Below, one piece after another: positions 1 to 64,000 of a stretch of DNA of 64,000 nt (its first letter is position 1; each line of letters starts with the position of its first letter). The position numbers and the translations under genes are program-made. Source of the DNA: Elusimicrobiota bacterium. Its GTDB lineage: Bacteria > CG03 > SLGR01 > PWQF01. Below the pieces are notes generated by a model. The model saw only the letters and a list, made by a program, of their open reading frames with translations, ran no database searches and was not told the DNA's origin. The stretch is from positions 18,068 to 82,067 of the forward strand of contig PWOI01000196.1 of assembly GCA_003557485.1 (NCBI GenBank). Direction: 5' to 3'.

Positions 1-675
1 GCATCGGATTTTAAAGAATTTCTGAAGGAAAGAGATATAACCGTCAGGGATGATTCCGGATTCAGCATAAAACCAATATCGGTTGAAGGGTCCAGGAGAA
101 TAGTTGATTATGCTTTCAGGCATGCCGAGAAATACGGCAGGAAAAAAGTTACCGCAGTACATAAAGCAAATATAATGAAACATACAGACGGGCTTTTCCT
201 GGAGGTTGCCAGGGATGTTGCCAAAAATTATGGTGATATTGAGTTTGAAGACAGGATAGTTGATAATATGGCTATGCAGCTGGTACAGAAGCCTCACCTT
301 TATGACGTGATTGTTCTTCCCAATCTTTACGGTGACATAATATCCGACCTTGGCGCGGCGCTGGTCGGGGGGTTGGGCCTGGCTCCGGGAGCCAATGTAG
401 GTGAGGACTGCGCAGTTTTTGAACCGACCCACGGTTCGGCTCCTAAATACAGGGGTATGGATAAGGTCAATCCTACGGCAACCATACTTTCAGCGGTTAT
501 GATGCTGCGTTATATCGGTGAGTCGGATGCTGCCGAAAGGCTGGAAAACGCGATTGCGGAGGTAATAAAAGAAGGAAAAGATGTTACCTACGACCTTAAG
601 GCGGACAGGGAAGACCCGGATTCTGCCGGCACAAGCCGTATGGCCGACGCCATATGTGAAAAGCTAAATGAATGA
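1..675 (+). CDS. icd: NAD-type isocitrate/isopropylmalate dehydrogenase family protein, 5' truncated by window
   Basis: The reading frame is open from base 1, so the N-terminus lies outside the window; about 224 C-terminal residues are present. Seen: the family's metal/substrate-binding segment [14 protein letters not shown], then [21 protein letters not shown] and the nucleotide-binding stretch [16 protein letters not shown]. In this superfamily these match NAD-dependent isocitrate dehydrogenase (oxidative decarboxylation of isocitrate to 2-oxoglutarate) better than LeuB. A homoisocitrate-type activity cannot be excluded without the N-terminus. The stop overlaps the fumarase alpha start by 8 bases, so the two are probably co-transcribed as part of a partial TCA cycle. 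Confidence 0.85.
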
Positions 676-1459
676 AGAAACTTTCTCAGGAAAACTTTCG
701 GAAGAGATAATAAATTCAACAAGAGTTGTTCCCGGGTCATTAAAAGACGCGATTGAAAAGGCAGCCGCAGAAGCGGAAGGCCTTGAAAAAAAGGTTCTTG
801 AAAAGATAGTCGAAAACTGCCGTATAGCTTCCGCTTCACGGGTACCGGTATGCCAGGATACCGGTGTTTTTGAGATATGGCTCAATATCGGTAAAGACGC
901 CTCCGTGAAAGGTATAGATTTCAGCCGCGCGGTTTCCGCGGCCCTTAAAGAAGCCCATGAAAAAGGCGGACTGCGAAGGTCTATGGATCCGGAAATAGCG
1001 GGAGCGGTTCATATTTCTTTCTGCGGCGGCGCAGCGGTTGAGGCAATTATAACTCCGCGCGGTTTTGGAAGCGAGAACTACACGTTTCTGCGAAGCCTGC
1101 CTCCGGGCGCATCTGACGCGGATGTAAAAGAAGCCGTAATTGAAGAAACCGCTAAAGCTTCAGCGCGCCCCTGCCCTCCTTATGTTATAGGAGTAGGGCT
1201 CGGGGGAACGGCTTCTTCTGCCGTTGAACTTTCGGCGAAGGCCCTGACTGAAATAGATTTTTCTCCTTCCGGACTGGAGAAGGAGATACTTGACGGAATC
1301 AATCTTACAGGCACGGGTGCCGGCGGAATGGGCGGAAGGTTTACCGCAATAGGCATAAAGATAAAAAGAATGCCGGCGCATATAGCGGGGCTTCCGCTCT
1401 GTGTCCATGTCGGATGCTGGTGCAACAGGGTAAGTGTATTTAAGATTGAAACAGATTGA
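668..1459 (+). CDS. Class I fumarate hydratase-type alpha subunit (Fe-S hydro-lyase)
   Basis: 263 residues, homologous to the N-terminal half of class I fumarase and to the alpha subunit of tartrate dehydratase, which hydrate fumarate or related acids using a [4Fe-4S] cluster. Candidate cluster cysteines are visible: C62 in VCQDTG, C169 in [14 protein letters not shown], and C250 or C252 in GCWCN. The protein is short for the family, and the usual NTGDNTPA-like loop after the DP motif seems to be missing (the sequence runs from RRSMDPEI directly to AGAVHI). Substrate is therefore less certain than fold. It sits between isocitrate dehydrogenase and the beta subunit, which favours a TCA-type fumarase. 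Confidence 0.85.
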
Positions 1460-1973
1460 GTTTCCCGTAAGTTCACCGGAGAGCCTTAAAAATCTGAAGG
1501 CCGGGGACGAAGTGCTTTTAAGCGGCGTTATATATACGGCTAGGGACAGGGTTCACAGACTGGTTGCGGAAGGCAGGGCTGAATGGCCTTTTGAACTGAA
1601 AAATAATGCGGTATATTACTGCGGGCCCACTCCGGCGTCTGAAGGGTTCCCCATGGGATCCTGCGGGCCAACGACATCCGCGCGTATGGATAAATGGACT
1701 GCCGGACTATACTTCAGAGGATTGGCGGCCACTATAGGGAAGGGGCCGAGGAATGAAGTAGTACGTCGCTCTATAAAGGATGCCGGCGCAGTTTATTTTT
1801 CGGCTTTCGGCGGCTGCGGAGCTCTATACGGAAGCAGGGTGCTGAAAGCTTCAGTAATCGCTTTCGATGATCTGGGGCCACAGGCGGTTTACAGGGCGGA
1901 AATAAAGAATTTTCCTGTAGTTGTGGGGATAGATCCTTCGGGAAATAATATATTTGAGAATTTAAAATTTTAG
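1434..1973 (+). CDS. Class I fumarate hydratase-type beta subunit
   Basis: 179 residues matching the C-terminal (beta) part of Fe-S hydro-lyases. Seen: LKAGDEVLLSG near the start, then the family signature GPTTSARMD and the GGCGAL region near the C-terminus. It should pair with the alpha subunit just upstream to form the active hydratase. The longest frame begins with GTG at 1434, overlapping alpha by 26 bases. A TTG at 1446 would start the protein at KQIEFPV and fit family N-termini better, so the start is uncertain. Followed after 9 bases by ndk. Confidence 0.85.
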   Translation: MYLRLKQIEFPVSSPESLKNLKAGDEVLLSGVIYTARDRVHRLVAEGRAEWPFELKNNAVYYCGPTPASEGFPMGSCGPTTSARMDKWTAGLYFRGLAATIGKGPRNEVVRRSIKDAGAVYFSAFGGCGALYGSRVLKASVIAFDDLGPQAVYRAEIKNFPVVVGIDPSGNNIFENLKF

Positions 1974-1982
1974 GAGGGAGAT

Positions 1983-2429
1983 TTGGATAAAACACTTGTA
2001 ATAATAAAACCTGACGCTCTTATGAAGAAGGTAGCAGGGGAAATTATAAAACAGTTTGAAGAGGAAGGGGTTGAGATTCTGGGAGCAAAACTTGTAAAGA
2101 TGACTCCGGAAGAAGCCGGTGAGTTTTATATTGAACACAGGGAAAAGCCTTTTTATGTGCCCCTGACTGAATTTATGTCTTCTAATCCCTGCCTTGCTAT
2201 GGTTTTAGGAGGTAAAAATATTATTGAAAGGTCGCGGGAAATAATAGGCAGTACCGATCCTGCAGAGGCAGAAGAAGGGACAATAAGGCAAAGATGGGCC
2301 AGTGACGGCAGGTATAACGTAGTTCACGGCTCCGATTCTCCACAGAGCGCTTTAAGGGAAATAGAATTTTTCTTTCCTTCGGGAGCAGGTATATACAAAC
2401 GGGAGCCAAAGGAATACAACACTAAATGA
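1983..2429 (+). CDS. ndk: Nucleoside diphosphate kinase
   Basis: 148 residues, full length for the family. It transfers the gamma-phosphate of ATP to NDPs through a phosphohistidine. Seen: the N-terminal LVIIKPDAL motif and the active-site histidine H115 in NVVHGSDSP. The start is TTG at 1983, supported by a strong ribosome-binding site (AGGAGGGA, 1972-1979) and by the conserved N-terminus right after it. It overlaps ackA by 4 bases, so nucleotide phosphorylation and substrate-level ATP formation are translationally coupled. Confidence 0.95.
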   Translation: MDKTLVIIKPDALMKKVAGEIIKQFEEEGVEILGAKLVKMTPEEAGEFYIEHREKPFYVPLTEFMSSNPCLAMVLGGKNIIERSREIIGSTDPAEAEEGTIRQRWASDGRYNVVHGSDSPQSALREIEFFFPSGAGIYKREPKEYNTK

Positions 2430-3652
2430 AAAAGAATATACTTATCCTTAACTGCGGCAGCTCTTCCGTGAAGTACGAACTGATGGATATGGATAATTCC
2501 GGTATCGTTGCAAGCGGGTTTATTGAAAGAGTGGGAATGGAAGATGCGGTAATACACCATCATTACCGATGCGGTGACGGATACAGTGATATTAAAACCT
2601 CTAAAAGCATTCCCAGACACCGCGAAGCCATAGAATTCATTATGAATCTTCTGATGGATGATGAAATAGGTGTTATAGAAGACATAAAAGATATTTATGG
2701 TATAGGCCACCGCGTGGTTCACGGTGGGGAAAAACATATAGAGTCAGCTTATATTACCGGAGAGGTGAAGCAGGACATAAAGGACTGCATAGACCTGGCT
2801 CCGCTGCATAATCCTCATAATCTTACCGGGATAGAGGCATGTGAAAAACTGATTCCGGATCATCACCAGGTAGCAGTATTTGATACTGCCTTTCACCAGA
2901 CTATTCCGCGGCATACTTATATATATGCGCTGCCCTATGAAGCCTATTCCAAGTACGGAATCCGTAAATACGGATTTCACGGAACTTCGCACCAGTATGT
3001 GGCTTCGCGAGCCGCCGAAATGCTGGGTAAACCCCTGGAAAAACTGAAGATAATATCATGCCATCTTGGAAACGGGGCCAGCGCCTGCGCGGTAAAAGAA
3101 GGAAAGTCAATAGACACGTCTATGGGTTTTACTCCTCTTTCGGGACTTGTAATGGGGACCCGCTGCGGGGATATAGATCCTGCTGTGCTTCTATACCTTA
3201 TGAACAAGGAAGCGTTTTCGGCTCACGAGATGAGCGTTATAATAAACAGGCATTCGGGGCTTTTTGGTATATCTGGCGTTTCAAGGGATTTCAGGGAGAT
3301 ACTTGAACAGGCCAAAGAAGGCCACGACAGAAGCCAGCTTGCAATTGATATTTTTGCATACCGCATTAAAAAATATATCGGGTCCTATGCCGCGGCGATG
3401 AACGGACTGGATGTTCTGGTTTTTACTGCCGGCATAGGAGAAAATTCCGTTGAACTTAGGGATATGGTATGTTCGGAAATGGAATACCTGGGGATAGATC
3501 TTGACAGAAAGAGAAACGAGAAGTACACCGGCACTGAAGGAATTATCTCGGCAGCGGATTCAAAAGTTACTGTAATGACTCTTCCTACGGACGAAGAGTT
3601 TATGATAGCCAGAGAAACACTGAGGATCATAGGAGAGTTGAAGAATGTGTGA
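2426..3652 (+). CDS. ackA: Acetate kinase
   Basis: 408 residues, usual AckA length. It interconverts acetyl-phosphate + ADP and acetate + ATP. Seen: the N-terminal phosphate-binding motif LNCGSSSVKY (residues 8-17), GHRVVHGGE, the catalytic-region sequence VFDTAFHQTIP, KYGFHGTSHQYV, and the C-terminal FTAGIGENS. No pta is visible in the window. With the Etf/acyl-CoA dehydrogenase and transhydrogenase genes nearby this implies fermentative acetate production. The 3' end overlaps the NuoE-like gene by 8 bases. Confidence 0.96.
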   Translation: MKKNILILNCGSSSVKYELMDMDNSGIVASGFIERVGMEDAVIHHHYRCGDGYSDIKTSKSIPRHREAIEFIMNLLMDDEIGVIEDIKDIYGIGHRVVHGGEKHIESAYITGEVKQDIKDCIDLAPLHNPHNLTGIEACEKLIPDHHQVAVFDTAFHQTIPRHTYIYALPYEAYSKYGIRKYGFHGTSHQYVASRAAEMLGKPLEKLKIISCHLGNGASACAVKEGKSIDTSMGFTPLSGLVMGTRCGDIDPAVLLYLMNKEAFSAHEMSVIINRHSGLFGISGVSRDFREILEQAKEGHDRSQLAIDIFAYRIKKYIGSYAAAMNGLDVLVFTAGIGENSVELRDMVCSEMEYLGIDLDRKRNEKYTGTEGIISAADSKVTVMTLPTDEEFMIARETLRIIGELKNV

Positions 3653-4154
3653 GAACTGCGCATCGTCGCCTTCCGGAAAAATATTTTCAGAAAAAGACAA
3701 CTCTGAAGTTAGTAAACTAATTGAGAAATACCGCTCGAAAAAGGGGTTTCTTATTCCTCTTCTGCAAGATATCCAGTCGGTTTTCGGTTATGTTCCGCAG
3801 GAGGCCTGCGGTATGGTGGCCCGTGAACTGGATATATACCCTTCTGAAATTTACGGGATATTAACTTTCTACTCCCAGTTCTATATGGAGCCCCGGGGAA
3901 AACATATCATAAGGGTATGCCAGGGTACCGCCTGTCACGTTATGGGGGGGAGAGAAATCCTGGAGTTTCTTTCTGATGAACTGGGTATTGAAGATGGAGA
4001 GTCTACGGATGACGGTATGTTTTTTCTTGAGAGAGTGGCCTGCCTGGGCTGCTGCGGTATGGCGCCTGTTGTAATGATTGACGAGGATTTTCACGGCAGG
4101 TGCAGCATAGGCAACCTTAGAAAGCTTGTAGAAGAGTACCGGTCAAAAGACTAA
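3645..4154 (+). CDS. NuoE/HydC-like [2Fe-2S] thioredoxin-fold subunit
   Basis: 169 residues. A thioredoxin-like ferredoxin of the NuoE family, normally passing electrons between flavin and Fe-S subunits of NADH-linked complexes. The four ligands appear as C92 and C97 (VCQGTACHVMGG) and C133 and C137 (ACLGCCGMAPVV), with family spacing. The N-terminal helical part (KGFLIPLLQDIQSVFGYVP) is also typical. It begins inside the end of ackA and is followed after 3 bases by a NuoF/HydB-like gene, giving an E-F-(G/GltD-like) trio. It could serve a bifurcating transhydrogenase or another NAD(P)-linked complex; no hydrogenase catalytic subunit follows. Confidence 0.88.
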   Translation: MCENCASSPSGKIFSEKDNSEVSKLIEKYRSKKGFLIPLLQDIQSVFGYVPQEACGMVARELDIYPSEIYGILTFYSQFYMEPRGKHIIRVCQGTACHVMGGREILEFLSDELGIEDGESTDDGMFFLERVACLGCCGMAPVVMIDEDFHGRCSIGNLRKLVEEYRSKD

Positions 4155-4157
4155 ATA

Positions 4158-5921
4158 ATGTCGGAAAACAAAAAAAACAGAATACTTATATGCTCCGGGA
4201 CAAGCGGTGTTTCGGCCGGTTGCGGAAAGGTGAGAAGCAGGTTTGAGGAAGAACTGAGAAACCGGGGAATTGAAAGCGATTGGGAAATTGTCAGTGTAGG
4301 GGACCGCGGGCTTTTCAGGGATGTTCTGGTGGATATAATGGACAGCCGCGGCAGGGTAAGTTATGAATATGTTTCTCCTGAGGATGTTTCAGGTATTGCA
4401 GAGAGCCATCTGGTAGGCGGGGGTCTCTTCAATGAGCGTCTTGCCGGAGATGATTACAAGAACTTCTTTGAGAAACAGACACGTATAGTGCTGTCAAACT
4501 GTGGAGAAATAGATCCTGATAAAATAGATGAATATATAGAAAGGCAGGGGTACGCAGCGCTTAAAAAAGCTCTTGATTCTTCACCTGAAGAAGTCATCGA
4601 AGAAATTAAAGATTCCGGTCTTAGAGGACGCGGCGGAGCCGGGTTTCTCGCCGGCCTTAAATGGGAATTTACTCGCAATGCGTCCGGCAGTGAAAAATAT
4701 GTAGTCTGTAACGCTGACGAGGGTGACCCGGGTGCCTTTATGGACCGTAGTATTCTTGAAGGCGATCCCCATTCTGTTATAGAAGGAATGGCAATTGCAG
4801 GGTACGCTGCCGGCGCCGGTGAGGGTTTCATCTACTGCAGGGCTGAATACCCGCTTGCCATTAAAAAGCTTAAAAAAGCCATATCCCTGGCTGAGAAAGA
4901 AGGTTTCCTTGGAGATAACATACTTAGCAGCGGGTTTTCGTTCCGGCTCAATATAAAAGAGGGAGCCGGTGCTTTTGTATGCGGAGAAGAGACAGCGCTC
5001 CTTGCTTCAATTGAAGGCAGGCGGGGAATGCCCGTTCCACGGCCTCCTTTTCCCGCTGTTGAAGGGCTCTGGGGAAAACCCACACTTATTAACAATGTAG
5101 AAACACTTGCCAATGTGAGGCATATAATACTTAACGGGGCGAAGTGGTTCTCTTCAATGGGAAGCGGGGATAGTAAAGGCACGAAGGTTTTCGCCCTTGC
5201 AGGAAAGGTAAAGAACACAGGGTTAGTGGAGGTTCCGATGGGCACTACGCTAAGGGATCTCATATTCGGGCCCGGGGGGGGGATGGCTGAAAGAAAATCA
5301 GAGTTTAAAGGAGTTCAGATAGGCGGGCCTTCCGGCGGATGCCTGCCGGAGGATCTGCTGGATACGTCTATTGATTACGAGTCACTCAACGCCACCGGCG
5401 CTATAATGGGGTCCGGAGGTATGATAGTTATGGATACCGGAAGCTGTATGGTTGATATAGCGAAATTTTTTCTTGATTTTACCGTAGCCGAATCCTGCGG
5501 CAAGTGTGTCCCCTGCCGGGTGGGGCTGAAAAGAATGCAGGAGGTTGTGGAACTCATCACATACGGAAAAGGAACTGACAGCCATATCGATTTTCTCCGG
5601 GATATGGGAAATACAATAAAGAATACCGCTCTCTGTGGATTGGGGAATACCGCGCCGAGTCCTGTGCTGACTACCCTCAGGTATTTTGACGATGAGTACA
5701 GGGCTCATATAGACCGCCGCAGTTGTCCTTCCCTGGTATGTATAGACCTTTTAAATTTTGAAGTCAACGAGGAATTGTGTAAAAAATGCGGCAAATGTCT
5801 GCCTGTATGCCCTTCGGATGCTATTTCCTGGAGAAAGAAAGAGTTTGCCCGGATAGATAAAGATAAATGCATTAAGTGCCGGGCCTGTATAGTAGAGTGC
5901 CCTTTCAAGGCAATAGAATGA
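4158..5921 (+). CDS. NuoF/HydB-like FMN and NAD(H)-binding iron-sulphur subunit
   Basis: 587 residues. Order: degenerate thioredoxin-like N-terminal domain (1-110), FMN/NADH core with GRGGAGF (157-163) and NADEGDPGAF, a [4Fe-4S] site with C447, C450, C453 and C493, and a C-terminal 2x[4Fe-4S] ferredoxin domain (C541/544/547/551 and C571/574/577/581). This is HydB architecture as in electron-bifurcating hydrogenases and related transhydrogenases. Odd: the N-terminal domain normally carries CxGTxC and GCxGxC ligands, but here only C12 and C22 remain and the second motif reads VGDRGLF, so that cluster is probably absent. Overlaps the next gene by 4 bases. Confidence 0.9.
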   Translation: MSENKKNRILICSGTSGVSAGCGKVRSRFEEELRNRGIESDWEIVSVGDRGLFRDVLVDIMDSRGRVSYEYVSPEDVSGIAESHLVGGGLFNERLAGDDYKNFFEKQTRIVLSNCGEIDPDKIDEYIERQGYAALKKALDSSPEEVIEEIKDSGLRGRGGAGFLAGLKWEFTRNASGSEKYVVCNADEGDPGAFMDRSILEGDPHSVIEGMAIAGYAAGAGEGFIYCRAEYPLAIKKLKKAISLAEKEGFLGDNILSSGFSFRLNIKEGAGAFVCGEETALLASIEGRRGMPVPRPPFPAVEGLWGKPTLINNVETLANVRHIILNGAKWFSSMGSGDSKGTKVFALAGKVKNTGLVEVPMGTTLRDLIFGPGGGMAERKSEFKGVQIGGPSGGCLPEDLLDTSIDYESLNATGAIMGSGGMIVMDTGSCMVDIAKFFLDFTVAESCGKCVPCRVGLKRMQEVVELITYGKGTDSHIDFLRDMGNTIKNTALCGLGNTAPSPVLTTLRYFDDEYRAHIDRRSCPSLVCIDLLNFEVNEELCKKCGKCLPVCPSDAISWRKKEFARIDKDKCIKCRACIVECPFKAIE

Positions 5922-8014
5922 TTAATTTAAAGATAGACGGCAAAGAAATAAAGGCCCATCCTTCCGCCACAGTTCTGGAAGCAGCCTTGCAGGCCGGTAT
6001 TTATATACCCAACCTGTGCTATCACCCCGATATACCCCCAGCAGGGGCATGCCGCCTCTGTATTGTAAGTATAAAGGGCGGCAGGGGAGTAGTGACTTCC
6101 TGTACTGTAAAAGTCCGGGAGGGGATGGAGGTCACAACAAATAACGATGAAATCAGAAAAATGAGGGAGAATATCCTCTGGCTTACACTCAGCGAGCTTC
6201 CGGAGGATATAGATGAGACTTCCCAGCTTTACAAAGTTGCCCGCTGGACGGGAATAAAAAATATTCTTGAAAATTACAGCCGTAAGCCAAAAAACATACC
6301 CGTTAAAACGGAGGATCCTCTCTTTATAAGAGATATGAACAGGTGCATACTCTGCGGCAGATGCGTCAGGATGTGCCGCGATATAAGAAAGACGGGAGTG
6401 CTCGGCTTTTCGGGAAGGGGAATAGATACTACCGTAGAGACAGCTTACGGGATGCCGCTGGCAGATTCAGCCTGTAAATTCTGCGAGGCATGTGTTGAAG
6501 TATGCCCGTCCGGAGCGCTTGAAGATAAAAGAAAACCCGATCCCTCCTGCAGGGAAAAAACACTGGTTCCCTGCACAAACAACTGCCCGGCAAAAATAGA
6601 TGCGGCAAGGTATGTAAAGCTGATTGCCCTGGGAAAATACCGCGAGGCTCTGGAAGTGGTAAGGGAGACAGTTCCCTTTCCGGAAGTCCTGGGACACGTA
6701 TGCGACCATCCCTGCGAAGAGGAGTGCCGCCGGAACGATATTAATGAAGCAATAGCAATCAGGTCCCTGAAAAGATTCGCAGCCGAGAAAGGGTCAGATA
6801 GGTGGCGAGATAAAATTAAGATACTTCCGGATACCGGCAAAAAAATCGCTGTAGTCGGAGCCGGCCCGGCCGGATTGACTGCCGCCTGGTTTCTAAACAG
6901 GCTGGGTCATTCTGTTACGGTCTTTGAGGCAGGTTCCAGCCCGGGAGGAATGATGCGCACCGGGATACCCGCTTACCGTTTGCCCCGGGACGTTCTGGAT
7001 AGGGAAATTAAAGATATTGTGAGTTTCGGGGTTAAGATAAAAACCGGCATTAAAATTGAAAACCTGGAAGAACTTTTTAAAGAAGGTTTCAGCGCAGTCT
7101 TTCTGGCAACCGGCGCATCTGAAACTATGACGATGGGAATTGAAGGGGAAGATGATACCCGCGTGCTTCAGGGAATAGGAGTTCTGGGTGATATCTCCTC
7201 AAAAAAAGATACCGGGCTTAAAGGAAAGGTTGCAGTTGTAGGAGGCGGCAATGTTGCTATAGATGTTGCCCGCAGCGCTTTGAGATCGGGCGCGGAGAAG
7301 GCGGTAATACTCTACAGGCGCACCAGGGAGGAAATGCCCGCTCTGGAGGAGGAAGTTGAAGATGCCCTGAAGGAAGGTGTGGAAATCCGCTTCCTTACAG
7401 CCCCGGTTAAAATCGCATCTTCCGGAGAAAATCTTAAAATTGAATGCATAAAGATGAAACTCGGCAAGCCCGATTCCGGGGGGAGAAGGCGTCCTGTACC
7501 AATAGAGGGCAGCGAGTATGTTTTTGAGGCAGACCGTCTGGCAATGGCAATAGGACAGAAACCCTCCGTGCCCGGCGGTTGTGCGTCTCTTAAGAATGAC
7601 TGGGGAGGAATTGAAGTTGACGGTGGTACGATGAAGTCTTCAATGGAAGGGGTATTTGCAGGCGGCGATGCGGTAAGCGGCCCGGCCTCGGTAATTAAAG
7701 CCATACGGGACGGAAGAAAAGCCGCTTCTTCAATAGACAGGTATTTAGGAGGCAGCGGGGATATTGACCAGAAGCTTGCTCGGGACGAGACAGAGATGCC
7801 CTGCCTGGGAAGGGAAGAAGGGTTTGCCTTCAGGGCGAGGGCTGAAATGCCTCTTCTTGACGGGAAAAAGCGGACCGCAAGTTTCTGCGCTGTGGAAAAG
7901 GGGCTCCCGGAAAAAGAGGCCCTGGAAGAGGCAGGCCGCTGCCTGAGCTGCGCGCTCAGGCTGGGCATATCTGAAGCTCCTGAGCCTCCCGTGAAAGAGG
8001 AAGATAGCGGATAA
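5918..8014 (+). CDS. Fused NuoG-N-type ferredoxin / GltD-NfnB-type NADPH oxidoreductase subunit
   Basis: 698 residues from the ATG at 5918, which overlaps the previous stop (ATGA); an upstream in-frame GTG at 5876 lacks family support. Order: [2Fe-2S] domain (C34, C45, C48, C62); two [4Fe-4S] sites (C143/146/149/153 and C186/189/192/196); GltD-type N-terminal cysteines (C219, C223, C262, C266, C270); FAD Rossmann motif VVGAGPAG (312-319); NADPH site VVGGGNVA with YRRTREEMPA (466-475). The His-Cys3 cluster of NuoG/HydA and any H-cluster domain are missing, so it is not a hydrogenase. The trio resembles the Sporomusa-type Nfn transhydrogenase from memory; ferredoxin/NADH/NADPH coupling is an inference. 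Confidence 0.85.
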   Translation: MINLKIDGKEIKAHPSATVLEAALQAGIYIPNLCYHPDIPPAGACRLCIVSIKGGRGVVTSCTVKVREGMEVTTNNDEIRKMRENILWLTLSELPEDIDETSQLYKVARWTGIKNILENYSRKPKNIPVKTEDPLFIRDMNRCILCGRCVRMCRDIRKTGVLGFSGRGIDTTVETAYGMPLADSACKFCEACVEVCPSGALEDKRKPDPSCREKTLVPCTNNCPAKIDAARYVKLIALGKYREALEVVRETVPFPEVLGHVCDHPCEEECRRNDINEAIAIRSLKRFAAEKGSDRWRDKIKILPDTGKKIAVVGAGPAGLTAAWFLNRLGHSVTVFEAGSSPGGMMRTGIPAYRLPRDVLDREIKDIVSFGVKIKTGIKIENLEELFKEGFSAVFLATGASETMTMGIEGEDDTRVLQGIGVLGDISSKKDTGLKGKVAVVGGGNVAIDVARSALRSGAEKAVILYRRTREEMPALEEEVEDALKEGVEIRFLTAPVKIASSGENLKIECIKMKLGKPDSGGRRRPVPIEGSEYVFEADRLAMAIGQKPSVPGGCASLKNDWGGIEVDGGTMKSSMEGVFAGGDAVSGPASVIKAIRDGRKAASSIDRYLGGSGDIDQKLARDETEMPCLGREEGFAFRARAEMPLLDGKKRTASFCAVEKGLPEKEALEEAGRCLSCALRLGISEAPEPPVKEEDSG

Positions 8015-8020
8015 GATGCA

Positions 8021-8299
8021 ATGAATAAGAAAAGAAATAAAACTAAAAAAGAAGAGAGCGCAAGACAGCTTTCTCTGCCGGTAGTTTGCCCGGGCTGCGG
8101 CAGGAAAGGGGACGCTTCAAAAAGCCAGTACTGCCGCGCCTGCGGGAGAGATTTCTATACACCGGTAATAGGTAAAAAGTCCATTTTTAAGATACTTATT
8201 ACAATACTATTGATACTGGCTTTGATATATGTACTTTTTATAATTTTTAAGGATTCACTCTACTACTGGCTCGACAAAGTCCCGCATAAACCCTACTGA
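8021..8299 (+). CDS. Small zinc-ribbon protein with C-terminal membrane helix
   Basis: 92 residues, no recognised family. A lysine-rich N-terminus leads into a CPGC...CRAC zinc ribbon (C23, C26, C38, C41), followed by one strongly hydrophobic helix (about residues 54-76) and a short tail. The ribbon probably faces the cytoplasm, with the helix as a membrane anchor. It lies 6 bases after the transhydrogenase-like operon and before rpmF. A second protein of the same layout is encoded at 55105-55281 in the Kdo operon. Function unknown. Confidence 0.7.
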   Translation: MNKKRNKTKKEESARQLSLPVVCPGCGRKGDASKSQYCRACGRDFYTPVIGKKSIFKILITILLILALIYVLFIIFKDSLYYWLDKVPHKPY

Positions 8300-8304
8300 A
8301 AAAT

Positions 8305-8336
8305 TTGACATTCGCCGCGTAAATTGGTAGTAAGAT
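8305..8336 (+). promoter_or_regulatory. Candidate sigma70-type promoter for the rpmF-fab operon
   Basis: A perfect TTGACA (8305-8310) lies in the 89-base gap before rpmF. Downstream are TAGTAA (8328-8333, spacing 17) and TAAGAT (8331-8336, spacing 20); neither -10 is ideal. Placement fits an operon promoter, but the weak -10 makes this tentative. Confidence 0.45.
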
Positions 8337-8388
8337 AAATTAATCTGGACAATTTCAAGTATATTAAAGAATAGGAAGGTGAAATAAA

Positions 8389-8568
8389 ATGGCAGTACCA
8401 AAACGAAGACATTCAAAGGCAAGGAAAAGGAAGAAACTTGCCGGCAAAAAAATAAAGCTCTCCAGCTGCGGGTTCTGTCCCAGGTGCGGTCAGGCAAAAA
8501 TACCTCACAGGGTATGTTCCGGCTGCGGCTTTTACGGAGATAAGGAAATAATAAAAAAAGAGGACTAA
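8389..8568 (+). CDS. rpmF: 50S ribosomal protein L32
   Basis: 59 residues: it starts MAVPKRRHSKARKRKK and ends in the L32 zinc ribbon with CPRC and CSGC pairs. It is a structural protein of the large ribosomal subunit. The ATG at 8389 is preceded by AGGAAGG (8373-8379). It stands directly before plsX, the conserved rpmF-plsX-fab order seen in many bacteria. This is the zinc-binding (C+) form, with all four cysteines kept. Confidence 0.95.
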   Translation: MAVPKRRHSKARKRKKLAGKKIKLSSCGFCPRCGQAKIPHRVCSGCGFYGDKEIIKKED

Positions 8569-8592
8569 AAAACCTCAGAAAAATTAAATATT

Positions 8593-9609
8593 ATGACTTT
8601 GAGAATAGCTGTAGATGCCCTGGGGGGAGACAAAGCCCCCTCAATTAATATAGAAGGGGCTGTTGAAGCGCTCCGGCCCGGCGGGCCGGGCAGCGCGGCG
8701 GGGAAACAGAAAGTTGAAATAATACTTGTCGGCCGCAAAGATGAAATAAAAGAAGCACTTTCACTTCACGGGGCTTCAACTCTTCCAATTGAGATAGAGC
8801 ACGCGACCCAGGTTGTTGAGATGGATGATGCTCCGACAGCAGCTACACGCCTTAAACCAGATTCTTCAATTTCTGTGGGCATTAAGCTTCTTAAAGAAGG
8901 AAGGGCAGACGCCTTTATCTCTGCAGGCAATTCGGGAGCAATGATGACGGCGGCAGTAATGAATCTGGGCCGGCTCAAGGGAGTAAAAAGGCCTGCAATA
9001 GCTACGGTTTTTCCTACGGTTAAGGACCCCTGTATTATTGTTGATGTCGGAGCAAATGCCGAATGCAAGCCCCGGCACCTCTTTCAGTTTGCGGCTATGG
9101 GGGAGTGCTATGTTAAATATGTCTTTAAAAAAAGAATCCCCCGCATAGGCCTTCTCAGTATGGGTCATGAGGAAGGAAAAGGAAACACACTTACCAGAAC
9201 TGCCTACGGGCTTTTAATGGAAAGCGACATGAACTTCATAGGCAACATAGAGGGGGGGGATATAATAAAAGGTGTTGCCGATGTTGTGGTATGCGACGGT
9301 TTTGTAGGCAATGTCGTTCTCAAGTTTGGAGAGAACGCCGCCCGGCTTCTTTTTGAAAAACTGAAGAGCGAGCTCCATAAAGGACTTTTTAGAAAAGCAG
9401 GAGCCAGGATACTTAAGGGAGCCTTTAACAGCGTTAAGAAAGAGGTTTTATACGAAGAGGTAGGCGGTGCGCCGCTGCTGGGTGTTAACGGTACCTGTAT
9501 AATATGCCACGGCTCTTCCAATTCCCTGGCTATAAGGAACGCCATTAACGCTGCGGCAGAGGCTGTTGAACAGGACTTGAATAAGCATATAGAGGAAAAG
9601 CTGGGATGA
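8593..9609 (+). CDS. plsX: Phosphate acyltransferase PlsX
   Basis: 338 residues, normal for PlsX. It makes acyl-phosphate from acyl-ACP for the PlsY step of phospholipid synthesis; plsY is present at 52010. Seen: the N-terminal AVDALGGDKAPSINIEGAVEA, the ISAGNSGAMM motif, and C-terminal GAPLLGVNGTCIICHGSS. Peripheral cytoplasmic enzyme. It follows rpmF by 24 bases and overlaps fabH by 4 bases. Confidence 0.95.
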   Translation: MTLRIAVDALGGDKAPSINIEGAVEALRPGGPGSAAGKQKVEIILVGRKDEIKEALSLHGASTLPIEIEHATQVVEMDDAPTAATRLKPDSSISVGIKLLKEGRADAFISAGNSGAMMTAAVMNLGRLKGVKRPAIATVFPTVKDPCIIVDVGANAECKPRHLFQFAAMGECYVKYVFKKRIPRIGLLSMGHEEGKGNTLTRTAYGLLMESDMNFIGNIEGGDIIKGVADVVVCDGFVGNVVLKFGENAARLLFEKLKSELHKGLFRKAGARILKGAFNSVKKEVLYEEVGGAPLLGVNGTCIICHGSSNSLAIRNAINAAAEAVEQDLNKHIEEKLG

Positions 9610-10586
9610 AAAAAGTAAAGATCACCGGAACGGGTTCCTGTCTGCCCGAAAAAATTCTGACCAATAGGGATCTTGAGAAAATGGTTGAAACCTCGGATGA
9701 GTGGATAACCAAAAGGACCGGTATAAAAGAAAGGCGAATTGCTGCAGAGGGTGAAGCGGCAAGCGACCTTGGCTGCCGCGCGGCGGAAAAAGCCATAAAG
9801 GCAGCAGGTGTGGATGCTCAGGAAATAGACCTTATAATATGCGCAACCATTACTCCCGATATGGTTTTTCCTGCTACAGCCTGCCTCATACAGGAGAAAC
9901 TTGGAATAGAAGAAGCGGCGGCCTTTGACGTTGAAGCGGCCTGCACCGGGTTTATAACTGCCCTTTCCGTCGCTGAAGGAATGCTGTCTACCGGAAACTA
10001 CAACAATGCGCTTGTAGTTGCCAGTGAGATACTTTCCCGAATAACAGACTGGCAGGACCGTTCCACCTGTGTGCTTTTCGGGGACGGGGCGGGAGCTGCC
10101 GTTCTTTCGTGCGCAGAAGGCGAAACAGGGATACTTTCAACTCACCTGGGAGCTTCGGGAGCCTACTGGGATCTACTCAGTTTGCCGGCAGGAGGGTCTC
10201 TGAGGCCGGCTTCACGCGAAACTGTTGACGGCCGGCTGCATTATATGCGGATGGAAGGAAACAAGGTTTTTAAAATAGCAGTACAGAAAATGGCTGAAGG
10301 TTCTCGGGCATCCCTTCAGAAAGCAGGACTGGGGATAGAAGACATAAAAATTATTGTCCCCCATCAGGCAAACCTCAGGATAATAAAGGCGCTTGCAAAA
10401 AAACTTGAGCTTGATATGGAAAAGATTTACGTTAATATAGTCGGGTACGGTAATATGTCAGCCGCCACAACCGCGGTGGGGCTTGATGAGATTATAAGAA
10501 AAGGCCTTGCTTCCGAAGGAGATATAATCCAGCTTGTTGCCTTCGGGGGAGGGCTTACCTGGGGCGCGGCTACAGTGAGGCTGTAA
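9606..10586 (+). CDS. fabH: 3-oxoacyl-ACP synthase III (KAS III)
   Basis: 326 residues. It starts fatty-acid synthesis by condensing acetyl-CoA with malonyl-ACP. The catalytic triad is visible: C113 in EAACTGF, the histidine in PHQANLRI, and the asparagine in GYGNMSAATT. The N-terminus includes the family segment TSDEWITKRTGIKERR. It starts inside the plsX stop (ATGA) and its TAA overlaps the fabD ATG by one base, so translation is tightly coupled through the cluster. Confidence 0.96.
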   Translation: MKKVKITGTGSCLPEKILTNRDLEKMVETSDEWITKRTGIKERRIAAEGEAASDLGCRAAEKAIKAAGVDAQEIDLIICATITPDMVFPATACLIQEKLGIEEAAAFDVEAACTGFITALSVAEGMLSTGNYNNALVVASEILSRITDWQDRSTCVLFGDGAGAAVLSCAEGETGILSTHLGASGAYWDLLSLPAGGSLRPASRETVDGRLHYMRMEGNKVFKIAVQKMAEGSRASLQKAGLGIEDIKIIVPHQANLRIIKALAKKLELDMEKIYVNIVGYGNMSAATTAVGLDEIIRKGLASEGDIIQLVAFGGGLTWGAATVRL

Positions 10587-11506
10587 TGAGTGAAAAATGT
10601 TTTATATTCCCCGGTCAGGGAAGCCAGAAGGCCGGGATGGGGAAGGAATTTTACGAAACCGGCGATACCTCCCGGCGTATCTGGGAAGAGGCCGGAGAGA
10701 TACTCGGAACCGATCTGAAGAATACTGTATTTGAAGGTCCTGAAGAGAAACTCAGGCAGACAGCGGTTACCCAGCCGGCAGTTTACATAACTGAAATCAT
10801 TATACTGAATGCCCTTATTGAGGCAGGAATAACCCCGGCCGCCTGCGCGGGGCACAGCCTGGGAGAATACGCAGCGGCGGCGGCATCCGGGGCAGTAAAC
10901 TGGCAGACCGGCCTTAAACTTGTAAAGGAAAGGGCCCGTATCTTTGAGAAGGAATCCTCCCTGAAACCCGGAGGAATGATAGCTGCCATAGGGGCTGAAG
11001 AGCAGGAACTTTCGGGTATACTGGATTCGTTTGACGGGGTAGCGGAAATAGTTAACTATAACTGCCCCGGCCAACTTGTTCTCAGCGCGGAAAAAAAGAT
11101 ATTTCAGGACGTTCTGAAAGCTGTTGGAGAAAAAGCAAAGATGGCTGTTGAGCTTGAAGTAAGCGGGGCATTTCATTCCTCGCTGATGAATGATGCCGCT
11201 CTTGAAATGAAAGAGATTATAATGGCTGCGGAAATCTCCGATCCGCAGATACCTTTTTATGTCAATTACAGCGGCGTCCGTATGGAAGATGCCGGTCAGG
11301 TCCGCGAGGCTCTTGCAAGGCAGGTTAACTCTCCGGTCAAGTGGATAGATACTATTGAAAACATAAAGAAGGATTTCCCGGAAGCTTTATTTTTTGAAGC
11401 CGGGCCCGGCAATGTGCTTAAAGGACTGCTTAGAAGAATTGACAGGGGATTACAGGTGAAAAATATATCCCGGCCGCAGGATATAGAGAGGGAGATTCAG
11501 CAATGA
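10586..11506 (+). CDS. fabD: Malonyl-CoA:ACP transacylase
   Basis: 306 residues. It loads malonyl groups onto ACP. Seen: the N-terminal FPGQGSQKAGMG, the nucleophile S91 in AGHSLGEYAA, and SGAFHSSLM containing the catalytic histidine. The C-terminal part has the usual GPGNVLKGL. Its start codon shares a base with the fabH stop and its end overlaps fabG by 4 bases. Confidence 0.96.
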   Translation: MSEKCFIFPGQGSQKAGMGKEFYETGDTSRRIWEEAGEILGTDLKNTVFEGPEEKLRQTAVTQPAVYITEIIILNALIEAGITPAACAGHSLGEYAAAAASGAVNWQTGLKLVKERARIFEKESSLKPGGMIAAIGAEEQELSGILDSFDGVAEIVNYNCPGQLVLSAEKKIFQDVLKAVGEKAKMAVELEVSGAFHSSLMNDAALEMKEIIMAAEISDPQIPFYVNYSGVRMEDAGQVREALARQVNSPVKWIDTIENIKKDFPEALFFEAGPGNVLKGLLRRIDRGLQVKNISRPQDIEREIQQ

Positions 11507-12228
11507 GTGATAAAAAAACAGCCGTCGTAACCGGCGGGGCTATGGGGATAGGAAAAGCGATTTCCGAAAGGCTGAAAAAAGCCGGCTGCGATATTGTCAT
11601 AATAGATGTCGATGAGGAAAAAGCCTCATCTGCAGCTTCCGAACTGGAAGGGACTTATCATGTATGCGATGTAAGTGATTCTGAACAGGTGAACGAAACA
11701 GTAGATAAAATTATTGAAAATAACGGCAAAATAGATATACTTATCAACAATGCCGGAATAACCGCCGATGCGCTCATGATGAGAATGAAAGAAAATGACT
11801 GGGACCGCGTAATTGGGATTAACCTTAAGGGTGTCTTTAATTTTATGGGCGCTGTTCTTAAAAAATCAATGATGAGAAACAAAAGCGGTTCCATAGTTAA
11901 TATCGCTTCAATAGTAGGTATTATAGGGAATCCGGGTCAGGCCAACTATTCGGCATCAAAAGCCGGGGTGATAGCTCTTACAAAAACAGCGGCAAAGGAA
12001 TCGGCGACTCGGGGAATAAGGGTAAACGCTATAGCGCCGGGTTTCATAGAAACAAGAATGACTTCAGATCTTCCTGATAAGGTTAAGGAAGAGTTTTTGA
12101 GGAATATACCTATGAAAAGAATGGGTACGGGAGAGGAAGTAGCTGCTGCGGTTGAATTCCTGGCCCTTGAAAATTCATCATACATAACGGGACAGGTAAT
12201 AATACTTGACGGCGGGATGGTAATGTAA
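11503..12228 (+). CDS. fabG: 3-oxoacyl-ACP reductase
   Basis: 241 residues, a short-chain dehydrogenase. It reduces 3-oxoacyl-ACP with NADPH. Seen: the cofactor motif TGGAMGIG (10-17), NNAG (82-85), the catalytic S136, and YSASK (Y149, K153). The C-terminus ITGQVIILDGGMVM is typical for FabG. It lies between fabD and acpP. Confidence 0.96.
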   Translation: MSDKKTAVVTGGAMGIGKAISERLKKAGCDIVIIDVDEEKASSAASELEGTYHVCDVSDSEQVNETVDKIIENNGKIDILINNAGITADALMMRMKENDWDRVIGINLKGVFNFMGAVLKKSMMRNKSGSIVNIASIVGIIGNPGQANYSASKAGVIALTKTAAKESATRGIRVNAIAPGFIETRMTSDLPDKVKEEFLRNIPMKRMGTGEEVAAAVEFLALENSSYITGQVIILDGGMVM

Positions 12229-12260
12229 ATTTAAAGTAAAGGGAGTAAGGAGGAACAAAA

Positions 12261-12500
12261 ATGTCATCAGTAGAAGAAAGAGTAAAGGAAATTATCGCGG
12301 AAGAGCTCGGTGTTGATCAGAGTGAAGTGACCGAAGAGGCGTCATTTTTAAATGACCTCGGTGCTGATTCTCTTGATACCGTAGAGATAGTTATGAGGCT
12401 CGAAGAGGAATTTGACCAGGAAATTCCGGATGAAGAAGCGGAAAAACTGGACACAGTCGGAAAAGCCATCGATTATATAAAAGGAAAAATAGGCAGCTAA
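12261..12500 (+). CDS. acpP: Acyl carrier protein
   Basis: 79 residues, acidic. The phosphopantetheine attachment serine is S37 in [11 protein letters not shown] clear AAGGAGG ribosome-binding site lies 7-14 bases upstream of the ATG, stronger than those of its neighbours, consistent with the high ACP demand of fatty-acid and lipid A synthesis. A hairpin just downstream (12515-12564) may raise acpP over fabF expression. Confidence 0.97.
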
Positions 12501-12514
12501 TTACTGTTTTACAG

Positions 12515-12564
12515 AAACCCTTTAGTATGTGTTCCGGGCAGGTTTATCCCGGAACAGGGTTTTT
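12515..12564 (+). terminator. Hairpin with T-run between acpP and fabF (attenuator or partial terminator)
   Basis: A perfect 8-base inverted repeat, GTTCCGGG (12531-12538) and CCCGGAAC (12548-12555), with a 9-base loop. An outer pair AAACCCT (12515-12521) and AGGGTTT (12556-12562) extends it, and five Ts follow from 12560. This has intrinsic-terminator layout with a short T-run, suggesting partial termination or 3'-end stabilisation after acpP. Confidence 0.6.
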
Positions 12565-12590
12565 GAAATACAGAAAACGGAGAATATAAA

Positions 12591-13835
12591 ATGACTAAAA
12601 GGAGAGTTGTCATAACCGGTACGGGAGTGCTTACGCCGATAGGTTCCGATATCAGGGAATTCTGGAATTCACTTATTGAGGGGAAAAACGGTGTAGGGCA
12701 GATTACGAAATTTGACGCATCGGAATATTCGACTACAATTGCGGCCGAGATAAAGGACTTTAATCCGGAGAATTTCGGAATAGACCCGAAAAAAGCCAAG
12801 CGGCTTGATATATTTATTCTCTATGCCCTGGCTGCTTGTCGGGAGGCTTTTCAGACGAGCGGTATTGAAACGGAAAAAGAAGACCCCTTCCGTATGGGAG
12901 TAGTTGTGGGCAGCGGTATAGGCGGCCTTCAGTTAATAGAACAGGAAAAAACCAAGCTGATAGAGAGAGGGCCCAGGAGAGTAAGCCCTTTTCTTATTCC
13001 CGGAATGATAATTGATATGGTCGCCGGTGAAGTCGCTATGCAGTACGGGTTTATGGGTCCGAATTACGGGGTAGTCAGCGCCTGCGCCTCCAGCGCCCAC
13101 GCGATCGGGGATGCTATGCGCATGATACAGTACGGTGACGCTGATGTAATAATAACCGGCGGAAGCGAGGCTTCTGTAACCCAGCTCGGGCTTGCGGGTT
13201 TCTGTTCGGCGAAAGCCCTTTCAAAACGGAATGATGAGCCACAGAAAGCGTCGCGGCCTTTTGACGCCCAGAGGGACGGATTTGTTATGGGAGAGGGTGC
13301 GGGGTTTCTTGTTCTTGAAGAGCTTGAACATGCAAAAAAACGCGGAGCCGAGATACTGGCCGAGGTCAGGGGCTACGGAGCCACCGCCGATGCCTATCAT
13401 ATGACTGCGCCACATCCTGAAGGAGCCGGAGGCATAGCTGCAATGAAAGCGGCGATAAGGGATGCGGAACTTGATATTTCCGAAATAGATTATATCAACG
13501 CTCACGGGACATCAACGGAGCTGAACGATAAAATAGAAACAATGGTTATAAAAAAAGTGCTCGGTGAAAGGGCCCTGGAAATACCCGTTTCTTCAACTAA
13601 GTCAATGACAGGCCACCTTCTCGGGGCTGCAGGCGCTGTAGAATCAATCGCCCTTATAAAATCAATAAAGGAAGGAATAGTTCATCCTACTATAAATTAC
13701 GAGAATCCTGATCCCGAATGTGATCTTGATTATGTTCCCAATGAGGCGCGAGAGCATAAAGTCCGCGCCGCTCTTACAAATTCACTGGGTTTCGGAGGGC
13801 ACAACGCTACTCTTCTGTTCTCGGAGTTTAAGTGA
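12591..13835 (+). CDS. fabF: 3-oxoacyl-ACP synthase II
   Basis: 414 residues. It elongates acyl-ACP chains. Seen: the catalytic C165 in VSACASSAH, the histidine motifs NAHGTSTELND and TGHLLGAAGA, and the C-terminal NSLGFGGHNATL. It is separated from acpP by a 90-base gap holding a hairpin, and from rnc by a 66-base gap with a smaller hairpin. Confidence 0.96.
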   Translation: MTKRRVVITGTGVLTPIGSDIREFWNSLIEGKNGVGQITKFDASEYSTTIAAEIKDFNPENFGIDPKKAKRLDIFILYALAACREAFQTSGIETEKEDPFRMGVVVGSGIGGLQLIEQEKTKLIERGPRRVSPFLIPGMIIDMVAGEVAMQYGFMGPNYGVVSACASSAHAIGDAMRMIQYGDADVIITGGSEASVTQLGLAGFCSAKALSKRNDEPQKASRPFDAQRDGFVMGEGAGFLVLEELEHAKKRGAEILAEVRGYGATADAYHMTAPHPEGAGGIAAMKAAIRDAELDISEIDYINAHGTSTELNDKIETMVIKKVLGERALEIPVSSTKSMTGHLLGAAGAVESIALIKSIKEGIVHPTINYENPDPECDLDYVPNEAREHKVRAALTNSLGFGGHNATLLFSEFK

Positions 13836-13872
13836 TTCAAGAAAACTTTCCTTCTCCATAAAAGGCAGGTAT

Positions 13873-13889
13873 TTCCGGATACGCCGGAA
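13873..13889 (+). other. Short perfect hairpin in the rnc leader
   Basis: TTCCGG (13873-13878) and CCGGAA (13884-13889) form a 6-base stem with a 5-base loop, 12 bases before the rnc start codon. It could be a weak terminator for fabF or an RNA structure in the RNase III leader. RNase III is known to cut its own leader in E. coli; the link here is only suggestive. Confidence 0.4.
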
Positions 13890-13901
13890 TCATTTAGTTT
13901 T

Positions 13902-14606
13902 ATGAGAGAAAGAAAAAATTCAAAAGCTGTCCGCGAACTTGAGAAAAAACTTGGTTTTAAATTTTCGGATAAATCATTGCTGGAGAGGGCCCTACTGCAC
14001 AGATCGTATTCGTCCCAGCACAACATAGAGAAGGATAACGAAAGACTGGAGTTCCTGGGGGACAGTATTCTTAATGCTGCCGTAAGCCGGATGCTTTTCA
14101 AAAAATTTCCCGGAAAAGACGAGGGGGAACTCACAAAAATAAGGGCTAAGCTTGTTTCAGGGGAATCACTCCGGGAATGGGCGGAAAAAATAGATCTTGA
14201 AGAATATATTTCGCTGGGGATGCAGACGAAAAAAAACTCTGAGAGAGGACGGAACAGGATAGCTGTTAACGCTCTTGAGGCGGTTTTCGGGGCGATGTTT
14301 CTGGATAAAGGCTTTAAAAAAACCGCCGCTTTTATAGAAAAGAATTTGAAAGACCGGGATTTTCGCCCCATAATGGATTTTAAGTCCGCTTTGCAGGAGG
14401 TTACGGTGGGCAGGACAGGAGAGCTCCCAGAGTATGAAACACTGTCTCACGATGGCCCGCCCGGACAAAAAGTATTTAAGGTTATAGTGAAGATTGACGG
14501 AAAAATAATGGGAACGGGCAGCGGCTCTACAAAAAAAGCAGCCCAGCAGGAGGCGGCAAAAGAAGCCGCCGAAAAATTAAACCAGGAGGATAAAAAAGAT
14601 GAATGA
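13902..14606 (+). CDS. rnc: Ribonuclease III
   Basis: 234 residues. It cleaves double-stranded RNA in rRNA and mRNA processing. Seen: the RNase III signature NERLEFLGDSILNAAV, the second catalytic acid region NALEAVFGAMFLDKG, and a C-terminal dsRNA-binding domain (from about residue 158 to the end, with GTGSGSTKKAAQQEAAKEAA). The fabF-rnc order is common in bacteria. It overlaps the acyl-CoA dehydrogenase gene by 8 bases. Confidence 0.96.
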   Translation: MRERKNSKAVRELEKKLGFKFSDKSLLERALLHRSYSSQHNIEKDNERLEFLGDSILNAAVSRMLFKKFPGKDEGELTKIRAKLVSGESLREWAEKIDLEEYISLGMQTKKNSERGRNRIAVNALEAVFGAMFLDKGFKKTAAFIEKNLKDRDFRPIMDFKSALQEVTVGRTGELPEYETLSHDGPPGQKVFKVIVKIDGKIMGTGSGSTKKAAQQEAAKEAAEKLNQEDKKDE

Positions 14607-15765
14607 ATGGCAGTTAACTGAAGACCAGAAAATGATGCGGGATCTCGCCCGCCAGATAGCGCAGGAAAAAGTGAAACCTGTTCGCGCGGAACTTGACGAA
14701 AAAGGAGAGTTTCCGGCAGAGATAATGAAAGTCCTTGCGGAAAGCGACCTTTTTGCGGTTTTTGTTCCCGAGCAGTACGGAGGGCTGGGAGGCGGCTGCT
14801 TTGAACTTTGCCTTATTACTGAGGAACTTTCAAAAGTCTGTCCCGCTGTTGCGGTAAGTTACGCGGCAAGCGCTCTTGGAGCCTATCCGATACTTCTTTT
14901 TGGAAGCGAGGAACAGAAAAAGAAATACCTGCCGCAGATTGCTTCAGGTGAAAAACTGGCTGCATTCGGCCTCACCGAACCTAACGCCGGCAGTGACGCG
15001 GGAGCGCTTCAGACCACTGCCGAAAAAGACGGAGACAGCTATATCCTCAACGGCAACAAGATTTTCATAACAAACGGCGGCGTAGCTGAGATATATTCTA
15101 TCCTTGCTATGACAGATAAAAGCAAGGGCGCGCGCGGGGCTTCAGTATTTATAGTTGAGAAAGGAACTGAAGGATTTGATTTCGGGAAGAAGGAAGATAA
15201 GCTGGGGATAAGGGCTTCCGTAACCCGTGAGCTTGTTTTTGAAAACTGCCGCGTTCCTGCTGAAAATGTAATAAGAAAAGAGGGGATGGGGTTTATAGTT
15301 GCTATGAAGACCTTTGACAGCTCCAGGCCCGGGATAGGGGCCCAGGCGGTAGGCACGGCGCAGGGCGCCCTGGATGAGGCCGTTGACTATGCAAGGCAGA
15401 GAATACAGTTTGGCCAGCCGATATCTTCATTCCAGGCCGTTAGGCATATGATAGCCGATATGGCCACAAAGATAGAAGCAGCCAGGTCTCTGGTTTACAA
15501 GGCTGCATCTGCAGTTGACAGTGGTATGAAGGATGTCTCCAAGCTAAGCGCAATGGCCAAGCTTTTTGCATCGGATGTGGCGATGGAAGTTACTACCGAT
15601 GCTGTACAGATATTTGGGGGCTACGGATATATGAAAGAATACCCTGCCGAGAAATTCATGCGTGACGCCAAGATTACGCAGATATATGAAGGAACCAACC
15701 AGATCCAGAGAGATGTAATAGGGCTGGAAGTAATTAAAGAATCAACAAAGAAAAAAATAAAATGA
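14599..15765 (+). CDS. Acyl-CoA dehydrogenase (short-chain/butyryl type)
   Basis: 388 residues, full-length FAD-dependent acyl-CoA dehydrogenase. Seen: FGLTEPNAGSDAG and the catalytic base E364 in QIYEGTNQIQR, placed as in short-chain enzymes. The neighbours etfB and etfA, with a ferredoxin-fused EtfA, suggest a bifurcating complex like butyryl-CoA dehydrogenase/EtfAB or caffeyl-CoA reductase CarCDE. It would then reduce an enoyl-CoA with NADH while reducing ferredoxin. The exact substrate cannot be read from sequence. Overlaps etfB by 4 bases. Confidence 0.92.
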   Translation: MNEWQLTEDQKMMRDLARQIAQEKVKPVRAELDEKGEFPAEIMKVLAESDLFAVFVPEQYGGLGGGCFELCLITEELSKVCPAVAVSYAASALGAYPILLFGSEEQKKKYLPQIASGEKLAAFGLTEPNAGSDAGALQTTAEKDGDSYILNGNKIFITNGGVAEIYSILAMTDKSKGARGASVFIVEKGTEGFDFGKKEDKLGIRASVTRELVFENCRVPAENVIRKEGMGFIVAMKTFDSSRPGIGAQAVGTAQGALDEAVDYARQRIQFGQPISSFQAVRHMIADMATKIEAARSLVYKAASAVDSGMKDVSKLSAMAKLFASDVAMEVTTDAVQIFGGYGYMKEYPAEKFMRDAKITQIYEGTNQIQRDVIGLEVIKESTKKKIK

Positions 15766-16547
15766 ATATAGTAGTCTGCATAAAACAGGTCCCGGATACT
15801 ACAGAGGTAAAAATAAATCCCGAAACCAATACCCTTATTAGGGAAGGGGTTGAGTCTATAATAAATCCGTTTGATACCTATGCTATAGAAGAGGGTATCA
15901 GGATAAAAGAGAAACTCAACGGTGAGGTTACGGCTCTTTCAATGGGCCCGCCGCAGGCAGAGGAATCTCTTCGTCAGGCGGTAGCTCTTGGAGCTGACAA
16001 GGGGGTGCTTCTTACTGACCGGAATTTTGCCGGTTCCGATACCTGGGCTACAGCCTATACACTGGCCAGGGGAATAAAGAAACTGAAAGATGTAGACCTT
16101 GTTATATGCGGGAAACAGGCCATAGACGGGGATACGGCCCAGGTAGGGCCGGGGATAGCCGAGTTTATGGGAATTCCCTGTATAACATATGTCAGGAAGA
16201 TTGAAGAAATAGACGAAAATAAAATGAGGGTCCACAGGATGATGGAGGGAGGCTATCATATAATAGATGTGCCTCTGCCGGCGCTTATTACGGTTGTGAA
16301 GGAAATAAACGAACCGCGTATGCCTTCACTCCGGGGCAAGATGAATGCCCGAAAGGCCGAAATAGAAAAATGGACCGCGGCCGACATCGCTTGCGAAGTC
16401 AACAATATAGGACAGATGGGTTCACCCACGTGGGTTGATAAGATATTTGCTCCCCCCAGGAGGGAAAAAGGAGTAATTTTCAAGGGTGAGCCCGCCGAGT
16501 CTGCCGGCAAACTGATAGAAGCTCTTAAGGAAAAGAAGATAGTATAA
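15762..16547 (+). CDS. etfB: Electron transfer flavoprotein beta subunit
   Basis: 261 residues. Seen: the N-terminal CIKQVPDTTEVKI, then CGKQAIDGDTAQVGP, a segment kept in EtfB, and the C-terminal SLRGKMNARKAEI. It pairs with EtfA and carries electrons for the dehydrogenase upstream. Its last base is shared with the etfA start. Confidence 0.94.
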   Translation: MNIVVCIKQVPDTTEVKINPETNTLIREGVESIINPFDTYAIEEGIRIKEKLNGEVTALSMGPPQAEESLRQAVALGADKGVLLTDRNFAGSDTWATAYTLARGIKKLKDVDLVICGKQAIDGDTAQVGPGIAEFMGIPCITYVRKIEEIDENKMRVHRMMEGGYHIIDVPLPALITVVKEINEPRMPSLRGKMNARKAEIEKWTAADIACEVNNIGQMGSPTWVDKIFAPPRREKGVIFKGEPAESAGKLIEALKEKKIV

Positions 16548-17764
16548 TGCCTATTAAAATAATTTCAGATAAGTGTTCGGGTTGTACGAAATGTGTACAG
16601 GCGTGTCCTTTTGATGTCATAGAAATGAAATCAAGAGAGGAAACGGGACAACCCCATCCCAGGTTCAAAAAAATAGCTTTTATAAATGAAGGCTGCAATC
16701 TCTGTGGGGCCTGCGAGCCTGAATGCCCGTTTGATGCCATAGAAATAACCAAAGAAGAAAAAAAGCCCAGGGTAGCTCTGGATGAATATAAGAATATCTG
16801 GGTCTTTGCCGAGCAGAAAAACGGCGAAATAGAGGAAGTTGGTTTGGAGCTATTAGGGAAAGGCCGCCAGCTTGCCGATAAGAGAGGCTGTTCCCTTGCC
16901 GCAGTGCTGCTGGGAGACGGAGTAAAAGGAAAAGCCGGTGAGCTTATATCCCACGGCGCCGATACGGTCTATGTTATGGAAGATGGGATGCTTAAAGATT
17001 TCCTTGACGAGCCGTATACCGCCGCTATGCAGTATCTGATAGAAAAGTATAAGCCTGAAACAGTTTTAATGGGAGCCACTACAATAGGAAGGGCTTTTGC
17101 TTCCAGGCTGGCTGCAAGGATAGTGACAGGGTTGACTGCCGACTGCACAGAACTTGATGTAGATAGCTCAAGCGGGCTTCTTCACCAGACCCGCCCGGCC
17201 TTTGGCGGCAACATAATGGCAACTATTTTTACCGAGCACCACAGGCCCCAGATGGCTACTGTGCGCCATAAGGTTTTTAAGCCTATTCCTTCTGACGGGA
17301 GCCGCAAAGGTGAAATTGTTGAGGAGAAATACCCTGGAAAATTCACCTCGCTTTCCAGAGTGGTTGAGTTTATAAAAGACGAAACACAGCAAGTAAATCT
17401 TGCCGATGCAGATATTATAGTTTCGGGGGGAAGAGGAATGGGTAAACCGGAAAATTTTAATCTTATAAAAGATCTTGCCGACGCGCTGGGAGGCGCAGTA
17501 GGGTCATCCAGGGCCGCAGTTGATGCGGGATGGATCCCGTACTCCCACCAGGTGGGCCAGACCGGAAGAACCGTGGCTCCCAAAATATATGTGGCAGTCG
17601 GCATATCAGGAGCTATTCAGCACCAGGTAGGTATGAATTCTTCGGATACCATAATAGCAATAAATAAGGATGAAAACGCTCCTATTTTTGATATAGCCAG
17701 TTATGGTATAGTCGGGGATCTTTTTGAAGTTGTTCCGCAGCTTATTAAGCAGCTTAAAGATTAA
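16547..17764 (+). CDS. etfA: Electron transfer flavoprotein alpha subunit with N-terminal 2x[4Fe-4S] ferredoxin domain
   Basis: 405 residues. The first ~65 carry two [4Fe-4S] sites (C10/13/16/20 and C50/53/56/60), then the EtfA domain with the FAD-binding C-terminal segment SHQVGQTGRTVAPK and GISGAIQHQVG. Plain EtfA lacks the ferredoxin part. The fused form is known from CarE of Acetobacterium and similar bifurcating Etfs. It likely delivers low-potential electrons to ferredoxin. Ends the three-gene operon; a 40-base gap follows. Confidence 0.93.
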   Translation: MPIKIISDKCSGCTKCVQACPFDVIEMKSREETGQPHPRFKKIAFINEGCNLCGACEPECPFDAIEITKEEKKPRVALDEYKNIWVFAEQKNGEIEEVGLELLGKGRQLADKRGCSLAAVLLGDGVKGKAGELISHGADTVYVMEDGMLKDFLDEPYTAAMQYLIEKYKPETVLMGATTIGRAFASRLAARIVTGLTADCTELDVDSSSGLLHQTRPAFGGNIMATIFTEHHRPQMATVRHKVFKPIPSDGSRKGEIVEEKYPGKFTSLSRVVEFIKDETQQVNLADADIIVSGGRGMGKPENFNLIKDLADALGGAVGSSRAAVDAGWIPYSHQVGQTGRTVAPKIYVAVGISGAIQHQVGMNSSDTIIAINKDENAPIFDIASYGIVGDLFEVVPQLIKQLKD

Positions 17765-17774
17765 TAAGCCGAGG

Positions 17775-17780
17775 TATAAT
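17775..17780 (+). promoter_or_regulatory. Candidate -10 element before the 17805 gene
   Basis: A perfect TATAAT lies 24 bases before the ATG at 17805, in the only gap between etfA and this gene. A matching -35 is not clear (TTAAAG at 17754-17759, spacing 15, lies inside etfA). It may start the transcript for the two envelope genes that follow. Confidence 0.4.
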
Positions 17781-17804
17781 ATTAAATAATACGGTCAGGT
17801 AAAT

Positions 17805-19388
17805 ATGTATATAATGATGAAAAAATCTACAAAGAGAATCCTTGCGGCAGCTGCTGCCGTAATTGTTTTTCTCATGTTGGTATGGGGAATAAAATACAGG
17901 TTCGGACTTGGCCCGGCGGGAGAGCCTCTTCTTTCCTATATCCCTTCATATGCCGGTGACGAAGCCCCCCTGAGCCTGGCTGCAGGAATAACTAATCCCG
18001 GCGGAGTATGGTCTGATCTGAAAAGGACGAACTTCTTTTCGGCGCTTGAGCAAAAAGGATTTTATTCCGGCGATTCCCGGGAAAAAATTATTCTCGGTTC
18101 AATCGGCCGCAGCGCAGCCGCAGCAGTATATGCATCTCCGGAAGGAGATTCCTTTTACCTTCTTATTTCCCGTCTGCGCGGTCCGGGCCGCGTAATGCGA
18201 GGGATTCACCGGCATTTAAGCAGTGAATACAGTGAAATAAAACAGCACGGGGAAACAGGAGTATATCAGTCCGGGGACGTATTTTATGCTGTTTCCGGAA
18301 GAGTTTTTCTGGCTTCAAACTCTATGGATCTTATTCAAAAATCAATCAAGCTTAAAAACGGTTCCGGTCCGCAAGAGAGTTTTAACTGCGTCTACGGATG
18401 GGTTGAAGGTAGAATTTCCCGCCGCCGCAGTGGATTCATATTTACTTCCGGAGATAATTTTAAATATGCCGCCGCGATGCTCCTGGGCCGGGAATCCCTG
18501 CTTGTTAACGAGGATTCAGGCACTGACGCTTACCGGGAGTTTTATTTTGACAGGGGTATTAAAGTTACTTCGTATAAACCTGTCTCCCGGGAACGGACTC
18601 CACGTGGCCGCTCAGATGCGCTGGGTCTTATTACGGAAGAAGCTGTATTTGCGCAGGCCTTTACCGATATTGATTTTGCGGAAGCCGGGCGCAACCTTTT
18701 TCACCGAAGCATAATAGATCCTGCTTTATCGGATGAATTCGGCAAAGCGGTTTCAGTGCTCGGGAGGGAGGGGGCAATAGCCCTTACTCCTTCACGTATT
18801 CCGTCAGCTTTTCCGGGTATTGTTATTATTGCCGAAAGCATGCCCGGCGCCTACCGGGAGGCAAGGGATTTTATAGAAAGGGCGCTTGGGGTTTCTTTAA
18901 GAAGTGCTTCATCGGATAGTTTTGATTATGAATACGGGCGCCTCAGTCTGCTTTTTACCAGGCTCGATATTTCAATGGGGCGTCTTAAATCCGGACGGAA
19001 AGAGTTTATTGTAATAGCTTCCTCAAGAGACCTTTTTGAAAAAACCGCCGGGGTTGCTGCAGGAAAAGATAAAAGCCTGAAGCAGAGTAGTTTTTGGAAG
19101 GAGACAGAAAAGCATATTCCTTCAAGATACTCATCGGTATACTATGCTGACGTCGGGATGTTTGCTTCAGCTGCCGGGCCGTTTCTCGGAGAATTTCTTT
19201 CGGAAACCGGGACTGTTTCTTTTCTGGCAGTACGTCCTTTAGTCTGGCTTGGCCCCGTAGGAGGGTCGTCAGTAGAGGGAAGAGAAGAAACGAGGTCATA
19301 TTCTTACATTCCGGTCAGGGATCTTGAAACGGAACAGTGGACAGATATAATTTCTGCAGCTGTAGTTCTATTCAATGACGGAAATTAA
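17805..19388 (+). CDS. Membrane-anchored protein of unknown function (DUF3352-like)
   Basis: 527 residues. The N-terminus is basic and followed by one hydrophobic helix (about residues 10-27), so the bulk of the protein is probably periplasmic or outside the membrane. The body has alternating segments such as FYLLISRLRG and FYAVSGRVFLASNS, reminiscent of DUF3352-type proteins; I do not recognise catalytic motifs. It abuts the SpoIID-domain gene with no gap, so a shared envelope role is plausible. Alternative ATGs at 17814 and 17817 are close by. Confidence 0.65.
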   Translation: MYIMMKKSTKRILAAAAAVIVFLMLVWGIKYRFGLGPAGEPLLSYIPSYAGDEAPLSLAAGITNPGGVWSDLKRTNFFSALEQKGFYSGDSREKIILGSIGRSAAAAVYASPEGDSFYLLISRLRGPGRVMRGIHRHLSSEYSEIKQHGETGVYQSGDVFYAVSGRVFLASNSMDLIQKSIKLKNGSGPQESFNCVYGWVEGRISRRRSGFIFTSGDNFKYAAAMLLGRESLLVNEDSGTDAYREFYFDRGIKVTSYKPVSRERTPRGRSDALGLITEEAVFAQAFTDIDFAEAGRNLFHRSIIDPALSDEFGKAVSVLGREGAIALTPSRIPSAFPGIVIIAESMPGAYREARDFIERALGVSLRSASSDSFDYEYGRLSLLFTRLDISMGRLKSGRKEFIVIASSRDLFEKTAGVAAGKDKSLKQSSFWKETEKHIPSRYSSVYYADVGMFASAAGPFLGEFLSETGTVSFLAVRPLVWLGPVGGSSVEGREETRSYSYIPVRDLETEQWTDIISAAVVLFNDGN

Positions 19389-20534
19389 ATGAAAAATCGG
19401 TTCCTGAAGGCGCTTTTGGCTGTTTTTTTATGCCTTCTTCTTTTTGATTTCGCTTCAGGCGCCGGCCGCCGCCTTCCCGCAGATACCCTTAGAGTTGCTT
19501 TCCTTACAGATCAGACAAGAATCCATTTAAAGTGCAGTTCTTCCTTCACAGTTTACGACACGGGTTCCGGCAGAAGAACAAGGTTTGAACCTGAAGTAAA
19601 TTTTGTTATTACTCCGGTTGGCGAAGATATAATGATAGGCGACAGAAAAAAGGCCGGCCGGAAAATACAGATATCTTCACGGGACAGCAGGGAATTTTTA
19701 AGGATAAATGGAAGAAGGTACCGGGGGTCAATCATTATACTGAATTCAGAAGGAACTCTTACCGCGGTCAATGAAATAAATATTGAAGATTACCTTAAGG
19801 GCGTCCTGCCTATGGAAATATCTCCCCGGTGGCCTATGGAGTCTGTAAAGGCTCAGGCCATAGCCGCCAGGACCTACGCCGTAAACAACCTCGGAAAATA
19901 CGGTAGCAGAGGATACGATCTGACCGCGGATATTTACTCTCAGGTATATGCCGGAATGGAGGTTGAAGATCCGCGCAGCAACAGGGCTGTAAATGAAACA
20001 AGAGGGAAAGTGATTGTTTATAAGGGGAATCTTGCAAGAAGTTATTTTCACTCCTGCTGCGGAGGGCATACCGAAGATATTCAGAAAGTCTGGGGTTCCG
20101 ACATACCTTATTTCAAGGGTGTATACTGTCCTTTTTGTTCCGATTCACCCAGGGCGCGCTGGTATCTGGATCTTTCCCCTCAGGATATTGAGGCCCATCT
20201 TTCCCGGCACGGTATCAGGGAGATTGAAACTATTAAGCTTCTTTCACGCACCGGTTCGGGAAGAGTTGACGCTATGAAAATTTCACACGCCGGCGGCGAA
20301 CTTGAAGTTACCGGTCACGCTTTCAGGATGACAGTAGGCCCTAATATTTTAAAGAGCGCGCTCTTTACAATAGGCATCTCGGAGGGGCCTTACCGGTTTT
20401 ACGGCAGAGGCTGGGGCCACGGTGTGGGAATGTGCCAGTGGGGGGCAAGGGGCCAGGCTCTTGAGGGTAAAAATTTCAGGGAGATACTCAGCTACTATAT
20501 GCCCGGTACTGAAGTGAGAAGGTGGAGCTACTAG
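19389..20534 (+). CDS. SpoIID/LytB-domain protein (peptidoglycan-acting)
   Basis: 381 residues. An N-terminal signal peptide (about 1-25) is followed by a SpoIID domain: YLKGVLPMEISPRWPMESVK, AIAARTYAV, SYFHSCCGGHTED, and GRGWGHGVGMCQWGARG near the C-terminus. In Bacillus SpoIID is a lytic transglycosylase acting on denuded glycan, and LytB is an amidase enhancer. In diderms such proteins are seen in septal or envelope remodelling. Exported; no sporulation genes are visible here. Confidence 0.88.
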   Translation: MKNRFLKALLAVFLCLLLFDFASGAGRRLPADTLRVAFLTDQTRIHLKCSSSFTVYDTGSGRRTRFEPEVNFVITPVGEDIMIGDRKKAGRKIQISSRDSREFLRINGRRYRGSIIILNSEGTLTAVNEINIEDYLKGVLPMEISPRWPMESVKAQAIAARTYAVNNLGKYGSRGYDLTADIYSQVYAGMEVEDPRSNRAVNETRGKVIVYKGNLARSYFHSCCGGHTEDIQKVWGSDIPYFKGVYCPFCSDSPRARWYLDLSPQDIEAHLSRHGIREIETIKLLSRTGSGRVDAMKISHAGGELEVTGHAFRMTVGPNILKSALFTIGISEGPYRFYGRGWGHGVGMCQWGARGQALEGKNFREILSYYMPGTEVRRWSY

Positions 20535-20557
20535 GTTCCTCCTAACTTTTTCCTGAA

Positions 20558-22932
<2,375 letters not shown>

Positions 22933-22957
22933 GTGTGTATAAAAACGGAGGAAATTA

Positions 22958-23296
22958 ATGATAGACATAGCTTATGCAATGGGTCAGGCGCCGCAGGGCG
23001 AAGCAGGTGCAGCAGGCGGGGCAATTGGCGGGTTGCTGCCCCTTATACTTATCTTTGCGGTTTTTTATCTTCTTCTTATAAGGCCTCAGAAAAAGCAGAT
23101 GGTCAGGCATAAGGAAATGATTAACAGTCTGAAGAAATCAGACGAAGTCGTAACTTCGGGGGGAATTCACGGCAGGGTTACCGCTCTCAGGGGTAAAGAA
23201 ATCGAGGTTGAGATCGCTCCGGAGGTAAGGGTGACTGTCTCCCGTCAGTCGATTTCGGCCGTGAAGAGCCCTGAGGGTGAGCAGCCCCAAAAATAA
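22958..23296 (+). CDS. yajC: Preprotein translocase accessory subunit YajC
   Basis: 112 residues. One membrane helix (about 24-44) is followed by RPQKKQMVRHKEMINSLKK and the conserved GDEVVTSGGI-like segment (here SDEVVTSGGIHGRV). YajC associates with SecDF at the inner membrane. An ATG with a GGAGG ribosome-binding site upstream. 14 bases before secD. Confidence 0.93.
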   Translation: MIDIAYAMGQAPQGEAGAAGGAIGGLLPLILIFAVFYLLLIRPQKKQMVRHKEMINSLKKSDEVVTSGGIHGRVTALRGKEIEVEIAPEVRVTVSRQSISAVKSPEGEQPQK

Positions 23297-23310
23297 GGAC
23301 GGTATCTTAA

Positions 23311-24672
23311 ATGAATAAATCTCTTCAGTGGAAAATAACAATAATACTTGTCGTTGTAGTAGGGGCGATATGGTCTCTCTTTCCGACTTACAGGTGGTAT
23401 TCCATGGACGACGAGCAGCAGGAAAGGCTTATGCAGATGAGGGATCCCATTGTTGAAAGGACCCTTAATCTTGGCCTTGACCTTCAGGGAGGAATGCACC
23501 TTACCCTGGAAGCGCAGATAGATCAGGCGCCGGACGATATTTCAACAAGAGAAGCGGTTGACCGGGCTCTTGAAATCATACGCAACCGGATAGACCAGTT
23601 CGGCGTAGCGGAGCCTCACATAGTCCGCCGCGGAGAACGCTGGATAGATGTCCAGCTTCCCGGTGTTGATGATCCTGAAAGGGCTATAGAACTTATTGGC
23701 CGTACCGCCCGTCTTGAGTTTCATATAGTAAGCGAAGAACCGCCCCCGTTTGAAGATGAGGAAGTCCCCCCGGGGTATTTGGTTCTTGAAGGCCGCCGCG
23801 GCGAGAGATTTCTTGTGCGGGAAGAACCGGAGCTTACAGGCGCATCACTGAAAGACGCCAGGGTAAGTACAGGCGGAGATTTCGGCCGGCCTCACGTTGC
23901 TTTTAATCTTGACTCCGATGGAGGGAGAATATTTGAGAGGGTTACCGAAGCCAATATTGACAGGCGCCTTGCCATAGTGCTTGACGGTGTAGTTCAGTCT
24001 GCACCCGTAATACGATCAAGAATACCGGGAGGAAGCGGAATAATAGAAGGCGCCTTTACTCTGGAGGATGCAAGGGATCTTGCAATGCTTCTCAGGGCAG
24101 GTGCTCTTCCCGTTCCTGTAGAGATTATAGAAAACAGGACAATAGGGCCGGGATTGGGTGAGGACTCCATAAGAGCAGGTGTTGCCGCTCTTGCTCTTGG
24201 TTTCATACTTGTCCTTTTCTTTATGGTCGTATATTACAGGATGGGGGGGCTGATTGCTGATATTGCCCTTATTATGAACATACTGATACTGCTCGGTATT
24301 ATGGCTTTGCCCGGATTGGGGTTTACTTTAACCTTGCCCGGAATTGCCGGAATTGTTCTTATAACCGGAATGGCGGTTGACGCCAATGTTCTCATTTTTG
24401 AAAGAATAAGAGAAGAGCTTGAAGGAGGAAAAACACCCCGCGTAGCTATAGACGCAGGTTACAAGAAGGCAACTTCTACAATTCTTGACGCCAATATAAC
24501 GACTCTTGTCGCAGCCGCTTTTCTTTTTCAGTTCGGAACCGGCCCGATTCAGGGTTTTGCAGTTACGCTCTTTATAGGAATTTCGGCAAGTATGTTTACG
24601 GCCCTGGTAGTAACAAAGGCGGTTTTTGATATCCTGGCCGGTGAAAGAAAAATAAAGGAACTAAAAATATGA
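23311..24672 (+). CDS. secD: Protein translocase subunit SecD
   Basis: 453 residues. An N-terminal membrane helix, then NLGLDLQGGMHLTLEA, a periplasmic P1-type domain, and a C-terminal bundle of membrane helices carrying GMAVDANVLIFERIREEL. SecD with SecF uses the proton gradient to help pull exported proteins across. Overlaps secF by 4 bases. Confidence 0.96.
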   Translation: MNKSLQWKITIILVVVVGAIWSLFPTYRWYSMDDEQQERLMQMRDPIVERTLNLGLDLQGGMHLTLEAQIDQAPDDISTREAVDRALEIIRNRIDQFGVAEPHIVRRGERWIDVQLPGVDDPERAIELIGRTARLEFHIVSEEPPPFEDEEVPPGYLVLEGRRGERFLVREEPELTGASLKDARVSTGGDFGRPHVAFNLDSDGGRIFERVTEANIDRRLAIVLDGVVQSAPVIRSRIPGGSGIIEGAFTLEDARDLAMLLRAGALPVPVEIIENRTIGPGLGEDSIRAGVAALALGFILVLFFMVVYYRMGGLIADIALIMNILILLGIMALPGLGFTLTLPGIAGIVLITGMAVDANVLIFERIREELEGGKTPRVAIDAGYKKATSTILDANITTLVAAAFLFQFGTGPIQGFAVTLFIGISASMFTALVVTKAVFDILAGERKIKELKI

Positions 24673-25553
24673 GACTTCTGCGTAATACTTCAATTAATTT
24701 TCTGAAAATAAGAAAAGCTGCTTTTATAATGTCAGCGGTACTGCTTGTTGCTTCCCTTTATCTTTTTTTCGTTAGGAAGCCCAATTGGGGAACAGACTTT
24801 ACCGGGGGAACATTAGTACATGTCCGGTTTGACAGCCTTCCTTCTGAATTTCTGATAAGAGAGGCGCTTTCGCAGGCAGGATACGAGCATCCGTCCGTGC
24901 AGAGATTCCGTGATGCGGAAGCTGCTATAATACGGATAAGTCCCCAGGAAGAAGACGCAGCTGTGGCAGACGATGTCGGAAAAACCCTTTCTGCTGCGTT
25001 TTCAACGGAAAATCCCGAGATCATGAGAACTGAAATGGTAGGGCCTGCCGTGGGGGACTACCTGAGAGAGAGAGCTATGTGGGCATTTTTACTGGCTTTT
25101 GCAGCTATCATTCTTTACGTGGCCTGGCGTTTCAGGGGAGGGGTTTGGGGCCTTTCAGCTGTTATTGCTCTTATCCATGATGTGATAATTGTTTTCGGAC
25201 TCCTCATTTTTCTGGGCATAACAATAGATCTTGTTGTTGTAGCTGCCCTGCTTACTCTTGCAGGTTATTCGGTAAATGATTCTATTGTAGTTTATGACAG
25301 GATAAGGGAAAACATAAAACTTCACTATAAAAAACCTCTGGTTGAAGTTATAAACCTCAGCATAAACGAGACTCTTTCAAGAACAGTCATCACATCCGGA
25401 ACAACTCTTGCTGTGGTCATAGCTCTTCTTCTAAGGGGCGGGGAAGTCCTGCACGGGTTTTCCGTTGCTCTTTGCGCAGGCATAATAATCGGAACTTATT
25501 CTTCAATTTTCGTAGCGGCTCCTCTGGTCTATGCCTGGCAGCACAAAAAATAA
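24669..25553 (+). CDS. secF: Protein translocase subunit SecF
   Basis: 294 residues. An N-terminal helix, GTDFTGGTLVHVRF, a periplasmic domain, and a five-helix C-terminal bundle with GYSVNDSIVVYDRIREN. Works with SecD and YajC, both just upstream. The stop overlaps the next gene's start by 23 bases, so expression continues into the methionine synthase pair. Confidence 0.96.
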   Translation: MRLLRNTSINFLKIRKAAFIMSAVLLVASLYLFFVRKPNWGTDFTGGTLVHVRFDSLPSEFLIREALSQAGYEHPSVQRFRDAEAAIIRISPQEEDAAVADDVGKTLSAAFSTENPEIMRTEMVGPAVGDYLRERAMWAFLLAFAAIILYVAWRFRGGVWGLSAVIALIHDVIIVFGLLIFLGITIDLVVVAALLTLAGYSVNDSIVVYDRIRENIKLHYKKPLVEVINLSINETLSRTVITSGTTLAVVIALLLRGGEVLHGFSVALCAGIIIGTYSSIFVAAPLVYAWQHKK

Positions 25554-26178
25554 AAAAACTCCTGCGGCAGTCTCCCTTAGGAAAATTAAGGGACTTAAGA
25601 TAAAACTCAGGAAAAGAGAAATCCTCCGACATCTCAAATACAGCCCCGGTTCCGGCGAAATCACACCGGAAACCGAAAGCCTTATGCAAGAGGAAATTCA
25701 GAGAGCCTATGAACTAATATACCCCTGTGTAATATACCTTACAGTGCCTCGCAACTCGGAAATTTTTGAGAAGGTTAAAAACGAAATACTCAGGGGTTCG
25801 GAAAAAACGGAAAAGATTTCTTCAGGTTCTGTAGCCGTTACGCTGATGGCTTCTACCGCGGGTATTAAAATAGAAAAAGAAATTGATAAACTGAAGGAAA
25901 AAGAACTTGCCCGTGCTCTTATACTTGATGCGGCCGGCAGCGAAGCCGCAGAACAGTCGGTAAATTTTGTTTCAAAACTTATAAGCGAACAGGCCGGCGA
26001 AGATGAATGCTATACAGGAATGAGAATTTCTCCCGGTTACGGCGGTTGGGATGTAAGGGTAACGGAAAAAATACTGACTATGCTTGATACATCAAAAATA
26101 GGAATAGAATATACTTCTTCCGGAATAATGTGTCCCCGTAAATCTGTCGCAGCAATACAGCCCTGGTTTAAGCAATGA
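25531..26178 (+). CDS. Stand-alone methionine synthase activation-domain-like protein
   Basis: 215 residues. The C-terminal half matches the MetH reactivation domain, which binds S-adenosylmethionine to re-methylate oxidised cobalamin: MRISPGYGGWDV, then IGIEYTSSGIMCPRKSVAA. In E. coli this is the fourth domain of MetH; here it is a separate gene followed at once (4-base overlap) by a MetH lacking it. The N-terminal basic segment is of unclear role. Similar splits are known, for example in Thermotoga. Confidence 0.83.
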   Translation: MPGSTKNKKTPAAVSLRKIKGLKIKLRKREILRHLKYSPGSGEITPETESLMQEEIQRAYELIYPCVIYLTVPRNSEIFEKVKNEILRGSEKTEKISSGSVAVTLMASTAGIKIEKEIDKLKEKELARALILDAAGSEAAEQSVNFVSKLISEQAGEDECYTGMRISPGYGGWDVRVTEKILTMLDTSKIGIEYTSSGIMCPRKSVAAIQPWFKQ

Positions 26179-28469
26179 AAAAACAAAAAATTACTTTTTT
26201 AGACGGAGGTATGGGTACTTCGCTTGCAAAGCTCGGAAAGGATTCGTCTGCCTTATCTAACCTGACAAATCCAGATGCCGTAAAAAAAATACACCTTGAA
26301 TTTATCCAGTCCGGGGCTGATATAATTCAGACGAATACTTTCTCGGCCAATCCCGCAATTTACAGAAAAGACTATAAAAAACTTATATCAGAGGGAGTGA
26401 AACTGGCCCGGAAAGCAGTTGCGGAGTCCGGATGTAAAGTAACCATAGCAGGCTCCATAGGCCCTACAGGAAAAATGGTGTCCCCTATAGGAACTCTTGA
26501 TTTTGAGGAAGCGGTAAATATTTTTAAAAAGGCAGCCGGAACTTTTTATGACGCGGGTGTGGATACTTTCATAATTGAGACTTTTGACGACATATCGGAA
26601 ATGAGAGCCGCTCTGATAGGGTTAGGGGAAGCTGTTCCGGATGCGAGGGTTTTTGCGTCTATGACATTTTCTTCCGGTGACAGGACATCTACCGGTACAC
26701 CTGCCGAAGCTGCCGCTATAGCAATGGATGCGCTGGGCGCCGATGTAATAGGGGTAAACTGCTCATTCGGACCTGAAGGGTTGGCCGGAGTTGTCAAAAA
26801 AATGAGAAGGTACACTAAAAAACCTTTGATGGCCCAGCCCAATGCCGGACTCCCGGATGTTTCAAAAGGTACTATGGTATATCCTGAAAATCCGGTTGAT
26901 TTTGCATCCAAATGCCGGCAGCTTGTAAAGGCCGGGGCGTCTTTTATTGGTGGCTGCTGCGGCACTTCGCCGGACCACATAGCCTCACTTAAAAAAATAA
27001 TGAAAGACATTTGTCCTTCTTCCCCTCCGGAAAGCGTTCCCGCAGCGATAACTTCCCGGACCTCTTTTACCGTATTCGGGGAGTTCCCGGTTATAATAGG
27101 AGAGAGAATTAATTTTACAGCCCGTCCGGAATTGGCTACCTCGGAAGCGAAAGTTGTTGCCGAAGGACTTAAGCAGAAAAAAGCCGGAGCTCTTGCTCTC
27201 GATGTAAACCTTGGAAGTAATGAGGAAAGAACTCTGGAAACGGTGATGGCTGTTGAGAGGAGGGTTTCTCTTCCGGTTGTTTTGGATTCACATAACGCCG
27301 CAGAGATAGAAAAGACAGTAAGGCGGTATCCCGGGGTACTTCTTTTAAACTCAATATCCGCGGAAAAGGAAAAAATGAAGGCTCTTTTCCCGATAGTTAA
27401 GAAGTACGGCCTTCCTTTTATAGCTCTTTGCGTTTCGGATAAAGGCGTTCCTTCTGCCATAAGCGGCAAACTGAAAATTGCGGAACTACTGCTTAAAAGG
27501 GCCCGCGAGGAAAAAATTCCAGAAGGAAAAATACTTGTCGATCCGGTAGTTCTTGCCGCTTCCTCTGATACTTCTTCAGCTTATAAAACACTGAGGGCTA
27601 TTGAAAAGATCTCTGCTAATACCGTTATCGGTGTAAGCAATGTATCCGGCGGCATGCCTCAGCGGGCACTTCTAAACCAGGCGTTAAGTACCCTTGCCGT
27701 TTACTGCGGAGCCTCGGCTCTGATAGCTGACCCTATGGATGCAGACCTGGTTTATATTTTCCATGCATCGGCCCTTCTTTCCGGCAGGGATACAAATGCT
27801 CTTAACTATACGGGGTATTTTGCTCCCGGTTCGGAAAAGTTTTCCTTTGACAATCTTCTTTCTCAGGCTGTTTTTGAAGGAAGCAGAGAGGAAGCCTCCC
27901 GGCTTTCCCGGATGGCTGACAGGGATACGGATCCGATTGAAATAATAGAAAAACAGATTGCTCCCGCACTCGACAGGGTGGGAAAGGAATACTCCGAAAA
28001 ACGGCTTTTCCTTCCGCAGCTTGTCGAGTCGGCGCGCAGCGCAGAGGCAGCTGTAGAAGAAATAGAAAAATATATGAAAGCCGGCGGCTCCGAAAGAAAG
28101 AAAAAAGGAACAATTGTAATAGCTACGGTAAAGGGAGATATACATGATATAGGTAAAAATCTTGTGACCCTGCTTCTTAAAAATTCTTCTTTTAATGTTG
28201 TGGATATGGGTGTTGATGTCGATTCTGCAAGAATAGTTGATGAAGCCGTAAAGCGAGGGGCTCATATCATTGCTCTTTCCGCTCTTATGACTACCACAAT
28301 GGAGAGTATGAAAGAAGTCAAACGGATTCTGGACAGTAGAAAGCTTAAAATACCCGTTCTTGTGGGCGGCGCCGCGGTGACTGAAAAATTTGCTGCCGGA
28401 ATAGGAGCATTTTACGCTAAAGACGCCGTAAAAGCGGTAAAAGCTGCCGAAAATATAATATCCGGATAA
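26175..28469 (+). CDS. metH: Cobalamin-dependent methionine synthase, three-domain form
   Basis: 764 residues. Order: homocysteine S-methyltransferase domain with zinc cysteines in GVNCSFGPEG and GGCCGTSPDH; pterin (methyltetrahydrofolate)-binding domain starting VIIGERINFTAR; B12-binding module with the cobalamin-ligand motif VKGDIHDIGKNLV near residue 655. The activation domain is absent and is supplied by the preceding gene. It transfers methyl from CH3-THF to homocysteine in the cytoplasm. Overlaps the downstream acyltransferase gene by one base. Confidence 0.93.
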   Translation: MKKQKITFLDGGMGTSLAKLGKDSSALSNLTNPDAVKKIHLEFIQSGADIIQTNTFSANPAIYRKDYKKLISEGVKLARKAVAESGCKVTIAGSIGPTGKMVSPIGTLDFEEAVNIFKKAAGTFYDAGVDTFIIETFDDISEMRAALIGLGEAVPDARVFASMTFSSGDRTSTGTPAEAAAIAMDALGADVIGVNCSFGPEGLAGVVKKMRRYTKKPLMAQPNAGLPDVSKGTMVYPENPVDFASKCRQLVKAGASFIGGCCGTSPDHIASLKKIMKDICPSSPPESVPAAITSRTSFTVFGEFPVIIGERINFTARPELATSEAKVVAEGLKQKKAGALALDVNLGSNEERTLETVMAVERRVSLPVVLDSHNAAEIEKTVRRYPGVLLLNSISAEKEKMKALFPIVKKYGLPFIALCVSDKGVPSAISGKLKIAELLLKRAREEKIPEGKILVDPVVLAASSDTSSAYKTLRAIEKISANTVIGVSNVSGGMPQRALLNQALSTLAVYCGASALIADPMDADLVYIFHASALLSGRDTNALNYTGYFAPGSEKFSFDNLLSQAVFEGSREEASRLSRMADRDTDPIEIIEKQIAPALDRVGKEYSEKRLFLPQLVESARSAEAAVEEIEKYMKAGGSERKKKGTIVIATVKGDIHDIGKNLVTLLLKNSSFNVVDMGVDVDSARIVDEAVKRGAHIIALSALMTTTMESMKEVKRILDSRKLKIPVLVGGAAVTEKFAAGIGAFYAKDAVKAVKAAENIISG

Positions 28470-29092
28470 TGTCTGTTTTCCTGGTTTCAGTTTTAATGAA
28501 TCTTTATATCAGGTTTACAGGACTGACAACGCGAATTACAATTTTCGGAGAAGAAAGATTACCCGAACCACCTTTTGTTTACGTCTTCTGGCACAGCCGT
28601 CTTGCTCTTCTTTCGTACTCGCACCGTAAAAGGGGAGTGAAGGTGCTTCTCTCTACCTCAAGGGATGGGGAAATAATATGGAAAATCATTAAATCACTCG
28701 GGTTTTCCTGTATACGGGGAACGGCTTCAAAACCCGGCCAGGCGCGCCGCGCAGCGGTGGAGATGCTGGGTTCACTCAAAAAAGGAGATGTTGTTGCAAT
28801 AACACCTGATGGCCCGAAAGGCCCCCCGGGGGTTGTTAAAAAAGGTGTTCCCTATCTTGCCCGGAAATCCGGATGCCCGATAGTGCCGATAAGCTGGGAC
28901 ACTGCCAGAAAAAAAATAATGAAAAGCTGGGACCGGCTTGTTCTTCCTCTCCCTTTCAGCAAAGCGGCGGTAGCGGTAGGAAGCCCCTATTATGTACCTG
29001 AAGATGCCGATGAAGAAAAGGAGGCTTTGAAAATAAAACATCTTATAGAGGAGCAGGATGAAAGGGCCTCCCGTCTACTGAGACAAATATGA
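28469..29092 (+). CDS. DUF374 lysophospholipid acyltransferase-family protein
   Basis: 207 residues. Seen: an N-terminal hydrophobic segment, YVFWHSRLALLSY, STSRDGEII, and ITPDGPKGPPGVVKKG, all typical of DUF374 proteins related to lipid A acyltransferases. Inner-membrane associated. It lies directly before the Kdo transferase gene (4-base overlap), an arrangement common in diderms, and may act on lipid A or lysophospholipid; the substrate is not established. Confidence 0.85.
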   Translation: MSVFLVSVLMNLYIRFTGLTTRITIFGEERLPEPPFVYVFWHSRLALLSYSHRKRGVKVLLSTSRDGEIIWKIIKSLGFSCIRGTASKPGQARRAAVEMLGSLKKGDVVAITPDGPKGPPGVVKKGVPYLARKSGCPIVPISWDTARKKIMKSWDRLVLPLPFSKAAVAVGSPYYVPEDADEEKEALKIKHLIEEQDERASRLLRQI

Positions 29093-30339
29093 AATATCTT
29101 TATTTTTATCAGCTTTTATACATTGCTGTTTTTGCCGCCATTTTGCCTTTAGGAGTAATACTGTTGTTTCTTAAAAAAAGTTTCCGGACCTCGCTTCACC
29201 AGCGTCTTGCCCTGTATTCAGGGACTGAAAAAAAGGCGCTGGAATCTGTAAAAGGTTCTGTTTGGATTCATGCCTCCAGTGTCGGGGAAGTAAAGCTTGT
29301 TTCAAAAATTCCGGCATTCAGAAACATAGAAGCAGTGATAACTACTTCCACCTCTACCGGCAGAGACCTGGCGGTAAAGCTTTTCCCTGGCTGCTGCGCT
29401 GTTCTTATGCCTCTGGACCTGGTTTTTATGTGGAAAAGGTTCCTTAAAATTGCCGGTCCTTCAAAACTTTTTATAGCGGAAACGGAACTATGGCCTGCTC
29501 TTGTTTTTTCATCTGCTATTCCCAAGGCTCTTTTTAATGCGAGGATGTCGGATGAAAAATACGGGATATATAAAAAATTGGGCACCCTTATGAGAGAGCT
29601 TCTTGCAGAATTTGACGTTATATTTGCCAGGGATGAAAAAAACTACGAAAGGTTTCGCAGCGTAGGGGCTGCTAAAAACTCACTTAAACTACTGGGCAAC
29701 CTTAAGTATCTCGGCGAGAAACCTTCCATTGATTTATCCGATCCCAGGTTCACATCTCCGGATCATCCTGTGATAACGGCAGGTAGCACTCACGAGGGCG
29801 AAGAAGAGATAATAATAAAAGTTATTCAGCGCCTGAGGGCCCGGCATCCGGAGGTTTCACTTATAATAGCTCCCAGGCATATAAACCGCGCCGGAGCAGT
29901 AAGAAAACTTCTTGATAAGAATATGATTGATAATGTTTTATGGAGCAATAAAAAAGAGCCGGTAAATCCCGGTGAAACAATAATAGTAGATGCTATGGGG
30001 CATCTCTCCTCTGTATATTCACTCTCATGGATGGTTTTTATCGGCGGCACTTTTGATTCTACTGGGGGGCATAATATTATAGAGCCGGCTGCCTGGGGCA
30101 AACCTGTTGCAATTGGTCCGTCATACCGTAATTTTACCGGTGAAGTTGAATATTTTAGAGAATACGGCGGCCTAAAAGTAGCAAATCGGGAGGTTAATTT
30201 ATATAATATTTTTCTGAAGTGGCTCAACGACAGCGGCAGGCGTGAAGAAGACGGAGTGAAAAATCTTAAGGCTGCCGATAAAAAAAGGCTTCAGGCCCGT
30301 ATACTTAACCGGGAGATTGAAAGATTTATGGAAAGATAG
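29089..30339 (+). CDS. waaA: 3-deoxy-D-manno-octulosonic acid (Kdo) transferase
   Basis: 416 residues, GT30. It adds Kdo from CMP-Kdo to lipid IVA at the inner membrane. Seen: an N-terminal membrane segment, IHASSVGEVK with the catalytic-region glutamate, TTSTSTGRDLA, ETELWPALV, and C-terminal GGTFDSTGGHNIIEPAAWG. CMP-Kdo would come from kdsA-kdsD-kdsC-kdsB at 53-57 kb. Length fits the family. Confidence 0.95.
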   Translation: MKYLYFYQLLYIAVFAAILPLGVILLFLKKSFRTSLHQRLALYSGTEKKALESVKGSVWIHASSVGEVKLVSKIPAFRNIEAVITTSTSTGRDLAVKLFPGCCAVLMPLDLVFMWKRFLKIAGPSKLFIAETELWPALVFSSAIPKALFNARMSDEKYGIYKKLGTLMRELLAEFDVIFARDEKNYERFRSVGAAKNSLKLLGNLKYLGEKPSIDLSDPRFTSPDHPVITAGSTHEGEEEIIIKVIQRLRARHPEVSLIIAPRHINRAGAVRKLLDKNMIDNVLWSNKKEPVNPGETIIVDAMGHLSSVYSLSWMVFIGGTFDSTGGHNIIEPAAWGKPVAIGPSYRNFTGEVEYFREYGGLKVANREVNLYNIFLKWLNDSGRREEDGVKNLKAADKKRLQARILNREIERFMER

Positions 30340-30348
30340 GCGTCTGAA

Positions 30349-31353
30349 ATGATATTCAAAAGAATAATAATATTTATAATTCTTATTCTTACTGTCCTCG
30401 TTGTCGGGACTTTAGGATATATGCGGATAGAGAATCTTGTTTTTCTTGACGCACTCTATATGGCAGTTATTACTCTTTCAACAGTTGGTTTCAAGGAGGT
30501 AGTTGCACTCTCAACTGCGGGACAGTGGTTTACAATAGCTCTGGTAGCAGGTGGTATAACGGTTATTACTGTCACACTGGCTATGTTTACTTCCTTGATA
30601 CTTGAAGGAGAAGTGGGAGAGTACCTTAACAGGAGAAAAATGGATAAAAAAATAAAATCGTTAAGAAATCATATTATTGTATGCGGTCTGGGCCGTCTCG
30701 GTGAAGAAGTGGTCAGGAACCTCGTGGAAACCAGAACAGACTTTGTTCTCATTGAGAACACGCAGGAAAAGGTACATAAACTTACTAAGGAGATAGGGGA
30801 GTTCCCTTATCTTATAGACGACGCCGAAGATACTAAAGCCCTTGAGTCAGCGGGGGTGCAGAGAGCTTCCACCCTTATAAGCTGCCTGGGAGCCGACAGC
30901 CTAAACCTGTTTGTTGTAATAACTGCAAGAGAAGCAAATCCTGATTTAACTATAGTTTCAGAGGTTATTGACCGTCCGGCCCGTTACAAACTCAAAAAAG
31001 TGGGAGCGGATTACGTCATATCTCCTTCTCAGATAGGTGGAAAAAGGATGACGGCGGTTGCTACACGCCCGTCAGTGGTCTCGTTTCTTGACCTGGTAAC
31101 CTCGGGTGGAGAAAAAGAGGTTTTATGCGAGTCGGCTGTTGTCGGGGCATCATCTGAATTTGCGGGAAAGACTCTCCAGGAAGCCCGTATACCCAAAAGA
31201 ACCGGGCTTATAGTAATATCCATTAAAAAGAACGACGGCCAGCGTTTTATATATAATCCTTCATCACAAACACGTATTGACGCGGGCGATGAAATTATCG
31301 TTATGGGACAGGGTGAAAATATAAAAAAACTCAAAAGCTATACAGGCAAGTAA
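30349..31353 (+). CDS. Two-helix potassium channel with RCK (TrkA-N/TrkA-C) domains
   Basis: 334 residues. Two membrane helices flank a pore loop with the selectivity-filter-like TVGF (residues 45-48; classic channels have TVGYG). A Rossmann RCK domain follows with VCGLGRLGEE (112-120) and a TrkA-C domain at the end. This is MthK-like layout, a K+ conductance gated by a bound ligand. It is oddly placed among LPS genes, with 9-base and 6-base gaps on each side. Confidence 0.88.
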   Translation: MIFKRIIIFIILILTVLVVGTLGYMRIENLVFLDALYMAVITLSTVGFKEVVALSTAGQWFTIALVAGGITVITVTLAMFTSLILEGEVGEYLNRRKMDKKIKSLRNHIIVCGLGRLGEEVVRNLVETRTDFVLIENTQEKVHKLTKEIGEFPYLIDDAEDTKALESAGVQRASTLISCLGADSLNLFVVITAREANPDLTIVSEVIDRPARYKLKKVGADYVISPSQIGGKRMTAVATRPSVVSFLDLVTSGGEKEVLCESAVVGASSEFAGKTLQEARIPKRTGLIVISIKKNDGQRFIYNPSSQTRIDAGDEIIVMGQGENIKKLKSYTGK

Positions 31354-31359
31354 GACAAT

Positions 31360-32340
31360 ATGGAAAAAAGTTTTCTTTTAATCAGGTATTCCTCACTCGG
31401 CGATGTTGTCCTGGCAACAAGCGCCGTTGAGAGCATAGCCGGCAATATTCCCGGCGCAAATATCAGTTTTCTTACAAAGCCGCAATATACCGAAGTTTTT
31501 CAAAATAATACTCATATTACGGAAATACTTACCCGGCCGCCTCTTTTAAGGAAATATGATTATATTATTGACCTTCATAACAGCTTAAGGTCAAATTTTA
31601 CTAAGCTTCTGATTAATGCGGGGAACCGTTATACTTACAATAAGGCGGCTTACGCAAGGCGAGCTTTTCTTCTTAAGAGAATCAGAAACCCTGTATTGGA
31701 TAAAGATGTCATAGAAAGGTATCTCGGAGCCCTTAAAGGTGCGGGACTTAAAACGGAATATGTTCTTCCCAAAATATACCTGACCGCCGGGGAAGAGGAG
31801 GGAGCTGGCCGGCTTACGCAGAGAGAAAACTATATAGTAATTGCTCCGGGAGCCAAATGGAAAACAAAGCAATGGATGGAAGAATATTATTCTTCGCTTA
31901 CTATAAAAATAGTTCGAGATCTTGGTCTTGACGTTGTGCTTGCGGGAGATAAGAACGACGAGGAAATATGCCGGAGTATAGTTTACGGTTCGGGAATACT
32001 AAAAAAGCATATAGTAAACCTTGCAGGCAGGACTTCAGTAAGGACCCTGGCCGCAGTACTTAAAAAATCAAGAGTTTCGGTTACAACCGATTCGGCTCCC
32101 CTTCATATAGGCCGGGCAGTAGGGGCAAAAGTTGTCTCGTTATTCGGGCCTACGGTAAAAGAGTTCGGGTTTCAGCCGAGGGAGGCAAATACCTGCATAC
32201 TGGAAAAAGAGATGGAGTGCCGGCCATGCAGCCTTCACGGTTCGGATAAATGCAGATTTAAAGATAAAGCCTGTATGAAAAGGATAGAGCCTTACGAGGT
32301 TTTTAACGCGGTTAAAAAGTTTGCAGGGTTTGATGTGTGA
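31360..32340 (+). CDS. Glycosyltransferase family 9 (heptosyltransferase-like), copy 1
   Basis: 326 residues. Seen: the N-terminal IRYSSLGDVVLATSAVE, GAKWKTKQW, TDSAPLHIGRAVGAKVVSLFGPT, and a cysteine-rich tail (CRPCSLHG, then two more C). These match ADP-heptose:LPS heptosyltransferases, which extend the inner core on Kdo. The similar next gene makes a tandem pair, probably heptose I and II transfer; which is which cannot be told here. Confidence 0.9.
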   Translation: MEKSFLLIRYSSLGDVVLATSAVESIAGNIPGANISFLTKPQYTEVFQNNTHITEILTRPPLLRKYDYIIDLHNSLRSNFTKLLINAGNRYTYNKAAYARRAFLLKRIRNPVLDKDVIERYLGALKGAGLKTEYVLPKIYLTAGEEEGAGRLTQRENYIVIAPGAKWKTKQWMEEYYSSLTIKIVRDLGLDVVLAGDKNDEEICRSIVYGSGILKKHIVNLAGRTSVRTLAAVLKKSRVSVTTDSAPLHIGRAVGAKVVSLFGPTVKEFGFQPREANTCILEKEMECRPCSLHGSDKCRFKDKACMKRIEPYEVFNAVKKFAGFDV

Positions 32341-33319
32341 GAAAATCCTTGTAGTTCAGACGGCCTTTCTGGGGGATTGCGTGCTGACACTTCCCCTGGT
32401 AAACGCTTTGAATCGCGCCGGGAGTAAAGTCGATGTCGTATGTAAAAAAGGACTGGAAGACATTTTCAACAGCTGCCGCGGCGTTTCTGAAACAATTATT
32501 TTTGACAAGAAAACTTCAGACAGGGGAATCAGGGGGATTATCAGGATTTCCTCCGCTCTGAAAAAGAGGAATTACAGCAGTGCCTTTCTTCCGCAGAGAT
32601 CGTTTCGCAGCGGACTTCTGACATACCTTGCCGGCATAAAGAAAAGAACGGGGTTTACAAGGGGAGGTTCCAAATTTTTTTTAACTGAGAAGGTGCCCTT
32701 TGACTGGAACAGACACGAAGTAGAACGTCAGTTAGAACTCGCGCGGTCTGCCGGTTTTGAAGTGTTTCCCGCGGAGTTTAACCTCAAACCCGATACGGAA
32801 AAAGTCCGGGAATGGAGAGAAAAGCTTCACGGCCCCGGGAAACTTGTCGGAATTGCGCCACAGAGCAACTGGCAGACAAAAAAATGGCCGCCGGAGAATT
32901 TTAAGAAAATTGTCCGGGAATTCTCAAAAGAAAATACAGCTGTCATACTTGGCAGCGCTCGGGAAGAGTGGGAAGGCAGAAATATAATAAATCTTACCGG
33001 TGAAACTTCTGTCAAAGATCTTATAGCGGCCTGTTCGCTTCTTGATGTTCTTGTTTCAAATGACTGCGGAGTTATGCATATAGCCTCTGCTGTCGGAACC
33101 GGGGTTGCTGTTATTTACGGGGCGACAGTCCCGGAACTGGGGTTTACACCCTGGGGAGAACACGTGGTCATACAGAACGGCCGGCTTGGATGCCGCCCCT
33201 GCAGCCTGCACGGCCCCAGAAAATGCCCTAGAAAGCATTTTAAGTGCATGACAGAAATCAGCCCGGAAAATGTTATCCGAGCAGCCGGGGGCCTATTAGA
33301 AAAAAATGGGAAAAGATAA
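32333..33319 (+). CDS. Glycosyltransferase family 9 (heptosyltransferase II-like), copy 2
   Basis: 328 residues from ATG 32333, which overlaps the previous stop; an in-frame TTG lies at 32321. Seen: VVQTAFLGDCVLTLPLV, APQSNWQTKKWPPENF, SNDCGVMHIASAVGTGVAVIYG, and a tail like that of copy 1 (CRPCSLHG, then C and C). The four-cysteine tail shared by both copies may bind a metal or be structural. Heptose donor synthesis is partly encoded nearby (heptose-7-P kinase at 52608, GmhB domain at 48815). Confidence 0.92.
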   Translation: MCEKILVVQTAFLGDCVLTLPLVNALNRAGSKVDVVCKKGLEDIFNSCRGVSETIIFDKKTSDRGIRGIIRISSALKKRNYSSAFLPQRSFRSGLLTYLAGIKKRTGFTRGGSKFFLTEKVPFDWNRHEVERQLELARSAGFEVFPAEFNLKPDTEKVREWREKLHGPGKLVGIAPQSNWQTKKWPPENFKKIVREFSKENTAVILGSAREEWEGRNIINLTGETSVKDLIAACSLLDVLVSNDCGVMHIASAVGTGVAVIYGATVPELGFTPWGEHVVIQNGRLGCRPCSLHGPRKCPRKHFKCMTEISPENVIRAAGGLLEKNGKR

Positions 33320-34379
33320 AAAAAGAATACTTCATATAGTTAACATCCCGTGGTTTTCCGGCCTTGGTTCCTATGCCCGTGATATGGGATATTATATGGA
33401 AAAATCCGGCGCGCGGATAACTTTTGCCGCAGTAAGTCCTTCCAGGCTGAGCCGCCGCCTTGAAAAAGAGTTTAAGGTTATTCCGCTTCCCGGCCGGGGC
33501 TCTATTCAGACACTGCGGGGAATTATCCGGTTGCTGAGAACAAGGAATGAATTTGATGCGGTTATATCCCATTCCGGCAGTTCTTTCTTTATGGGCTCGG
33601 TGATGAAACTTTTCAGAAGTAAAATAGTTCTTGTCAGAACACGAGCCGAAAAAGGAGCTCCTAAAAATAATTTTTTTAACAGGATACTGCATCTCTGGGG
33701 AGATGCTGTTGTTGTCGCTACTGAAAAAATACGAGGGCGGTTTTTGTCAATCGGCTGCCGTCCGGAAAAAGTGATTGTGATCCCTCCGGTGGTAGATACC
33801 GACAGGTTCCGATTTTCTCCGCCACCCGCCGGCAATGTCATATCAATTATCGGCCGCCTTGACAGGGTAAAAGGACACGGGGTGCTTATTGAAGCTCTTC
33901 CGGCAATTAAAAAAATGGCGGGCACTGTAAAAGCAGTATTTGCCGGCAGGGAGGTAAAGGTCAGTTTTGAAAGCCTGAAAAGCCAGGCACGCGCTCTCGG
34001 TGTTGAAAAAGAGATCCGGTACAGGGGGGAGCTAGTAGATAAAGAATTGTATGATTTAATAAGAAATTCGGTTGTAGGAATAATAGCGTCTCTGGGCTCG
34101 GAAGCCGTAAGCCGCGCAGCACTTGAATGGCTTGCCTGCGGCAGGCCTGTAGTATCTTCCGATGTAGGGTGCCTTGAGGAATTCCTTGGAGGCACAGGCG
34201 CGGCTTTCATATATCCGAGAGGAGACAGCAGGGAGCTTGCTTTGAAGGCAGCGGCGATTTTAAACGACCGGGAACTTATGTCCAGGATGTCAGAAAAAGC
34301 AAGAAAGCTGGCTGAAGACAGGTTTTCGCCGGCGGCATATATGGAAAATCTGAAGAAAATATTTAATATAATAAAATGA
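33306..34379 (+). CDS. Glycosyltransferase family 4
   Basis: 357 residues with a GT-B fold. Seen: an N-terminal acceptor-side motif HIVNIPWFSGLGSYARDMG, the donor-domain IGRLDRVKGHGVLIEAL, and the conserved GSEAVSRAALEWLACGRPVVSSDVG region. It is a retaining GT4 of the LPS core or O-chain type; sugar unknown. Its end overlaps the GT2 gene by 4 bases, within the long + strand glycan operon. Confidence 0.88.
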   Translation: MGKDKKRILHIVNIPWFSGLGSYARDMGYYMEKSGARITFAAVSPSRLSRRLEKEFKVIPLPGRGSIQTLRGIIRLLRTRNEFDAVISHSGSSFFMGSVMKLFRSKIVLVRTRAEKGAPKNNFFNRILHLWGDAVVVATEKIRGRFLSIGCRPEKVIVIPPVVDTDRFRFSPPPAGNVISIIGRLDRVKGHGVLIEALPAIKKMAGTVKAVFAGREVKVSFESLKSQARALGVEKEIRYRGELVDKELYDLIRNSVVGIIASLGSEAVSRAALEWLACGRPVVSSDVGCLEEFLGGTGAAFIYPRGDSRELALKAAAILNDRELMSRMSEKARKLAEDRFSPAAYMENLKKIFNIIK

Positions 34380-35140
34380 ACAAAATTACAGCGGCAATAA
34401 TAACATTTAATGAAGAAAGCAATATCCGGGATGCCCTGGAAAGCGTAAAGTGGGTTGACGAGATAGTTGTAGTAGACAGCGGCAGCAGCGATAAAACAGT
34501 TGAAATATGCAGGGATTATACCGATAAAATTTTTTTGAACCCCTGGCCCGGCCATGTTCAGCAGAAAAATTTTGCTATAGGTAAGTCATCAAACGAATGG
34601 ATACTTTCTATAGATGCTGATGAGCGCGTCAGCAGCCGGCTTGCCTCTGAAATTAAAAAAGAGCTCCGTTCGCCGAGCGCTGATGCTTACCGGGTCAGCC
34701 GCCGTGCGTTTTACCTGGGAAGGTGGATAAAGTTCAGCGGCTGGTATCCGGACAGGAAAGTGCGGGTTTTCCGTAAAAGCCGCGCCCGCTGGGGCGGAAT
34801 TAATCCGCATGATAAAGTTATAACCCGCGGGCCGGTGAAGCGGCTTGAAGGCGACCTCTATCATTATACTTACCGAAATATTTCCCATAACGTTCAGGCA
34901 ATCAACAGTTTTACAGATATAAGTTCAAAAGAATACCTTAAAAAAAGGAAAGGTTCTGTGATTGATATGATAGTTAGGCCGCCTATGGCTTTTTTTAAAA
35001 AGTTTATTCTCAAACAGGGTTTCAGGGATGGAATGCCTGGTTTTATAATAGCCGTATCTACCGCCTACTATGTTTTTCTTAAGTATGCCAAGCTCTGGGA
35101 ACTCAAAAACGCGCCTTCAGAAGAAAATGGAAAAAATTAA
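34376..35140 (+). CDS. Glycosyltransferase family 2 (LPS core type)
   Basis: 254 residues. Seen: ITAAIITFNEESNIRDALES, VVVDSGSSDKT, and the metal-binding DADERV. The remainder, with FYLGRWIKFSGWYPD and RVFRKS, resembles the WaaE/KdtX-type core glycosyltransferases that add glucose to the inner core. Cytoplasmic. Overlaps the next gene by 14 bases if the ATG at 35127 is used. Confidence 0.87.
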   Translation: MNKITAAIITFNEESNIRDALESVKWVDEIVVVDSGSSDKTVEICRDYTDKIFLNPWPGHVQQKNFAIGKSSNEWILSIDADERVSSRLASEIKKELRSPSADAYRVSRRAFYLGRWIKFSGWYPDRKVRVFRKSRARWGGINPHDKVITRGPVKRLEGDLYHYTYRNISHNVQAINSFTDISSKEYLKKRKGSVIDMIVRPPMAFFKKFILKQGFRDGMPGFIIAVSTAYYVFLKYAKLWELKNAPSEENGKN

Positions 35141-36278
35141 GCTTGGTTTTGTAATACATACCTTTGACGCTTCAAGGGGAGGCAAAGAAGTTGTTGCATG
35201 GAACCTGGTAAAGAGGCTTCTTGAAATGGGAGTCAGAACAGAACTTGTCTGCAGCAGGTATAAGAGCCTTGAGCATCCGCTGCTGAATATTCATAAAGTC
35301 CCTGTGCCAGGCAAGCAGGTAGGCCTTGACAACCTTTTTTTTGCCCGCCGCGCTCTGGGAAAAATTAAAGAACTTGATATAAATATAACTTACACTAACG
35401 GCAAAAGCGGTTTAGGGGAGATTGTCCGCCTGGGCGGCCTTCCGCAGAAGGTTCACATAAGGACGCGAGGCCTGGCTATGAAAAATCCTGTCAAGCGTAG
35501 GTTTTATTTATTGAAAAAAAAGTTAAGCCTGAAAAACAGGGTTTCGCTATACCTGGAGAAAAAAACATATACCAACCCCGGGATTAAAAAAGTTATAACC
35601 TGCTCCCGCTATGTTAAAAAGAATCTGCTCGAGGCTTACCCTGCGCTTGCTCCCGGCAAGGTTGAAGTTGTCTACAATGGTTTTGATTTTATAGATTACG
35701 ACAAAGGTATGGCACTCAGAAACAGGAATGAAATACGCAAAAAATATTGCCTTTCTGAAGATGAGCCGGTATATCTTTTTGCCGGCAATAATTTTGAAAG
35801 AAAAGGGCTTGGCCGTGTTATAGAGTTTCTGAAAATGGCTCCCGGAATTAAACTTATTGTCGCAGGCCGCGGCCGCCGGCGCAGGTGCTCTCCGGAGCTT
35901 AACAGCAGAATAATCTGGGCGGGGGAGACCGGGGATATTGTTAAATATTACGATGCGGCGGATGTGCTTATTCTCCCTTCAGCGTCTGACGGGTTCGGGC
36001 TTGTGGTGCCCGAGGCTCTTTCCAGGGGGTGCTATGTAATGGTATCGCAGAATGCGGGGGCCTCCGAAATAATTGACGATTACCGGATAGGTATGACTTT
36101 TCCTTTCAGGGATTTCCCGGAAAGAGTGAAACCTTCGGAAATGAGTCTTGCCCGAGATGATCAATTCAGGCAGTCCCGTCGCGACCTGGTCCGGCAAATG
36201 AGCTGGGAAAAAATTGCAGAAAGATACCTTGGAATTTTTAAGGAAACTCTTGACACTTCCGGGGAGAGGCTGAAATAA
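35127..36278 (+). CDS. Glycosyltransferase family 4 (WaaG-like)
   Basis: 383 residues from ATG 35127, which gives the family N-terminus KLGFVIHTFDASRGGKEV; a longer frame to 35070 would overlap GT2 by 71 bases. The donor-side motif is SASDGFGLVVPEALSRGC, and FAGNNFERKGL marks the domain junction. Probable core hexose transferase. The stop and the next ATG share a base. Confidence 0.88.
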   Translation: MEKIKLGFVIHTFDASRGGKEVVAWNLVKRLLEMGVRTELVCSRYKSLEHPLLNIHKVPVPGKQVGLDNLFFARRALGKIKELDINITYTNGKSGLGEIVRLGGLPQKVHIRTRGLAMKNPVKRRFYLLKKKLSLKNRVSLYLEKKTYTNPGIKKVITCSRYVKKNLLEAYPALAPGKVEVVYNGFDFIDYDKGMALRNRNEIRKKYCLSEDEPVYLFAGNNFERKGLGRVIEFLKMAPGIKLIVAGRGRRRRCSPELNSRIIWAGETGDIVKYYDAADVLILPSASDGFGLVVPEALSRGCYVMVSQNAGASEIIDDYRIGMTFPFRDFPERVKPSEMSLARDDQFRQSRRDLVRQMSWEKIAERYLGIFKETLDTSGERLK

Positions 36279-37438
36279 TGCATTACCTGCATATTCTTAC
36301 AATGCATAATCTTGCAGGACTTGAATATGAAACTTTTCATTTCATAAAGACATCTCAGAAGCATAAACATAGCTTACTTGTGACAAGCAAACCTATTAAT
36401 GAGTTATTCAGAAACTCTTTAAGCAGCACAGCAACAATAAAGCACTGGAAGTATTTAGGTCACCTGAAGATCCCATGGTTTTTAAGGTCTGTGTTTTTAA
36501 AAAAATGGCTTAAAAGGAAGAAGATAGATATTGTTATCTCCCATAGCCAGTTGTCGTTTCCTTCATTATGGAATACTGTATTTAAAAACATAAAAGCTCC
36601 CCGTATATATTATGAGCACGGTGCGGCGTGGTTTAAATCTAAAATGCATCAAAATCTTCTTGAAAGTTTTGACGGGTATATTGCTAATTCAAATGCCAGC
36701 GCCTTAATGCTTGAGAAAAAATTCGGGATTAAAAAAGACAAAATAAAGGTCATTCACAATGGACTTCCTAAAGAAAAATTTATAAACATAGGTAAAACAA
36801 AACCTGTAAAAAAAGATAAGAATAAATTTATAATAATGTATCTTGGCCGCTTAGTCAGGGTAAAAGGCGTGAATTCAGTTGTGGAGGCGATGAAATACCT
36901 TGATAATAACTTTGAGTTATGGATAGTGGGGGCGGGAAAAGAACAGGTTGTTCTTGAAAAACTGATATTACAACTTGGAGTTGAGGATAGGGTGTTTTTT
37001 AAGGGTTCTCAGATGGATCCTGCCCCGTTTTTAAAAGCAGCCGATGTTTTAGTCGTCCCCAGCTTAAGGGAACCTCTGGGAAATGTAATACTTGAAGCCG
37101 GCGCTGCAAAATGCGCAGTGATAGCTTCTGAAATTGACGGCATACCGGATATTATTTCTGATGGGTATAATGGTGTTTTAATCGTTCCAAGTGTTGAGAT
37201 AAAAGATTTAAAAGTCAGAAAAAAAATGCCTGAAGCTGTAGTGGACTCAAAAAGCAGAAGAATTTTGTCTCCGCGTTACTTAAATCCTGAAGAAATAGCA
37301 GAAGAGGTTATTCGATTGAAAAAAGATACGCAACTTTTAAGAATGCTCGGGAACAATCTTTATGAAACTGTCAGGAAAAACTTTATAAAAGAGAATAAAA
37401 CAATTGAGTTAGAAAAGGAGATTAATAAACTGCTGTGA
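36278..37438 (+). CDS. Glycosyltransferase family 4, AT-rich
   Basis: 386 residues. Seen: YYEHGAAWF, KVIHNGLP, MYLGRLVRVKGVNSVVEAM, and VPSLREPLGNVILEAGAA, a GT4 donor domain. Base composition is visibly more AT-rich than the genes upstream (one sampled line is about 30% G+C against about 57% in the previous gene), and codons follow this. With the next gene it may be a later acquisition. Sugar unknown. Confidence 0.87.
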   Translation: MHYLHILTMHNLAGLEYETFHFIKTSQKHKHSLLVTSKPINELFRNSLSSTATIKHWKYLGHLKIPWFLRSVFLKKWLKRKKIDIVISHSQLSFPSLWNTVFKNIKAPRIYYEHGAAWFKSKMHQNLLESFDGYIANSNASALMLEKKFGIKKDKIKVIHNGLPKEKFINIGKTKPVKKDKNKFIIMYLGRLVRVKGVNSVVEAMKYLDNNFELWIVGAGKEQVVLEKLILQLGVEDRVFFKGSQMDPAPFLKAADVLVVPSLREPLGNVILEAGAAKCAVIASEIDGIPDIISDGYNGVLIVPSVEIKDLKVRKKMPEAVVDSKSRRILSPRYLNPEEIAEEVIRLKKDTQLLRMLGNNLYETVRKNFIKENKTIELEKEINKLL

Positions 37439-38670
37439 AAGGTAAAATCAACTGGAAAGAATCGGTAATAGATTTCTTTATATATTCGGGTATTTTGATT
37501 TATATAAGCATGTTCTTTCCTTCACCTCTGGGTTCAGGCGCTCAGGATATTGGGGCAAATCTGGCTTTTTTACTTCTTTTAGCGACAAGAAAAGTTAACG
37601 TTAAAAATTTGTTTTTTAATAAAATATCTTTATCTTTATTGATATTTTTTGCTGCCCTGGTTGTTTCAAGCTTAATGTATTCCGATATACCTGATGTTCT
37701 AAATTCTGTGCGTAATGGTTTAAAGGGGCTTGCACTGTTTTTTTCAATACAAATATTATGTTTTTCCGGTCGGAAAAGAGATAAAATTTTTGTTCTGTCA
37801 TTATATCCGCTTTTTTTAACTTTTATTGTTATGTCCTCCTATATTCCGCTTTTGCTCGGTATAGTAGAAGACGTAAGCAGGGAAGCTGGTTACTTAAGGG
37901 CTTTAGGCATACATAAAAATATTACTGCTAAATTCTGGAATATAGGACTGCCGGTAACGATAAGTACTTTTCTTTTTGTAAATTCCATAAAACTGAAAAT
38001 TATACTTGCTGCTTTTATAGTATTATCATTTGCAGGGATACCTCTGACTTTTTCCCGTGGGGGTACTATTGGAATGGTTTTTGCGCTTTTAATATTTTTT
38101 ACAGGTATGATGGTTTTTTTGTCAAACAAGTTCTCACTTACAAACAGGATAAAACGGATAGCAATAATTGCGGGCGGGTCCGCAGTGGTTACTCTTATGC
38201 TGTTTTGGAGGACAATAACTTCCAGATTTATATCAAGAGACTGGGTTACTCTTACTGGTAGACTGGATTCCATATGGCCTGCAATAATAAGAGCAGTCAG
38301 GCAGCGTCCTTTTACCGGTTACGGCCTTAGAAGTTTTCGCAGGGTTTTTTCGGATTTTGGCAGCTGGAGAGTAGTGCATGCTCATAATGTTTTTATGCAG
38401 GTTCTTGTGGAGGGTGGAATAACGGGTCTGATTCTTTTCCTTCTTATGCTTTTTATTTTCATAAAACAGTCATTTAAATATGTTAAGTTGAGAAATGAAG
38501 CTTCAGTTTATGCTCTTTCTTTTATAAGTGTCGCTTTTGGTTCTATATTCATAAACGGTATGGTTGAATATTTCGGTTTTCAGCACTTAATGTTTATATT
38601 AAGTTCGGTTTGGTTTTATGAAGCGTGGATAAGATTTAAAAATTCAAACAGATGTACCGGCGAAAAGTAA
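37435..38670 (+). CDS. O-antigen ligase/polymerase-like membrane protein, copy 1
   Basis: 411 residues, mostly hydrophobic helices, with the family's large external loop and TFSRGGTIGMVFAL plus RPFTGYGLRSFRRVF near it, typical of Wzy/WaaL. These join O-chain to lipid A-core or polymerise repeat units in the periplasm. The start is GTG at 37435, overlapping the previous stop. AT-rich like its left neighbour. A second member of the family is encoded at 46918. Confidence 0.82.
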   Translation: MKGKINWKESVIDFFIYSGILIYISMFFPSPLGSGAQDIGANLAFLLLLATRKVNVKNLFFNKISLSLLIFFAALVVSSLMYSDIPDVLNSVRNGLKGLALFFSIQILCFSGRKRDKIFVLSLYPLFLTFIVMSSYIPLLLGIVEDVSREAGYLRALGIHKNITAKFWNIGLPVTISTFLFVNSIKLKIILAAFIVLSFAGIPLTFSRGGTIGMVFALLIFFTGMMVFLSNKFSLTNRIKRIAIIAGGSAVVTLMLFWRTITSRFISRDWVTLTGRLDSIWPAIIRAVRQRPFTGYGLRSFRRVFSDFGSWRVVHAHNVFMQVLVEGGITGLILFLLMLFIFIKQSFKYVKLRNEASVYALSFISVAFGSIFINGMVEYFGFQHLMFILSSVWFYEAWIRFKNSNRCTGEK

Positions 38671-40259
38671 AAATAGTTAAAAAAACAATAAAGCGAGGTT
38701 TAAAAGTCTACCATCCCGCCGGACATAAAATAAACTGGGAAAGTTTCCTTCCTTTTTTTGAAGATCCTGAGCCTTCGCCGGACATTAGAAAGAAGCCCAG
38801 GGCCCAGCGCCGGCTTTTTATTTTTAAAACCGGAGGGGAAAGATACCACATAAAAAAGTTTAGCTATTTTATCTCTCCGCGTTTCAGGGATAAGTTCAGG
38901 GGTTTTCTTTTCCAGAGAACAGCGGCAAAACGGCAATTGATTTACTCGGTAAAACTTAATCAGCTGGGAATAAAAACTGTTTTTCCTTATTTTGCAGTAG
39001 AGAGAAGAAAGGGATTGAAAAAGGAAAGCCTTTTTATTACCCCGTTTACGGAGCGTCCGCGGCTGTTTCACAGTTTGCAGTCGAAAAAAATTCAGTATTC
39101 TCAAAAAATAGAACTTTTCCGAAAAGCCATAAGAGAAATATTTCTGCTCCACTCCAGCGGTATATTTCACGGTGATGCTCATACCCAGAACATCCTTGTT
39201 GATGATGGCAGTCTTCTGTGGTGCGATCTTGACAGAACAAAAAAATCCCGTCTGTTTTTAGAAATTCAAGGCAGGTTTTCTGATTTTGCACACCTTTTTC
39301 GTTCTGCTATCGCTGCCCTGATTTCATCCGGGGACTGGAGCAGCAGCATCAGGGAAGAGGTACTTGATATATGTGAGAAAAACTATCCCGGCTACGAAAA
39401 ATTAAAAAGAAAAGTATATATAAGGACTTCGGAAAGACTTGAAAAATTCAATTATGCGTCAATTAAAAATATTGTCGCTGAAACCCCCGAACCTTCGGTT
39501 ACAATATACCACCCTGAAGGCTACAATCTTGACTGGCAGTCCTTTATTCCTTTCCTTGATTTTCCGGAGCCGTTTAAGCCCGAGAAAATAACATCACGCG
39601 GAAGCCGGAGGGTTTTTATTTTTGAAGCGCCCTCGGGGCATCGGTACCATGTAAAAAAATTCAGCTATGAACAGTCTCCGCGCCTAAGGGACAGGTTTCG
39701 GGGATTTTTTTTCCAGTCTTCAAAAGCCAGAAAACAGGCTATTCAGATAGAAATGATAAGAGAGGCGGGGCTTGATACGGCTTTCCCGTGGTTTGCCGTT
39801 GAAAGAAAGAAAGGAGTGAAAAAACAGAGTCTTTTCATAACTCCCTATAAGGATGCTCCCAGTATGGCAAAGGTTTTCGCTTCTTCAGGAGTTTCTTTTG
39901 CCGAGAAGTACAGTATTCTTAAGAAGGCCCTTGAAGATGTAAGTGCCATGCACAGGGGCGGGGTATACCATATAGACACTCATATTAAAAACATACTTGT
40001 GGCGGATGGGGATCTCTTATGGTGCGACCTTGATGATGTAGGTAAAAACCGGATAAGACTGGAAACCAGGGGCAGGTTTAAAGACTGCTACAAACTTATG
40101 CGTTCTGCTATTATACTTCTTATCAGGTCAGGCCAGTGGCAAAAGGCGATGAGCCCGGATGTTGTAAAAACTTTTGAAGAAGCTTACCCGGGTCATTTAA
40201 TAATAAAAAGAATAATATTAAAGAGCCTTTCAAGAAGGTTTAAAGAATTTGAATACTGA
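38652..40259 (+). CDS. Tandem double-domain LPS (Kdo/WaaP-type) kinase
   Basis: 535 residues made of two homologous kinase domains, about 16-270 and 282-535. Domain 1 has VYHPAGHKINWESFLPFF, catalytic loop HGDAHTQN (H173, D175, N180) and D192 in WCDLD. Domain 2 has IYHPEGYNLDWQSFIPFL, HIDTHIKN (H440, D442, N447) and D459 in WCDLD. WaaP and Kdo kinases phosphorylate core sugars. Both domains look catalytically complete. Doubling is unusual; it may phosphorylate two positions or act as a built-in dimer. Start overlaps the ligase gene by 19 bases. Confidence 0.85.
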   Translation: MYRRKVKIVKKTIKRGLKVYHPAGHKINWESFLPFFEDPEPSPDIRKKPRAQRRLFIFKTGGERYHIKKFSYFISPRFRDKFRGFLFQRTAAKRQLIYSVKLNQLGIKTVFPYFAVERRKGLKKESLFITPFTERPRLFHSLQSKKIQYSQKIELFRKAIREIFLLHSSGIFHGDAHTQNILVDDGSLLWCDLDRTKKSRLFLEIQGRFSDFAHLFRSAIAALISSGDWSSSIREEVLDICEKNYPGYEKLKRKVYIRTSERLEKFNYASIKNIVAETPEPSVTIYHPEGYNLDWQSFIPFLDFPEPFKPEKITSRGSRRVFIFEAPSGHRYHVKKFSYEQSPRLRDRFRGFFFQSSKARKQAIQIEMIREAGLDTAFPWFAVERKKGVKKQSLFITPYKDAPSMAKVFASSGVSFAEKYSILKKALEDVSAMHRGGVYHIDTHIKNILVADGDLLWCDLDDVGKNRIRLETRGRFKDCYKLMRSAIILLIRSGQWQKAMSPDVVKTFEEAYPGHLIIKRIILKSLSRRFKEFEY

Positions 40260-41325
40260 ATTTTCTGTTATTCACTTCGATACCGGCTCCGATTGGAGAG
40301 GCGGGCAGAACCAGGTATTTCTGCTTATAAAAGAACTTAAACAATATAATATTTCTCAGTTGCTTGTTTCTCCTTCCGGGTCGCCTCTTTATGAGAAATG
40401 CAGAAATTCGGGGATAGATGTTTTTTCTGTCCGGGCCCGCTGTGATATGGATGTTAAGGCAGGGCTGGAATTCAGGAAAGCAGTACAGTCTTTTTCTGCG
40501 GGAATTGTTCATTACCATACTTCCAGGGCCCTCGGTGTCGGAAGCTGGGCGCTGAAAGGGCTTAAAACAGGAAAAGTCTGCACCAGGAGAGTTGACCTTC
40601 CTGTTTCCGGCGCTATTGTAAACAGGATTAAATACAAATCGGCTGATGTGATTGTGGCAATATCGCAGTTTATCCGGGACTATATGAAAGAAACCGGTTA
40701 TGAAAATACAGAGATGGTCTATTCATCGGTTGATATTGCAAAATATGAACATAATCGCTGCTATGAAAATAAGCCAGATATAAATGTAGCTATGGCCGGA
40801 GCGTTTGATCTCAGGCACAAGGACTTTGAAACTTTCATTAAAAGCGCCGTATTGCTTGCAAAAAACAGAAAATTGAAAAATATTAAGTTTTTTATTGCCG
40901 GGTCAGGCCCCGACCGTGTAAAAATAGAGAAGATTATACGAAGGGAAAATATTGAAAGCAAAGTTGAGGTTAAAGGTTTTGTTGAGGATATGAGCCGGTT
41001 TCTGAAAGAGACGGACATCTTGGTCCATAATGTTAATTTTGAAGGCCTTGGTACTGTTATTCTCCAGGGTATGGCATCAGGCTTGCCTGTTGTTGCCGCG
41101 GATATAGGAGGAATTTCTGAAATAATTGAGGATGAGGAAAATGGTTTTATGGTGCCCGTAAAAGGGTTCAGAGAAACAGCTGAAAAAATCGCTCTTCTGG
41201 CAGGCAGCGCAGAATTAAGGGAGAAGCTGGGGAGGGCCGGACAGGAAACTGTGCGCGGCAAATTTTCACCGGATAAGATGGCCCGCCGCTATATGGATAT
41301 ATACAGGGAAGTGCTTAAGAAATGA
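40249..41325 (+). CDS. Glycosyltransferase family 4
   Basis: 358 residues from TTG 40249, overlapping the kinase stop by 11 bases. Seen: IHFDTGSDWRGGQNQVFLL, MAGAFDLRHKDFETF, and the donor motif NFEGLGTVILQGMASGLPVV. GT-B glycosyltransferase of the LPS cluster; donor and linkage unknown. Overlaps the P-loop kinase gene by 4 bases. Confidence 0.86.
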   Translation: MNTEFSVIHFDTGSDWRGGQNQVFLLIKELKQYNISQLLVSPSGSPLYEKCRNSGIDVFSVRARCDMDVKAGLEFRKAVQSFSAGIVHYHTSRALGVGSWALKGLKTGKVCTRRVDLPVSGAIVNRIKYKSADVIVAISQFIRDYMKETGYENTEMVYSSVDIAKYEHNRCYENKPDINVAMAGAFDLRHKDFETFIKSAVLLAKNRKLKNIKFFIAGSGPDRVKIEKIIRRENIESKVEVKGFVEDMSRFLKETDILVHNVNFEGLGTVILQGMASGLPVVAADIGGISEIIEDEENGFMVPVKGFRETAEKIALLAGSAELREKLGRAGQETVRGKFSPDKMARRYMDIYREVLKK

Positions 41326-42038
41326 ACCCTTCTTTTTACGTTGAGTTTGTAGGTCCTCACGGTTCTGGTAAGACAACTATATGCAAACAGACAATGACAG
41401 AGCTTTATAGCAGGGGGTACAGCGTCGAATCCCGGAGGGGCCGCCGCCGGGGAGCCGGCAGAATGCCATTTGCGGGAAGAGGATTCCCTTCCCCTTTACA
41501 GGCTGCAAAGTTTCTCGCTTTTTTACCTTTATGCTTCACCCGGATACTCTATTACTGCATAAAAATGTCACTCAGCATGGGTGAGAAAAACTTTAAAGGC
41601 TTCCGTTTCTTTTTAAAAGAGTCTTTCAGCCTGAAGTGGAGGCTTCTATGCAGCAACGATGTGACTCTTTACGACCAGGGGCCTGTTTTCAAGTCTATCA
41701 ATCTTTCCCCCGGAAAAGATTGCCTTAAGTATCTGAAGCTGCTGCTTAAGGATTCAGAAGTAGTGATTGTCATAATAACTATTCCGCCCCGGGAACTTGC
41801 CAGGCGTCTTGCCGGCCGGAAAAATCCTGAAAAAATTATGGTTACTGCCGAAAAAATAGAAAAATCAGAATGGGATATCAGAAACCGCAATAGGCCCGTA
41901 CCGTATATAGAAAAGGAATTTGCTGAAAAATTTAAAGCCTCCTGCGTTGGAGTGGATGGAATGAAGAGCCCCCACTGCAATGCCGGAATTGTTGTCCGGG
42001 AAATTCAGTCGCGGCAGAACTCTTTCAGTTCGGAATAA
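41322..42038 (+). CDS. P-loop kinase-like protein of the glycan locus, paralogue 1
   Basis: 238 residues. A Walker A motif sits at residues 11-19 (GPHGSGKTT) right after a short beta strand, as in small nucleotide or thymidylate-type kinases; no specific family recognised. Two paralogues follow at 44374 and 48116, with the P-loop at the same residue number. It closes a run of + strand LPS genes and its last 34 bases overlap the minus-strand sulfotransferase gene tail to tail. Substrate unknown; phosphorylation of a sugar or glycolipid is only a guess. Confidence 0.7.
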   Translation: MNPSFYVEFVGPHGSGKTTICKQTMTELYSRGYSVESRRGRRRGAGRMPFAGRGFPSPLQAAKFLAFLPLCFTRILYYCIKMSLSMGEKNFKGFRFFLKESFSLKWRLLCSNDVTLYDQGPVFKSINLSPGKDCLKYLKLLLKDSEVVIVIITIPPRELARRLAGRKNPEKIMVTAEKIEKSEWDIRNRNRPVPYIEKEFAEKFKASCVGVDGMKSPHCNAGIVVREIQSRQNSFSSE

Positions 42039-42976
42039 ATTTTTTCTATCGGCTGGCTTTCATAATTTCTCCATAAACCTATGTTTTCTTCTGAAAGATC
42101 CGGCTTAAAATATTTTCCTTTTTCCCTGTGGACTGCGGGGTCGATTTCAAGATGCGAAATTATTTTATCTAAAGAAGTTTCATAGTTAAGGACAATGTCC
42201 TCAAAATTTATTTTAAGGACTTTATCGTTTTCATAGTAACTGTTTTGGCTGCGCATTAAACGGTACCATAATATAAAATCTTCAACTGACGCATTTTTCA
42301 TAATACTGCGTTTTACTTCAACAAAATTGTCTCTGGGGTCTCTGTCAACAATGACCATTTTCGCGTTGTCAAAATAGTTGAGCATTCTGTCAGGACGGCA
42401 GTGGTAGGACGCAAGGTCAAGAATTACCGCATCAGTGTTTTCTTTTCTGTCTCTAAAACTGTCACTAAGGAGTCCGGCCAGGTATTTTTTTGCAAGCGTA
42501 AGAAACTCTTCCCCCGGTGCGGCAATATCTATCTGAAAATCGGGTTTTTTTCCCAGAATGTTTTTTCTCAGCCTGTAGAGAATCCACTCCATTGAACTTA
42601 GCTCCCATTTGCGCCCGCTCCATTTCCCTCTGTACCTGAGGGATACAATATCGTTTATAAAGTTTTCTGATAAATAAGAGAAATTCCCGGCTACTTTCTC
42701 ATTGAAGTTTTTTCCCGGAAGGGCGAGAAGTCCTTTTCTTTTTCTTCCCAGAACATGGACAAGTTTTTTAAATCTTTTAACAGCGAGGTCACTTCGCCAC
42801 GGGGACCAGCAATCGACAAGTGCGTTCTCAAGATCCAGCAACCCGTCAGGTCCGCCAAGTATACGGAACTCGCTTTTGAGGCAGTGGTGTCCTTCAAATT
42901 CTTTCATAAGGTCATGAACGGCCCCGGATCCCGTAAATCCGTATCCCGCAATTAAAAAAACTTTAAAGGGTTTCAT
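42005..42976 (-). CDS. Sulfotransferase-like protein
   Basis: 323 residues. The N-terminal loop GYGFTGSGA (11-19) takes the place of the PAPS phosphosulfate loop, and VIVDRDPRDNF fits the 3'-phosphate site. The end carries IGLWRNYESQP, a C-terminal segment familiar from sulfotransferases. It probably adds sulfate from PAPS to a surface sugar. On the minus strand, opposite nearly all other genes, with its own candidate promoter right upstream. No Shine-Dalgarno is seen, so the mRNA may be leaderless. Confidence 0.72.
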   Translation of the reverse strand: MKPFKVFLIAGYGFTGSGAVHDLMKEFEGHHCLKSEFRILGGPDGLLDLENALVDCWSPWRSDLAVKRFKKLVHVLGRKRKGLLALPGKNFNEKVAGNFSYLSENFINDIVSLRYRGKWSGRKWELSSMEWILYRLRKNILGKKPDFQIDIAAPGEEFLTLAKKYLAGLLSDSFRDRKENTDAVILDLASYHCRPDRMLNYFDNAKMVIVDRDPRDNFVEVKRSIMKNASVEDFILWYRLMRSQNSYYENDKVLKINFEDIVLNYETSLDKIISHLEIDPAVHREKGKYFKPDLSEENIGLWRNYESQPIEKIYSELKEFCRD

Positions 42977-42982
42977 ATGACA

Positions 42983-43011
42983 ATCATATTTAATAGAGAG
43001 GTAATTTTCAA
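42983..43011 (-). promoter_or_regulatory. Candidate promoter for the sulfotransferase-like gene
   Basis: On the minus strand: TTGAAA (43011-43006), 17-base spacer, TATGAT (42988-42983). Both differ from consensus by one base. A start about 7 bases beyond the -10 would fall on the first base of the ATG at 42976, implying a leaderless transcript. Confidence 0.55.
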
Positions 43012-43035
43012 CAGGGAGGTTATGAAAAATTAATA

Positions 43036-44250
43036 CTATAATTTAAGAAGTGAATAAATTGTGAAAATATGTATATGGAATATTTCCTGAATGAAAAGGA
43101 CTATTGCTCCTATAAAAAATCCTAAGCCGTTTACAACAGCATACCTCTGGAAAGTTTTTTTCACCAGATCAATCTTTACAAGAGGAGAAGTCAGAGAGCG
43201 TGCCGGACTCTGCCTGTTGCCTGCATAAAGCACTGCCGGAACGTAAGCAAAGATTACAGGCGCGATCATGTAAAAAAGACCGCTTAGGAAACACATTACA
43301 ACAAGAAAAGCCATTTCAAACAGTCTCCGGAAGCGGGTTGAGAACCAGGCCTTACACGAAGAATCCATTAAAATTTTAAGACAACCTCCAAGGCATATAA
43401 AAGCTGCAAGCGGCGTGCCCAGCAGGTGCGCCGGGCCCTCTATTTCCGGGATCAAGCCTTCAGTTATTATCAGAAAGGCTATAATGCCGAAAGCAAAAAG
43501 AGTACGTACCCGGTAACGGTTCATGAGTAATGCAATAATTGAATCTTTACCTTTTATGTAGTTTTTTCCTGCTATCGCGAACCAGTAGAGGCTGAGGAAG
43601 GCAGCCGGGGGAATAAGAGCCCAGTGAGAAAGTTCAACAATTTCTCTAAATCCGTAGTTTCCAACCATAGATGCAGAGGCAAACAGGTACGGGTATGATA
43701 CATATCTCAGTATCCTGCTTCCTTCCCTGCCTCTGGCTATGTTGGGGTTTTCAAGTGAAAAGCCCGACCTGACTGCCCGGTGCGGCTTTTTTATTTTCCA
43801 CGGAATAACTGCCGGAACTTCCCGGCGGTATCTGATATATTCATCCCCGAATAGATTTATTAAGGTGCGCTCTTCCCTTCTTATTGCTTGAAAGTATGCA
43901 ATAATGAAGAAGAATGCGTAAGCAGCAGCCGCTTCCCTGCTTCCAATCATTATACAGAGCCCTGAATCAATCATTGCGTTTGCAAGATAGAAAGGATGGC
44001 GGACCCATCTGTAAGGCCCGGAACGGGTTACTGTCTTGTTCTGGTGAAGATGGGCCTTGCAGGCAAGGTGAAGCAGAATTCCAGGCAGAATAAGAAAAAC
44101 CCCTAAGCTGTAGTTTAACTGCTGCGGCGCGGTTTTTCCCAGAACTCCCAGTACAATACCCGCCACTACCAGCCAGGAGCGAAGCCGTTTCCTGTGAAGC
44201 GGGGAGTACCTGTAAATATTATTTAATAAATTTTTCATAGAGTTTATCAT
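43036..44250 (-). CDS. Multi-pass membrane protein with isoprenylcysteine-methyltransferase-like domain
   Basis: 404 residues. The first ~160 match the ICMT/PEMT family: SGPYRWVRHP (77-86), EER around 126 and FGDEYIRYRREVP. These enzymes methylate membrane-bound substrates using S-adenosylmethionine. The remaining ~240 residues add several more membrane helices with no domain I recognise, longer than normal for the family. It is transcribed away from the 44374 gene, with the sulfotransferase gene downstream on the same strand. Substrate unknown. Confidence 0.7.
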   Translation of the reverse strand: MINSMKNLLNNIYRYSPLHRKRLRSWLVVAGIVLGVLGKTAPQQLNYSLGVFLILPGILLHLACKAHLHQNKTVTRSGPYRWVRHPFYLANAMIDSGLCIMIGSREAAAAYAFFFIIAYFQAIRREERTLINLFGDEYIRYRREVPAVIPWKIKKPHRAVRSGFSLENPNIARGREGSRILRYVSYPYLFASASMVGNYGFREIVELSHWALIPPAAFLSLYWFAIAGKNYIKGKDSIIALLMNRYRVRTLFAFGIIAFLIITEGLIPEIEGPAHLLGTPLAAFICLGGCLKILMDSSCKAWFSTRFRRLFEMAFLVVMCFLSGLFYMIAPVIFAYVPAVLYAGNRQSPARSLTSPLVKIDLVKKTFQRYAVVNGLGFFIGAIVLFIQEIFHIHIFTIYSLLKL

Positions 44251-44373
44251 TGCAGTTACTAAAACTAATTATATATTATTTAAAAAAATACACAATTTAA
44301 CCTCTATTGAAATATCTCCTTCAAAAATATATTATGAATACCGGGAGAGACGGACCGGAGGCTTGAATATAAA
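44251..44373. promoter_or_regulatory. AT-rich divergent promoter region
   Basis: The largest non-coding gap in the window (123 bases) lies between divergent genes. Plus strand: TTGCAG (44250-44255), 16 bases, TATATT (44272-44277), then GGAGG (44357-44361) before the TTG start at 44374. Minus strand: perfect TATAAT (44273-44268) with TTGTGT 16 bases upstream. The two -10 boxes overlap, so the promoters may compete. Confidence 0.5.
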
Positions 44374-45111
44374 TTGACTTTTTCAGGACATTATGAATTC
44401 CTTGCGCCGCGCGGAGCCGGAAAATCCGCGTACAGGGACGCGCTTTGCGGATTAATTAACAGCAAAAGCGCCGTAAAGGCTTTGCGTTCCCGCAGCGCTG
44501 CCTTTGCCGCGTGTGGAAGGCGGTTCCTTCCGGGGTTTGCAGTTAAAAGCCCGGAACTCAGCTGCAGGGCGGGAAGAATTATCTCGAAAACCTTTCATAA
44601 AAGAAACCTGCTTGAGTTGAAGGCCCATGAGGAGTTTCTTGATGAATACAAGGAAACCGCCGCTCTACTTGAGAGCCTGCCTGCCGGAACGGATAGTTTT
44701 ATGTACTGGTTCAGAATCGTTTCGGGAAGGTACCAGCTTTCAAAACGGTATCTGAAACCGGATGAAATAATCTGCTACGGGGGAGGTTTTGTTTTCTGTC
44801 TTGAACATCTTTTCGGGAAGGCGGAGACCGGCTATATAGAAGAGGTCCTCTCCGTTTTGCCGAAACCGCGTCTTCTTATAGAGATCAAGGCGGAGGAGAA
44901 AAGCCTCATTAAAGCGCGTCAGGGGAGAGGAGATACCGGCCCGCTGCCGGAAAAAGTGAGGCAGGAAACGGCAAGTACTGAAAAATTGTCAGCCCTTGCC
45001 GGCAGACAGAGCATTAAAATAGTTTCTTTCTTTAATGATTACAGCGGTGTGAGGTTCACGGCTGATACTGAGTCTGAGATTCTGAAGTCACTTCCGGATG
45101 CGGGGAGATAA
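44374..45111 (+). CDS. P-loop kinase-like protein of the glycan locus, paralogue 2
   Basis: 245 residues. The start is TTG at 44374, 12 bases after GGAGG; no ATG or GTG fits. Walker A is at residues 11-18 (APRGAGKS), the same position as in the 41322 and 48116 proteins, after the matching strand YEFL. The rest is more diverged. First gene of a + strand group with its own promoter region. Probably phosphorylates a small molecule or sugar; this is inferred from the fold only. Confidence 0.65.
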   Translation: MTFSGHYEFLAPRGAGKSAYRDALCGLINSKSAVKALRSRSAAFAACGRRFLPGFAVKSPELSCRAGRIISKTFHKRNLLELKAHEEFLDEYKETAALLESLPAGTDSFMYWFRIVSGRYQLSKRYLKPDEIICYGGGFVFCLEHLFGKAETGYIEEVLSVLPKPRLLIEIKAEEKSLIKARQGRGDTGPLPEKVRQETASTEKLSALAGRQSIKIVSFFNDYSGVRFTADTESEILKSLPDAGR

Positions 45112-45114
45112 AAT

Positions 45115-46116
45115 ATGAGACTGAAAATTCTTCTTTTTTCAAAATCCAAGAGAACTACCGAGGCCACCGTCAACCTGCTTAAAGCCTTAAACCGGCACGG
45201 TCTGGTTGAAAAAGTAAAATGGCTCAACTATTCAAGGATAAGTAAGCTTGCCGGTAAAGGCATAGGCAAAAACTATGTATACCGGGTAATAAATTCTTAC
45301 AGGCCCCATCTTACCCTTGTCAACAACACAGATGCCGAAGTTGAATGGATTCAGGAATGCTCAAAACAGGGAATTGTATCCTGTTTTTACCATGATTATA
45401 ACTCTCCCGTAAAGGAAAAGGCAGTTGAAATAGGGCGCAGGTGTGATTTTTTCTACCTTTCAAATGCCATTCAGATTGAAGAATACAGACGCTTCGGAAT
45501 AGAGGCAGAGTACCTTGTAAGAGGGTGCAGCAGGGATGTCCATTATCCTGTTAAACCGCGCGGCGGGAAGTATAAAAGCCAGGTTGCTTTTATAGGAAAA
45601 CCCCGGGGCGGCATAAGAGATGAGATACTGAGAAAGGTTCAGGAAAATTTTGACCTCAAGGTCTGGGGCCCCAAATGGGACAGATCCCGGTTCAGTAGTG
45701 TAGGGGGACGTATCGGTTCCGGTAAATACCGCATTATATGCAGCAGCGCCGATATAATTCTGGGGGTTAATGACGGACGTGAAATAAAGACATTTGAAGA
45801 GCTCGTCTCACAGGGGCAGTTTACTTCCAACCGGGACCGTCTTGTTATGGCCTGCGGCGGTTTTTTTCTGACCAACTACAATAAGGGGCTGGAAAACCTA
45901 TACGGAATAGGAGAGCATCTCGATGTTTACAGGAGCCTTGAAGACCTTGTTGAGAAAATAAGGTTTTATCTGAACAACCCCCGCAAGCGCAGAGAGATAG
46001 CATGCAGGGGATGCGTATATGTGCAGAGCCGCCAGACCTTTGATCACTTCGTTCAAAAAGTTATAGAGGATGCCGCCTTAAAACTTCCCGGAAAAACAGA
46101 ACCGGCAGATTCTTGA
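45115..46116 (+). CDS. CgeB-like glycosyltransferase-type protein
   Basis: 333 residues. It resembles the CgeB / family-1-like glycosyltransferase group: LTLVNNTDAEVEWI, CFYHDYN, VAFIGKPRGGIRDEIL, SSADIILGVNDG, and the C-terminal VMACGGFFLTNYNKGLENLY and LDVYRSLEDLVEKI. CgeB proteins are linked to spore-coat or surface glycan in Bacillus; other members sit in capsule and LPS loci. The role here is likely addition of a surface sugar. It follows the P-loop gene by 3 bases. Confidence 0.72.
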   Translation: MRLKILLFSKSKRTTEATVNLLKALNRHGLVEKVKWLNYSRISKLAGKGIGKNYVYRVINSYRPHLTLVNNTDAEVEWIQECSKQGIVSCFYHDYNSPVKEKAVEIGRRCDFFYLSNAIQIEEYRRFGIEAEYLVRGCSRDVHYPVKPRGGKYKSQVAFIGKPRGGIRDEILRKVQENFDLKVWGPKWDRSRFSSVGGRIGSGKYRIICSSADIILGVNDGREIKTFEELVSQGQFTSNRDRLVMACGGFFLTNYNKGLENLYGIGEHLDVYRSLEDLVEKIRFYLNNPRKRREIACRGCVYVQSRQTFDHFVQKVIEDAALKLPGKTEPADS

Positions 46117-46174
46117 AGCTTTTCTCAAAAATAGTAGTATATAACTGATTGAGTATGCGTAGTGGGGAGTAATT

Positions 46175-46867
46175 ATGGAAAAGTCAATTAAATACAGTAA
46201 AAAGTTTAAAACCGGAATGATGGTGCTGGCTGTTGCCGCTTTTACAGGGCTGTTTTTTACAGTCAGGTACGGGGACGATAACCTTACCGGGACTATGGTT
46301 AGTTTTGCGAGAGAGACCGAAGCGGTATTTCCCTCCGGAGCAGATGCTACTTTGAGGTCGGATTCACGGTTCATAAGCAGATACGGAAACAGGTTCTATC
46401 ACCTTATATTTACTTTAATGCTTCTTTACGGTTTTTTGGGAAGGAAAAATATGAAGAAGAGAAGGTATATGAAAGTTGCCCTCATATACATAGCTGTCCA
46501 GGCTGTGGCCTCAGGAGTTATTACCCAGGGAATTAAGGCGGTAGTGGGGCGACCGCGTCCCAGGGAGACTTTCAGTTTAAGAGAGGAAGGTAAGGTTCCG
46601 GAAAGAAAGCCTTTCAGCGGACGTACAACCTATATGTCTTTTCCCTCGGGTCATTCCTCTGACGCCTTCAGTTCCGCAGGCGTTGTCTGGATGTTTTCCC
46701 CGTCGCCGGCAATAACAGCGGCAAGTTTTGCTTTTTCAGGACTTATCGCTATCAGCAGGGTTACAGCCGAGAGGCATTTCGTTATTGATATATTATTCGG
46801 AATGATAATAGGTTTTGCAACTGCGCTGATACTTATGTATAAGATGTATAAAGAAGATGAAAATTAG
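46175..46867 (+). CDS. PAP2-family phosphatase (membrane)
   Basis: 230 residues with several membrane helices. All three signature motifs are present: KAVVGRPRP, PSGHSS, and SRVTAERHFVID. PAP2 enzymes remove phosphate from undecaprenyl diphosphate, phosphatidic acid or lipid A. In a glycan locus, recycling of undecaprenyl-PP carrier or trimming of lipid A phosphate are both possible. A GGGGAG ribosome-binding site precedes the ATG. Confidence 0.88.
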   Translation: MEKSIKYSKKFKTGMMVLAVAAFTGLFFTVRYGDDNLTGTMVSFARETEAVFPSGADATLRSDSRFISRYGNRFYHLIFTLMLLYGFLGRKNMKKRRYMKVALIYIAVQAVASGVITQGIKAVVGRPRPRETFSLREEGKVPERKPFSGRTTYMSFPSGHSSDAFSSAGVVWMFSPSPAITAASFAFSGLIAISRVTAERHFVIDILFGMIIGFATALILMYKMYKEDEN

Positions 46868-46880
46868 CCGGCCGCGGTAT

Positions 46881-46909
46881 TTGTGAATGCTTTTAAATAT
46901 TGCTATCAT
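46881..46909 (+). promoter_or_regulatory. Candidate promoter for the second O-antigen ligase-like gene
   Basis: TTGTGA (46881-46886), 17-base spacer, TATCAT (46904-46909). The ATG at 46918 lies 8 bases after the -10 box and no Shine-Dalgarno is visible, so transcription would start at or next to the start codon. Confidence 0.48.
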
Positions 46910-46917
46910 TTTATTAA

Positions 46918-48081
46918 ATGACCGTAAACAGTAAAAAAACATATACTTTTTTTCTCAGCTTCGGTATTATAATCCTGGCTCTGGGAGCAGCTTTTCCCCA
47001 GGATGTAATGCATATAGGGTTCACCCTTCTTTTTATCGCATTTCTTATCCAGTTTTTTAAGGGAAACCTGAAATACATACCTACGGGGCTGGAAAGGCCT
47101 ATTTTAATTTTTCTGGCAGCCGGAATTGTAAGTTCTTTTTTCAGCAGTTCGCCCCTGCAGGGAATATCTTATTTTATTGAGAAATTCTGGTACATAATAT
47201 TTCTCTTTATCCCGGTATACCTGTTCCATGAGGCGGAACTTAATAAGTTTACCCGTTTCCTTGCCTGGGCGGGCATAGGCGTGGCAATATACACAATTCT
47301 TCAGTCTCTTGTAGGAATGAATTTTAACCTGGAATTTAATATAGGAGAGATAGTTAAGTTCTCACCTCCGCATCTTAGGGAGGCTTTCGTCATAGGAGAC
47401 CACCCCGTATACGAGGGGGTAGGGCTGATAGGGCGTCCGGAGCAGTTTGCCGTACAGCTTATGATGCTTCTGTTTTTCGTATACGGGGCTTTTAGAAAAC
47501 AATGGGGGCTTTTTACAGTCTTTTTCGGTGTTATTTTAACTTTTTATTCCCGGGCATGGACAGGTCTCTTTGCCGTACCCGCATACCTTCTGTTAAGCAA
47601 AAAAAGATATCTGTCAGCAGCTCTTTCTTTTATTTCCCTTGTGGTTATTTTTATTCTTCTTCCTCAGGTGTCCGTTAATGCCGGCGCTGTAAGGGCTGTC
47701 ACAAATGCTTTCAGTGATGCTCCTGCCAGAATCCTTGTAGGTTCCGGGCCCGGGCAGTTCAATGGATTGAACGCAGATTCAATGTACATCAAAGTCTTTG
47801 CCGAGGGGGGGGTTCTTTCGTTTGCCGCACTCATTTTTCTCATATACAGTTATTTTAAAAGGTATTTCTCCGTTCCTCTTTCTACTAAAGAAATATGGAG
47901 AAAAATTCATTACGGTTGCGTGCTTGCAGTAACAGCTGTTTTGATATCCGCCATGTTTCTCCCCGTTCCTCTCAACCCGGTAAACGCAATGCTTTTTTGG
48001 ACTCTCGCCGGAGTGGGAGTTAAAACAAAACAGGGAGGATGGACACGCCGGCTGGTAACCCAGTACGGCCGCGTTGAATAA
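46918..48081 (+). CDS. O-antigen ligase/polymerase-like membrane protein, copy 2
   Basis: 387 residues, about ten hydrophobic helices, with the family loop segment FYSRAWTGLFAVPAYLL and GSGPGQFNGLN. Predicted to join or polymerise glycan chains at the periplasmic face. It differs from copy 1 (37435) in sequence and base composition, so two chains or two steps may be served. Promoter-like sequence directly precedes its ATG. Confidence 0.8.
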   Translation: MTVNSKKTYTFFLSFGIIILALGAAFPQDVMHIGFTLLFIAFLIQFFKGNLKYIPTGLERPILIFLAAGIVSSFFSSSPLQGISYFIEKFWYIIFLFIPVYLFHEAELNKFTRFLAWAGIGVAIYTILQSLVGMNFNLEFNIGEIVKFSPPHLREAFVIGDHPVYEGVGLIGRPEQFAVQLMMLLFFVYGAFRKQWGLFTVFFGVILTFYSRAWTGLFAVPAYLLLSKKRYLSAALSFISLVVIFILLPQVSVNAGAVRAVTNAFSDAPARILVGSGPGQFNGLNADSMYIKVFAEGGVLSFAALIFLIYSYFKRYFSVPLSTKEIWRKIHYGCVLAVTAVLISAMFLPVPLNPVNAMLFWTLAGVGVKTKQGGWTRRLVTQYGRVE

Positions 48082-48115
48082 AATCGATACAAGATATATT
48101 TCGTATTTTAAATAA

Positions 48116-48818
48116 ATGGTGCCACGATATTATATCGAGTTTCTTGGAACCCACGGATGCGGTAAGACAACTCTGGCCACTGCAGTGACCCGGCTGCTGG
48201 TAGCTGCGGGCTTCAGCGTTGAAAACCGCCGCCGGCTTCATAGAATGAGTCATTCCGGTCCCGTATCTTCCGTAAAGCCCGGGAATCTTTTGGGCCTAGT
48301 CGGTTTTTTTGTTTTTGCGATAAAAGTGCTCTACTACAGCTTAAGAATAGTCTCAAAAATAAACGCGTCATACAAGAAAAAATTTGATACATTTCAGATT
48401 CTTTTATTCAACGCTCTTGGCCTAAAGTTGAGTTTTCATCTGCATGGCGGAATCATACTGCATGACTGGGGAATTGTAGGAAGACTTATAAGATACGATC
48501 CCGGCAGCCTTTTTACGGATTATTTAAAAGCAGTGCTGACGTCCTATGCGGAATTGAAGACAATTCTTGTATATATTTCACTGGATCCTGAAGTGAACGC
48601 AAAAAGGGTAATTGAACGAAAATTTAAAAATTTCGGCAAGAGAAGGAGAATTCAGTGCTTTTTTTAAAAGATATTCAAAAGCGGGCCGGCAGCTTGAAAA
48701 ATCCTGGGCTTTCATTCAGAAAAAATTTGAGAATGAAGAATGGATAAAAATGATAAAAGTAAGTTCAATAAAAAGTCCTGACTGTCTTGCCTTGGCTGTA
48801 ATGGAACATATAAAATGA
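48116..48818 (+). pseudogene. P-loop kinase-like paralogue 3, split by a frameshift
   Basis: The first frame (48116-48667) opens with YIEFLGTHGCGKTT, Walker A at residues 11-19, and runs close to the 41322 protein until it stops soon after a run of seven Ts (48659-48665). The homology continues in the +1 frame to 48818, with FIQKKFENEEW and KSPDC aligning to YIEKEFAEKF and KSPHC of paralogue 1. A one-base loss restores a single ~233-residue protein. Candidate slip sites are the T7 run and an AAAAA run near 48626. It may be a real pseudogene, a slippage-decoded gene, or a sequencing error. Confidence 0.72.
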
Positions 48819-50185
48819 ACTTCTTGCAGATTGTGCTCTATTCCGTCTTTAAGACTCTTGCCTTTGTTTTCAGTTATGTTCCAGCAAAGAGTTCCTATTT
48901 TGCAGGCCGGCTGCTGGGGAGGCAGGCCTTTTATATTCTGACGGGAAGAAAGAGTATAACGATTGATAATCTAAGGGAAGCTTTCCCGGAAAAGGATTAT
49001 AACTGGTGTTACAGAACTGCGGGAAAGGTTTTTGAAAATTACGGTCTCAACCTGATGAAATTCTTAAGGTTTGCCCTTAACCCTGTTTCGTGCAGCGTTA
49101 AAACACACGGCATGGAAGTACTCGGGGGTCCTTCCCCGAAAATAATGCTGGGTTGCCACCTGGGCAACTGGGAAATAGCCGGGATGGCTGTTGTGGCTTC
49201 TGGGTATGAAATATTTCCCGTTGCCAAAAGAATACATACTCCTGCTTCCCAGAAACTTGTAGACGGTTTAAGAAAGGCCTTCGGTGGTGAAATGCTTTCC
49301 GATCGCGGCGGCATACGGGCTGTTCTTTCCAGGCTGCGCGATGATAAAACCGTCTATATTCTTTTTGACCAGAGGATAAAAAAAGGGATGCCGTTTCAGT
49401 TTTTTAACCGTCCTGTATGGGGGGCCCATACGGTTTCTCTTCTTCAAAGGAGAACGGGAGCCGATATTATTCCGTGCTGGAGCCGGTCCCGGGGAGAATC
49501 CGTAGAGGTTTATTACGGGCCTGCTTTTAAAATGATTACGGAAGGTGACCCCCTGCGCGCAGATTTAATCAATACACAGAACCATTTTTACTGGCTGGAA
49601 GATAAAATCCGCCGTGACCCGGCGCAGTGGTACTGGGTGCACGATATGTGGAGGCCGCGCAAAAGGGGCTGGAAAACAGTTTTTCTTGACAGGGACGGCA
49701 CTCTTAATGTTGATAAGGGGTATGTTTCTAAAAAGGAGGAACTTGAGTTCATGCCCGGAGTATTTGAAACTCTGAGAAAACTCAGAAAAGCCGGGTACCT
49801 GCTGGTAATAGTTACAAATCAGTCAGGGATAGCAAGGGGCTATTACTCCGAAGCGGATTATATTAAGTTCAGGGATTATTTTCTGGAACGCCTCTTTAAG
49901 GAAGGGGTAATAATAGACAGGACCTATCACTGCCCTCACCATCCCGACGACGGGTGCTCCTGCCGCAAACCTGAACCGGGAATGCTCCGGAGGGCAATAG
50001 ATGAATTGAGGGTAAGCACTTCCCAGAGTTATATTATAGGGGACAAAACGAGCGATGTTCTTGCAGGCAAAAATGCAGGGTTAAAAACAATAGCCGTAGG
50101 GAGAGGAGACTTTAAAGAGGCAGAGCCGGATTATAAGGTTCTTTCAATCCAGCAGGCCGGGAAAATCATTCTTGAGAATGATTAA
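48815..50185 (+). CDS. Fusion of LpxL-type lipid A acyltransferase and GmhB-type heptose-bisphosphate phosphatase
   Basis: 456 residues. N-terminal half (1-280): an LpxL/HtrB acyltransferase with a membrane segment and HLGNWE (H115, E120), the HX4E active site. C-terminal half (287-456): a HAD phosphatase with FLDRDGT (D292, D294), TNQSGIARG, a zinc-type CxH...CxC (C373, H375, C381, C383) and IGDKTSDV, matching D,D-heptose 1,7-bisphosphate phosphatase. One chain would thus couple lipid A acylation with ADP-heptose precursor synthesis. The halves join without stop or frame change. It lies before lpxK, and its start overlaps the frameshifted kinase. Confidence 0.85.
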   Translation: MNFLQIVLYSVFKTLAFVFSYVPAKSSYFAGRLLGRQAFYILTGRKSITIDNLREAFPEKDYNWCYRTAGKVFENYGLNLMKFLRFALNPVSCSVKTHGMEVLGGPSPKIMLGCHLGNWEIAGMAVVASGYEIFPVAKRIHTPASQKLVDGLRKAFGGEMLSDRGGIRAVLSRLRDDKTVYILFDQRIKKGMPFQFFNRPVWGAHTVSLLQRRTGADIIPCWSRSRGESVEVYYGPAFKMITEGDPLRADLINTQNHFYWLEDKIRRDPAQWYWVHDMWRPRKRGWKTVFLDRDGTLNVDKGYVSKKEELEFMPGVFETLRKLRKAGYLLVIVTNQSGIARGYYSEADYIKFRDYFLERLFKEGVIIDRTYHCPHHPDDGCSCRKPEPGMLRRAIDELRVSTSQSYIIGDKTSDVLAGKNAGLKTIAVGRGDFKEAEPDYKVLSIQQAGKIILEND

Positions 50186-50191
50186 AAAATA

Positions 50192-51163
50192 ATGCTGTCT
50201 TTTATTTATCGAATTTTAGTTTCTCTTCATCGCAGGCTTACCCGCAGCCGCCATTCGGGAATCCCGGTTATAAGTGTGGGTAATATAACCGTAGGGGGGA
50301 CAGGAAAGACCCCCGTAGTAATGAAAATAATAAAAGATATCGGTTTCCGCACGCCTGTTGCGGTTGTATCGAGAGGATACGGAAGAAAAACATTCCGCAT
50401 GAAAAAAGTCGGTCTGCGTGACAGTTACCGCTATACCGGTGACGAACCGCTGCTTATTAAGAAAAATTTTCCGGGAGCTCTTGTAATAGCCGCGAAAAAC
50501 AGGTACAGAGGCTCACTCTTTGCAGCAGAAAACGGCGCGGGGGCAGTTATACTTGACGACGGATTTCAAAGCTGGGAGATAGAAAGAGACCTTGAGATAG
50601 TCCTTATCAATGCGCTTTCTCCTTTTGGCGGCGGAAAAATTCTTCCTTCGGGGAGGCTTCGGGAACCCCTTTCCGCCCTGAAGCGTGCGGATTTAATCGT
50701 TGTAACTAAATGCAATTATGTTACGGCCCGGCGCATGGAGGAAATCAAGGGCAGGATAAGGTGTTATGCTCCTTCGTCCGGGATTTTTTATGCCCGGGAA
50801 AAAGTGCGCAGTTTCGGAAAAATATTTGATAAGGATGAACGCCCGGCGGAATTTTTTGAAGGAAGAAAAGCAATCTGTTTTTCCGCAGTGGGGGATAACA
50901 GATCCTTCCATAGCCTTCTTGAACAGTACGGGCTGGATATAATTGAAAAAATAGAAAAAATAGACCACTATAGATGGAAAGAAAACGAAATAAAAAAAAT
51001 TGTTGAAAGATCAAAAGCACTCGGGCTGGATTTGATAACAACTGAAAAAGACGCCGTCAAGCTGCTTTCTTTTGAGCCTTTCGAATGCTGGTATACTAAA
51101 ATGGAAACAGAGATAAGTGAAGAAAAAAAATGGAAGGAAAAAATTTATGAAGTTATCAGTTAA
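50192..51163 (+). CDS. lpxK: Tetraacyldisaccharide 4'-kinase
   Basis: 323 residues. It phosphorylates the 4' position of the lipid A disaccharide. Seen: the Walker A NITVGGTGKTP, VVSRGYGRK, GDEPLLIKKNFP, and VILDDGFQSW (the conserved DDGFQ), then LPSGRLREPLSALKRAD. An N-terminal membrane-associating helix. Other lipid A genes (lpxA/C/D/B) are not in the window. Confidence 0.94.
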   Translation: MLSFIYRILVSLHRRLTRSRHSGIPVISVGNITVGGTGKTPVVMKIIKDIGFRTPVAVVSRGYGRKTFRMKKVGLRDSYRYTGDEPLLIKKNFPGALVIAAKNRYRGSLFAAENGAGAVILDDGFQSWEIERDLEIVLINALSPFGGGKILPSGRLREPLSALKRADLIVVTKCNYVTARRMEEIKGRIRCYAPSSGIFYAREKVRSFGKIFDKDERPAEFFEGRKAICFSAVGDNRSFHSLLEQYGLDIIEKIEKIDHYRWKENEIKKIVERSKALGLDLITTEKDAVKLLSFEPFECWYTKMETEISEEKKWKEKIYEVIS

Positions 51164-51911
51164 ATACAGGCTGCTGGCTTTCCTGTTTTTTATAACAGCA
51201 TTTATGCCGGCCGCCGCTTATAATTCTCCGCGCAGAAGCCGTTTGCCCTTTGCGGTGGGTGAAAAGCTTACATTCTCCGTCCGTTGGGGCGTTATCAGGG
51301 CAGGTGTTGCCACTCTTGAAGTCAGGGAAAACTTTAAACTTGCCGGCAGGGATACTTTCCGGATAGTGCATACCGCCCGCAGCGCAAGGTTCTTTGACCC
51401 GTTCTACCGGGTGCGCAACCGTATTGAGTCTTATATAGACGCCCGTGAACTCTATTCCGTGCGTTATGAAAGGACTATAAGAGAAGGAGGCTACAGCAAA
51501 GACGGACTTATAATATACGATCAGGAATACGGGAGGGCTTACGAAGACGGACATATGTTTGAAATAACAGAGGGAGTTCAGGATGTTATTTCATCTTTTT
51601 ACTTTCTTCGTACAATGGAGCTTGAAGATGGAAAGATATACGAATTTGACGTGGGAAGCGATAAAACGGTATGGCCTCTTGAAGTGGAAGTAATAGGAAG
51701 GGAGCGGATTACCGTTCCGGCCGGAACATTTAACACAATCCTTGTTCAACCCAGAATTCTGGAAGGAGAAGGAATTTTTAAACACGAGGGTGATATATTT
51801 CTTTGGCTGACAGATGACGAGAGACGAATTCCTGTTATGGGAAGAAGCGAGATAATAGTCGGTGCGGTTACAATTCTGCTTACCGATAAAAAGCTTCCCA
51901 GGTTGAGATAG
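51147..51911 (+). CDS. DUF3108-domain exported protein
   Basis: 254 residues from ATG 51147 with an AAGGA upstream; a GTG at 51117 would overlap lpxK by 47 bases. A signal peptide (about 1-24) is followed by the DUF3108 fold: GEKLTFSVRWGVIRAGVATLEV, FFDPFYRVRNRIESYID, and TVPAGTFNTILVQPR. The family is a periplasmic or outer-membrane-side beta protein of unknown role, often found near LPS or envelope genes. 98 bases of non-coding sequence follow, with nothing I could identify. Confidence 0.82.
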   Translation: MKLSVKYRLLAFLFFITAFMPAAAYNSPRRSRLPFAVGEKLTFSVRWGVIRAGVATLEVRENFKLAGRDTFRIVHTARSARFFDPFYRVRNRIESYIDARELYSVRYERTIREGGYSKDGLIIYDQEYGRAYEDGHMFEITEGVQDVISSFYFLRTMELEDGKIYEFDVGSDKTVWPLEVEVIGRERITVPAGTFNTILVQPRILEGEGIFKHEGDIFLWLTDDERRIPVMGRSEIIVGAVTILLTDKKLPRLR

Positions 51912-52009
51912 CCGGTAATTGCGCCTGTTTGCTTTTTTGCCGTCAAATAAATACAATTAGAAGACAATGGCCCGGATGGGGTTATATAGTTATTTACAGG
52001 TATTAAAGA

Positions 52010-52648
52010 ATGCAGATTGAATATCTTGCCGTACTTATATCAGCATATCTTATAGGCTCTATTTCATTTGCCTATATAGTAGCAAGGGTTGCTGGGGGAG
52101 TTGATATAAGAAAGGCCGGCAGCGGTAATGCCGGAGCAAGGAACGTGGCCCGCTGCCTGGGAGCAAAATACGGGTTTTTAACAGGTTTTCTGGATGTTTT
52201 AAAAGGGGCATTGCCTATGGCTCTTCTTACAAGTCCAGCCCGGGAGTATTCTGGAAGTCTGGCCCTTGCGGCAGCATGTATGCTGGTTGCAGGGCATAAC
52301 TGGCCTGTTTTTCTTGGGTTCAAAGGCGGGAACGGGCTTGCGGTCTCGGTAGGTGTTATGCTGTCATTGGTCTTCCGGATTGCCTTTTTTCTGCTGGTCT
52401 TTACTCTTTTTACGGGTTGGCTCAGTACAAAGATAAAGCCCGTAGCCGAATTTGCATCTCCTGTTGATATAGAGGCAATAGTCGGTTATATCCTTTTTCC
52501 TCTGGTTCTTATGGTTTACGGCGCTGAGCCCTGGATAGTAGTTATGCCGTTGATTTTAGGTGTTATTATGCTGCCTACGAGGATATCTCATATAAAGAAA
52601 GCTGAAAATGAATCAAAAAACACAGTTCCCGCCAGGAATACTGAATAA
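52010..52648 (+). CDS. plsY: Glycerol-3-phosphate acyltransferase PlsY
   Basis: 212 residues, multi-pass membrane protein. It makes lysophosphatidic acid from acyl-phosphate supplied by PlsX (8593). Seen: YLIGSISFAYIVAR, the glycerol-phosphate-site region AGSGNAGARNVAR, GHNWPVFLGFKGGNGLA, and the C-terminal tail. Overlaps the next gene by 41 bases. Confidence 0.94.
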   Translation: MQIEYLAVLISAYLIGSISFAYIVARVAGGVDIRKAGSGNAGARNVARCLGAKYGFLTGFLDVLKGALPMALLTSPAREYSGSLALAAACMLVAGHNWPVFLGFKGGNGLAVSVGVMLSLVFRIAFFLLVFTLFTGWLSTKIKPVAEFASPVDIEAIVGYILFPLVLMVYGAEPWIVVMPLILGVIMLPTRISHIKKAENESKNTVPARNTE

Positions 52649-53591
52649 ATTTAAAGAATACCGGATTCTTGTCGCCGGCGACCTTATGCTTGATAAGTTC
52701 ATAAAAGGTAGCGTTTCAAGAATTTCTCCCGAGGCGCCGGTTCCTGTTATAAAAATTGATTCCGAGAAAAATGTTCCCGGAGGAGCCGGAAACGTGGCTT
52801 TAAATCTTGCATCTCTGGGTTCCTGTGTCTACATTGCTTCCGTAACAGGGGATGATTATTACGGCAGAAAGCTTCAGGAGAGGCTCCGAGAATCCGGGTG
52901 CAATACTGACAGTATATTAAAGGACCCCGGCAGGCCTACAATAGTTAAAACCAGGATTATTGCAGAACATCAGCAGGTAGTGCGTACCGACCTTGAAACC
53001 GAAGGAGAAATTTCCGGGGAAGTTTCCGATAAGATTATTGAAAGTATATCTTCATATTTTAATGAAATAGACGGTGTTATAATTTCAGATTACGGCAAAG
53101 GCTTTGTTACGGAAAAGTTCATAAAGAAAATATTGAAGCTCGCATCGCGCAGAGATATACCCGTTGTAGTAGATCCCCAGGTAGGCCATTTTTTTGAATA
53201 CAAAGGGGTGACGGCAGTTACTCCGAATACAAAAGAGGCTCGTGAAGCCCTTAAAACTGAAATTAAGAATAAGGAACAGCTTATTAGCGCAGGAGAAAAA
53301 CTTTTAAAAAAGCTGGCGTGCCGGACAGTTATAATTACCCGCGGAGAAGAAGGCATGAGTGTTTTTGAAAAAGGAAAATCTCCCTGTCATATTAAAACCG
53401 CTGCAAGAGAAGTATATGATGTTACCGGAGCAGGTGATACCGTTGCGGGTGTATTTACGCTCGGGATAGTCGCCGGCCTTTCAATGTCTGATGCTGCCAG
53501 GCTTGCAAATTGCGCGGCTGCGGTTGTTGTCAGCAAGCTGGGAACAGCCCAGGTTACAATTGAGGAAATAGAAAAAGAGATGCCCCTGTGA
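52608..53591 (+). CDS. hldE: D-glycero-beta-D-manno-heptose-7-phosphate kinase
   Basis: 327 residues, a PfkB/ribokinase-type kinase. It phosphorylates heptose-7-P at C1 for ADP-heptose synthesis. Seen: VAGDLMLDKFIKGSVSRISP, VPGGAGNVALNLASLG, and the C-terminal YDVTGAGDTVAG with the catalytic D. Only the kinase domain (HldE-N or RfaE1) is present; the nucleotidyltransferase domain of full HldE is missing and must lie elsewhere. GmhB function is available from the 48815 fusion. Confidence 0.92.
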   Translation: MNQKTQFPPGILNKFKEYRILVAGDLMLDKFIKGSVSRISPEAPVPVIKIDSEKNVPGGAGNVALNLASLGSCVYIASVTGDDYYGRKLQERLRESGCNTDSILKDPGRPTIVKTRIIAEHQQVVRTDLETEGEISGEVSDKIIESISSYFNEIDGVIISDYGKGFVTEKFIKKILKLASRRDIPVVVDPQVGHFFEYKGVTAVTPNTKEAREALKTEIKNKEQLISAGEKLLKKLACRTVIITRGEEGMSVFEKGKSPCHIKTAAREVYDVTGAGDTVAGVFTLGIVAGLSMSDAARLANCAAAVVVSKLGTAQVTIEEIEKEMPL

Positions 53592-54319
53592 ACAAGAAAG
53601 CGGTAGCAATAATTCCTGCCCGCCTTGGTTCAAGGCGGCTTAAAGAAAAGCCTCTGGCCCTCATATCCGGGAAAACACTGATAAACAGGGTATACGAAAG
53701 GGCTGCAAAACTTAAGAATGTTGTGGATACGGCAGTAGCCGTAGATTCAGTAGAAGTAAAAAAAGAAGTTGAAGGTTTCGGCGGCCGGGCGATAATGACG
53801 CCTTCTAATCTTGGTTCCGGTTCGGAGAGGGTCTTTCACGTTGCTGCAAAGTATTACAGTGATGTTGACGTGGTAGTCAATATACAGGGGGATGAGCCGT
53901 TTTTTAATGCGGAATTTGTGGATTCTCTTATAGAACTGTCTTTTATGAGTGAAGAAGGGCTGGTTTCCGGGTATACTGAAATAAGAAAAGAGCAGGCATC
54001 GGACACCTCCGTTGTAAAAGTTGTTCTGGATGAGAATGACTATGCTATCTATTTCTCCAGGTCACTAATACCCCACGGGGCTGAAACATACAAAAAACAC
54101 CTGGGAATATATGTCTGGAGCCGTGAGGTTCTTGAAAACTTCTGTAGAAGCGGTTCAACGCCTCTTGAAAAAGCTGAAAGCCTGGAACAGCTCAGAGTTC
54201 TTGAAAAGGGGGGGGAAATAAAAATGATGCGCTGCATAAGCGATTCCCCGGGAATAGATACGCCGGAGGATTTAAAGAAAGCGGAAAAATATATATTAAG
54301 TATGAAAGATAATGGTTAG
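53588..54319 (+). CDS. kdsB: CMP-Kdo synthetase
   Basis: 243 residues. It activates Kdo with CTP. The start is GTG, overlapping hldE by 4 bases. Seen: AIIPARLGSRRLKEKPL, GSGSERVFHVAAKY, VVNIQGDEPFF, and SRSLIPHG. The C-terminal SLEQLRVLEKGGEIKM is family-typical. Sits with kdsA, kdsD and kdsC. Confidence 0.95.
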   Translation: MNKKAVAIIPARLGSRRLKEKPLALISGKTLINRVYERAAKLKNVVDTAVAVDSVEVKKEVEGFGGRAIMTPSNLGSGSERVFHVAAKYYSDVDVVVNIQGDEPFFNAEFVDSLIELSFMSEEGLVSGYTEIRKEQASDTSVVKVVLDENDYAIYFSRSLIPHGAETYKKHLGIYVWSREVLENFCRSGSTPLEKAESLEQLRVLEKGGEIKMMRCISDSPGIDTPEDLKKAEKYILSMKDNG

Positions 54320-55124
54320 ATATCCGGAAAAGATTAAAATAGGGGATGTGACTGCCGGCGGCAAAAATAAAGTCATTGTTGCCGGACCCTGCATAATTGA
54401 AGATTTTTCAATGCTTGAGAAGACTGCCGGTTTTATCAGCGAGATCGCTTCAAAAAGCGGGCATGAATTTGTTTTTAAAGCATCCTACGACAAGGCGAAC
54501 AGAACTTCAGCTTCCGCTTTCCGCGGACCCGGTATGAAGAAGGGGCTGGAAATGATAGCAGCAGTTAAAGAAAAATTCTCTCTTCCCGTACTTGTTGATA
54601 TACATTGCAGTCAGGAAGCTGCAGCAGCTGCGGAAATAGCCGACTGTCTTCAGATCCCTGCTTTCCTGTGCCGTCAGACGGATTTAATTTCGGCTGCCGG
54701 GAAAACCGGGCTTCCGGTTAATATAAAAAAAGGCCAGTTTATGAGTCCCGGGTCTATGAAGCTTCAGGGAGAAAAAGCACTCCGGGCCGGTAGCTCCGGG
54801 ATTATTTTTACCGAAAGGGGAACAAGTTTCGGCTACAATGACCTTATAGTGGATATGAGGTCTATTGTTATTATGAAGGAGTCCGGCGGGGCGGTTTTCT
54901 TTGACGTAACCCATTCACAGCAGAAACCGCCTTCCGGAGAGGATGCAGGGTCTTCGGGCAGCAGGAAATTTACTATACCGCTTTGCCGCGCGGCTATTGC
55001 CGCCGGAGCGGACGGGATATATGCGGAACTGCATCCCTGCCCCCCGGAGGCAAAAAGTGACCGGGATACACAGCTGAGTTTCAGGGAATTTGAGGAACTT
55101 GTAAATGCAGTGTCCGAAATGTAA
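54312..55124 (+). CDS. kdsA: Kdo-8-phosphate synthase
   Basis: 270 residues. It condenses PEP with arabinose-5-phosphate. Seen: VIVAGPCIIEDFSMLE, FKASYDKANRTS, LQIPAFLCRQTDLI, NIKKGQFMSPG, and FDVTHSQQKPP. The C-terminus ends as usual for the family. Overlaps the small zinc-ribbon gene by 20 bases. Confidence 0.95.
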   Translation: MVRYPEKIKIGDVTAGGKNKVIVAGPCIIEDFSMLEKTAGFISEIASKSGHEFVFKASYDKANRTSASAFRGPGMKKGLEMIAAVKEKFSLPVLVDIHCSQEAAAAAEIADCLQIPAFLCRQTDLISAAGKTGLPVNIKKGQFMSPGSMKLQGEKALRAGSSGIIFTERGTSFGYNDLIVDMRSIVIMKESGGAVFFDVTHSQQKPPSGEDAGSSGSRKFTIPLCRAAIAAGADGIYAELHPCPPEAKSDRDTQLSFREFEELVNAVSEM

Positions 55125-55281
55125 AGCTCCCTTTAAAAAGAATGCTCAATTATGCAGAAGGTGTGGAGAACCTCTTTCTGCCGAAAGCTGGCAGCCGTCC
55201 TGGAAATGGTCTGCGGTTTTTCTGGTCTCGGTATATGCCGTGCTGGCGGCGGGATATTTGGTGATAAGAATATTTTTATGA
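55105..55281 (+). CDS. Small zinc-ribbon protein with C-terminal membrane helix (Kdo operon)
   Basis: 58 residues: MQCPKCKAPF, then CRRCGE, a CxxC...CxxC ribbon, a linker with three tryptophans, and a hydrophobic helix (about 36-56). It starts inside kdsA and its stop overlaps the kdsD ATG by 4 bases (ATGA), which argues for a translated gene. Same layout as the 92-residue protein at 8021. No known family; a membrane-anchored zinc-binding adaptor is a guess. Confidence 0.65.
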   Translation: MQCPKCKAPFKKNAQLCRRCGEPLSAESWQPSWKWSAVFLVSVYAVLAAGYLVIRIFL

Positions 55282-56237
55282 GCCTTAAAAAAGCAAAAGA
55301 AGTTTTAAAACAGGAAGCGAGGGCAATAAAAAAAATGTCCGGCAGAATAGGAAAATCCTTTGAGAACGCAGTGGAAATGATTGCGTCCTGTGAAGGAAAG
55401 GCAGTTGTAATGGGCGTAGGCAAGTCAGGGCTGATAGGTAAAAAAATAGCTGCTACCCTGTCTTCTACTGGTACGCCTGCTCTTTTTCTTCATGCGGGTG
55501 AAAGTCTCCACGGGGATCTGGGAGTTATCGGGAAAAAAGATATAGTTCTTATCTTTTCCATGAGCGGTTCAACTGAGGAGATAGCTTCAGTTCTTCCTGC
55601 CCTCAAACGGCTTGAAGTTCCGATAATCGCATTTACCGGAAATTGCGCGTCGCTTCTTGCGGGAAGCAGCGCGGAGCTGATACACATAGAAATAGAGCGG
55701 GAGGCCTGTCCTATGAACCTTGTCCCTACTACTTCAACTACCGTTATGCTTGCGGTAGGCGATGCTCTTGCACTTTCCCTGTTGGAGAAAAAAGGATTCA
55801 ATCCGGAAAATTTCGCATCCCTGCATCCGGGAGGGGCACTTGGCAGAAAACTTCTTACCACAGTGGGAGATATAATATCGCGTACAGGGGTTAACCCTGT
55901 AGTGGCTGAAACCGATACGGTTAAAGACGCACTTCTGAAGATGACAGCATCCCGTGTAGGTGCTGCATCCGTCATCGATTCTTCCGGCCGCCTCTGCGGG
56001 TATTTTACAGACGGTGATTTAAGGAGGAGGCTCCAGCAGCACGAAAAAAACATAATGACACGGAATATAAAAGAGGTTATGACGGAAAACCCTTCCTCTG
56101 TCGGTCCCGCGACTCTTGCTATTGAGGCAAAGGAGATTATGCAGGAGAAAAATTTTGACAATATGCCGGTAGTAAATTCAAAAGAAGAGCCTCTGGGAAT
56201 AATTGATGAAAGGGATATCATAAGGGAAGGTATTTAA
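55278..56237 (+). CDS. kdsD: Arabinose-5-phosphate isomerase
   Basis: 319 residues from ATG 55278, fixed by the ATGA overlap and by the normal family N-terminus (SLKKAKEVLKQEARAIKKM). SIS domain: VVMGVGKSGLIGKKIAAT, HGDLGVIGKKD, FSMSGSTEEI, followed by two CBS domains (from about residue 205) that often sense nucleotides or regulators. It makes arabinose-5-P for KdsA. Confidence 0.94.
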   Translation: MSLKKAKEVLKQEARAIKKMSGRIGKSFENAVEMIASCEGKAVVMGVGKSGLIGKKIAATLSSTGTPALFLHAGESLHGDLGVIGKKDIVLIFSMSGSTEEIASVLPALKRLEVPIIAFTGNCASLLAGSSAELIHIEIEREACPMNLVPTTSTTVMLAVGDALALSLLEKKGFNPENFASLHPGGALGRKLLTTVGDIISRTGVNPVVAETDTVKDALLKMTASRVGAASVIDSSGRLCGYFTDGDLRRRLQQHEKNIMTRNIKEVMTENPSSVGPATLAIEAKEIMQEKNFDNMPVVNSKEEPLGIIDERDIIREGI

Positions 56238-56244
56238 CTGCGCC

Positions 56245-56763
56245 GTGTTTGAAAATGTGAAAATAATATTCCTTGATGTAGACGGAGTACTCACCTCCGG
56301 GGAGGTTTATGTGTCAGGAAAAGAGTCTCCCAGGATAATGTATGTCAGGGACCGCCTTGCGCTTAAAGCCCTTAAAGAAAAATCATCTGAAGATATTAAA
56401 ATATACTGGGTGACGGCCCGTCCGTCAAAACATCTGAAAAGAGCTGCCCGGGAACTGAAAATGGACGGTGTTTATACGGGAGTCAGTGATAAGCTGAAAT
56501 TGATACGTAAAATACTTTCTTCTTCGGGTATTGAGGCTGCCCGGGCAATGTACGTAGGCGATGACCTTGTTGATATGTCCTGTATGAAATTCTGCGGCAG
56601 TTCATGCGCTCCACGTGATGCAACCCCGGAGATTAAAAAAATTGCGGATTTTATAAGTACAAGCCCCGGAGGGCGAGGTGCTGTCCGCGAAATAATTGAG
56701 AAAATTTTAAAAGAGAGAGGTAAATGGGGGGAAATTGTAAGGAAGTTTGACCAAGGTTCGTAA
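56245..56763 (+). CDS. kdsC: Kdo-8-phosphate phosphatase
   Basis: 172 residues, a HAD-superfamily C0 phosphatase. Seen: IIFLDVDGVLTSGEV with the nucleophile aspartate, YWVTARPS, YVGDDLVDMSCM. It releases Kdo from Kdo-8-P. The start is GTG at 56245. Overlaps the next gene by 17 bases. Confidence 0.93.
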   Translation: MFENVKIIFLDVDGVLTSGEVYVSGKESPRIMYVRDRLALKALKEKSSEDIKIYWVTARPSKHLKRAARELKMDGVYTGVSDKLKLIRKILSSSGIEAARAMYVGDDLVDMSCMKFCGSSCAPRDATPEIKKIADFISTSPGGRGAVREIIEKILKERGKWGEIVRKFDQGS

Positions 56764-57646
56764 AACAAAAGAGTTTAAACTGGCGCGTAACTTGCTGTTG
56801 TCGTGCATTGTTTTTTTTATTTCGGCTTTTTTTATTATTCTTCCGTATAAAATCTCCCTTTTTGCCGGAAGAACGCTGGGTTTCTGGTTCTGCTTTATGT
56901 TTCACCGTTACAGGAATATCGCAGGCCAAAATTTAAAAAAAGCGTTTCCGGATAAATCTCCGGTTGAACTTAAGACTATCCGGGATGACGTTTTTAGGAA
57001 TATGGGTATGAATCTTGCCGAATTGTGCATGCTTAATTTTAGAAGCCGTTCTTTCTGGCTGGGCAGGATTGAGATAAAGGGAAAGAAGTATATTGATAGG
57101 GCGCTTGAAGAGGGAAAGGGAATAATTCTTCTTTCGGCCCATATAGGGAACTGGGAACTTCTGGGAGCCAGTCTTTCAATGAAAGGTTATTCCGTTGATG
57201 TTGCTGCCAGGGTAATAAAGAATGTTTTTCTGAACGGTGTTCTTGTTTTTTTTCGTTCCCGGCGCGGGGTAAACACTCTATACCGTTCGGGAGCAGGAAA
57301 TTTAAGGCGTATGGCTGAATCTCTGAAAAATGGACGTATATTGGGGATTCTTATAGACCAGGATACAAGAAGAGGAGGCGTATTTGTGGATTTTTTCGGT
57401 ATGCCCTGTTATACTCCGGTAAGCGCGGCAAGGTTTGCCGGTATAAAGAATACGGTAATACTGCCGGGATTTATATACAGAAAGAAGGATTTAAGGCACG
57501 GTATCCGCATTATGGCTGAAGCGGATAAAGTAAGTGACAGAGCTGCTGCTACAGCAGCCCACAGCAGGATTATTGAAGACTTTTTAAGAAAACATCCTGC
57601 TCAATGGATATGGTTTCACAGGCGATGGAAGAGGCAGCCGGCATGA
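56747..57646 (+). CDS. lpxL: LpxL-type lipid A acyltransferase
   Basis: 299 residues from TTG 56747 (17-base overlap with kdsC). An N-terminal membrane helix, then LLSAHIGNWELLGA with the HX4E pair H132/E137, LIDQDTRRGGVFVDFFGMP, and HPAQWIWFHRRWK. It adds a secondary acyl chain to Kdo-lipid A. A second LpxL domain is fused to GmhB at 48815, so two acylation steps may be split between them. Confidence 0.9.
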   Translation: MTKVRKTKEFKLARNLLLSCIVFFISAFFIILPYKISLFAGRTLGFWFCFMFHRYRNIAGQNLKKAFPDKSPVELKTIRDDVFRNMGMNLAELCMLNFRSRSFWLGRIEIKGKKYIDRALEEGKGIILLSAHIGNWELLGASLSMKGYSVDVAARVIKNVFLNGVLVFFRSRRGVNTLYRSGAGNLRRMAESLKNGRILGILIDQDTRRGGVFVDFFGMPCYTPVSAARFAGIKNTVILPGFIYRKKDLRHGIRIMAEADKVSDRAAATAAHSRIIEDFLRKHPAQWIWFHRRWKRQPA

Positions 57647-58173
57647 GGTTTTCTGTTCTTCTTCTTTCAGTGATGTTTTTTTGCGGATGTTCTTCTCCGA
57701 CTGAAGCGCCGGACAGTGCAGGGATCCCGGGAGGCCCGGATAAATCAATTGAGGGAATAACCCTGATAGAAATGGATGGCCCCGATAAAAAATGGGAGTT
57801 GAATGCAGCTTCCGCCGAGCTTATAAAGGATTCGGGCAGGGAACTTGTGAAATTCCGGGATTATAAAATGAATTTTTTTGAAGAGGAAGCGGCAGTATCT
57901 GAACTTGTCGGAAATGAAGGAGAATATGATCGTGTTACGGAAATTTTCGACGCACAGGGCCGGGTGGAGATAATTTCAGAGGACAGAAAAATAATTACAT
58001 CGGATGTGCGTTGGCATCCTGTGGAGGAGGTTTTTACGACCGATATGGAAGTTGAAATCCATACTCTGCACGGGATAGTTAGAGGAGTGGGAATGGTTGC
58101 CTCTAAGAATTTAAATGAAATAGATATTGTTGAAAAGATAAGCGGAGAATTGAGGCATATTGAAGCTGATTAA
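57643..58173 (+). CDS. lptC: LptC-like LPS export protein
   Basis: 176 residues from ATG 57643, overlapping the lpxL stop; this start gives MRFSVLLLSVMFFCGCSS, a signal peptide with a lipobox-like cysteine. An upstream in-frame ATG at 57604 would spoil it. The body is beta-rich, as in LptC/LptA jelly-roll proteins: LVKFRDYKMNFFEEE, YDRVTEIFDAQGRVEI, TSDVRWHPVEEVF. It would pass LPS from LptBFG to LptA. Followed by lptA and lptB. Confidence 0.84.
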   Translation: MRFSVLLLSVMFFCGCSSPTEAPDSAGIPGGPDKSIEGITLIEMDGPDKKWELNAASAELIKDSGRELVKFRDYKMNFFEEEAAVSELVGNEGEYDRVTEIFDAQGRVEIISEDRKIITSDVRWHPVEEVFTTDMEVEIHTLHGIVRGVGMVASKNLNEIDIVEKISGELRHIEAD

Positions 58174-58828
58174 AAAGTTTTATATATTAGTTTTCCCGGC
58201 GCTGTTTTTTTTTCCGGTTCTGCTGCGTGCAGATGAAATAAAAATAGACAGTGATTCAATGAGGATACTGCGCAGAGGCGAAATAATAGAATTTACAGGT
58301 AATGTCAAAGTTACTTCGCCGGAAATGACGGCTACGGCCGAACGAGCAATAATGTCGCAGGACGGAGAACATGTTACGGCGGAAGGCAATGTTGAGCTTT
58401 ATTATTCCAGCGGGGCCTGGGATTTCAGTGGTTGGGGTGAAAAGCTTGTTTTCGACCGGGGAAAAGGGTATATGAATATAGAACAGGATGTAAAGGTTAT
58501 ATACCAGCCAGGCATAACGTCTACTTCGACTGTTGTTTTTGCCGACAGCGCGGAAGTCAGCTTCGGTGAGGGCAGGCAGGAAGGCAGGTTTGAAGGCAAT
58601 GTTGTCGCTTTGAGGGGAAATGTGAGGGTTACCGCCGGGCTTGCCCTTTATGACAGGGAAAGAGAAATTTTTACGTTTACAGAAAGCCCTGTTGCATACA
58701 GTGATATGGAGCAGGCGTACACTAAATACAGGGGGGATAGAATAATATTCAGCCTGATAAGAGAAGAAGTTTCAATGAGAGGAAATGCAGCTACGAGGAT
58801 AAAGTTTTACGATGTCCCTGGAATGTAA
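58160..58828 (+). CDS. lptA: LptA/OstA-like periplasmic LPS transport protein
   Basis: 222 residues from TTG 58160 with a signal peptide (about 1-24). OstA repeats: IDSDSMRILRRGEIIEFTGN, VTAEGNVELYYSSG, and EGNVVALRGNVRVTA. LptA bridges the periplasm for LPS. Longer than the E. coli protein. Overlaps lptC by 14 bases and lptB by 17. Confidence 0.88.
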   Translation: MKLIKKFYILVFPALFFFPVLLRADEIKIDSDSMRILRRGEIIEFTGNVKVTSPEMTATAERAIMSQDGEHVTAEGNVELYYSSGAWDFSGWGEKLVFDRGKGYMNIEQDVKVIYQPGITSTSTVVFADSAEVSFGEGRQEGRFEGNVVALRGNVRVTAGLALYDREREIFTFTESPVAYSDMEQAYTKYRGDRIIFSLIREEVSMRGNAATRIKFYDVPGM

Positions 58829-59531
58829 GGATTTAAGAAAAGAATACAGGAGAAAAGCTGTCGTTGACAGCGTTTCCATAGAAGTCAGTAGAAGAGAAAT
58901 AGTCGGACTTCTGGGTCCTAACGGCGCCGGAAAAACAACTACTTTTAATATGATTGCCGGGCTGATTGAACCGGATTCAGGAAATATTTTCAAGGATAAT
59001 AAAGAGATCACTTCACTGCCCATGTACAAACGGGCGCTTATGGGAATAGGTTATCTTACCCAGGAGCCGTCTATTTTCAGGAACCTGAGCGTTGAAGACA
59101 ACCTTAAGGCCATACTTGAAAATGTGCATGACGGAAAAGAAAGCGTAGAGAAAAAATGCACAGAGCTTCTTAAAGCACTCGGCCTTGAAAAACTCAGAAA
59201 ACAGAAGGCGTTTCTTCTGTCCGGCGGGGAAAAAAGACGGGTTGAAATAGCCAGGTCCCTTATACAGAATCCTAATATGATGCTTCTCGATGAGCCTTTC
59301 GTGGGAATCGACCCGATAGCTGTAAGCGAGATACAGGAAATAATAAGCGGTTTTAAAGATAAAGGAATAGGAATTCTTATAACGGACCACAATGTCAGGG
59401 AGACGCTGCAGGTAATAGACAGGGCTTACATAATGTACGAAGGAAAAATACTTTTAAGTGGCAGCAGAGAGGAACTTCTCGAGTCGCCTGCGGCAAGAAA
59501 AGTATATCTAGGAAGTAAATTCAGAATGTAG
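58812..59531 (+). CDS. lptB: LPS export ABC transporter ATP-binding protein
   Basis: 239 residues. Walker A GPNGAGKTTTFN, the Q-loop region, signature LSGGEKRRVEIAR, Walker B MMLLDEPFVGID, and the switch histidine in ITDHNVRETL. LptB drives LPS extraction with LptFG, which are not in the window. In many diderms rpoN follows; here hpf comes directly after a 14-base gap. Confidence 0.95.
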   Translation: MSLECKDLRKEYRRKAVVDSVSIEVSRREIVGLLGPNGAGKTTTFNMIAGLIEPDSGNIFKDNKEITSLPMYKRALMGIGYLTQEPSIFRNLSVEDNLKAILENVHDGKESVEKKCTELLKALGLEKLRKQKAFLLSGGEKRRVEIARSLIQNPNMMLLDEPFVGIDPIAVSEIQEIISGFKDKGIGILITDHNVRETLQVIDRAYIMYEGKILLSGSREELLESPAARKVYLGSKFRM

Positions 59532-59545
59532 AAAGGGGAATTTAA

Positions 59546-60103
59546 ATGAAAGTAAATATTACAGCAAGGCATATCGATCTCACTCCGGCTCTTAAGGAGT
59601 ATGCAGAAAAAAAACTTATGAAAGCTAAAAAATATGTAAGGAAAATAACAAGCGCTCATATTATTCTCAATGTAGAGAAAAACAGGAAAATAGCAGAAAT
59701 AGTTCTTCATGCTGATGGGCAGGATGTAAGCGCTAAATCTGTTTCCGGAGATATGTACGGAGCAATAGACCTGGTTATGGATAAAATAATAAAGCAGCTC
59801 AGAAGGCACAGGAACAGAGTGAAAAATCACAGGCGCATCCTTCCCTATTCAGTTGTTGCTGACCTGGCCTGGGAGGAAATGCAGGGTTTGGATCAGGGCG
59901 TTTCACCGCTTATCACTGAGTCCAGAGAGGTTGAAATAGCAGAGCAGTCTGTGCCGGATGCTGTAAAATATCTGAGAGACAGGGATTTAAGTTTCTGGGT
60001 TTTTGCCAATGAAGAGACAGGAAATCTCAGTATAGTATATAAAAAGGAAGGTGGTTCATACGGTATGATAACAATAAAAGAAAAAGAGGAGGCTGAAAAT
60101 TGA
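59546..60103 (+). CDS. hpf: Ribosome hibernation-promoting factor, long form
   Basis: 185 residues. The N-terminal S30AE domain has VNITARHIDLTPALKEYAEKK, then a linker and a C-terminal dimerisation domain with SFWVFANEETGNLSIVYKKEGG. The long form links two 70S ribosomes into 100S dimers. AAAGGGG ribosome-binding site upstream. Overlaps ptsN by 4 bases. Confidence 0.93.
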   Translation: MKVNITARHIDLTPALKEYAEKKLMKAKKYVRKITSAHIILNVEKNRKIAEIVLHADGQDVSAKSVSGDMYGAIDLVMDKIIKQLRRHRNRVKNHRRILPYSVVADLAWEEMQGLDQGVSPLITESREVEIAEQSVPDAVKYLRDRDLSFWVFANEETGNLSIVYKKEGGSYGMITIKEKEEAEN

Positions 60104-60555
60104 GAATCAAGGATTTTCTTGGAAAAAACTGCATTAAAACAGACCTGAAGGAAAGCAAAAAGAGAGAACACATTAAAGAAATGGTAAGCGTTCTTGTAGA
60201 TGCCGGGAAGCTGGATCCGGGTAAGGCTGATGAAGTAATTGATGAGCTTATGAAAAGAGAGATACTCGGCTCAACCGGCATAGGAGAAGGGGTTGCCATT
60301 CCTCATGTGCGGACCTCCGCGGTAACTGAAATGACAGGCGCATTGGGAATTTCCGCAGCAGGAGTGGAATTTAATGCGCTTGACGGAAGGCCCGTTCATA
60401 TTTCTTTTCTTCTGCTTACACCCGATGAAGAAAGGCATCAGCATTTAAAAGCCCTTTCTACAATCTCACTATTTCTGAGGGACCAGTATTACAGGGAAGA
60501 TATTATGAATGCCGCCCGCCCAAAGGATATATACAGGATCGTCAAAAAAGTATGA
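60100..60555 (+). CDS. ptsN: PTS IIA-Ntr-type regulatory protein
   Basis: 151 residues from TTG 60100. PTS EIIA of the fructose/nitrogen type, with the phosphorylated histidine H69 in GEGVAIPHVRTSAV, and PVHISFLLLTPDEERHQHL. Often a regulator linked to HPr-type phosphorelay rather than sugar uptake. Co-transcribed with hpf and hprK (4-base overlaps). Confidence 0.9.
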   Translation: MRIKDFLGKNCIKTDLKESKKREHIKEMVSVLVDAGKLDPGKADEVIDELMKREILGSTGIGEGVAIPHVRTSAVTEMTGALGISAAGVEFNALDGRPVHISFLLLTPDEERHQHLKALSTISLFLRDQYYREDIMNAARPKDIYRIVKKV

Positions 60556-61499
60556 AAACGGTAAGCCTGCATGAAGTAATAGAAAAAGCTAAACGTAAAA
60601 CCGAAGTTAGTATTCTTGCTGCAGGCAGTTTTGTTAAAGATAAAAGAATAGGATTTAACCGCGTAAATATTTTGGGGCTGGAACTCACCGGCTTTTTAGA
60701 GTACATGAATCCTGATCGCATACAGGTCCTGGACGCTGCGGGAGTTAAGTTTCTAAAAACCCTTAGGGGAAGAGATATGCTTGAAAACCTTTCTGAATTT
60801 TTTTCGCATCCTATTCCCGCATTGGTTCTTACGGATGGGATAGAACTTTTTGAGGATATAAAAAATCTTGCGGAAGCAAACGGAGTTCCTGTTTTGGGCT
60901 CGGGAGAATCCAAGTGGAATTTTATAAGGGCTTTTGAAGGCGAACTGGAAAAGCTTCTTGCACCACGGGCAGATGTAAGGGGTACTGTAATGGATGTTTT
61001 CGGTGTCGGGGTCCTTATAGAAGGGAAAAGCAATGTCGGAAAAAGCGAGTGCGCGATTGATCTTCTCAAGCGCGGCCATCGCCTGGTGGGAGATGATGTG
61101 GTTGATGTTTCCTGCCGCGGCTCGGATGTGCTTCTTGCAAGGGGGAAATATCCGATAGCCAACCGGATGGAGCTTAGAGGCTTAGGAATAATCGACATAA
61201 GGGAACTGATGGGTATTGCGGCAGTAAAAGATATTGCAAAAATTGATCTTATTGTAGGACTTGAAAAGTGGCAGCCGGGAAAGAATTATGAGAGGCTTGG
61301 TATTGAAGAGAAGAAAAAAGAAATTCTGGGGGTTGAAGTAGCGTATGTGGAGATACCGGTAGCTCCGGGCAGGAATACTGCTATACTTGTTGAAGTTGCT
61401 GTTATGAACCAGAATCTGCGCCGCCGGGGTATAGTTCCCGCGCGCCAGCTTGACCGGGAAGTTATAGAGAGTTTTAAGGATGAGCACCGAAGAGACTAA
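60552..61499 (+). CDS. hprK: HPr kinase/phosphorylase
   Basis: 315 residues. The N-terminal domain is followed by Walker A IEGKSNVGKSECAIDLL, GHRLVGDDVVDV, and the HprK signature LRGLGIIDIRELMGI. It phosphorylates a serine of HPr to control carbon use. The HPr gene is not in the window and may lie just downstream of the PTS. Overlaps rapZ by 20 bases. Confidence 0.95.
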   Translation: MKTVSLHEVIEKAKRKTEVSILAAGSFVKDKRIGFNRVNILGLELTGFLEYMNPDRIQVLDAAGVKFLKTLRGRDMLENLSEFFSHPIPALVLTDGIELFEDIKNLAEANGVPVLGSGESKWNFIRAFEGELEKLLAPRADVRGTVMDVFGVGVLIEGKSNVGKSECAIDLLKRGHRLVGDDVVDVSCRGSDVLLARGKYPIANRMELRGLGIIDIRELMGIAAVKDIAKIDLIVGLEKWQPGKNYERLGIEEKKKEILGVEVAYVEIPVAPGRNTAILVEVAVMNQNLRRRGIVPARQLDREVIESFKDEHRRD

Positions 61500-62364
61500 A
61501 AATCCTTTAATAGCAGTTATAACCGGCCTTTCAGGTGCGGGTAAAAGTGTGGCGATAAATTCAATAGAAGACTTCGGGGGATTTTGTGTTGACAATCTGC
61601 CTCCTGCCCTTATCACAAGGTTTTTAAAGCTGATAAAGTCTTCCGGTTATTCACATAAACTCATAGCGCTGGGAATTGATCTTCGTGCGGGAGAGTTTAT
61701 TGAAACACTCTTTAAAAAACTGAAAAAAACTGAAAAAATGGGATATGAAAATGTCATTGTTTTTCTGAGCGCGGATGAAAAAACAATCATAAGGCGCTAT
61801 AGCGAATCCCGCCGGCGCCATCCTTTAAGTTCGGATATGCAGAATGAAGTTTTATCCGAAACAATAAAGAAGGAGTCGGAAAAGATTGAACCTCTCAAGG
61901 AAAAAGCCGATATTATAATAGACACATCACAGCTTAGCCCATGGGATCTTAAAGCCCGGCTCCGGGAAATACTCTGCAAAAACGGAGCGGAGAAAATGAC
62001 TATTAACCTTATGGCTTTTGGATTTAAATACGGCCTGCCTGAAAGCGCAGACATGGTTATTGATACAAGGTTTCTCCCTAATCCCCATTATAATCAGGAA
62101 TTGTCCGCCCTGGACGGTACGGATAAGAAAATAAAGGAATACGTTTTCAGCAGTGAAGAGAGTGTTGAATTTTTGGAAAAGTATAAGGGACTCCTGAAAT
62201 TTCTTGTCCCCAATTATATAAAAGAAGGGAAGGCATACCTTAACATAGCCGTAGGCTGTACAGGAGGAAAACACCGAAGCGTGGCTGTAACTGAGGAGTT
62301 GGAGAAGTTTCTTAAAGAAAAAGGCTACGGTGTCTTTCTTAGCTTCCGGGATATAGATAAATGA
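61480..62364 (+). CDS. rapZ: RapZ/YvcJ-family nucleotide-binding protein
   Basis: 294 residues. P-loop VITGLSGAGKSVAI, then the signature FGGFCVDNLPPALI, and C-terminal VGCTGGKHRSV. In E. coli RapZ is an RNase E adaptor for GlmZ small RNA and controls glucosamine-6-P synthesis, which feeds lipid A; elsewhere it is YvcJ-like. The role here is inferred only. Follows hprK in a conserved order. Confidence 0.93.
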   Translation: MSTEETKNPLIAVITGLSGAGKSVAINSIEDFGGFCVDNLPPALITRFLKLIKSSGYSHKLIALGIDLRAGEFIETLFKKLKKTEKMGYENVIVFLSADEKTIIRRYSESRRRHPLSSDMQNEVLSETIKKESEKIEPLKEKADIIIDTSQLSPWDLKARLREILCKNGAEKMTINLMAFGFKYGLPESADMVIDTRFLPNPHYNQELSALDGTDKKIKEYVFSSEESVEFLEKYKGLLKFLVPNYIKEGKAYLNIAVGCTGGKHRSVAVTEELEKFLKEKGYGVFLSFRDIDK

Positions 62365-62765
62365 ATATAAAGCTTATGGTTATAACTCACGGAGAACTCG
62401 GGAAAGTATTCCTGCACACGGCGCAGGACATTACCGGCCGCACTGAAGGAATAAGCGCCAGGGAAATAAACCGGAGCGACGGCATAGATAAGATAAGAAG
62501 AGAGATGGATCGCCTGCGGCAGGATATTCCTGCAGGAGAAGGCCTGCTCATTTTAACCGATATGCTTGGAGGAACGCCTTCTAATGTATGTATTCCTCTT
62601 ATGAAAGAAAAAAATATTGAAGTAATAACCGGAGTTAACCTTCCTATGCTTCTCACGGCGATACATAAGAAAAATACGGTAAAAGACCTTAGGGAACTGG
62701 CGGAAATCGTATCTTCTGCAGGCTGCGAAGGAATACTGAAGTGTTCGGAGCGAGTGGACAGATGA
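62361..62765 (+). CDS. PTS mannose-family IIA component
   Basis: 134 residues. Mannose-family IIA with H10 in VITHGELG as the likely phosphohistidine, and ILTDMLGGTPSNVC. It receives phosphate from HPr and passes it to IIB. The IIB start overlaps its stop by 4 bases. The sugar is not known. Confidence 0.93.
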   Translation: MNIKLMVITHGELGKVFLHTAQDITGRTEGISAREINRSDGIDKIRREMDRLRQDIPAGEGLLILTDMLGGTPSNVCIPLMKEKNIEVITGVNLPMLLTAIHKKNTVKDLRELAEIVSSAGCEGILKCSERVDR

Positions 62766-63247
62766 TGAAAACAGTTTTCAGGATCGATGATAGACTGGTG
62801 CATGGGCAGGTTATAGAGGGTTGGGTCCATAACCTGAACCTTACAAGAATAGTCATAGTCTCAGACAGAATAAAAGATGACGCTGAGTTCAGGCAGATAC
62901 TTACTTTCTCAGTACCGGGAGAAATAAAAATTGATATTTTCGGTGCCGAGGAATTTGCAGATAAGTTGAAATGGGGCTATCTTGACGAAGAGGACACTAT
63001 AGTGCTTTTTGAAAATCCCCATGATGTGCTCAAAGTAATGGATTACGGAGTTCAGATAGAAAAAGTTAATGTCGGATGTATGCATTATGACGGGCATAAC
63101 AGAAAATTGGCCAAGAATGTGGCGGTTTCTGAGGATGACATAGCCGCTTTTAAAGATATAAACGCCATGGGAGCGATTCTTGAATGCCGTGCTCTTCCAC
63201 AGGACAAGGAATTGGACTTAATGGAAAGCATAAACAGGATAAAATAG
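62762..63247 (+). CDS. PTS mannose-family IIB component
   Basis: 161 residues from ATG 62762, which overlaps the IIA stop; a longer frame from 62741 would overlap IIA more. The phosphorylated histidine is in RIDDRLVHGQVIEGW, and the fold ends with the usual helix. It transfers phosphate from IIA to the sugar carried by IIC/IID. Abuts IIC with no gap. Confidence 0.93.
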   Translation: MMKTVFRIDDRLVHGQVIEGWVHNLNLTRIVIVSDRIKDDAEFRQILTFSVPGEIKIDIFGAEEFADKLKWGYLDEEDTIVLFENPHDVLKVMDYGVQIEKVNVGCMHYDGHNRKLAKNVAVSEDDIAAFKDINAMGAILECRALPQDKELDLMESINRIK

Positions 63248-63889
63248 ATGCTTAATATTCTGATCGCTTCAATATTGGGAGGTATTTTTGTTTCAGATGT
63301 AACAGCTGCCGGCCAGCTTATGATCTCCCGTCCTATTTTCTGCGCTCCCATTATCGGGTGGATTGCAGGGGATATACAGGCGGGACTGATGGTAGGTTTT
63401 CTTATGGAGCTTGTATGGATTAACATAATACCTCTTGGAAACGCTGTCCCTCCCGATGCTACGGTTGTATCTGTTGCCGGCGCATACCTGGGCGGCGCAT
63501 TTGCTTCTTCAACCGGTGCTGACTGCCGGGGCTTTATAGTTTTTACGATATTGTGCCTGATCCCGGCAGGCATTCTTTTTAAAAAACTTGATATAATACA
63601 CAGGGAATATAACTCTTACCTGTGTGGAGAAATTGAAGAAAAAATAAAGCAGAACAACTTTAATGCCGTTGACAGGGGGATTTATATGGGTTGGCTGTTT
63701 TTTATACTTAAGGGAGCTCTTTTTACAGGACTGATTATTGTTGCAGGGCTGACGCTTTTTACATATTTATACGGGTTATTTGATGAAAGGGCGGTAAAGG
63801 GTTTAAATCTTGCTTTCTACCTTATACCAGCAGTAGGACTGGCCGCAGCAGCGGAGGCGTTCTCTTTTAAAAAGTCAAGAAGAAAATGA
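63248..63889 (+). CDS. PTS mannose-family IIC component
   Basis: 213 residues, multi-pass membrane protein. Seen: the N-terminal LGGIFVSDVTAAGQLMISRP, GLMVGFLMELVWINIIPLG, PPDATVVSVAGAYLGG. It forms the sugar translocator with IID. Shorter than some IICs. Overlaps the IID start by 4 bases. Confidence 0.9.
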   Translation: MLNILIASILGGIFVSDVTAAGQLMISRPIFCAPIIGWIAGDIQAGLMVGFLMELVWINIIPLGNAVPPDATVVSVAGAYLGGAFASSTGADCRGFIVFTILCLIPAGILFKKLDIIHREYNSYLCGEIEEKIKQNNFNAVDRGIYMGWLFFILKGALFTGLIIVAGLTLFTYLYGLFDERAVKGLNLAFYLIPAVGLAAAAEAFSFKKSRRK

Positions 63890-64000
63890 AAATTGTAAAC
63901 AAGATATTTTTAAGATCGCTGCTTCTGCAGGCTTTATGGAATTTTGAAAACATGCAGGGGACAGGATTCATATACTCTATGATGCCGAAACTTAAAGAGC
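63886..64000 (+). CDS. PTS mannose-family IID component, 3' truncated by window
   Basis: Only 38 residues are inside the window: LRSLLLQALWNFENMQGTGF and YSMMPKLKE, the conserved IID start (QASWNYERMQ-like). The ATG at 63886 overlaps the IIC stop. The rest lies beyond base 64000. Confidence 0.9.
   Translation, partial: MKIVNKIFLRSLLLQALWNFENMQGTGFIYSMMPKLKE

Follow-up and report, generated by a model that had tools for sequence, protein, structure and literature searches.

A single reading frame joining a lipid A acyltransferase domain to a GmhB-type heptose-bisphosphate phosphatase domain in one bacterial order

The late acyltransferases of lipid A biosynthesis, represented by LpxL, LpxM and HtrB, have lipid A precursors as substrates on the cytoplasmic side of the inner membrane; the substrate of the phosphatase GmhB is a soluble sugar phosphate of the cytoplasm. 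Both enzymes are well known, and their combination in one polypeptide is, as far as the open-access literature shows, previously undescribed: we found there no description of an acyltransferase-GmhB fusion or of an LpxK-GmhB fusion, consistent with the statement of a first-pass annotation that no characterised bifunctional enzyme of this kind was known. Here we analyse such a frame from an Elusimicrobiota bacterium, a member of a small and uncultured order, located in a window of 64,000 nucleotides (the whole stretch of DNA that was analysed, from contig PWOI01000196.1).

The fused frame and its two domains

The gene is made up of the following parts:

48815..50185, + strand: whole fusion gene, acyltransferase-GmhB, 456 aa
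48815..49654, + strand: N-terminal secondary lipid A acyltransferase domain, residues 1-280, N-terminal helices included (PF03279)
49157..49174, + strand: HX4E catalytic motif, H115...E120 (aligned to E. coli LpxL H132/E137)
49655..49672, + strand: linker, residues 281-286 (PRKRGW), from the boundaries of the two domain matches
49673..50182, + strand: GmhB phosphatase half, residues 287-456 (TIGR00213; structural match to 2gmw)
49688..49696, + strand: nucleophile and acid of HAD motif I, D292 x D294 (counterparts of D11/D13 in E. coli GmhB)
49931..49963, + strand: zinc-binding loop C373-x-H375 ... C381-x-C383, short form (alignment to E. coli GmhB)

The frame runs from an ATG start to a TAA stop and contains no internal stops by a reading-frame check; the start codon is backed by its ATGA overlap with the stop codon of the frame before it. 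Domain searches placed both halves above their cut-offs. The Pfam family Lip_A_acyltrans (PF03279) matched residues 10-280 with an E value of 2.6e-28 and 99.5 bits (gathering cut-off 22.3), and TIGR00213 (GmhB_yaeD) matched residues 287-425 with 171.6 bits, over its curated cut-off of 149.6. Under the NCBIfam models the acyl half stayed below the cut-offs (99.9 bits versus 248 for PRK08419, its best match, and 54 versus 297.8 for TIGR02207), so that it is a superfamily member assignable to neither LpxL nor LpxM. The standalone LpxL-like paralogue (see below) outscores it on the LpxL models.

Active sites were compared with the E. coli LpxL, LpxM, GmhB and HisB sequences, taken from the K-12 record. 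In the alignment, H115, E120, R153 and D185 of the acyl half correspond to H132, E137, R169 and D200 of LpxL, and the zinc ligands C373, H375, C381 and C383 to C92, H94, C107 and C109 of GmhB, with every checked residue intact in both halves; the residue numbers given for the two active sites in the first-pass annotation are thus correct. An AlphaFold2 model built on a 35-row alignment reached a mean pLDDT of 94.5 and a pTM of 0.92. Its HAD half superimposed on E. coli GmhB (2gmw) with Z 28.2 and an rmsd of 1.4 Å over 170 residues, with a lower score for HisB-N (Z 22.5), and its acyl half matched LpxM of Acinetobacter baumannii (5knk, Z 26.9) and PatA (5f2t, Z 25.8). Such a predicted likeness of fold to GmhB and to LpxM/PatA is no proof of activity. 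Profile matches, catalytic-residue alignment, trees (see below) and predicted fold agree that one frame joins an LpxL/HtrB-type acyltransferase to a complete GmhB HAD domain, as had been claimed from the sequence. Two candidate internal starts, GTG at 49637 and ATG at 49646, lie by the domain junction.

Conservation, origin and breadth of the fusion

Five other genomes of the order (G002, G003, G004, G005 and G007) likewise carry both domains in one frame, at about 42-51% identity. In a further genome, of the same genus (G001), the gene is 81% identical and carries a single in-frame TAG where the catalytic Glu, E120, would be encoded; no match to the fusion was found by protein search in G006, the order's eighth genome (66% complete). 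The public records of these genomes carry the label "Elusimicrobia bacterium", or in one case "Candidatus Sumerlaeota", and isolate names that stem from several sampling projects. The linker, of about six residues, is nearly constant in length among relatives, and its W286 is invariant in five aligned sequences. Catalytic residues of both halves are intact in the window protein (P0001) and in the five relatives, except for one zinc ligand in G002.

Two of these genomes deserve a separate comment. In G001 the TAG is codon 120 (L047, 487-489) and the remainder of the gene, including the downstream GmhB frame, is intact; it may be a sequence error, a recent inactivation or have another cause. In the G002 protein (L003) the fourth zinc ligand is changed from Cys to Asp (CPHHPDDNCIDRKP), with the GmhB domain otherwise intact.

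A missing stop or a frameshift introduced by sequencing or assembly could in principle have joined two neighbouring genes, and both the TAG within the acyl half of G001 and the apparent frameshift of the upstream gene (48116-48667) in this assembly point in that direction. Against this, the junction is read in one frame in five other genomes of the order at 42-50% identity, with a near-constant linker length, and around residue 284, where the first-pass annotation had proposed to look, neither a stop nor a break of frame is seen in any relative; the lone break is the one at the E120 codon of G001. With the fused frame conserved in five other genomes of the order, we reject an artefact, to which we leave practically no probability.

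Phylogenetic trees were quick ones, without bootstrap, and supports are SH-aLRT values. Fused acyl halves formed one clade (100), apart from a clade of the standalone LpxL proteins of the same genomes (100). Likewise, the fused GmhB halves formed one clade (97), inside a set supported at 97 to which GmhB of E. coli belongs, and at a distance from HisB-N. As each of the two fused halves falls in a single clade, one fusion event in the order's ancestor, followed by vertical inheritance, is most likely. Its simplest and most likely origin is the loss of a stop between adjacent operon genes; in a deltaproteobacterial record (L073) an lpxL-like gene adjoins gmhB, unfused, and lpxK and gmhB occur both side by side and fused in a sister family (see below).

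Both halves were found in one frame in only seven genomes, all of the window's order (G001, with its stop, being counted), out of about 468 surveyed. The survey comprised 386 genomes across the domain and, from two more phyla, sets of 5 and 82 genomes that were mostly new, the 386-genome search serving as positive control for the two-phylum searches. Moreover, a pattern scan of GTDB species genomes, pattern-limited and yielding at least 80 loci, gave no fused frames outside the same lineage among the matches listed. The acyltransferase-GmhB architecture is rare rather than common.

Within the phylum, a sister family has LpxK with GmhB fused to its C-terminus in four of its genomes (G008, G010, G012 and G014), and in G009 and G011 gmhB is a separate gene adjoining lpxK. 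In these LpxK-GmhB proteins the phosphatase has been joined independently to a different enzyme of lipid A synthesis; the frames are at L009 433-2001, L055 1264-2826 (-), L056 1603-3084 and L058 from the start to 1414 (-). Inspection of long frames around GmhB matches, which is not a full census, also revealed GmhB joined to an HldC-like protein (L161), to GmhA (L163), to GT9 proteins (L079, L198), to a nucleotidyltransferase (L199), to O-antigen-ligase-like proteins (L174 451-2085; L187 1646-3499, -) and to PAP2 proteins (L191 1418-2563; L192 1720-2868, -), the HldC and GmhA partner names being inferred from CTP_transf_like and SIS domains plus sequence. Some of the long frames looked like read-through upstream of the start. 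GmhB has thus fused repeatedly with LPS enzymes, LpxK among them, and the acyltransferase-GmhB protein is one new combination, less singular than first claimed.

The surrounding operon and the identity of the two halves

The fusion lies among genes for LPS synthesis and export, of which the following were recognised:

31360..33319, + strand: two GT9 heptosyltransferase-family genes, candidate ADP-heptose users
50192..51163, + strand: lpxK, lipid A 4'-kinase (PF02606, E 1.2e-76)
51117..51911, + strand: DUF3108 protein (Pfam match; kept in the operon)
52608..53591, + strand: hldA-type heptose-7-phosphate kinase, rfaE domain I only (TIGR02198, 385.7 bits, over the cut-off of 345)
53588..56763, + strand: kdsB, kdsA, kdsD and kdsC, Kdo biosynthesis
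56747..57646, + strand: second, standalone LpxL-like acyltransferase (PRK08419 153 bits, TIGR02207 140 bits)
57604..59531, + strand: lptC, lptA and lptB, LPS export

Following the fusion, the order is lpxK-DUF3108-(plsY)-hldA-kdsB-kdsA-kdsD-kdsC-lpxL-lptCAB, where the gene between DUF3108 and hldA is presumably plsY. This order is shared with the other fusion genomes, with some insertions, as far as the contigs extend, and lpxK is the gene immediately 3' of the fusion in all seven. The product of hldA is the enzyme acting just ahead of GmhB in the pathway. Glycosyltransferases, an O-antigen-ligase-like gene and the two heptosyltransferase-family genes lie 5' of the fusion.

Several observations concern neighbouring genes. 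The frameshift of the upstream gene would lie at about 48630-48664, and the continuing frame (span 48116-48818) ends in a TGA overlapping the ATG of the fusion. The DUF3108 gene is kept downstream of lpxK in the LPS operon throughout the order, and its product may possibly have an undescribed LPS-related role. At 38652-40259 of the window one frame encodes a protein of 535 aa that contains two LPS kinase stretches of the Kdo/WaaP type; in G005 (L050 3453-6584) four tandem single-domain frames alternately match the halves of this protein.

Because the genome contains a standalone LpxL as well (56747-57646), the acyl half of the fusion might be dispensable, one half of the protein being catalytically dead and serving a structural or regulatory role only, for instance as a degenerate acyltransferase anchoring GmhB to the membrane. 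The stop at the E120 codon of G001, with its intact GmhB frame downstream, would be in line with this. However, H115, E120, R153 and D185 are invariant across five aligned fusion sequences, and dN/dS between the window and G001 (Nei-Gojobori) is about 0.10 in the acyl half and in the GmhB half alike, a value that is imprecise because dS is about 1.1. By this comparison both halves appear to be under equal purifying selection. We consider a dead half improbable, and infer from the sequences that both halves are active.

Profile search gave no GmhB match other than the fused domain in any of the seven fusion genomes, and this domain is above the TIGR00213 cut-off in the other six genomes of the order carrying the gene as well as in the window. 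HldD is above its cut-off in all seven, the window's own genome included. GmhA matches were found in six of the seven, and a strong HldC match in five, at 168-178 bits, just below the cut-off of 181.5; neither GmhA nor a strong HldC match was found in the window's own bin (86.6% complete).

A dual-role GmhB has been proposed for bacteria with a single gmhB, the Chlorobi (PMC8305728), and the HAD half could accordingly be a histidinol-phosphate phosphatase (HolPase), or a GmhB moonlighting as one for both pathways. This proposal would suit genomes (G000-G005 and G007) that have HisD and lack a clear histidinol-phosphate phosphatase: no PHP-type enzyme was above cut-off in the fusion genomes, and the his operon of G002, the one examined, contains no phosphatase gene. 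In addition, the domain has a short zinc loop like that of HisB-N. Nevertheless, the domain is above cut-off for GmhB and below it for hisB_Nterm (TIGR01261, 99.2 bits versus 140), groups in the tree with GmhB of E. coli, a long way from HisB-N, and is encoded in an LPS operon with hldA. Inositol-monophosphatase-like HisN homologues in the relatives could also supply the histidine pathway, even though their scores are below cut-off and the window's bin yielded none. A histidinol-phosphatase identity or dual role is thus unlikely and not favoured by us as the explanation of the domain, with a side activity of this kind being possible.

Proposed function and comparison with known systems

The fusion is most likely a bifunctional enzyme anchored to the inner membrane, consisting of an LpxL/LpxM-kind acyltransferase and GmhB, fused once in the ancestor of the order and vertically inherited. 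Its N-terminal half, the second of two paralogues in the genome, would act as a secondary acyltransferase of lipid A on the cytoplasmic side of the inner membrane, and its C-terminal half would be a GmhB held at the membrane in fixed stoichiometry with the acyltransferase. The two should be able to work in one protein, because both reactions sit on the same side of the membrane. Direct substrate channelling is unlikely, since the halves share no substrate, product or intermediate. The gain from the fusion would rather be membrane tethering and 1:1 expression of GmhB. As for the tie of late lipid A acylation to ADP-heptose supply that the first-pass annotation proposed, it is a physical one only, and the two reactions have no intermediate in common.

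A more speculative possibility, which we regard as doubtful, is that the convergent fusion of GmhB to membrane LPS enzymes (acyltransferase, LpxK, O-antigen-ligase-like and PAP2) holds heptose-precursor synthesis at the inner-membrane site of LPS assembly, with the acyl half sensing the state of lipid A and modulating the phosphatase. If so, ADP-heptose supply would follow lipid A maturation. Across the order, the only detected GmhB of these cells has been made part of a lipid A enzyme, bringing two LPS branches into one polypeptide. Together with the independent LpxK-GmhB fusions, this provides a natural comparison on whether GmhB gains from being held at the membrane.

Compared with LpxL, LpxM and HtrB (PF03279), the fused acyl half shares the HX4E motif, the Arg and Asp of E. 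coli LpxL and the fold of A. baumannii LpxM (5kn7/5knk) and of PatA. It differs in being only about 25-31% identical to relatives outside the order, in scoring under the curated cut-offs and in having a phosphatase domain added at its C-terminus. The phosphatase half resembles GmhB (2gmw, 3l8e) in its score above the family cut-off, the DxD of motif I, the CxH...CxC zinc site and the rmsd of 1.4 to the E. coli enzyme; here, however, it is the C-terminus of an acyltransferase and not a free soluble enzyme, and its zinc loop is short, without the insert of E. coli GmhB. In the fusions with HldC-like, GmhA, GT9, O-antigen-ligase-like, PAP2 and nucleotidyltransferase partners GmhB is likewise the C-terminal module, attached to a protein of sugar-nucleotide metabolism or LPS assembly, with an acyltransferase in none of them. 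The LpxK-GmhB proteins of the sister family (G008, G010, G012 and G014) are alike in that GmhB is C-terminal to a lipid A enzyme, although the partner there is the 4'-kinase LpxK and not an acyltransferase.
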